Source of the DNA: Owenia fusiformis
Lineage: Eukaryota > Annelida > Polychaeta > Sabellida > Oweniidae
NCBI GenBank assembly: GCA_903813345.2
Contig: CAIIXF020000007.1
Coordinates: 18,587,564 to 18,651,563, forward strand
DNA: 64,000 nt
Direction of reading: 5' to 3'
Below, one piece after another: positions 1-64,000 of the stretch (within the stretch, counting starts at the first letter, position 1; each line of letters starts with the position of its first letter). Under the pieces are notes generated by a model that saw nothing but the letters and a program-made list of their open reading frames with translations, was not told where the DNA came from and did no database searches. The translations under genes were made by a program, and so were the position numbers.

Positions 1-392
1 TATTTATTGATTTTTTCAATAAATTCAAGAGTATTTTGTCACTGGCAGATAGTTCTGTCGTTACTTTGTTTCAACATTAAGTTCAACGCTGTGCCGTAAG
101 TGGCAGTGGTGGATCGTTCTGTTGTTACTTTGTTTCAACATTAAGTCCAAGGTTGTAGGTGACATTTCCTTTATAATTCTTACAAAACATGTGGTAGGAC
201 TACAACAGTAGGCACGGTAGTCTTTGAGGAACCATTGTATTCATCAGCTCTTCTCACCTTTACGCCCACTGGGCCAAAAATCGAAAGTAGTACACTTATA
301 CGCCCATGGGCGAAAAATAAGAGGTAAAATAACAGACGGAATTACCCCTTCTTTCAGTTATACGCCCAGGGCTTATATGCGAGAAAATCCGG
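1..392 (+). mobile_element. Partial MITE, CCGGATTTTCTCGC terminal repeat family
   Basis: One end of a non-autonomous element that runs off the left edge of the window. It ends in GCGAGAAAATCCGG followed by TA at 393-394, and its whole visible length is repeated in inverted orientation at about 98% identity (by eye) at 8223-8614. The TA at the end suggests a Tc1/mariner-type insertion; this is inference. Inside are two imperfect ~76-bp direct repeats containing TTACTTTGTTTCAACATTAA and a CGCCCATGGGCG palindrome. The short open frame across it is not a gene. Confidence 0.75.
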
Positions 393-395
393 TAT

Positions 396-1947
396 ATTTC
401 TTCAAAATTCAGAATCTTGCAGATGCAAATATCTTAAAAGCTGAATGACTCCTAATCCAAATGCTTTGAGCTGGTATCAATAACATTCAGATAAGACACG
501 TTTTACAGTCATACTAAAATAAAGGATGGAAAATTCAGTAAATAAACAAAAAAGTATTATTTGAAAAAATGGTATTTTGACCAACCTTGTATGTCTTTTG
601 TTTCTCATTATATTTCGATTACTTCAATTTTAATACTGTTTCTTATATATTACATAAAGTACCATGTCTGTCTGGATGATCACTTTCACAACATGTCACA
701 AAACAAAACTATGCACAAGTTCAATAATAAATGTAAAAGTAATCAATGTAAAGAACGGGAAATATTATTTTGTACATCAATCAATTTACACTTGATATTA
801 CCTTATACATTAATAGATTAGTTATAACTTTTATGTCACATAATTCAACTCCAAATGATCAATGTTTGGCAACTCAATTTATAAGTATTTATAAGTAGGT
901 ATATTCATATAAGTTATAGTTGTTGTGTATCTGCAATCAAATTGTTGAACCTTGTATATTTATTAATTAATAAATAATAAAATTAATTTAATAAAATATG
1001 GTTTTTGTTCAATGCTGGAATTTACATACTAAAATGATATGAAGCATTGGCATTCTGTGCATCATTACGCTGCAGGTTAAACCCTCAATATCTGACCTAA
1101 CAGAGCCTAGAATATTTCATATCTTGGATTGTGAATAACAGTCAATAACTCCACACTTAACTCAAAGTACTGTGGAGAACTATTTGAGTATGCCACAATA
1201 TGATAGTATTGCAGATATATTGAACCAAGATAAAGGAAATGCCAAGGCTTAGCAAATTCCATTAAACATCTTGCACCAGCCATAATTCCTCATTCAAATG
1301 CCCACCATAGTTGATGAAGTGTTGAGAGATAAAGGACAATGTTACTGTATTTACATATAACTATCAAAATATATCCTCTATTACTTTACATTTTAATGTA
1401 AAATGATATATCATATTCGTATATAAAAATGGCAACATTATAGGGCATATTACCACAAGAACTTCGTTCGTTGGGATAATTACCAGAAGTGAAAAATTTA
1501 TGGGGAATAGATGGGGATCAGTGATAGGATGAGTTGCAAGACCAGGCCTTGGTTAACACTAGTTCCCCATTATTCCTCATGCAATATTTAATTGGGGGAG
1601 CAAGTTAAATGTCACCGGAACTTGCCTCATTTTGGTGATTGCCACTTATCTCAGAAGTGCATTTGAAATGTCTACTTTGACTTGAATTTTTTGTGCAAGT
1701 TCCACCACTAGTTTGAATTCATTAAGAAAAACTAAATTCCAAAACAACTCCTCTCCCCAGAGTTCCATTTAGGTGCACGGAGTCATAGGAGGGAGAGGGT
1801 CATATGTTTGGCTAACAAAGTACCTTACAACAATAAACAAATGCTGCTATGTCTTTGCCTATGTCTCCCGAAGGACCACTTTGTTTTAAAAGATAAACCA
1901 ATGTCCCCTTGAAGAGAAACATCTGCTACAGGAGCAGCCTTTAGCAC
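396..1947. other. Intergenic / 3' flank of the dioxygenase gene
   Basis: AT-rich sequence with no coding exon or clear repeat. On the minus strand, ATTAAA at 1587-1592 (plus-strand TTTAAT) and AATAAA at 959-964 (plus-strand TTTATT) are possible polyadenylation signals for the gene that ends at 1948. Short frames at 561-821 and 1968-2174 show no family features. Confidence 0.5.
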
Positions 1948-4900
1948 TTAGTGAAGTTTGTGTTTCATTGCTACGTAGTCCACAATATGATCATATCCCC
2001 ATTCATCATACCATCTACAGCTTCCATGATCATACGCATCACATGACACATACCCTTGACCTGGTGACCTTTCTGGAATATCCGGCTCTTTCTGACGCCT
2101 ACCAAGTGAATAGAAATTCTCATAGTAAAACCTGGAATCAAACAGAAGTTAACATTAACAGAAGCAAAGTATAGATCCTTATTAAGAGCAGGAGGGAGCT
2201 TAATGAAAATTGCACACAATGCACAGCCCCACATTTATGAGAAATAGTTGTTCAGATCAAAATAAGTTGATTCAAATCATTCAGTATGTGAATCAACTTG
2301 CCAATAGAAACATGTTTAATCCCCTATTTAATCTCACGAACATTCAATTGGTGGTAAAGTAAGACACAGAAAAAGTCTACTGTAAGATACGTATTTACAA
2401 ACTTGTAGGGAAAGTTTTATTATTGATGGCTACTTATGATTGTATAGATCTGCATTTTCAAGTTTCAAGATACAAACACAAGTGATTCATAAATAAAGCA
2501 TGCTATAAGTGAGTTACTCTATTCTATGTATGAGTTAACTGATCGCTAACTCACCATCTCTGCAGAATATATTTTTTGCCAACTTGCACTTTGCTAGCCT
2601 CGTGAATGGACATAGGGTCACAGTTGCCATCCTCATCCATGTTGGTCCATACTAACGCTTGAGCCTTTTTTGGTTTGATTGAGATCCCAAGCTCTAGAAA
2701 ACAGAGAATATTTCACTTAATAACTTAGCTGACACCAATGGTGTAAATTACCAGTATGGACCCTCATACAAAATGTGGGTAAAGTAAATGAAATATAAAA
2801 ATCAAAAACAAGGTACATGTACTGGTAAATATACTTTGCAGTATTAGATTTGACCAGTGCATTAATAAAGTCTTAAAACAAAGTTGCTGTTAAATATGAG
2901 GTCATCTTGACAAGTGATCATATCAAGGGTACTTTCCTTTATCAATCAAACTTAGAACAAAGGTAATAAAGTATTGGGTAAGAATTATACAACTCCCCTT
3001 ATCAAACATACTTCATATAAATATAAATATGAAAGAGAAATGCATGAACTAGGTTTTCACACCTACTAGGCCTCAAAGGTTCCAACAATTCACAATAAAG
3101 TAAAAATTTTGAGTTGATCAAGTTGCATGCAATTCAAAAAATATCATAGCACTACTAGAACCCCAGACAATCAAGACAACATTAAAAGACAACTTCATCA
3201 TTGCTTGAAAACAGAATACTGACTTACACTTCCCTATACTATATGAATAAAAAAACATTTAAAAATGTGTGCTGTTTGTAATTGTATTGAGGATGAGAAA
3301 CATTTTTTTCATTACTTGTACAAACTATGATGCACAATGAGAAATTTTGTTAAAAAAGATGGAAGTAATTTGACTCAACAGGCAGATTATCATCAACTTT
3401 AACGACAAAATTCACATTGAATGTACTAAATAATTTTGCAATTTTAAGGCAGAATATGCAAGATTTGGGTTTTTCAACTTTCTATTTGGTAGACTTATGA
3501 AAGAGAGGTTAGAAACATTCCAATGATATAACAGGGCATTAACATGCAAAATGTCACCACCTGCCATTTGTTACAGACAACATCCACTGAGCACCAAATG
3601 GTGGATGTTGACTGCCAAACACCATCCACAAAAAAGTTGGTTCCTATGACAAAATAAAACAAAATAACTCACTTGGGAAGTTTGTTTCTCCACCTTCCTC
3701 CACATCATCCAGATATACCAGAATTGTTGCAAACCTGTCACGCTTTTCAGTATTCAGTGTACAGTCAGTGTGGGTCTTGTAACCTAAGGAACATATAAAA
3801 CATTATTTGGTAACCTATGAAACAAATGTGACATTATTTTGAAGCAAGGTCAAATCTCTTGTCAGATCAAATCACCCAATAACGCAGATGCGAGTAGGTA
3901 GTTACCAGTTTCACCACCAGGTGGCTCGTTCAGGTCAGATAGCATGGTGGGTATAGTAGAAAGTTCCCCTATATTAGATCTGTTTTAGTGGTTTAATTTT
4001 CATATAACCATTATGTATCTAATAGTTATGCAATTAAAATATGTTCAGTAAAGTAAAGTGTTATCTGTCCAATACAAGAAAAGATATTTCACTTTTTATG
4101 ATTTTGTAACATGGGGTCTATGGAGAATCAACCCAAACTAGAAGTGACATTTTCAAAATTGATAAACAATTTTCGAAACCAGCTATCTAGATGTACGTTT
4201 ACATGTAGATTTCAAATATAACATCACTTTGACTGAATTTTAAATATTTAATAACGTAAATCAAAAATATTTCTACTCGCATCTAGTCTATTTGAGTACT
4301 GGTATTTGAGTTATCAGAAATTATTCTTTCTGAAATAGTTGCCAATTTAAAAGCAGCTATCTTGAAATTTTCTTCATCCTAGTCCTATGCCAAGGCATCA
4401 GCATATAAGTTTCACATTTACAGAAATTGTACCCGAATTGACTCATGAATATAGTTTTGATGAATCAGACCGTGCAGAAACTGTTTTTGAGTAGTATGGA
4501 AGAAGTTCAGCATTCATTCATACAATAAATCAAAATGCTATAATACAGCATCATACATACCTACACCCTCTGGATATGAGGTGATCTGGAACTTGCCCCC
4601 ATTAGAAGCCATCAGGCCTGTGGCCTCATAGACTCTCTTTCCAAAGGAATGTGAAAACCTGCTCTCCCCCAGGTAAAAGGCAGTGCTATAGCTCCATTGA
4701 TGATGCATAGAATTTGTCAACTCAGCAGAGAACGAACTGTTTAAACAATGTGTCCCTGGAGATATAATTTTTTTTCGATAAGCATGCCCTTGGAGGGAAA
4801 ATAAACTGAACAATTAGTAGTAATGAAATTAAATGTTAAAACAAGCAGTATGACAATTTACATATGTGTGAAATATAAAAAGGTGTTCAATCAGGTATTT

Positions 4901-6386
4901 TGAATGGAATAAATTGGATGAAATTAAATTTTATTTGGAATTAACTATTAAAACTGAATAATCTGAAGTCACAAAGTAAACAAAGGACAAGTCTCAGTTT
5001 AGAGAACAGTCTCCTGGGCTAATAATTTTTTTATGAAAAATAGAAATATCACCCAAATTAAACTATGAATATTCAAAAGAGGACATTTAAATCTACAAGA
5101 TGTAAAAATATCAAAATTGTCCAAAGCAGGCGTAACGTGCAGTAGACTACTTGATATCCTCACTAAGAACATTCACTCACTGGTATTAAACATTCAGTCA
5201 TGAGCAAACACATTTCTAGATTAAACATATCCACTCACCAGTTGTAAACACTTCAATATCATTGCATAGTTTGACCAGATGTTCCTTATCAATGTCTTTG
5301 AGATGTTTATGCAGCGTATCTATGCTATCAAAGCATAATATTGGACTTTCTTTTGACATCTCATCTACATGATGATGGTGTGCCTTTACAAGGCCATCAC
5401 ATTCTAGCTCAGTGAGAAAGTCATCAATCAAGAAAATTCTGGAAACCAAAAATGATTTTACTAATAAGAGAATGCACTTACAATGTATACATGTATTGAT
5501 GAAAAATCTCAATTCCACAAACAATAATAACAAATACAATATTGCATACAATGGCGTTGTGTCATATACGCATAAAACACCATGGCGTACTCTCAAAATT
5601 TATCTCGAAGTTTATTTTCTACATTGAAATGCCCCAATGGATAAAAATGGCCAATATTTTCACTGATATTGTCATGGTTGTTTTGGCTAGTAAAACCTGT
5701 GTATATTGAACATTTTTTTGCCAAGAAAAAAAAATCAGTAATAAGGTGTTCACTACAGAGAGGGTAATTCTGTGCAACAGAATGGTATCCAACAGAGAGA
5801 GGTGAGAATGGTGTCCGCTAGAGAGATGTGTTCGCTAGAAATTCAAAGAGGTGTCCACAGGAGAGAGGTGTTCGCTGAGTATACCCTAGTATGTATCCAA
5901 CAGACGAAGGATACAGTCTAGAGTATACCCCCTACATTAGATTTACCTGACTGAACTTTCTCTGCTTAAATCATTTGAAATCTCTTGTGGCTGCAATAGT
6001 TTGTTATACAAATATATCTCATTCATATCAAGTTTGTTTAAAATTGTTGGCTTAAAATTCTTTATTTCTTCTTCCAATTGAGATGGATCAGGAGGCCCAG
6101 AGGGAGGCGGTTGCTGTGTCATGTAAAATCTCCTGAAAAGCTGTGTTCCAAATACAAAATCAACAATTCTGATTAAAGTTCCATCGGATATTATCATAAC
6201 GATCAGAAGACCGATAACTATCCAGTTTGTGATGTTGAAAAGTTTAGTCCATAGAACTGTGAACCAATGGGGTCTCTGATCAATATTGTCAACATCAATA
6301 TTTCCTGGTTTATTTTCCTCCTCTCTTTCAAGTGTGTTTTCACCTCTTTTAGTTTTACGATTTTTTCGACGTTCCGCACCCGCCAT
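1948..6386 (-). CDS. Membrane-anchored prolyl 4-hydroxylase-like 2OG-Fe(II) dioxygenase, six exons
   Basis: Coding exons on the minus strand are 6386-5947, 5438-5239, 4788-4561, 3783-3673, 2693-2555 and 2131-1948. All junctions are GT/AG and in phase, giving 433 residues ending at TAA 1948-1950. The ATG is the first Met of the frame. The N-terminus is Lys/Arg-rich, followed by one hydrophobic helix (about residues 51-68) and a Pro-rich linker, so a type II membrane protein is expected, probably with an ER-lumenal catalytic domain. The C-terminal half matches the P4Hc double-stranded beta-helix: HTD (H294, D296) and distal H357 as iron ligands, GGETNFP after strand DVE, and K366/K367 in GKKYILQRW for 2-oxoglutarate. 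By family knowledge it should hydroxylate proline or a related residue; the substrate cannot be read from sequence. After the domain comes an aromatic, acidic tail ending in MKHKLH. It is not collagen P4HA (no peptide-binding domain seen) and does not resemble human OGFOD3. It shares a promoter region with DBF4. Confidence 0.87.
3551..3646 (+). repeat. Short ATGTCACCAC-ended repeat in intron
   Basis: Begins ATGTCACCACCTGCCATTTG, preceded by GGCATTAACATGCAAA. The same start, including the preceding bases, recurs at 55077 and in inverted form at 36058. Inside is a CATCCAC/GTGGATG hairpin. The right end (near ATGACA) is degraded. Confidence 0.5.
3896..4284 (-). mobile_element. MITE, AGATGCGAGTAG terminal repeats, uninterrupted copy
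   Basis: Terminal inverted repeats AGATGCGAGTAG (3896-3907) and CTACTCGCATCT (4273-4284). The reverse complement aligns along its length with the two outer parts of 25393-27460, which therefore is the same element carrying an insertion. True ends may lie up to ~10 bp further out, since flanks of both copies are also similar. It sits in the intron between exons 4 and 3 of the dioxygenase gene. Confidence 0.72.
4300..4450 (+). repeat. Fragment of the tandem-repeat family found at 43797-44625
   Basis: Contains GGTATTTGAGTTATCA, an AGCAGCTATCTTGAAA-like segment and GGCATCAGCATATAA in the same order as the units in the FAM117 intron array. One degraded unit only. Confidence 0.45.
5685..5890. repeat. 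Degraded pogo/Tigger-like MITE
   Basis: Starts AGTAAAACCTGTGTATATTG and contains several imperfect copies of AGAGAGGTGTCCGCTAGAGA-type sequence, the layout seen in pogo-like MITE ends (CAGTAAAACCTC then GTGTCC repeats). No matching second end could be fixed. Lies in intron 1 of the dioxygenase gene. Confidence 0.4.
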
Positions 6387-7010
6387 CCTTGGATATTATT
6401 GAAGAATAAGCCAAAAACTGAAATAAATTTATCCTTCGTTTACTGGTGTATTCCTCGATTCAATGAGGCCATCTCCGTGCACAAAGACACATGAGTACAG
6501 CGACTTGACCTAGTTTTATGACATGTCACGTGATCAGAATGTTGACAAATGTTAAATGCATATTAAATGATAAACAAATATATGAATACCACATAATCAA
6601 TCAGGCATAAAATTCATGAACAAGAATATACTGGGAATATTGGAATTGATTTATGAGACAGTAAGAAATTGTTGAAGAGTGTACAAATCGGCCAATCATA
6701 TCACTGAACTTCATTTGTTCCGTAAATAAGTTTGGCGGCAAAAATGGCAAAAATGCCCTTTAAACTTTTCACACACATTTGATGGAATAACTACTGTTAA
6801 CCTCAACATATAAAAAATCAAACAATGTTCAGGATGGACGGAGATGTATGGCATCAGCTGACCTACTTTCTAGTATTTTGGCATCTCTACAAACTCTAGA
6901 TTTTAACTTTGAAAAATTGTGGAATATTTTCTGAAGAAAGTTTTTGTTCACTTCCTGTTTTGGACAAACATTCGTGGTATTCAGGTGAATTGGCTGGATT
7001 AGTTCTCAAG
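6387..7010. promoter_or_regulatory. Shared head-to-head promoter region (dioxygenase / DBF4)
   Basis: Only 624 bp separate the divergent start codons at 6386 (minus) and 7011 (plus). Neither a TATA box nor a CpG-rich block is obvious. The clearest element is the E2F-type site at 6735-6742. Transcription start sites cannot be placed from sequence, so a shared promoter is inference from spacing. Confidence 0.55.
6735..6742 (-). promoter_or_regulatory. E2F-consensus site
   Basis: On the minus strand TTTGCCGC fits TTTSSCGC exactly. The surrounding 12 bp, TTTGGCGGCAAA at 6731-6742, is a near palindrome, so the plus strand also carries a one-mismatch site (TTTGGCGG). It lies 269-276 bp upstream of the DBF4 start codon. 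DBF4 is an E2F-regulated S-phase gene in other animals, which makes a functional site plausible. Confidence 0.5.
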
Positions 7011-10000
7011 ATGAAGACCAAGAAAACAGCTCAAAGTAAGATATTTTATTTTTTGGTTGTTTTGCACTCTTTGGACAAATATTATTTCAACACTTACACC
7101 AGATTTCCTGGCCAGACTTCGTCAGTAGAAATTGAAATATAAGAGTTAGGGCAAAGGGGTGTAACGTCGATGTGCAGGGTAATGTTGACATAAATGACGG
7201 GGTAACTTCAACACTGACTAATTAGAAGTAGAACTTTCCGCCATGTTTGATTTCTGAAAAAATTTAAATCTCGCGAGATCTAGATCCACGCAAGAAAAAA
7301 ACAATAAACATGGCTTCCCCCTAGATCGGAAATTAGAGGAAATAAACAACAAGATGTCCAAGTTACTCCACATGTCGATGTTACCCCAAAATGGTGTCGA
7401 CGTAACACCCCTTCGCACCACCTGAAGATTAGGAGTCTTACTTACCCTCTAGAGGTTAGAATACATATTTCAATGAAACCCTATCAATGAAACCATTTAG
7501 CACAATATCCAAGAGGTAAAATATGGACCGTGAAAATGAATGATTTCCTTGTAAGTTCCGGAAGTTTCAATTCAATAACAGGCCTGTCAACTGTCCCGCA
7601 ATTTGCATACTGTACGCCCGGTATTATTCGCGAGCTTTAATTTCGCGAATTTTGCGAAAACACGGTTTTGCGGCTATTAAATTTCGCAAATACTGTATTT
7701 TATCGTATTCGGGGATTCCCCAGTATATGATGTCCAATCAAATTGCAGGCTACGATCACGTGAACAATCGTGCGCACGTGCGCTTTCATTGCCGCGCATG
7801 CGCATAGTAAAGTCATGGAGTTGCACAGTACTATTGAAGTACTATAACTCGATCCAAACTAGTAGATAAAACGAAATGCATCAGAGCCCCGGGTAAAAAC
7901 AAATTCCCGGGGATTTAATTTGCAATTTCGCGACGATAATTTTTCGCGATTTTAACACCCTCGCGAAAAGCGCGAAAGTTAATCGCACGCGAATAATACC
8001 GGGCGTACAGTATTTGTCACGCATTTGCTGAAGAATTTGAAGTCACGCCAGTTTTTTTTTGCGTGACAGAAAATGTCACGCAAATACTATATTATCTGGT
8101 AATTGTCAAGCAAAAATATTTCTGGAGAAAAATTTCTTAAAAATTTTGCTGATACAGTAAAAATACGAACGCCGAAAAAAGCGTATGCATTCCATTCAGA
8201 CTTTTCACGCGAATTACATATACCGGATTTTCTCGCATATAAGCCCTGGGCGTATAACTGAAAGAAGGGGTAATTTCATCTGTTATTTTACCTCTTATTT
8301 TTCGCCCATGGGCGTATAAGTGTACTACTTTCGATTTTTGGCCCAGTGGGCGTAAAGGTGAGAAGAGCTGATGAATACAATGGTTCCTCAAAGACTACCG
8401 TACCTACTGTTGTAGTCCTGCCGCATGTTTTGTAAGAATTATAAAGGAAATGTCACCTACAACCTTGGAGTTAATGTTGAAACAAAGTAACAACAGAACG
8501 ATCCACCACTGCCACTTACGGCACAGCGTTGAACTTAATGTTGAAACAAAGTAACGACAGAACGATCTGCCAGTGACAAAATACTCTTGAATTTATTGAA
8601 AAAATCAATAAATAGTCATTTTTTATAGGCCCATGGGCGTATAAGCGTACTACATTCGATTTTCGGCCCATGGGCCTAAATTTAGGGGGGCGTATATGCG
8701 AGAAAATCCGGTATGTCACGTATTCCGTTCGAAACTTTTCGTACATACACATCTGTCGCACATGTAATAAATTCTTACCCCAGGGAATTGAGTGCTCTAT
8801 TTTCTCCATCCTGGAACATATAGATATAGTGGATTTGTGTCAATATAGTGGATTTGTTTGACAATTAGGAACTTAAAAATTTGAAGAATTCACATGTTAA
8901 TGCAGACTCTTCAAAAGTTCAGGTAATTTTGGAGCCCGATTACGGCGCAAGGAGGATTGGCTCCCAGAATGCAAGATGACAGCTTTCAGAATGCAATTCC
9001 GCCATTTTGAAACCTGTCAAGAGTAAATAAGGTTAACTGATGTTGCATTCTGGGAGTTGATCCTCCTTGGATCACAAGAATGGCAATCCATGAAAACATT
9101 TGTTCGATTTGGTAGGAATTTATCTATCATTTGCAGGTATGAAGCGTTGGATTCATTCATTGTGTTACTTAAAGTGAATGGGAATTATTTTTCTTAGCTA
9201 AGCCTAATCACCTTACGATAATTCTTTTTATGATAGAAGCACCAAAATTGGTACAAGTGTAACTGAAGGCAATTGAAAAAAATTGGCTCGAGGCAGCAAG
9301 TGATCCGGAGACTCGTTCTGAAAAAAATCCAAGATGGCCGCCAATACATATAGATTTTTAAGAAATTTTAATTGTCTTTGAATTAATGTTGTATTTTAGC
9401 TCTAAACCAATTGTATTTGTTTAAGGGAATTCCGAGACAGTTGCTTGTGATATAGGAACTACTTTACAATATATTTAACTATTAAAACGGGTGTTCAGCA
9501 AGGCTCAGTATTAAGCCTTGTACTATTTTATAAGCTTTTATTGAATTACTCATAATTATACATATCAATATGAGAGTCACACATATTTTATTGTATTTTG
9601 TTTACCATCAATGAAGGTGAGCAATACCTCTTGGGTATGTCCCATATATATACGGTCGTAATTTACGTAATTAACATGGAAGATAGACCCAGAAACCCCT
9701 CCTTGAAGGAGCCCTGTGTTCTTTTATGTGCACTTATACATAGACATATAAGTACACACCACAGCCTTTTTGTACGAGTTGCGGACCACTCAGTCAAACA
9801 CCCTGAAGTACTTCACGCAAACAAGCAAATTTAGTCTTGCCTGAACCGGGGATCGAATCCGGGACCTATTGCGTAAGAGGTACCTGCGCTACCGCTGAGC
9901 TACACGGGTGGACACGGGTGGATATGATTGAGAATAAATGCTGGATAGACTCTGCACTTAAGGGATTTTAAATATATTTTCTTTTGGAAAAAATCTCTAG

Positions 10001-13000
10001 CCATGTTAAAACATGGTATGTACATAGTCAAATGTGACATACATATACTAAATCCTGGTCAAATACCAGTTCTTGCGGCTGACCAACCATTGTTTGCTTC
10101 CCTGAAAACCATTCAATAGTTATAGCCTGATACGCATGGGGAAGATAAATACTTGATCACATTTGGAGGTCTCCATATAGAAATGGCGTTCCAGAAAGTG
10201 ATTGGTGATTGGCTGACAGACAGCGGTTGGGTAAATGTAATTGCTCAGTCAAATACAGCATCAGTTGGTACTGCAGAGTCCTTCCTAAAGGGAAGCCATA
10301 TAACCAAGACTCGAAGAGCACGTCAAATTACGTTGGCAGCACTCCACATCCTAATGAAGAAAGCTTTCAACATATACCTAGTTTCTGCCGAACTCAGTGA
10401 TGTAGCCAGCCTATCCTTTGAAGAATGGAAAAGGGAAGGGGAAGACAATTCCCCCCATTTAAAATACTGGGCTATAACACAGCGCCTTCAAATGCTGCTT
10501 ATGATCATTGTTAGATCCCTGAGAGAGGCAGACCAAGATGATGCCCTGGTCCAATTGGAGACAACTCACCCTGACCTGTATCAGCGTTTCAATGAAGGTC
10601 TCTTTACAGTTCAGAAGACACCCAGGTCATTCTCAACCATCCCTGTAGACCAGGCCCATGAGCAAATAATGCTCTGATTAAGGGTTCTGGTGGGGTTATA
10701 GGAATAACAGAGAATCCTACTGCACTGAAACAATGGATGATAGCTGCTCCTGCAATATCCCAGATCATCAAAGAGTTTGAAGAAGTCTCAAGTATAGGAG
10801 ACATGAAAGCCAATGAAGACTTTAGCCACCACAAGCAAACACCAAGCATCCAACAGAAATTTAGAGATGATGTATTTGCTATTGTGGATACTATTGATAA
10901 ACTAAGCAATCCATTCCTTGTGTCAGGTGAAGATGTATTTACTATTGACACAAAGGATGTTATATGTATCAGTAAATAACACCATCAGAGGTATAGAAGA
11001 CATTGGCAACCAAAGCTTCACTAAGTATACAACTGAACGTCTTGTTGAGAGAACTGAACCATTGGATTCACCCATAAAACGCCACAAGATCGCAATGTTT
11101 AGCAGCAAAATACCCAAAAGAACAAATCAGAAATCTCAAATCAAGAAAATGAGAAATGACTGTGATTTATTCTCCAAATTATACATCACATGCCAGAAAA
11201 GAAACATTGATCTTGATGACTTTCTCATTCATGAGAACCAGGAGTATCCACCTTCACTGGCAAAGTATGGTGTCCTCAGAAATGGTGACAAATCAGAGCT
11301 ACTTGACCGCATGGAGGATATTGTCCCTAGGGGAAAAGATAGGCCTGCTGTTGTTGCTGAAATAATAGATGGTACATGTTCAGTACACCTTCTAAAACTA
11401 ACTACAGCAAAGACCTTTGAGGATTATGCCACTGATGTTTTCCTTCCCTACATCCAAGGTCAGCTGCAACATGTTGATCGCCTCGATATATCTTTGGGAC
11501 GAGTAACTGACAAGGAGCCTGAAGACGATGACGAGACAAGCGTGGGAAGGGTGACAGAAGGACAACCTATCTTGGTAACACTGTGCCCAGAAACTGGCAG
11601 TCTTACTTGAGAGATGACTCCAACAAGCAAGAGTTGTTTGGTATTTTAGCCTACAAACTATCAAGTCTTCCATTAGATGCAAATAAACAGATTGTGACCA
11701 CCATTGGTGAGAAGGTGATTTGCAATCCTGCAATTAGTGATACAAATGACTTGGAGCCATGTTCTCATGAAGAAGCAGATTCCAAAATGTTTTTCCACAT
11801 TGCCCTTATGGCTAGAAGAGGGTTTGCCAGAATACTTATCAGAAGCAATGATACTGATATAGTTGTCCTTGCTGTAGCTGCCTCTGCCCAACTCGTTATT
11901 AGCATATTGGTTGCATTTGGAACTGGGAAAAACTATAGGTATTTGGCTGCTCATGAGATGGCAAGAGCTCTTGGACCTACCAAATCTGAATGTCTCCCTG
12001 TTTTCCATGCATTTACTGGGTGTGATAGCACATCATCATTTTTTGGCCATGGAAAAAAATAATGTTGGACAGTATGGAATAAATATCCAGAAGTAACAGA
12101 AGCATTCCTGGCTTTAAAACAAAACCCACACCACATAGCAGAAGAAGCTCTATTTCTATTGGAAAGTTTCACAACCATTGTGAATTATTGTGTTCTATGA
12201 ATTATGGCGACGGCTTTTTTGAATGGATGTTGACCCTTTGAAATGCCTATGGACTTGGAGACTGGATTTTATCTATCCCACATCATTTGAGACTGAATGC
12301 TCTATCAACCAGAAAATATCTTTTCACCAAGGAGGGAAGACAGATTGACAAGATACCTCCGACTAAGGCAGCTTTGGAGCAGCATATTAGGAGATCGGCC
12401 TTCACAGGAGGGATTGTTTGAGGCCAAATACTGGATCATCGCCCAAGTGGTGTCCAGGATTATTTTAAGTTTGGCTCGGAGGAGGATGATGGTGATCACA
12501 TGATTCCACTTTTTGGTCTACTCTTCAGCAAACGTCAATAGCATGCAGAGAACTCATAAAGTGTCAATGCAGAAAGGGGTGTCGTCCTTGGTATTGTCCA
12601 TGTAAAAAAGCTGGCTGGGCAAAATGCACAGACCTTTGTAAGTGCAGTGGGCTTTGCACTGATTAGTGAGAGTAACAATAAAGGACAAAATATTTGAGAT
12701 TTGAGAAAGATGGTGATCAAAAATGTAAACCATAGACAATTTATCATACAGAAATTGCCCTAGAATTGAAATTTTTGCATTGTAGCACCATCTAACTGGT
12801 ACTTTAACAATAACCCCCTTATTTTGGATATGTGGCTGAATATATTCTCTTATACAAGTTGTTCAGTAGAAGTAAGAAATCTTATTATCCAATATTATGT
12901 AAGTACTCATTCTTCGGTTAACAATTTTTGATGAATAACAATATATGTTATTTATGAACTTAATAGTACAGGTCATAATACTGAACCTTGTTTTACGCCG

Positions 13001-16000
13001 TTTTACATTTGAAACTCAAGTTAAATGTCAGTTCATCAAAAAAGATTCATTTCAAAGCCACTTCTTGAGGTTTCTATGCAGTTTTCATTAATATGTTAGA
13101 GGATTTTGAGATTTTAATAGAAATCTGCAAAATCACAAACAGACTGGCGGCCATTTTGAATTTTTTCCAAAACGAGGCTCCGGATCACTTGCTGCCTCGA
13201 GCCATTTTTTTTCAATTACAATCAGCTACACTTGTACCAATTATGGTGCTTCTATCATAAAAAGAATTATTGGGAGGGTTTTTCAAGTGATTCAGCCTAA
13301 CTATTCTACTGTTTTGGAGAATTTGAAACATAAAACTTAGAATTTAGCTCATTGTGACATCTTTTGATGGTTGAGGTTTATTAAAGTCTTCCAGTTTAGT
13401 AAACGTCCCTTGGCACCTCTCGAGGCACCTAGATTCATATAGAAAGATTTAAATACTATTTTAAAAATTCGATTCATTCTCCCACATACAATATTCTGAG
13501 ATTTAAAAGTTCAAATCTCTCTTTAACCGGGGCACATTGATGGTACAGGACAAGTTTCACAAAAGTCTAAAAAAATGTTAAAAGTGTACTATCATACATG
13601 AAGTGCAAAGATGAATCACAGACAAAACTTAAGTCTCTTGATTTTTGTTTTACTTATTAAAGCAAATTCCTGAAAAATTCAAGTCATCTTTATTAGTTTA
13701 ACAACTGGTTTTTAATATATCCAATATATCTGCCAGTCTATGAAGAAATTTTATTGCCAGAAGTGCAGAATCAATCATTTATGATTTCAGTATTTGTAGA
13801 TTCTTCATGTGTGACCATTCAAGGTTATTGTTTCTTTTGTATAATTTTGTATGTGTATTTCAACTAACATATTATGGTGATTCCAGAAGCTGGAAGGAGG
13901 CAGTTGAATACTAGTGTTCCAAATCAGTATAAGCCTATTGCCAAGAAAAGAGTGTTCCTGGACTTGAAGAATTACAGAGGAAAGGCTGCCTTAGAAGCTG
14001 ATCTAGAACTACTGGGAGCTGTGAGTTGTGGCATTGTACCTTTTTTGCTATCACTAAGTATAATCAAGTGATTTTTTGATATTTTATGATGTAAATAAAT
14101 GTAAGTTTTCCTTGAGAAAACAAAATATCTTGCAAATTATCTTATTGCAGAGACTGTATTATCACTTGGGTTCTCATTGCGATCAAGTGGTGTTTAGATT
14201 TCTATAATACAGTGACATCTGAATATCTGAACACCTCTCTAATCTGAAAACCTCTCAATGTGAACACTTTTTAGGTCCCCAATCTCTCATAGACTTACTT
14301 ATAAAGAGAATCTTGAAATATGAACACCAACGAATCCAGACACTTCTGGCTGATTCCAGTGGCGTTTAGATTCAATAGATTTTACTGTACAAAATAACGT
14401 AGATCTTAACACTGTTCTCTTTCATGTTTCCATAGCATTAAGTTTTATTAATTGAACCTTTTATTCTTTCAGACCATTGAGAAATGTTTCAGTAGAGAAG
14501 TGAACTTCCTCGTGACAAATGCTGTAACTCCAAAGGAGGTGATGTCATACAGGAATGCATCTAGCTCTAATGCTGCCACCCCTAGTCCATTTAACATGGG
14601 AGGTGCTACCCCTCTTGGAATAGACTCCCCCAGCCAGGATTCACCAAGCAACCCTGAAAACAAAGGAGTGAGTTTAACCACATATATATTTAAATGTTAA
14701 ATTACACAATGGCCAAAGGTGAATATGGGAAAGCACTTTTTATTTCACTCAATCCCCAGAGTAATTGAATGTTCCATCGTCCCGTGTTTCAATAATACGA
14801 TCCATTGTGTACTCATAATATGAAGTCATTACCTGGTCCGATATACTCACTGTTGTTCATTTCGTTTAATTTTAGCATGTGACCAGAGGGAGAGTTATGG
14901 CGCAGAAAGCCAGAGTGACACAAAGCAGCTCTGTAATTGATAATGCAAGGAAACTGAAAATTAAAGTAATACATGTCATTAGTAAGTGTCTAGAATTTTT
15001 ATTATACATGTAAGAGATTTATGGAGTAAGATCTTATTTGAGAAAAAATCTTGAAATCCAGTTATTGCACTTTAAAAAGTACTATATTGTCCACAGGGTA
15101 ACTGGTCTACTCATACCAAAGACAACTGGTCCCCAAGACAACTTGTCCTTAGTTTATGTTTTGTTTTGAATCAAGTGTTGGATGGGAAAAGGTATAGATA
15201 TACATGTACATATTATAATTGTTCCATACTGGTCAGAATTGTTTGAAGACACTCAATTTACATATAAAATATTTTAAATATATAAATATTATTATGGTAC
15301 TTAATCATACATGATATACATGTAATACACTTTGTACACATGTGCTCAAACATAATCCAATTTAGTTCCAAGTTGGAAAAGAAATTAACATATTAAATCT
15401 CTATTATTAACCTTATCTATGCAATGCTATTACTAAGATTAATGTCAAAATGAATGAACTATTTTTCTCTAAATGTACTTACCTAAATTAATTGTTTGAT
15501 TCATTTGTAGAAAATTCACTGTTGTAATTATATTTATTTACTTGTTCCTACTAATATATAAATTGGGTTTTGACCGTGGGAGTCATAGATTTAAAGTTTA
15601 AATTACATTTAATTAGAATAATGTAATTGAATTAGAACTAAAGAGCCAATGAAAGATGTAATGGCTAGATGTGCTAATTAATTTGGTTAAGGGCTAATTA
15701 GCTGCTACACCTACAAAGATCTAGATATAATCCAAAGCTAAGGTGCAAATATGCTTACCTGATCTTAAGGTGTTAAGGATGGGTTGTTGGGATGGCCCAA
15801 AAAACATAAAACAGCTTACAACAGAAGATTCAGATCTACATTTGGAGACCAAATAAATCTTGACACAATCCAGTGTAAAGTTGGTATGGAAGAGAGGCTC
15901 GACATACAGGTTCTAAGCCTGACTTTGGGCGAGATTCCCAATACTTACCCGGGAATAGCAAACCTAAAAAAAATTCAATTATATGCAATAATTGTTATTA

Positions 16001-19000
16001 TTTATATATATGCATGACAAAAAAAGTTAAGAACAAGCCCTTGAAAGCACTTCTTTTATCTAAAAAAGTGATCAATTCCAAGTTAAAACAAAATGCTTTG
16101 TTTAATCCAATGAGAAAAAATATTGGGGCTTATTTGATTCACATTATAAGATTAAAACTTGAGTATGAGTTGTCTTGAGTACGAGTTGTCTTGGGTACGA
16201 ATTGTCTTGGGTACAAGTTGTCTTGGGTACGAATTGTGTTGGGTATGAGTTGTCTAGGATATGAATTGTCTAGGGTACGAATTGTCTTGGGTACGAGTTG
16301 TCTTGGGTACGAATTGTATTGGGTACGAATTGTCTTGGGTTCGTATTGTCTTGGGTATGAGTTGTTTCTGGTATGAATCATCTTGGGTACGAGATGTCTT
16401 GGGTAAAAATTGTCTTGGGTACGAATTGTCTTGGGTACGAGTTGACTAGGAAGCATAATTGTCTTGTTTATGCTGCTTTACCTTTAACACACTACTGTGT
16501 ACTTGCTAACAAAATGAGACTTGTAATAAATCTTGTCATCAGAATACCTGGAAAACTGTTTATCAGTCAACTTCAAATGTTTACAGATGCAAAAGCAGAC
16601 TAGGCTATTCGCATATATTAAAAAGATATTCATCTCTGCGATATTTATCACTGTATCCTGTTTCTTTTTCATTTTAGGTGTTGAGATATGGGTTGAGAAA
16701 GAAAAAGAAAAGATTCCTCTAGCTGCAAGACAGAATAACAAGAAAGAAGTAAAGGATGATAAAGTCACTAAAGGTGAGTAAAATATCACTGATTATCAAT
16801 ATGCTATTGTGGTAGAGCTTTAACAAGTTATTAGCTAATATTGTACCTGGAATTTCAAATTGTGTAGTTCAATGATGAATGATTTTGAAATAAATATACA
16901 TATGTAGAATTTTCCTCTAATGCAATTACATTTGAGGAAGCCTTATGTCATATATGTTGTTTAACAGAGAAAAAGATGACTGCTCCATTCGTGAAGTTTG
17001 AAGCTACAAATAAACACTACAAGCCATACTGCATGGAGTTCGCCACATTCCCATCCCCTAACATGCAGACCAAGAAATGGTCATGCCCCTTTGACCCGAG
17101 GGACCAGAAGAATGTTGTACGTGGTGAGAGAGCCGAGTTAGAAGAGGCTGCTGAAGAAGCCGATCATCCTGGTATGGATGGAACCAATAAAAGGTTGGCA
17201 TTTTTACAACCTAAATTAATTAATTTTTTAGAAATATCTCCAAATAAATATATCATTCAGATGAACTCATTGTCATTTATAATTTTCACTTTATAATTTG
17301 CTCAGCGGGTCTTTATTATCAGTTAGTATGATAACTGCCTAATCACCACATTTCTTCAGATCTCAATAATTTTTCTGAAATAATAATATATGTATTTGAT
17401 GCTTAATTAGTGAAAATTTGAGTGAGAAATGCTAATAAGTATATTTTAAAGAATAAAATTTGCTTTTCTTATTGATGTACGTTCACATTATATTTAAATA
17501 TAGAATTAGTACTCTCTTACCAGATTGACCATTTTTATAAAAATTTAACAATCTTCAAAATATGTTTTGATATAATTGAGTGAAGCTTTTATGTTACATT
17601 CTTAGACATTGCCTTTGATATTGTTGGGATTTGAGTATAAGTACATGTTAACTATTTGCAGGGCAAGTGTTAAAGGTGGTGAAAGCTCTGATGTGTTGGG
17701 TATTGACAAATTGACAACAGCAGGTCAACTTAAGAACTATATGTTAGAGAAACGCAAGGAGGAACAGCGTAAAGGCTACTGTGAATGCTGTCAACTCAGA
17801 TATGATGACTTGGAGCAGGTAGCACTTTTTACACAAATCTATAAATAGCACTTGATTTCCTTTTTGTCTCTTGAAAGTTGAAAAGGTAACAGAGATGAAT
17901 GAGGGGATATACCAAGAGATTGATATAGGTTAAATAAGAGGAGAGCAAGGCTGAAACAGAAGTACAACACCTTCATGAAAACACATTTTGATTTTTTGAA
18001 AGGAATATGAAAGTTCACAAAAGTTCTGCACAAATAAAATATCCTATATATTTCGTTGTGGTAACATGGGGAGATTTCGAGAGAAAATCTTTGTTTATGG
18101 CCAATATCATTCAGAAAACGTTGATATTCTTCAAAGTGAATTATAAGTATTTCTTTTACAGCACATACGAGGAGAACAGCACAGGAAGTTTGTTGCCACA
18201 GAGGAAAACTTTACATCCCTTGATTCTTTAATACAACAAGGCCCCAACATGCAACGTTTTTTGGATGATGTTCTTCGCTATCATACTATACATCAAGTTG
18301 AAGCAAAGTTAGAGAGGTTAGTGTCAAAATCTCATTTAGTAAGAGTTGCCAAATCTTTTTTTTTAAAATCTTGTCTTGGTGCTTTTACTTGAAGAAATGT
18401 TCATCTTCTCCGTCTCTCTCAAATTATAAATATTTGCCAATTAGTTCTGTATTTTCATGATGTTGAACCAGTTCTTTCAGTCATCCATCCATATCACTAC
18501 ATTCCCAACATTGCAGTTTTAACTGAGACATTTTATAAGCAGCATATTGTTCGCAGCTTGCACATGTGTCTGAGTTTAAGATATCTGTCTGGTTCCAATA
18601 TTTTATAACCATAAAATCACTGTTGAAATTAGACATTAAAAAGTAATGTAACTGTGATATGAATGATATATTTTGCATTTAGAAAGTTACTAGATATTAT
18701 CTGTATGATTTATTTGTTTGATATGTATTTAAAAGCCGTGATTACTTCAAAACTTGATCAGAAAATGTGAAGAAAGTTTATTATTGCACAATTTTGTCAT
18801 TATATTTGAATACAAGAATTGCCTATTGTTGCCATTCAAATATTACCTCATAGGCCTCTCAAACCTATTCAGCCTATTCAGGAACTGAATATTTTCCCAT
18901 CCCAAATAACCAAAGAAAAAATATAAACATTTTTTGGCCTACCCTATTTATTTCTATATTAATTTCTTCTTGTGTTTTGTATGCTAAAAGCTATGTTCTT

Positions 19001-22000
19001 GTAAACCTGTTGTACACATTGATTACTTTCAGTCATGAAGACAAAGAGGAAATTGCCCTGCTCACCCCCTACAAATCCCCTGCTAGAAACATCAAGTTTG
19101 TTGCATCAAAACATGCCAAGCAATCTCCTAAGGGTAAAGGAAAGGATCATAAGAAAAGTTATAAGAGAAGGTTGGATATCTCAAAAGACAATACAAATAT
19201 TGCTGGTCAATCGATGGAAGGTCTGACAAGTGATCAGCCTACTACTTCACAGCAAAGTGCTGGTAAAAAGCCGGACATTGAGTCAGCCCATGTAACAATG
19301 AGACTTAAGCCCTCAGTTGAAGATGAAGAGCTAACAGAAAAAAGAGCAAAGATCCCAAATAAAGAGCAGAAAAATAAACAGTGTCAAAAGGTCACAAAAG
19401 ATTGTGATAATGCTGTGAGCAACTTTCCCGGCTCTAGTCAACATATTAAACCAGATCGTGCGAAAAGGAAAAATAGTATCTCACCAGAAAAACTAAATAC
19501 TCCTAATAAAAGATCAAAAAGTTCAGGAAAGAGTGCAAAGCCTACCACCCCTCAGTCCCCACCCCAGCGTACCACTAGATCACATACAACTCCTAAACAA
19601 ACCCCAGGAAAATCAAAAACAGAGAAAAGGATGCTTAGATCTTCAGAGAAAAAACAAAGTGCTAAGTGTCTGAAAATGTCAGTAGAGTCAGTACCCCATT
19701 CGCATTCATCAGACCCAAATGCAACAATCCCATTTGGAAATAAAACTCCCCAGAAAGTGATAAATAGAAGACAAGGTGCTCATAAGGCGGCAGCTTCTTC
19801 TAATGTGGAAGAAGTATCTTCACATAATCAAACTCAAAATAGAAAATCAAATGATTGGAGGATCCTTACTGACAGGAGTATGCAGAAAATGTTCTGCAGT
19901 GAGCGAGATGATGTTAACTTTGAGGGTTTTAAGAATGTGGACACTGATTTACCTACAGATCTAAGCTACAAGGATCTTTCAGAGATCAGCATACCTCCAA
20001 CCTCAAATTTAATACCAATAGCTGTTAAACAAAGCCTTTATAAGCAATCTCCATTGAAATTTAAAACCAAGGTGGCAACTCCAATTAAAAGTGATGATGT
20101 CATTGATATAATGAAGATACTTGATAAAGATGCATCATCTGAATGGGATAATACTGTAGATAGTTATCTTGAGGGGCATATCATGAAGGAGACTACTAAA
20201 GGGGCAATAAATTCATTCGTTCTCAGAAGTTCAGCGAAGAAAGTTTCAGGTTACAACATAGTACTCGATCAAGAATCTAGCATTAAAGAAAATAGGGAAA
20301 AAATACGAAAGCAAGTGTTGCATAAATCAAGTCCAGTAAAACATGGAGCAACAAAGGCTGTTCTTGAAGGAAAAGATGCACTGAAAGTAAATACAGCAAG
20401 AAGGAGACCTATCGACGATGTTGAAGATAGAGAAATGGAGGAACATCTGGAACAACTTCTTGCTGGTGTCCAGAAAGAAGTCCTTGCTAAACCATTCAAG
20501 ACATGGGTGAAAGACATAGATGGAAAAGAACATGAGGAAAGTGATAGCTCTGTACCAGAATATAAGAAATTCAGCCCTACTGCTGAATCTACTCCACGTT
20601 GTAAGAATAAACCATCAAATGGAGCCACTGAAACTAAACTTAATGAATCTTTCATAGAAGATCAAAAAACAATGGTATCTGACAAGAAACAACAGCAAAA
20701 ACTGATTGGTGAAACTAGACAAGATACAACACCTAGAAAATGTACTAGATCAGCCATAGAGGCAGTACCCCCAAGTCCTGGTTCCCCTAGTATAGAAGCA
20801 CAGGTCATAATTGATAAGGACATTTCCTTCAACTTTGATAGCCCACAATCCCACAACAAATCAAGATCAAGATTGAATTTCAATACATCTGGTTTGAAAT
20901 CAGCTAAAGATGATGATATCGATGAGAATGAAGTCACAATCGGTTATGATCGATCTCCTGCTAGAATTAAGATGTTGGACCAAGTTAGTGCTGGTATCCA
21001 GGCCCATCTTACAAGTGGTCCATCTAGTCCACACACCAAAACACTCATCTCTTCATCTAAATTAGAGGAGAGTGTTCACTCTAAAAGAAGATCACTACCA
21101 ATAGAAATACCAATTGGAGCAATACTAAGCAAGCCTAATGTGATGAAACCTACCCCAGAGAACTCCAAGACAACAAAGAAATTGTTTAAATCATTATCAG
21201 ATAGGAAAAAATGTTACAAACTGGATCACATCAAAACACACATGAACACCACTTCTACATATGGGAAAATAACAAAGGGTTCCCCAAAGATCAGATTCAA
21301 TTCAATTGGTTTGAATAAAACATGGGGAGGATTTAAAAGCTCAAGTCAGGGCCAGTCTAGAAGCTTTGTAAAGAAGGTTGGGAATCCAAAGGTGTTGTCA
21401 CCTAGAAGGATAACAAGGCAGAGTCCTCTGAAGCCTCAACTTAGCCCTAAGTGTTCCACACAAGATGATGCCAGGAGGTCAAATACTCCAAAGAAAACCA
21501 GTCCAAGAAAGCGACTAGACATGAAGAGCCCTAGCAAGGGAAAAGTAGAAACCAGCGCAAAGAAACAGCATAAAAGTAGAAGCCCATTGAAAGGCAGGAA
21601 CACCAGGAAGTCCCCTGGTAAAAGTCCAGCAATGAAAGGGAAACAAGCAGTCAGGAGCTCCTTAAGGAGAGCTCTCCAGGATTCAATCTCTGAGTACAGT
21701 GGACATAGCAGCAGTGACTTCAAGGAGCTCAATAGTAAACATGCTGACAGTCCCTTGTCTTGCGCTCAGATCAGCTCTATCAAAGCAAGAGATTATCGTA
21801 GAATTCACAGAACTGTCAACTGGGCTGCAAAAGTGAATGATAGTAGTGATGAGTTCAGAGATAAGCAAACACCAGTGTATAAATCAAAGTCAAATGGAAA
21901 GAGATTGTCTTTTCATGAAGGCTCCAGGAGAGCTTTGTCCAGTCAACACAATGAGAGTATGCGAAAAACTGATGAGAATATGAAAAATATTACCCCAGAC

Positions 22001-22423
22001 AAAGGGCGACTGCGCGAAAGACCTGAACCTAAGAGTGCACCAGCTAAACTAAGACAGTCAAAATCAGTGAAAAATGGTAGTCCTAACAAAAAAAGCCCTT
22101 CAAAATCAAAGAAAAGAAAAAGTGATGTAGCCAATATAGAATTGAAGAAAACACAAGAAAATAATTCTCCGGCAAAGCGTAGAGTGACAAGACATAGTGA
22201 GTCTAACCAGCAAATAATCGCTGGTAAAGATACAGTGAAAACACCTTTGGAAAATACCAGAAAGACTCCCACAAATAAGAATGGCAAAAGTCCTACAAAA
22301 ATGAAAAGTCCAGCAAAAAGTCCTTCAAGATCCAGCAAGAGAACACTCAGGAACCAAACCAAAAGAGCTAACATGTACTATGAGTTTTCAGAAGGTTCTG
22401 AAGATCCATTTGACCTTCATTGA
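7011..22423 (+). CDS. DBF4: DBF4, regulatory subunit of CDC7 kinase, nine exons with giant last exon
   Basis: Coding exons: 7011-7035, 13887-14020, 14473-14667, 14876-14981, 16678-16773, 16968-17193, 17662-17818, 18162-18316 and 19033-22423. Phases agree throughout, giving 1494 residues. DBF4 binds and activates CDC7 to fire replication origins. Motif N/BRCT-like region: about residues 25-165, with VFLDLK, LLGATIEKCFSREVNFLVTN and KLKIKVIHVIS. Motif M: about 189-225 (APFVKFE, then WSCPFD). Motif C zinc finger: C301, C304, H314 and H320 in GYCECCQLRYDDLEQHIRGE, matching the CX2C...HX5H of the family. Everything after residue 365 (about 1130 residues) is one exon: basic, low in hydrophobics, rich in [S/T]-P-x-[K/R] sites, with a KEN box at 783-785 and an acidic end (SEGSEDPFDLH). 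Human DBF4 is about 670 residues, so the tail is unusually long. Exon 1 is the least certain part: it has good phase and a GTAAG donor but codes only nine residues; the alternative start is ATG 13874, giving 1490 residues. Confidence 0.92.
7149..7419. mobile_element. MITE with AAGGGGTGT(A/T)ACGTCGA terminal repeats
   Basis: The left end reads GGGCAAAGGGGTGTAACGTC and the right end is its near reverse complement, GACGTAACACCCCTTCGCAC. Subterminal GGTAATGTTGAC / GTCGATGTTACC segments are also inverted. Length about 270 bp. No clear target duplication. In DBF4 intron 1, 113 bp after the first exon. Confidence 0.65.
7607..8013. mobile_element. TA-flanked MITE, CTGTACGCCCGG terminal repeats
   Basis: Near-perfect ends ATACTGTACGCCCGGTATTA and the reverse complement at 7994-8013, with GGTATTATTCGCG on the left and CGCGAATAATACC on the right. 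A TA at each end fits a Tc1/mariner-type target. The interior is rich in TTTCGCGA-like motifs. Coding potential: none. Confidence 0.75.
8223..8711 (-). mobile_element. Complete MITE, CCGGATTTTCTCGC terminal repeats, TA target
   Basis: Starts CCGGATTTTCTCGCATATAA and ends GCGAGAAAATCCGG, with TA on both sides (8221-8222 and 8712-8713). Length 489 bp. It is the complete version of the partial copy at the left edge of the window, in opposite orientation. It has CCCATGGGC palindromes near both ends. Lies in DBF4 intron 1. Confidence 0.8.
8949..9070. repeat. 122-bp hairpin element
   Basis: Arms CAAGGAGGATTGGCTCCCAG (from 8949) and its near complement CTGGGAGTTGATCCTCCTTG ending about 9069, both continuing into GAATGCAA / TTGCATTC. 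A degraded MITE or a foldback structure; no target duplication identified. Confidence 0.55.
9484..9555 (+). pseudogene. Non-LTR reverse transcriptase relic
   Basis: Translates as KTGVQQGSVLSLVLFYKLLL before a stop. This resembles the conserved RT block G-V-x-Q-G-S-x-L-S-P-x-L-F of LINE elements, here with the Pro lost. Only ~70 bp is recognisable. It could be chance, but the run of matching positions makes a LINE fragment more likely. Confidence 0.45.
9838..9912 (-). repeat. tRNA-derived SINE head or tRNA pseudogene
   Basis: On the minus strand TAGCTCAGCGGTAGCGCAGG fits a pol III A box and GATTCGATCCCCGG approximates a B box with a T-arm-like CCGG/CCGG stem. The acceptor and anticodon stems pair poorly (loop TTACGCA), and CACGGGTGG is duplicated at the 5' end, so this is not a functional tRNA gene. 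The SINE body, if present, would lie at lower coordinates (about 9600-9837). Confidence 0.55.
10060..12666 (+). pseudogene. Broken transposase-like gene, DQAHEQNN / HEEAD / FTGCD family with Cys-rich tail
   Basis: Pieces in order: FGGLHIEM and GDWLTDSGW (10153-10677); after a one-base loss in DQAHEQNNAL the next frame gives KGSGGVIGITENPTALKQWM (from about 10663); after another shift near 10970 a long piece with FLIHENQEYPPSLAKYG (to 11610); then NWQSYLRDDSNKQELF, CSHEEADSKM, RSNDTDIVVLA and HAFTGCDSTSSFFGHGKK (11583-12062); then YPEVTEAFLALKQNP; and finally a Cys cluster CQCRKGCRPWYCPCKK with CTDLCKCSGLC ending at TAG 12664-12666. Two in-frame stops lie just upstream of 10153. At least four frame changes and an internal shortening make it non-functional. 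From memory, intact relatives are long single-frame genes listed as uncharacterised in many cnidarians, molluscs and fishes; the acidic HEEAD...DTD segment recalls PIN/FEN-like nucleases, and the tail resembles CXC Cys motifs. The flanking inverted repeats argue that the family is a transposase. Confidence 0.78.
14210..14387. mobile_element. Pogo/Tigger-like MITE
   Basis: TA then CAGTGACATCTGAATATCTG at the left, and TAGATTTTACTG then TA at the right. CAGT...ACTG ends flanked by TA fit pogo-type elements, as does the repeated CTGAACACCTCTC-like text inside. Lies in DBF4 intron 2. Confidence 0.5.
16164..16451 (+). repeat. 16-bp minisatellite, 18 units
   Basis: Eighteen consecutive units of the type TACGAATTGTCTTGGG with no length variation, only substitutions; the third to fourth bases of the AATT core switch between AATT and AGTT. 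Because 16 is not a multiple of three, open frames across it shift register every unit and read the same 16-residue pattern in all frames; these are not genes. In DBF4 intron 4. A related string, CCCAAGACAACTTGTCC, occurs about 1 kb upstream near 15132. Confidence 0.9.
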
Positions 22424-25020
22424 CCTGGTTGTTCCAGGATAAAATAGGGTATGAATTAAAATTAATATGCAATTTGAAAGGAATAAACTAAATGTGTGTG
22501 TTATATGTGATCTGGATATAAGAAATACATGAAGGGAAATTCATGAGATCATGTGATATACAAACAAAACAGAAGACATATCTATTTATTTATGATGGTA
22601 AAAATTATGTGATGTATACACGCTATGTGATACAGAATCTTGGTATTATTTTGCTAGATGACATCATCAGGATGACACACTGACATCTAAGGCATCATAA
22701 AATGTTGAAATATTTTATTTGCCAAATATTATGTGAATGATTTTTGTAAAATAGCCAAGAGAGACGCAATTCTTTTACTTTGGCTCAAATTATTGTATTA
22801 CTGTTCACAATGGTCAAGTATGGTATGGCAAAATGTCAGACTTAGTTTCTTAAATGAGAAAAGGAAAGTCCTCTTTTTTGAAAAAATATGTTTTGAAATG
22901 AGGTCCTAAGCAATGTTTATTTGGAGAGTTGTATTTTTCCAGATAACTTTACCCTAAAGAAAACAGATTATTTTATTGTTAGAATATGTATAGTATTGGT
23001 CAAAGTTAGAATAGTCTTAAATCATTTGCCATACCATTCCTGGTCTTAACATTTTGGAGGTTTGATTATTCACATAACAATTTATATCTCTCTTATTAAA
23101 TGAGGTGTGGTAGCCTTTTACTAGTTTAAATGGTAGGGTGTACTAAACTACACAGGACAGTTTCCGAGATCCTTTCAAAATATCAGTTTTCTTTTAAGCA
23201 TAACTTACATGTATTGTTTTGAAGGGAATTTCAAGAAGGATTACATGATGACAAATTAAAATTGATTCGCAAATGGTTTTATTTGTTATTTTCAGGAAAG
23301 CTTGATAGCTCATTCTATACATGGTTTACATCTTTCAATAATCTCGATAATAAGTATGTTCACATTGTATTTTATAGCATGTTTTGTAAAATGACTATAA
23401 AATTGTGACCATTAATAGAATGAAAGAACATTGAACAAGGTTCAATTTTGCAAAGTATGACTTCAAACCCATGCTCAATGACTGAGTTATTGTTTGGGTA
23501 AGCTTTGTTTGGGTTACCTTTTTTGGTTCACCCTGTATCATTAGCAATAGCTAGGGAGAAAGTGTTCATTGTATTCTTCATGTTAGGACATCCACCTATA
23601 TTGTTCATGAAGGTGTTTTAGTTGTGTTCTCCAGATCATGTATTATCAGGGAATCATGTGTATAAATGATATATTTTTACATCATATGTAAATGTCAAAT
23701 ATACAAGTATGGCTTGGCCTGGAAAATTGTTAGTTAGCATGCAGTGGTGCTTAAAACACCTGTTCAGAACAATTCTAATAGCTTCCCCATGGAAAGTGCA
23801 TGGCGAATAAGAAAACGTACAGTAAATGAAATATAAGAAATAGGTCAAATTAGAATAAAATTTCAATTATGCATTGCATTGCAGTATTGTTTTATTAGAT
23901 ATCCACATCTTTTAGTGTACAGAAAGACTTGGTTTGGTAAACATATATGGGAGTTGGGACCAACAAACTGCTCTAATGATCAGTTAACATGTCCACCATT
24001 TTTGATGATTCCTGAATATGTATTTTAATGAGGTGATCAGAAGTGAATAGCTCCTATCGGGAGTTGTCCTCCATTATCCTGCCACCACTTAATGATTCAT
24101 GATCATTATGTTCTTGAGTTCACATCTCAGCCAGTCAGTGTCACTTGTTCAATTCTAACCTGCTATAATAACATTGCACTGATGTTCTAACTTTATTAGA
24201 ATAATGGGAAAATGACTGTATTTTTGGGACCAAGTTTGAATGATTCTAGTAAGGAGATTTTAGCAAGATTGAGTGGTATATCTGAATCTTGCAAGATAGA
24301 TAGGTTTCCCTGTGTGCATTTAAAATGAAATGCATCTAAAGAGAGGTAATATTTTTGTATGTAGATTAAATAATTATATAAAATATAGGTATATAGTGTA
24401 CTGTATTCATGAAATGGTTGATGTGGAAAGAAATGTTTGAGGTTAGATTTTTATGTTCACTTTCAGGCTGTAAGCCAACTACATGAACTGTGTTTTAGTT
24501 ATAATTTGGTATTGTCTGAAAAGTTCTATATATTGTCATATTTTAAAGGGTTAATGTAAAAACTTTATTTCTATGATTTATAAACTTATTTTTAGTAGTG
24601 TATTCTAGATATTTTCCGTGGAAGTTGTTTGTTCAGTTGCATATTTTGCATTGTCAGAAAATTTATGTTGTACATTTTACTATATATACATATTAGTACT
24701 GAAAGTGGTGTAGGCGTATATTTTTCCCATTTTACTTGGTCAGTGGTGACTCAAGGAGACATGTATGAAGTATCTAACTAACATAATACTCACCAGAGAC
24801 ATACATGTTCTTTTGAGTATTAGACTCAATCGTATATTTTCACTGTGTTACCCAACCTTAAAGCAATTTGATTTTGAATTTTAGCACATCACAAAATTCA
24901 ATATAATTTTAACAGTGTAAATTTTTGTAAATATCTGTACATAGAATGATATATTATTATATATTGTACTGGAAAATGTATCGTAAAATCTATCAAATAA
25001 AGGGATAAATACAAAATGGA
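22424..25020 (+). other. DBF4: Probable DBF4 3' untranslated region and flank
   Basis: AT-rich, with no coding exon on either strand. AATAAA occurs 58 bp after the stop (22482-22487) and again at 24996-25001 just before base composition changes; alternative short and long 3' ends are possible. No repeat element recognised. Confidence 0.5.
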
Positions 25021-25392
25021 TGTTTGTTATTGAAGCTGAGACAAGAGCAATGCCAAAGCCTCCTACACCCATTTAACTTGTGGCACCAATTTTTAGAATC
25101 ACTCGTATTTGACATATTTTTATCCTATCAAATGATTTCCATGGAAAAGTTGAGACGAGACATTGCAGACATGATTGAAAGTTCCAAATGGCCAACTTAT
25201 TTACAGAGCAATCAAAACCTATCAGCCATGACCCTGTGTATAGAGATATATATTGAGACGAACTTGATGTTAGGAACAGGAAAGTGAATGTTTCCATTTT
25301 GACAATTTTAATGTAAAGTGAACGTTAACTGATGAGACTGAGTTGCTTATTTTGGAATCTAAATGTGATCAATAACCATTAATATAAATAAA

Positions 25393-27460
25393 TAAACTAG
25401 ATGCCAGTAGATCTTGATTTACGTCATTAAATATTAAAATTTCATTCAAAGTGATGTCATATTTGAAATCAACATGTAAAAGTACATCTAGAAATATGGT
25501 CTGGAAAATTGTCTATCAACTTTGAAAAAAATTTTTTTTTTGAAAATGTGACTTCTAGCTCAAAAAGTGAAACATCTTTTCTTGTATTGGACAGATAACA
25601 TTTTCTTTTATTGGATATATTTTAATTTGCATAAGTATTTAGATACATAAGGCAGATGGATATCAAGTTCAGTACAAGAACACAAATGTGTACAAAATGT
25701 CCCCACCAGTGGGTGATCCCATCAAATGGTTATCCTGAAAATGAGTAGACTAAGACTTTACCAACACAATTTGAGGACAGAAAATCCAAAATGGCCACCT
25801 TAAAATTTACCCAGAATGCCAAAAATTTAGTCAGTTCTAGATTTTCAAACTAAGAACCACCCCTGAAAATTTTTAATTGATCCGTCACACAGTTAACTAG
25901 AAAACATGTAAACAAGACTTTACAGACAAGATTTTAGGATGGAAAATCCAAAATGGCTGCCTTGACATTTACCCAGAATGTCAAAAAACTAATCTGTTCC
26001 TAGATTTTCATACTAAGAATCATCCCTGAAAATATGACATTGATCTACCAAATGGTTCACCTGAAAATGCGTAGACAAGACTTTACAGACAAGATTTTAG
26101 GACAGAAAATCCAAAGTGGCTGCCATGACATTTACACAGAATGCCAAAAAACTAATCAGATGTAGATTTTCACACTAAGAATCATCCCTGAAAATTTGAA
26201 ATTGATCTACCAAACGGTTCACCTAAAAACGCGTAGACAAGACTTTACAGGCAAGATTTTAAGACGGAAAATCCAAAATGGCTGCCTTGACATTTATCCA
26301 GAATGCCAAAAAACTAATCAGATCTAGATTTTCATACTAAGAATCATCCCTAAAAATTTGAAATTGATCTACAGAACGGTTCACCTGGAAATGCATAGAC
26401 AAGACTTTACAGACAAGATTGTAGGACAGAAAATCCAAAATGGCTGCCTTGACATTTGCCCAGAATGCCAAAAAACTAATCAGTTCTACATTTTCATACT
26501 AAGAATCATCTCTGAAAATTTGAAATTGATCTACCAAACGGTTCACCTGAAAACGCGTAGACAAGACTTTACAGACAAGACTTTACAGACAAGATTTTAG
26601 GACGGAAAATCCAAAATGGCTGCCTTGACATTTACCCAGAATGCCAAAAAACAAATCAGATCTAGATTTTTATACTAAGAATCATCCCTGAAAATTTGAA
26701 ATTGATCCACCAAACGGTTCACCTGAAAACACGTAGACAAGACTTCACAGACAAGATTTTAGGACGGAAAAATCCAAAATGGCCGACAATAAAAAAGTGA
26801 TTATGTGTTTTTGCTGATTTCTTCTTACAAAATTATCACATATAACTACTGTTAACAATAACATAGGCTTTTACAACAAAGTACACCTGAAATTATTTAT
26901 AAAGCTACTAAATAGTTAAAGTATGAAAACTCAAAAACACCATTCAATATGATACAAAGTATTATCGTGCGCTAACTTTTCTTAAGACATTCAAAATGGC
27001 TGACATGACTGAGCTAACAGGTCCAAAACCTAATCAAATCTAGAATGAAGTGAGCTGAACAAGATGTTAAAGTTTTAAAAGCAACTGTGAAGCCGTTTTT
27101 CTTAAAGTTTGCAGACAAGGATTTTAGCATTTGACTTCAAAATGGCCGACAGGAAGTAGGTATCGAGTTAAAATTTTTTCATCCACATCTGTATGCACTC
27201 ATAAGTTATCCCTGAAAATTTGAAGGTGATATCTGTAGCGGTTTTGGAGAAAACTCCCGGACGTACGGACAGACGTACGGACAGACGGACGGACGGACGT
27301 ACGGACGGACAGACAGACGGACGCGCCTAGGCCGACAATATGGCCCCACACTATGTGGTGGGGACATAAAAAGGGAACTTTCTACTCTACCTGCCATGCT
27401 ATCTGACTCGAACAAGCCCCTGATGGTGAAACTGGTAACTACCTACTCGCATCTGAGTCA
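25393..27460 (+). mobile_element. MITE (AGATGCGAGTAG family) interrupted by a 1.7-kb element
   Basis: Outer left part 25399-25690 and outer right part 27370-27454 align with the two ends of the reverse complement of 3896-4284 (shared text includes TGTATTGGACAGATAACA on the left and GGTAACTACCTACTCGCATC on the right). Between them lies the separate element 25697-27367. This is a nested insertion visible by comparison within the window. Confidence 0.75.
25697..27367 (+). mobile_element. ACGG-microsatellite element with tandem core units (possibly pearl-like)
   Basis: Twelve-bp terminal inverted repeats ATGTCCCCACCA (25697-25708) and TGGTGGGGACAT (27356-27367). The core is seven tandem units of about 162 bp, with GACTTTACAGACAAGATTTT (or variant) at 25754, 25916, 26079, 26241, 26403, 26565 and 26741, each followed by AAAATCCAAAATGGC. 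Unit six has an extra 14-17 bp duplication of GACTTTACAGACAAG. Then diverged sequence and an ACGG/ACAG-rich microsatellite (about 27255-27325) near the right end. Core tandem units plus an ACGG microsatellite are, as I recall, the layout of bivalve pearl (Helitron-like) elements; that family name is tentative. Confidence 0.75.
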
Positions 27461-29028
27461 TTTTTCTGTAGAATGTCATTCCTCACCTTAAACAAGTCCT
27501 TAATGCAATCTGTAGTTAAAGGGTGATTTATGGGGCTTTTTTGTATCGATTATGAACAAAAATAACTAGAATTGTATTGACTGCTCAAGGTACTTTTGAA
27601 GGATGGATGGAAGGACAGTCGGACAGGCAAGTCGGTGACTGCAATGTAAACTATCAAAGTAAATGAAAACACACAAGGCACAACTTCATTATTTGAGATT
27701 TTTATTAGTTTCTAAGAATACAATTCCAAAGCAGCAATGTGACCAAGTTGTACAACTTCAGATGGCCACCTTGCACTATGTTATAATGTTCATTGACATT
27801 TCCCCTTGCATTCACTTTGATTCCAACATTATCAGCCTAGCCTAGTGTAACCGACAGCATGCAGGGGAGAATACTGCCTGGACCACTGATATTAGGCCCC
27901 ATATATAACACATGTATGTTAGTCCAAGATACGTAAATTGGCATCCTCCAAATGCAGGGTTCCAGACATAATCCACAAAGAAGGAACAGATTGGATGATA
28001 TCTCGGGCCCTGCATTCTAAGGGTGGTAATTTAGGGGAATGATTAAATCTAACATCAGTCCATTTACTCCAAACTCCTAAATAAATCATTAATAATAAGC
28101 AGTCTATCAAAGTAATACAAATAAATTGCTTCAGTAGATTAATTGCCTTTGTAGAAAAATGCTGAGTTTCGGAAATTATTTCCAAGAAATAGACTGATGC
28201 TAAATTTAAATGTTCACTGAATTACCTAGCTTGGATTAAAAATACAGCCAAGGGGCAATTTCTTAAACAATTATTCATGAAATGCATTTTTATATCAATT
28301 TCATCAAAATCCCCTCAAATCTTGTAAATCATTTGTTTTACAAATCGCAACCGCAATTGAGTTTTGAGTAACTGTCCCTTGGCCATGTTGCAAATACAGC
28401 ACTTTTGGCTATTTAAGTAAACCAACCAGTTTGTGTATATATGTGATACAACTACATATACATAAACATCAAATAATTATTCACTCCTAGCTTTCGTTTG
28501 ATTTATTACCCTTTGTTTTATCGCTTAAGTGCTGTTTTTGCCCCATTGGCTACTCCATTACAACAAAAAACTATGTTTTGTAATAAAATAAAATATATAC
28601 TGTACAGAGTGAATGTATATGTATTGGCAAATATCATGACTGTACATTGTTATGTATGGGATATATACACTTCTGGAACACTAAAAGAAAACTAGGATAT
28701 GAGTTTTATCTACTGCTCATTGTATTTTTCAAAAATCCCAATCTCAATGTTATATACTTCGCAATCAAATTATTTTTGAATTGGTATTAACCACAGGGAT
28801 ATTAAGGAATGTCACTTTAAGTAAACAATTTATATCAGGTAATTTCACCATACATGACATGTACTATTTTGTGATTATAACAATTAATAATAAAACAATC
28901 AATTAAGGCGAACTATGAGAATTAACATACAGGGTGAGCCAAAAATTGCAACCCACTAATTTTGGAATAATTTTCTCAATTAAGTTTGAATTTTGAATTT
29001 TCTTGTATTCAATGGAGTAAACCATCAC
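27461..29028. other. Intergenic, no gene recognised
   Basis: Between the tail-to-tail genes. Contains a short GGATGG/GGACAGTC run near 27600 and otherwise unremarkable AT-rich sequence. The frames at 27663-27845, 27919-28185 and 28498-28695 show no conserved motif. Confidence 0.4.
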
Positions 29029-29032
29029 TTAA

Positions 29033-29634
29033 AGGAATATTCCTTGCCAAACCATCTCTCTCCTCATATGGTAGCTATAACCATATATATGCTTGCCATG
29101 TTTAGCAAAACACGCAAAAATGTTTTGATATGGTCAAATTTGATCACTTAGAAATGTGATGCTCAATTCCAGTAAGCTCCCATCTTTTAAAATTTCACAC
29201 AGGAAGTGATGTCATCGACTCTCAACTTTGCATATAGCATTAGGTGAGGAGCTATTAAGAATTACAAAACCAGCTAAATATTCTTTTTCAACTTTGTATC
29301 TTATTTAATCCTTCTGAAAATCTCTTCTTTTATTCTAAGTTGACAAGCCCTGAAAATATCGTTGCACAGAAAGTAATGATCACTTGTCTAGAAGTGATTT
29401 TGTGCTACTTTCCTATTCTGTTATGGGCAAGGTTATAGAAGTTGAGAGTTGATGACATCACTTCCTGCAAGAAATCTTAAAAGATGGCAGCTCACTGAAA
29501 ATAAGCACTAGATTTTTAAATGATCAATATTGACCATATTAAAACATTTTCCCATGTTTTGCTAAATATGGAAACTATATATATGATTATAGCTACCGTA
29601 TCAAGAGAGAAAGGGTCTGGCAAGGAATATTCCT
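29033..29634. mobile_element. Hairpin MITE with TTAA target duplication
   Basis: Long inverted arms of about 195 bp (29033-29228 and about 29440-29634), including GGAATATTCCTTGCCA at the tips and GTGATGTCATC / GATGACATCAC inside. TTAA flanks both ends (29029-29032 and 29635-29638). TTAA targets point to a piggyBac- or Kolobok-type mobiliser. The outermost bases AGGAATATTCC are nearly palindromic themselves. Confidence 0.8.
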
Positions 29635-29638
29635 TTAA

Positions 29639-32600
29639 GAGATTTAGAAGTCCAAAATTCAATAAAGGTATATAGTAATATCACTATTTGCTCCAATGAA
29701 CACATCTACTCATGATAATTTAAATTCAAATATATTATTCAATAAGATTTTACCATTTTACCATAACCGAGAGTTATTTCAATATTGGAGGGTTGTAAGT
29801 ACCTTCGCTAATTAGGCTACCCAAGCAAATTCAACTTGGTACATACATAATTCAGTCCACAACTATTATCTGAAACATTATCTCCCCCAACCACAATAGC
29901 ATTCTTCATTCTTACCCCCCGTGGCATTGTGTTATATTACATAGAGTCACTGGGCTTCTCTAATCACAGTACAGCTAATAATTGTATCTAGGTATCGGCA
30001 GAGCTACCCAACTAAAAAAAATCCTGTCCCATTAAGACAGCATAAGTGTGAAGGTTGAAATGATACATGTATACAATGGGGTAATTATTAATATAACCCT
30101 TTCTAAAATGTCACCAAAGTGCATTTTACAAAATAGCGACTCTTGTAAAGAATTTGTGAGGAATAGAACAAAAATAGATGGATCTAACTTGTAAAATATA
30201 GATACAATTCATCTATGTCGTCTTGTTCATCCATTTTATCAACATGTTTTTTTAATTTTAAAACATTTCTATGTTTAACATAATTGTTTGCTGTGCACTC
30301 AGACATAGGAGAGATTCTGGAAATATTTTCAAACAAAATAATATAATAATGAGCTTTCTTCAAATTTCTTCAGTAGTAAATTGAGCAAATAAATAGGAGT
30401 AGCATGCTTGAGGAGCTACAATGGAATAAATGACAATCTGACACATATCCTCAAAAATAAATGAAACTGACCTGATATAGGCTATTATTTACTGGTAAGT
30501 GTTGCCATTTTATTGGTGTATGTGTCAGGTTTACTTCCTTTATACTTTCAGGTTAGAACTTGTATACAATTCTTCACCATTAAGTAATAGTGAATAACAC
30601 ACATATCGATGATATTAATCAGTGTATAAAAATGATATCCTTCATGAATCATGGAGTAATAGTATGAAATAAATGCATTTAAGTCTGATCTTTATAGCTT
30701 GCTTAGAAGTTTGTCAAACGTGCCCCAACCTCATATATATTATGGTTAAATGTCAAATCTATCACCCATGAGCCCCTGGTGAATGTCATATCCTACTTTC
30801 CATGAATAAATATCCATGAACAAGTGCACAGCAAATAATCAATGGCAGTTAACGGCAAAGAGCAACTTGAAAACCTGATAACTTCAATATAGAACATTCT
30901 GAAACAAAGTAGGAAATGTAACTGAGGCCAGGCCTTTCCAAATCTAATTCAATGAAAACTAAAAATAATCAAAACTAATAAAGTGTTATGGATTCATTTT
31001 TAAACTAAAATTCTCTCTAGAATAATTGAACATTAATCACCAGAAAATTGTGAAACGCAATGAGAAATGAGAGAGAATTCAGTATGAAACTAATAAAAAA
31101 ACAGCAACTCCCCAGAGTCACAATCTCCGGGGTCATGCCTCTCCTCATCTCACACAATTAAAACAAGAAGAACAGCAACTCTAAGGTTGCATGTAGCTAA
31201 TCCCACCTAACAAACATACTAACTCCATTTGGTAGGAACAAATTAACATACAAGGGAGACTTTGGTGTAAAATAATAATGAAATATGAAGGAGAATTCAG
31301 TGAGAAGCATGGCCTGAGTAACATTCACTACATTGGTAGTTTATAAACATTTCTATACATACAATATCTACAATTCTATACATACAATATCTACATTTCT
31401 ATGCATACAATATCTACATTATTAGAAAATTACTATCAAAACATATTTTTCACACCAGCCACTGCTTAATGAGTTGTTTTTGGCTGGTAGTTTTCAGTTA
31501 TCAGGCCATATAAAGTATGCACCAAGGTCATTCCCTAATAAGACTCTATACATACAGGTCCTATTCACTTATGTTCTTTACACAGAGGCTCTATTCAACA
31601 ATAATATGGCTAGCACTGTAGCATGCCAAACCTCACATGTTCAATGTAGATATGAATTCAGAAAATGAACAGAGTCTGCATAAATTTCTTTTTTTCATGG
31701 AACTGACCAAATTACAATGTGTAATCACATTTTACAGGTATGTCTGGTATGAGGCTGGTTTAATGAAGTTCAGAAAAGACAGAATAAATATATAAAGCCC
31801 ATGTTTTATCATACTGTAATTGCGTAGGTAGATATTTACATGAATCCATCTTTGTGTCACTCATTAGCAGTAAAGAACCAGAGAAAATGGCCAGCCTAAA
31901 TATTGCACCTAATAATATATAATTTAAATAAATACATGTATATACCTAGTATATGTATAGAATTAGAATAATGTTCATTCCATCATTGTCACTTTGTAAT
32001 TAAATAATCTTGTTGTAAAATAACATCTTTCATAGTAAGCGAAAGCTGCATCATTTGCTTGACCCTACTACAACTAGTATAATATTTAGCATTTGTAAAA
32101 AGGGCAAAATGTTAACAGTCTCAGAATTCTTAATTAAGCAGACTAGTACTATTTATCAGCATCTAACCCCTGTGCTCTTCGCTTGTCTCATAAGTCATGA
32201 GATGGTTTTCAATACTAAAGATAGAATTTTTAGGAATCATACAGTCTGAAATTAAAGTTAAAATGATTCTGAAAGCAATTTTTACATGTATTTTGCTTCA
32301 TATTCAACAAGATAATTATTTACAGAGATGTGAACGTAAAATACGCCTGTCATTTATATTGAAGCTAGTAAGCGCATAGCATTAAATAATCTGTGGTTCT
32401 TTACTGCTTATATAAATGCCTTCATTATGCATATCATATATATGCCCAGCCCCCCCCCCCCATATTTCATTATATCAATTTTTACCCAGTCGAAAACAAC
32501 ACAGTGTATAGAACACATATATATTATACGATAACAGTTAGCTTAGATACACTTTAGCATAAAAGGCTTCCAAAGTCACTGAAATGTATCTCTACTACAA

Positions 32601-33000
32601 AATTCCATATTTACCAGGCTGACCTCCCCTCCTCCAAATTGATATATTGTTAGCCATGCAAGCCTCGATTTTACTTCGGCTTAGTAACAATATAATAATA
32701 TGTCCTAGTAAGACTACAAAATATTGTCTTTAAAATACAGGAATGCATCCATTATATTTTAAAACTAACTGGCCTTAATATTACTTAAATTCAATGGCAG
32801 TGTTTTACTGAGACAATCTCATATATATGTAGCACATGATGGTCATATATAACTGTAAAGTTCAACGCCAAAGAAAGTCGGAATCTTTGTACTTTTTTGG
32901 TATTTATGACCATCATCTCACTTTTCATATAAGCTAATAAGGCAGCATGTCACTCATGTATAGATGTCACTCATCCATACAGAATGAACATTTCAATGTT
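29639..33000. other. Intergenic, no gene recognised
   Basis: AT-rich with a polyC run near 32450. A three-copy 24-bp repeat is listed separately. No exon-like segment with conserved motif on either strand. Confidence 0.4.
31350..31421 (+). repeat. 24-bp tandem repeat, three copies
   Basis: Three copies of CTATACATACAATATCTACA plus a short variable tail (the third has CTATGCATAC). No further copies outside. Confidence 0.7.
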
Positions 33001-33004
33001 TATT
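32999..33004 (-). promoter_or_regulatory. FAM117: Candidate FAM117 polyadenylation signal
   Basis: AATAAA on the minus strand, the first canonical signal found downstream of the FAM117 stop codon (34109), about 1.1 kb away. If used, the 3' untranslated region would include the CArG-like array at 33436-33495. Confidence 0.4.
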
Positions 33005-33435
33005 TCTTGATTTCCCTCTTAATTCACCTCTTTTTTGATCCATTTTAAAATTAAAGAGTGACCACATCATGATGCTTTAGTCTCGTTTACATCCACTCTC
33101 TTTATCTCTCACACTTTTGATTTTGAATATGTACCCTAGGTTCATATTAAATTTACATTATGTGAACAGCTAAGTGTTTCACACATAAAACATCTATTCG
33201 TACAACATATAAGAAATAATAATAATAATAATGTTATAATAATAGGTCCAAACATATATAGTACTAATGAAAATAAACATGTTGGACTGTACATTAACCA
33301 AATCTATACTGGACAATATACAGGATTGAATATGAAAAATATGAGATGAACTTGAGAAAATAATGGAAAATATTTACATATGTGAATTAATAAAATGCGT
33401 TGTCCACTGTTGAGATCTCTGACCTCTGGCGATGA

Positions 33436-33495
33436 CCATATTTGGGAGATGACCATATTTGGGCGCAACCATATTTGGGCGATGACCATATATGG
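33436..33495. repeat. Four CArG-type decamers in a short tandem array
   Basis: CCATATTTGG at 33436-33445, 33453-33462 and 33469-33478, then CCATATATGG at 33486-33495. All four fit CC(A/T)6GG, the SRF/MADS CArG box, at 16-17-bp steps with GATGA or GGGCG spacers. The even spacing and shared spacers show it arose as a small tandem repeat, so a binding function is possible but not implied. Immediately next to it is a GATAGATAGA run. Confidence 0.7.
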
Positions 33496-34108
33496 TAGAT
33501 AGATAGACAAACAGCTGCACAATGAAGTGTCTCTATGATATTGATAGATAAAAAGGAGGGCATGGCATACCACTACTTTTCGTATGTGGTAAACCTTCCT
33601 TTCATATGGTATCAAGCTTCCTATTATAACCACCACTCAAACATATTGGGATTATCAGAAGTCATTTATGTTCATACATTCTTTGTATAACATGTGTGGT
33701 GTCCATATCTTTTCAAGCAATTTCTCCAGAAAATGGAAGAATGTGTACATGGTATAATTATCCTACAACAAATTATGTACACAACTGTTCTTCAAACAGC
33801 TAGAAATGGCATGGCAGGACCACATTCCAGAGGCTGTTAAACTATGGTAATGGCACTGGACCTTTGCAACAAAACTACTTCCAAGTTACTCTCCAATTGA
33901 GGCCTGAATGAAGTGTTCATTGAACTGGTAGTAGTATATCAATGTAGTCTGTGTCTACTGTATATAAGATGTCTACACAGCCATCAACTATAAGCTAATA
34001 CCCGTTTAGTTCCACAGCTAGCACACTCTGTGTATTCTACCAGCAATTCACCTACAGCCTCAGCCTCCAATATTATATAGCGTGGCTTCATAGCTTAACA
34101 TGATGTCA

Positions 34109-57050
<22,942 letters not shown>

Positions 57051-57966
57051 CTGAAATAATAATTTTTGAATCAATCACAGAGTTTCTGGATGGTAAATTA
57101 CAACAGGAGTGTGAGAAGAATTCAAACTGGACTGGTATTTTGAAAACCATTATAAATATACAAATGCAAGTGTATCTAACCTAGCATTTAAAAGCAGAAT
57201 CAAATACTCTAAGAGTATCTCACCACTATGCAAAAAATGATCACATAAACATAAAATCTTTAATGGTCCAATAATAAAGTATGAGAACTGGAGATTTATA
57301 AAAATACATATGACCAAAAATGATATAATCCATATAAAATGATATAATTAATCCAAATAATGCATTTAAATAAATACATGTGCAGTAAGATAAACATGGT
57401 CACCCAAAACCTTTCAAATATACCATGGAGAGAGAGTTACATAATAACGCTTATCATATCTTCCTGTTTCACTCGCAACAAAACTAAAGAGATGACAATT
57501 AGTTTACCATAATGAGTTGGGTATTCATCATTTTAGAACATGAAATTTTATAATAATGACTAAGCCAAAATTGCAATACTATTCTAAAATATTTTCAATA
57601 ATGTCACTATTATAAATGGTTGGTAAATGCATCATTATAGAATGAGTACCAAAATTAATGATGTGGGAGGGAAAAATGATTCAGCTTTGGATATCTTCAA
57701 TCATTATATATTTCTACAACTACATTTTCATAAGTCCCAAATTTCAATGAGGTGTATTTGGGGATAGAAGGGAAACTGATGCACCTCGACCACAAGTTTT
57801 TGTTTTAGTATACTTGCACATTTGGACATGAAACAAAGAATATCTGTCTCATCGCCCAACCTTTTTTCACATTTCTTTTTCACCAAAACTGATACAGCTG
57901 CATGTGAAGTTATATTGTTATATTGAGATAGCCAACAATTAGCTTTCCTCTTGACCCAAAGTTTAA
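57051..57966. other. FAM117 5' intron or flank, nothing recognised
   Basis: AT-rich sequence upstream (minus strand) of the first recognised FAM117 exon. No RATVPFQ-like first exon is visible here or further right. Confidence 0.4.
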
Positions 57967-58329
57967 AGGGGCAATAAGGCTTGTAGAGAGAAAATAGGAA
58001 AATTTTAACTTTTTCTGAGCTATCAAGGCAACAGTTGGCTTAACATCTTCTTCGACATACCTATTTTCTTAAAATATATGGATAAACTATCAATTTCGGC
58101 ATTAAAAAGTGTAAATTCAGTTCAAAGCTTCAAAAAGGGGACGTCCACTTTTATATTTTTAAGATCCACCATGTTTCAAGAGGAATATAAGCTGAAATAA
58201 TGATTATCTAGGGGGTTTCTTTGTAGAAAATTAAAATAGATGTTAGTCTAGATGAAATATCCAAACTTAAATATATTTTGACACTGGTCCATGATCGTTG
58301 AATGGCCCTCTGCACTACTTGTTGCACCT
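57967..58329. mobile_element. TTAA-flanked MITE
   Basis: Left AGGGGCAATAAGGCTTGTAG and right CTTGTTGCACCT are imperfect inverted ends, with TTAA on both sides (57963-57966 and 58330-58333). Length 363 bp. The interior is not a hairpin. Confidence 0.6.
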
Positions 58330-58333
58330 TTAA

Positions 58334-59451
58334 GTACACATTACAGGTAATGTCTTAAATCTATCTTTGCCACGAGGAATACTTGCTTCCTTACTAACAG
58401 CCATGCTTTAGTGATACCCTGACCATCATTTGAAATACAACCTTTAGCAAAAATAAACATTCCATATAATTTAGAGCATCAACTTCAGGCCAGTTGATTT
58501 GTTTCTTGCCAATTTCAAGTTACAATGTTACATGTATATTATTTTTTACTTGGATATAATAAAATATGAGCCATTTTTATTCAAAGTTTACACTAATCAA
58601 CACCACATGCTTGGGAGACATGAATAGGGCAATAATATGTTAAGTTTCAAGTACATGTATCTTCTCGTGTCTTTAACATCCCTTGAAAATGTTTACATCA
58701 GGTATTTCTGAACATGAAATAAAGTAGATGAGTGGAGTAAATGAGAAGGGGAGTAAACATGCAACATTCTATTAAGTGAAGAGAAAATTCAGATGCTTCA
58801 TCCAGAATTGAGAGAAATAAATCCAGTACATAATAAGCAGACCCGGAAATATATTTTTGTAAGATTTCTATGTTGCCATGGTGATTGTTAGACACATATA
58901 GCTTCCTAATGTTAGGGAACATAATAGTGTTAATATAGCTAATTAATGTTATGCTTTATTTAAAAATCATTCATTCCGATCATGGTACTTAATTGTTTTT
59001 ATATATCATCAAAGAAAATGGCCTTCAAATATTAACAAATCATAAAACTTAAAAATGTTGATATTTTTCAAAATAAGAGAACTAAACAAAGGAACTAATG
59101 CAACAAGTGTTAAATACCCTCCTCCTCATGGTCGACTAAATCATACACTTAAAACAATGTATGTGGTCTCATACAGTGAGCTGATACCAGTGATTATAAT
59201 ATGATGACATGAGACAAATGTAAGGCATTCAAAGAACATTTCCAGAAAGACATCACCCCCTTCATAAATTCCGTTCAATGTGTTCCTCCTACCTTTAATT
59301 TATTCTAATGTTAAGTAAAACGGTGATAACAATAATTTACAATTGTTAGCTAATGAAAAAGTGTTCAGTTTTTACAAGGTTTAGTATGTTACATTAACTT
59401 TTCAAATGAGACAATTTTGCGGTTATCGTCACAAGTGTAAATGTAATCACT
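58334..59451. other. No gene recognised
   Basis: AT-rich spacer without conserved frames or paired repeats. Confidence 0.4.
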
Positions 59452-59460
59452 GCAATATAC

Positions 59461-59766
59461 TACCCTTTGCATTCTTTCGACTTTGCTTCTTAAAAGAGAG
59501 TTTCGTCTTCACTCTTTCAATTTGCAATAAATCTCTGAACTCATCGAGCCAACCAGAGTTCATTGAAGAAATACAAATGACTTTCTATATTAGTCATTTC
59601 CCCTTACATCATCACATAGTTAATGAGCATATATTAAGCGTCCAGCTCCCTGATTGGTTGAGATTTGTGATCTGTGCTGTCACAGTTTGTGGGGGCAGGG
59701 TTGCTAAACCAAAATATAGTCTACATTAGGAAGAGGGTAATTTATAACTACTCTAAGTGCAGGGTA
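59461..59766 (+). mobile_element. MITE copy 2 of the 9-bp-target family
   Basis: Ends TACCCTTTGCATTC and GTGCAGGGTA; GCAATATAC on both sides (59452-59460 and 59767-59775). Same interior blocks as copy 1 (CTTCTTAAAAGAGAG, AATAAATCTCTGAACTCA, CTGATTGGTTGAGA), shortened to 306 bp. A 107-codon frame starting just before it is incidental. Confidence 0.87.
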
Positions 59767-60728
59767 GCAATATACATGTACAAGCAAATAATAAATAAAT
59801 TTGATTATTGTATAGTCTTTGATTAAATCAAATCTTATTTAAATAACTAGAAAATAATTCAAACAATTATTCCTTATGAAAGCATGCCCTGATTATTGAC
59901 CAGACGTTAGCTTCCCATCCCTCCATCCACATAAGTTCTAAACACAGGCTCAGTGTGAGCACCATTCAAAGGTAAATACAGGCAGGTGTTGCATTCTTCA
60001 AACAATATATTAGTAAAAAAAATAGACGTTAACATCCTGCAATTTCAATTTTTAAGTTCAGTTAAAATTCTGCCAATTCAGTCTAATGCACAACACCAGA
60101 GAAAAACCTCAAAATGCTCACATTCGACACAAAAATCATGATTTCTAAAGCCTCTAAGATTGATCTCAGTCAGCGTTACTGAATGTTATTTCACATGGGC
60201 CATGGTAGAATTTGCTGAGTTACTTTCTAAACTTGAAACCACTTCCCTTTAGCTCATTTGTATCTCAAGTCAACATCTTGATCTAACAGTAAATGATCTG
60301 CTGATTTGTTTTCAAGGGCTGGCATTTAAGATAAAGCTTTGATTTTTTCTTGCTAATTTTTTTCTACATGAGAAAAGTAGATCAATTATTTTTATTCTAC
60401 TTCACAATAATATTTGGGCCATTAACACATATGTGACAGACAGTGTTAATGTGAGCCTACGTGAGAGCTGTGTCTACAATATCAGGCCTCCTAGACTTCC
60501 AACAACGCGAACATCAGTTCTGATACCGCGAACTACGTTCCTTGCACTTGAACCACGAATCTCATATCGCGAACGTGAAATCTTATGTCGCGCACCACCA
60601 TTTCATTGTTTCCGAACATACTTCTTGTACCTCGCACAGAGATCCGTTACCGCGAACAATTTGTACATAATACATCCGGGTGTTTGGGATTCCAAGTTAC
60701 ATGTATATACCAATATGCAACGGAGTGA

Positions 60729-61130
60729 AACAAGGAAATTTCGCCGGACTTTCGTTCCTTTGAAAAGCATGCAAGATTAACATCCACGCCCCGAGTTGGC
60801 AGGGCTTTAAATGATGTGTCAAGGGACAGCACTGCGTCCCACAGTCATTCATTTTTGGGATCAGAGAGTACCTGCGCACGGTGTGGTGTAATAGGAGATG
60901 TCATTTGTAAGAACTACAACGAAAGTGTAGAGGTGTGTGATAGCTGTGGTTGGACCAGAAACTTTCTTGACACTAGTATATCACACGCTTGCACCGATGA
61001 TCATGTTCCCGACATCCATTTTTGTGACACATGTGGATGGCAGAGAGATTCAGCTGATTTCAGGCAGATCTACCGTTTTTGTATAGTTAATCTTTTTTCT
61101 TACACTGGTTTTAGGTGCCATGGTAGTTAA
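60729..61130 (+). CDS. Cys-rich open frame with two CxxCGWxR zinc-ribbon-like repeats
   Basis: Open from after a TGA at 60726 to TAA at 61130, with no in-frame ATG before the Cys region (first alternative start is GTG 60816), so it is an exon or a fragment. After CARCGVIGDV come two related blocks: C-x9-CDSCGWTRN-x3-D and C-x10-CDTCGWQRD-x3-D, with HAC between them. The paired CxxC motifs suggest zinc binding. I do not recognise the family. Being enclosed by the inverted repeats at 60483 and 63191, it may be a remnant of the element's own protein. A possible splice acceptor (GGGATCAG) lies near 60870. Confidence 0.45.
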   Translation, partial: NKEISPDFRSFEKHARLTSTPRVGRALNDVSRDSTASHSHSFLGSESTCARCGVIGDVICKNYNESVEVCDSCGWTRNFLDTSISHACTDDHVPDIHFCDTCGWQRDSADFRQIYRFCIVNLFSYTGFRCHGS

Positions 61131-61298
61131 CAGGAAATGACAAAACAATAAACAGGAAGTGACAAAACCATGCTGGATTTCAAACATTTTTTGAACCAAG
61201 ATATCAGAGTTCTGCTTTGACCTCCAGTCAGTTTAACTAGTTTCACATACCATTTACATGACCATGATCACAATGACCATGGTCAGATTGACCCTAGA

Positions 61299-61696
61299 CA
61301 TGATGAAATTAATTTTTCAGCCCTCTGAAATTTGTGACTGAAAAATAGATAAAAGTAGGAGCTTAGGAAAGGTCACTGAACAGAATCTCTTGCATTTTTC
61401 AGAAAATGTACCTAATATATTGCTCTCAGTGATACAATCTTGGGAAATTTGATATCATTCGTTGAAAAAGAAAAAAATGAAAAAAAATGAATTGAAAAGC
61501 GATATTTATTCCTTTTTATGACCGCCATTTTTTCAGACAAGTTTCTAAAATTTTAAAGATTGTATCATTTAGAGCAATATATTGGGCACATTTTCTGAAA
61601 AATTCAAAAGATCCTGTTCATTGACCTTTCCTATGCTCCTACTTAAAGCTATTTAAATTGACCTTTTCAGAGGGCTGAAAAAGTTATTTCATCATG
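61299..61696. mobile_element. Hairpin MITE, 140-bp arms
   Basis: Left arm 61299-61441 and right arm 61556-61696 are inverted copies (CATGATGAAAT at the tips; TTTTTCAGCCCTCTGAAA, GTAGGAGCNTAGGAAAGGTCA and AATATATTGCTCT inside), with a ~115-bp loop. Nested inside the 60483-63191 element. No target duplication identified. Confidence 0.75.
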
Positions 61697-61887
61697 AAAT
61701 TCAGCCCGCAATGAAAGCTTCGGTTTTAAAACCAAGATTAATTAACTACAGGACTCGTCAACACACATTTATCTCAGACGGTCAAAGATTAGACAGATAA
61801 AGTATTCTTAGCCCTTACCCTAAAATTACGATTTAGTAGTCATTTGATATGTTTTGAAACAAAAACCAAGTGTTAAAATCTTTATCA

Positions 61888-62483
61888 GGGGGTCATTAAC
61901 AGAACTTTCGCAAAGTTACGAATTCGTTATTCGTAACTTTATGAAATTCGTAAATATTTAAAAAGTTACGAATGACTTACGAATTCGTAAAGTTACGAAT
62001 TGGCCATTAACAGAACACTTTCGTAAGTCATTCATAAGTTTTATCGTTCGTTAACGAATTTCAAATTGTGACGTCATCATTTATCATTATTTAGCACAAA
62101 TAGAAATATTCATTGCGCGCTGTGATTAAACCTGTCTCCGCGATTTCAAAGATTCCCAGCTCAGGAACATATTTGCTTATTATGTAAGAATAGGTGGATA
62201 TTTTAGCTTGAAACTTAGCAGGCATATAAAGAACAATTTCTTTTTGCCAACCTGTATACCTTACATAAGAACTGTATGAGAAATATGCCATTCGCAAAGT
62301 TATGAAAGGGTCTGAGGTGCTATTAAAGTTACGAACGAAAGCATACGTGACGTCATTTTTTCGTAACTTTGCGAATCGTTCGTAAGTTTACGAAAGTTCT
62401 GTTAATGCACATTTACCAAATTCATAAAATTAACAATTGACTTGCGAATTCGTAACTTTGCGAAAGTTCTGTTAATGACCCCC
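61888..62483. mobile_element. MITE with 39-bp perfect terminal inverted repeats
   Basis: Left 61888-61926 and right 62445-62483 are identical inverted copies beginning GGGGGTCATTAACAGAACTT. The interior is a thicket of GTTACGAA / TTCGTAAC repeats and has another AACAGAAC...CGTAAG copy near 62009, so several foldbacks are possible. TGACGTCA-like sites occur at 62070 and 62351. Nested in the 60483 element. Confidence 0.82.
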
Positions 62484-63238
62484 AGGATGATAGATTGTTA
62501 TTTTCCTGTATGTAAACAGTTAATCCCACAAGCCGTAATGGGGGGGGGCAACATTTAAGTTAAGTTTTCATGGCAAAGGGTAGCATCTTCAAATTATCAT
62601 TAGCTAGAGCTACAGATATAGCACATCAAGTATTCTATAAAATCAGGAATAGTGTACATAGGGTAACTCATTTCTTTATTATGATGCAATCATCAGCTCA
62701 AATGGACAAAATTGGAAAAAGCTGTCACTAATTTGGCCATACGTGTTGTGACTCAAAAGTTAGGTTTTTGTTTTTGTTGTTATTACCCAGCCCTTTCACT
62801 GAAAAAGTCAATGCGCGTGATTGCAAGGTAGTCCCAATATTTTGTGTTTCCTAGAGCTTGAAAATACTGTTATCGTCAATGAGTGGATATTCATTCACAT
62901 GCATGAAAACTGGGAAAATATTTCTTCCGAATTCCATATGAAAACACCTCCTTGGAATTTTACTTATGCGTAATAATACGAACAAAATTACGGACCTCTT
63001 TTCGATCAGATGCGTGGTTCGCGGTAACGGATCTCTGTGCGCGGTACAAGAAATATGTTCGGAAACAAGGAAATGGTGGTGCGCGACATAAGATTTCACG
63101 TTCGCGATATGAGATTCGTGGTTCGAGTGCAAGGAACGTAGTTCGCGGTATCAGAACTGATGTTCACGTTGTTGGAAGTCTAGGAGGCCTGAATATGTAG
63201 TCATTCTGGCAAGTTATATAAAATGGCCATGGTTTCTT

Positions 63239-63573
63239 TACCCTTTGCATTCTTCGTTTTTGCTTCTTAAAAGAGAGCTTCGTCCTTCACTCTTTCAGTT
63301 TACAATAAATCTCTGAACTCACTAAGACATTCAAAGCTTGTCGTCGAAATACGGATGACTTTCTATATATGGTTAATGAGCATAAGTTTAGCATATGTTC
63401 CTTCCAGCTCACTGATTGGTTGAGAAAAGACCAGCGTGGTTGGTTTGAAATGATTTATGACTCGGGCTGCCATGGGCATAGGTCTTGGGGGCGGGGCTAC
63501 TTAACTGAAATATAGTCCATACTATTTATACTAGGCAGAGAGTAGTTTTTAACTAGACTCTGCACGCAGGGTA
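63239..63573 (+). mobile_element. MITE copy 3 of the 9-bp-target family
   Basis: Ends TACCCTTTGCATTC and CGCAGGGTA; flanks TGGTTTCTT (63230-63238) and CGGTTTCTT (63574-63582) match at eight of nine bases. Interior blocks as in copies 1 and 2. Length 335 bp. It lies only 47 bp to the right of the 60483-63191 element. Confidence 0.85.
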
Positions 63574-63582
63574 CGGTTTCTT

Positions 63583-64000
63583 GGGGCCCCAATGCAAGAC
63601 TCTTTGAAGAAAATAATCATATTTCTTTGTCTTAAAAGACTATTATGGTTTAACTGATAGCACCTTGGTTATTAGAACATGTCAACTACTGCAGGTCATG
63701 TGTTTATATATTTTACAATTTCAAAGCATACACAAAAATGTAAATCTATCTGCAAGCATCACTCAATAAAGAAATATGATTTTTTTCTTTAGGTCATGCT
63801 TTCTAAGAAACTATGGTGCAGCATTGTTAATCCAGAATAGGGATTTAAAATACATTATTGTCAAGCCTTCAAGAGATCTTGGAGCATTGTTGTCAATAAT
63901 TCTTATCATATAGAATTAAAAATCTTCAGGCTCTTCTATCAAACTAAGCTTCTAGGATTATCCTGTAGATAAAAATACCTAGATGCCATGAAATAATGGA
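63583..64000. other. Right edge, no feature recognised
   Basis: AT-rich; no exon, repeat pair or element end seen. Confidence 0.4.

Follow-up and report, generated by a model that had tools for sequence, protein, structure and literature searches.

A putative inactive DNA transposon copy with long terminal inverted repeats and a FEN-like set of acidic motifs in Owenia fusiformis

A broken protein gene lying between two long inverted repeats in the polychaete Owenia fusiformis raises the question of whether the gene and the repeats belong to one mobile element and, if so, what kind of enzyme the gene once encoded and under which transposon superfamily the element should be filed. The window analyzed here is the whole stretch of 64,000 nucleotides (64 kb) taken from contig CAIIXF020000007.1, and the candidate element within it has a length of approximately 4.05 kb. 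The reading favored in this study, to which a probability of roughly 0.5 is assigned, is that of a single cut-and-paste DNA transposon copy, damaged and no longer active, with a FEN/XPG-type core in its one gene, provisionally Academ/AcademX; a dead DNA transposon copy accounts for the inverted ends, the broken gene, and a mirrored inner repeat. The feature is real, ordinary in kind, and moderately useful. Mobility, catalysis, the division of labor within the protein, and the superfamily are what we infer from it.

Terminal repeats and the broken gene

A protein gene framed by terminal inverted repeats, the arrangement by which cut-and-paste (class II) elements are recognized, was found at this locus, with the two arms identical at 115 of 126 positions in a position-by-position comparison and the gene pieces located between them (Table 1). 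BLASTN aligned 13145-13270 to 9343-9218 along 126 bp with 91.3% identity, and a second repeat search extended the arms 7 bases further outward (133 nt, 89% identity); agreement in this outer extension is only partial, and beyond ATAATTC the arms soon diverge. Both arms end outward at the identical repeat position. Two 20-base words taken from the arms, searched across the whole 64-kb window with up to 3 mismatches permitted, each occurred at the two arms only, in opposite orientation and with 0 mismatches, compared with chance expectations of 0.02 and 0.00 matches from shuffled sequence. Within the 64-kb window, word searches and a BLASTN self-comparison detected no second copy of either the terminal repeat or the gene.

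The arms enclose one plus-strand gene that survives as at least six frame pieces, interrupted by stops and frame changes. The first recognizable piece, which ends in DQPLFASLKTIQ and lies ahead of p1 with a stop between the two, is taken here as a putative part of this gene. The frame change from p1 to p2 falls inside the DQAHEQNN motif itself (DQAHEQ/NN), whereas HEEAD, NDTD, and FTGCD are all carried by the core piece, p4. Of the open frames in the element, the three longest (234, 183, and 176 codons) belong to the plus strand, where each either contains motifs or sits between them; no minus-strand frame exceeds 126 codons. Because the longest internal open frame comprises only 234 codons, the copy is taken as dead. 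We assume that the family of DQAHEQNN/HEEAD/FTGCD proteins is widespread in aquatic animals. An earlier sequence-only reading of this DNA had proposed inverted repeats of 125 bp and ~90% identity, a broken gene with the DQAHEQNN, HEEAD, and FTGCD motifs, and a Cys-rich C-terminal part; the repeats are present in the place claimed for them, and both the gene and its Cys-rich part were recovered.

Table 1. Positions of the element's features within the 64-kb window
Feature	Positions	Strand	Basis or remark
Left terminal inverted repeat, 126 bp	9218-9343	+	compared with the reverse complement of 13145-13270
Candidate target duplication AATT, left copy	9220-9223	.	border scan; alternatives TA or AT
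Inner inverted repeat, left	9485-9527	+	reads T-G-V-Q-Q-G-S-V-L-S; 267 bp from end
tRNA-derived, SINE-like piece	9840-9911	-	by eye; in element, upstream of gene
First recognizable gene piece	10051-10119	+	translation; NPGQIPVLAADQPLFASLKTIQ then stop
Gene piece p1, GGLHIEMA ... DQAHEQ	10126-10677	+	open frame
Gene piece p2, NNALIKGSGG ...	10662-10979	+	open frame
Gene piece p3, middle region	10906-11610	+	open frame
Gene piece p4, FEN-like core (by motifs)	11532-12062	+	HEEAD from 11766, NDTD to 11858, FTGCDSTSSFFGHGKK
Weaker downstream gene pieces	12083-12241, 12242-12421	+	assigned by position and strand only
Cys-rich C-terminal gene piece	12496-12666	+	10 Cys in 56 residues; no Pfam match
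Inner inverted repeat, right	12962-13004	-	reads N-G-V-K-Q-G-S-V-L-stop; 266 bp from end
Right terminal inverted repeat, 126 bp	13145-13270	-	repeat search, BLASTN, position-by-position count
Candidate target duplication AATT, right copy	13265-13268	.	border scan

Acidic motifs of the core piece

The acidic residues of p4 occur in the order E-E-A, S-N-D-T-D, and G-C-D-x6-G-x-G, and the words HEEAD, SNDTD, and GCDx6GxG correspond to the acid motifs of archaeal flap endonucleases (FENs) in the same order. The likeness to FEN1/XPG extends to local wording (ExEA/HEEAD, SxDxD/SNDTD, and GxDx6GxG), whereas the spacing from EA to the first D of DxD differs (24 residues here versus 17 in the FEN of locus L004), similarity at the profile level is lacking, and the core is joined here to other regions and to a Cys-rich end. 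For comparison, 31 loci were fetched via the Pfam family XPG_I, which had a match in 147 of 148 genomes, and archaeal FEN proteins were taken from 16 of these 31 loci by a stricter word search. A FEN-like pattern, E-x-E-A(10-30)D-x-D(30-80)G-x-D-x6-G-x-G, was written post hoc from p4 and the FENs, with its gaps fitting p4. This post-hoc pattern was present in p4 and in all 16 extracted archaeal FENs, in 0 of 200,000 shuffles of p4, and in 24 of the 388 open frames (>=100 aa) in the other loci, the remaining 364 being without a match. All 24 matching frames read EGEA ... S-x-D-Y-D and are FEN-like; the pattern is not fully sensitive, with 24 of the 31 XPG_I loci matching and 7 not.

When p4 was aligned by hhalign to the 16 archaeal FENs, the score was 13.0, a value that 103 of 150 shuffles equaled or exceeded; p3, which is without the acid motifs, scored 15.4 and p1 scored 11.7, and the best stretch of p4 lay in the expected register. 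No XPG match was found in Pfam with the gene pieces scanned singly or, to E 10, joined with X, and no scanned gene piece reached any Pfam cut-off. The nuclease-like core of the earlier reading thus fared unevenly: the motif order is FEN-specific in the controls that were run, while neither homology at the profile or Pfam level nor a PIN/FEN or RNase H-like fold was obtained. Therefore, p4 may be called FEN-like only at the level of its motifs.

Other candidate relationships of the gene pieces were considered and set aside. Weak Pfam matches of the gene pieces to DUF7228, STE3, and Imm63 lie far below the cut-offs and are taken as chance, p1 having two such weak matches. A resemblance of the string DQAHEQNN...GG..G...W to DUF6589 was considered, and no DUF6589 match was returned by Pfam with the pieces apart or, to E 10, joined with X. 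For p1, there was no PHROG match and no PDB sequence match; in the PDB, the sequence hits of p4 (E 0.039) and p3 (E 0.61) are regarded as chance. Two single-sequence structure models of window pieces were poor (mean pLDDT 49.6 and 38.5), and a Foldseek search with the pLDDT 49.6 model returned 517 matches at E <= 10, none at E <= 0.001, with no flap endonuclease named among the best 50 of the 517; no conclusion is drawn from this search.

Searches of mobile and viral sequence collections gave a similar picture. In IMG/VR, pattern stretches numbered 0 for p4, 4 for p1, and 6 for p3, none of them a relative by tblastn, and there was no match for the terminal repeat word, for DQAHEQN(N), or for HEEAD-69-DTD. 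Two IMG/VR stretches with a relaxed EQN..KG.GG pattern were rejected as chance, having stops in the surrounding frames and no other motif of the family. Additionally, p4 had no match at E <= 1 among phage and plasmid records; across viral contigs, phages, and plasmids, no relative was found, and a literature search on the protein motifs or DUF6589 found no relevant paper.

Superfamily placement, alternative readings, and predicted mechanism

The scan of the element borders, covering lengths of 2 to 10 bp, found mismatch-free equal flanks of AT, TA, or AATT only, all of which are palindromes, and no perfect non-palindromic duplication. Being palindromic, these flanks could just as well belong to the repeats. 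Were AATT the duplication, the element ends would start CTTTTTATGATAGAAGC.

AcademX elements carry a nuclease of the XPG type and also have a Cys-rich region. The element described here probably comes from an already known transposon group, and its best filing, with chances that we judge to be about even, is the Academ superfamily, lineage AcademX, as a provisional placement. According to PMC10045372, AcademX encodes a nuclease and leaves 3- or 4-bp duplications, AcademH leaves 9- or 10-bp duplications, and these lengths are linked to the encoded helicase and nuclease. The present element is likewise a probable DNA transposon of several kb, with a candidate nuclease (FEN-like by motif order only), and its possible AATT duplication, although palindromic, would suit the 3- or 4-bp length given for AcademX. 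In contrast, its 4.05 kb is shorter than the mean curated length of 5565 bp for Academ elements in PMC10294476, a bivalve study in which these animals are described as rich in Academ; an N-terminal part may have been lost. The helicase of AcademH was absent among the Pfam matches of the scanned pieces, which do not include all of 12083-12421, and it could have stood in a lost part. KolobokP, as described in PMC9587614, is a further invertebrate DNA transposon with an additional nuclease. A whole-word literature search found no paper joining Academ, XPG, and transposons. The previous view that the element could not be matched to a named superfamily was probably too pessimistic, with AcademX being a good candidate.

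A source in some superfamily other than Academ, perhaps an unnamed one with TA, AT, or no duplication and a protein that also has a FEN/PIN-like core, is possible but doubtful. The ends suit TA or AT as well as they suit AATT, none of the scanned pieces reached a Pfam cut-off, and the filing under Academ is provisional; on the other side, AcademX as described in PMC10045372 is an existing lineage for transposons that encode a nuclease.

The interior of the element bears on whether the repeats and the gene are connected at all. The arms have no clear likeness between 126 and 266 bp inward, after which a second, inner inverted repeat appears with 33 of 43 positions identical between 9485-9527 and 12962-13004; a gapped alignment of the inner region scored 27.0 versus a shuffle maximum of 24.5, with 0 of 500 mononucleotide shuffles reaching 27.0. 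Both sides of this repeat read GV[QK]QGSVL, which we take to resemble the reverse-transcriptase motif GVxQGSVL(S). A 25-residue piece holding this word had no Pfam match. Within the SINE-like piece at 9840-9911, ARAGORN called no tRNA, and its core word is unique within the window.

Two unrelated, MITE-like short elements inserted by chance in inverted orientation around a decayed gene, leaving repeat and gene unconnected, would fit the lack of another copy of either in the window, the exclusively palindromic candidate duplication, and the stretch from 127 to 266 bp inward over which the arms are not clearly alike. Such a coincidence is nonetheless unlikely, as the inner repeat is mirrored relative to both ends and the outer limits of the two arms coincide to the base; the near-equal distances of the inner repeat from either end (267 and 266 bp) favor one element over two unrelated insertions. 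A host gene in decay, or a domesticated relative, located within a segmental inverted repeat would agree with the single gene copy in the window, yet it is extremely improbable given the at least six frame pieces and the SINE-like and reverse-transcriptase-like pieces inside, which together have the look of dead mobile DNA.

For the favored reading of a damaged, provisionally Academ-type transposon copy, the long inverted ends are predicted to be the binding and cutting sites of the element's own single-gene protein. The upstream part of this protein would probably be the transposase proper, the FEN/XPG-type metal-dependent core would cleave DNA with metal ions held between Glu and Asp residues, and the Cys-rich end would probably bind zinc and DNA. 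The protein of an active relative would be expected to bring the two ends together by means of its DNA-binding parts, cut them, and release the element, with the FEN-like core predicted to trim or cleave flap-like intermediates during excision or integration. The main cuts could be made by either the FEN-like core or a DDE domain. To our knowledge, no eukaryotic transposase with a FEN/PIN-type fold is known for cutting transposon ends, and it is very unlikely that the family forms a separate superfamily whose ends are cut by such a core rather than by an RNase H-like DDE domain. If the element is Academ, an accessory role of the nuclease is favored because Academ is treated among 17 DDE/D superfamilies in PMC10294476.

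At this locus, a protein type whose pieces went unmatched in Pfam is connected with one particular terminal repeat. Should this be borne out, such proteins in animal gene sets could be annotated as products of transposons, and intact relatives would allow the part played by a flap-type nuclease in transposition to be tested. If the element is AcademX, as seems likely, little is added beyond one further decayed member of that lineage.

Other repeats and open frames in the window

Several further features were observed outside of the element. An open frame at 60729-61127 has a weak Pfam match to Rdx (E 0.00069; 20.2 bits, below the cut-off of 22.6), and an unbroken plus-strand frame of 1189 codons at 18854-22420 has no Pfam match to E 0.1. 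Positions 1-397 and 8218-8614 form an inverted repeat with 98% identity over 397 bp, its arms being 7.8 kb apart and much more alike than the terminal repeats of the element; its left arm may extend past the window start. A 187-bp inverted repeat with 95% identity joins 60471-60657 and 63017-63203, and an imperfect palindrome of ~400 bp at 61299-61696 is 75% self-complementary. The general look of the window includes minisatellite pieces. A tandem array at 25714-26783 has a period of ~164 bp and ~83-87% identity among its longer self-matches, and a tandem repeat at 56046-56778, with self-matches at ~78-bp offsets and half-multiples thereof, can be read without a stop on either strand (247 codons on the plus strand and 243 on the minus strand).
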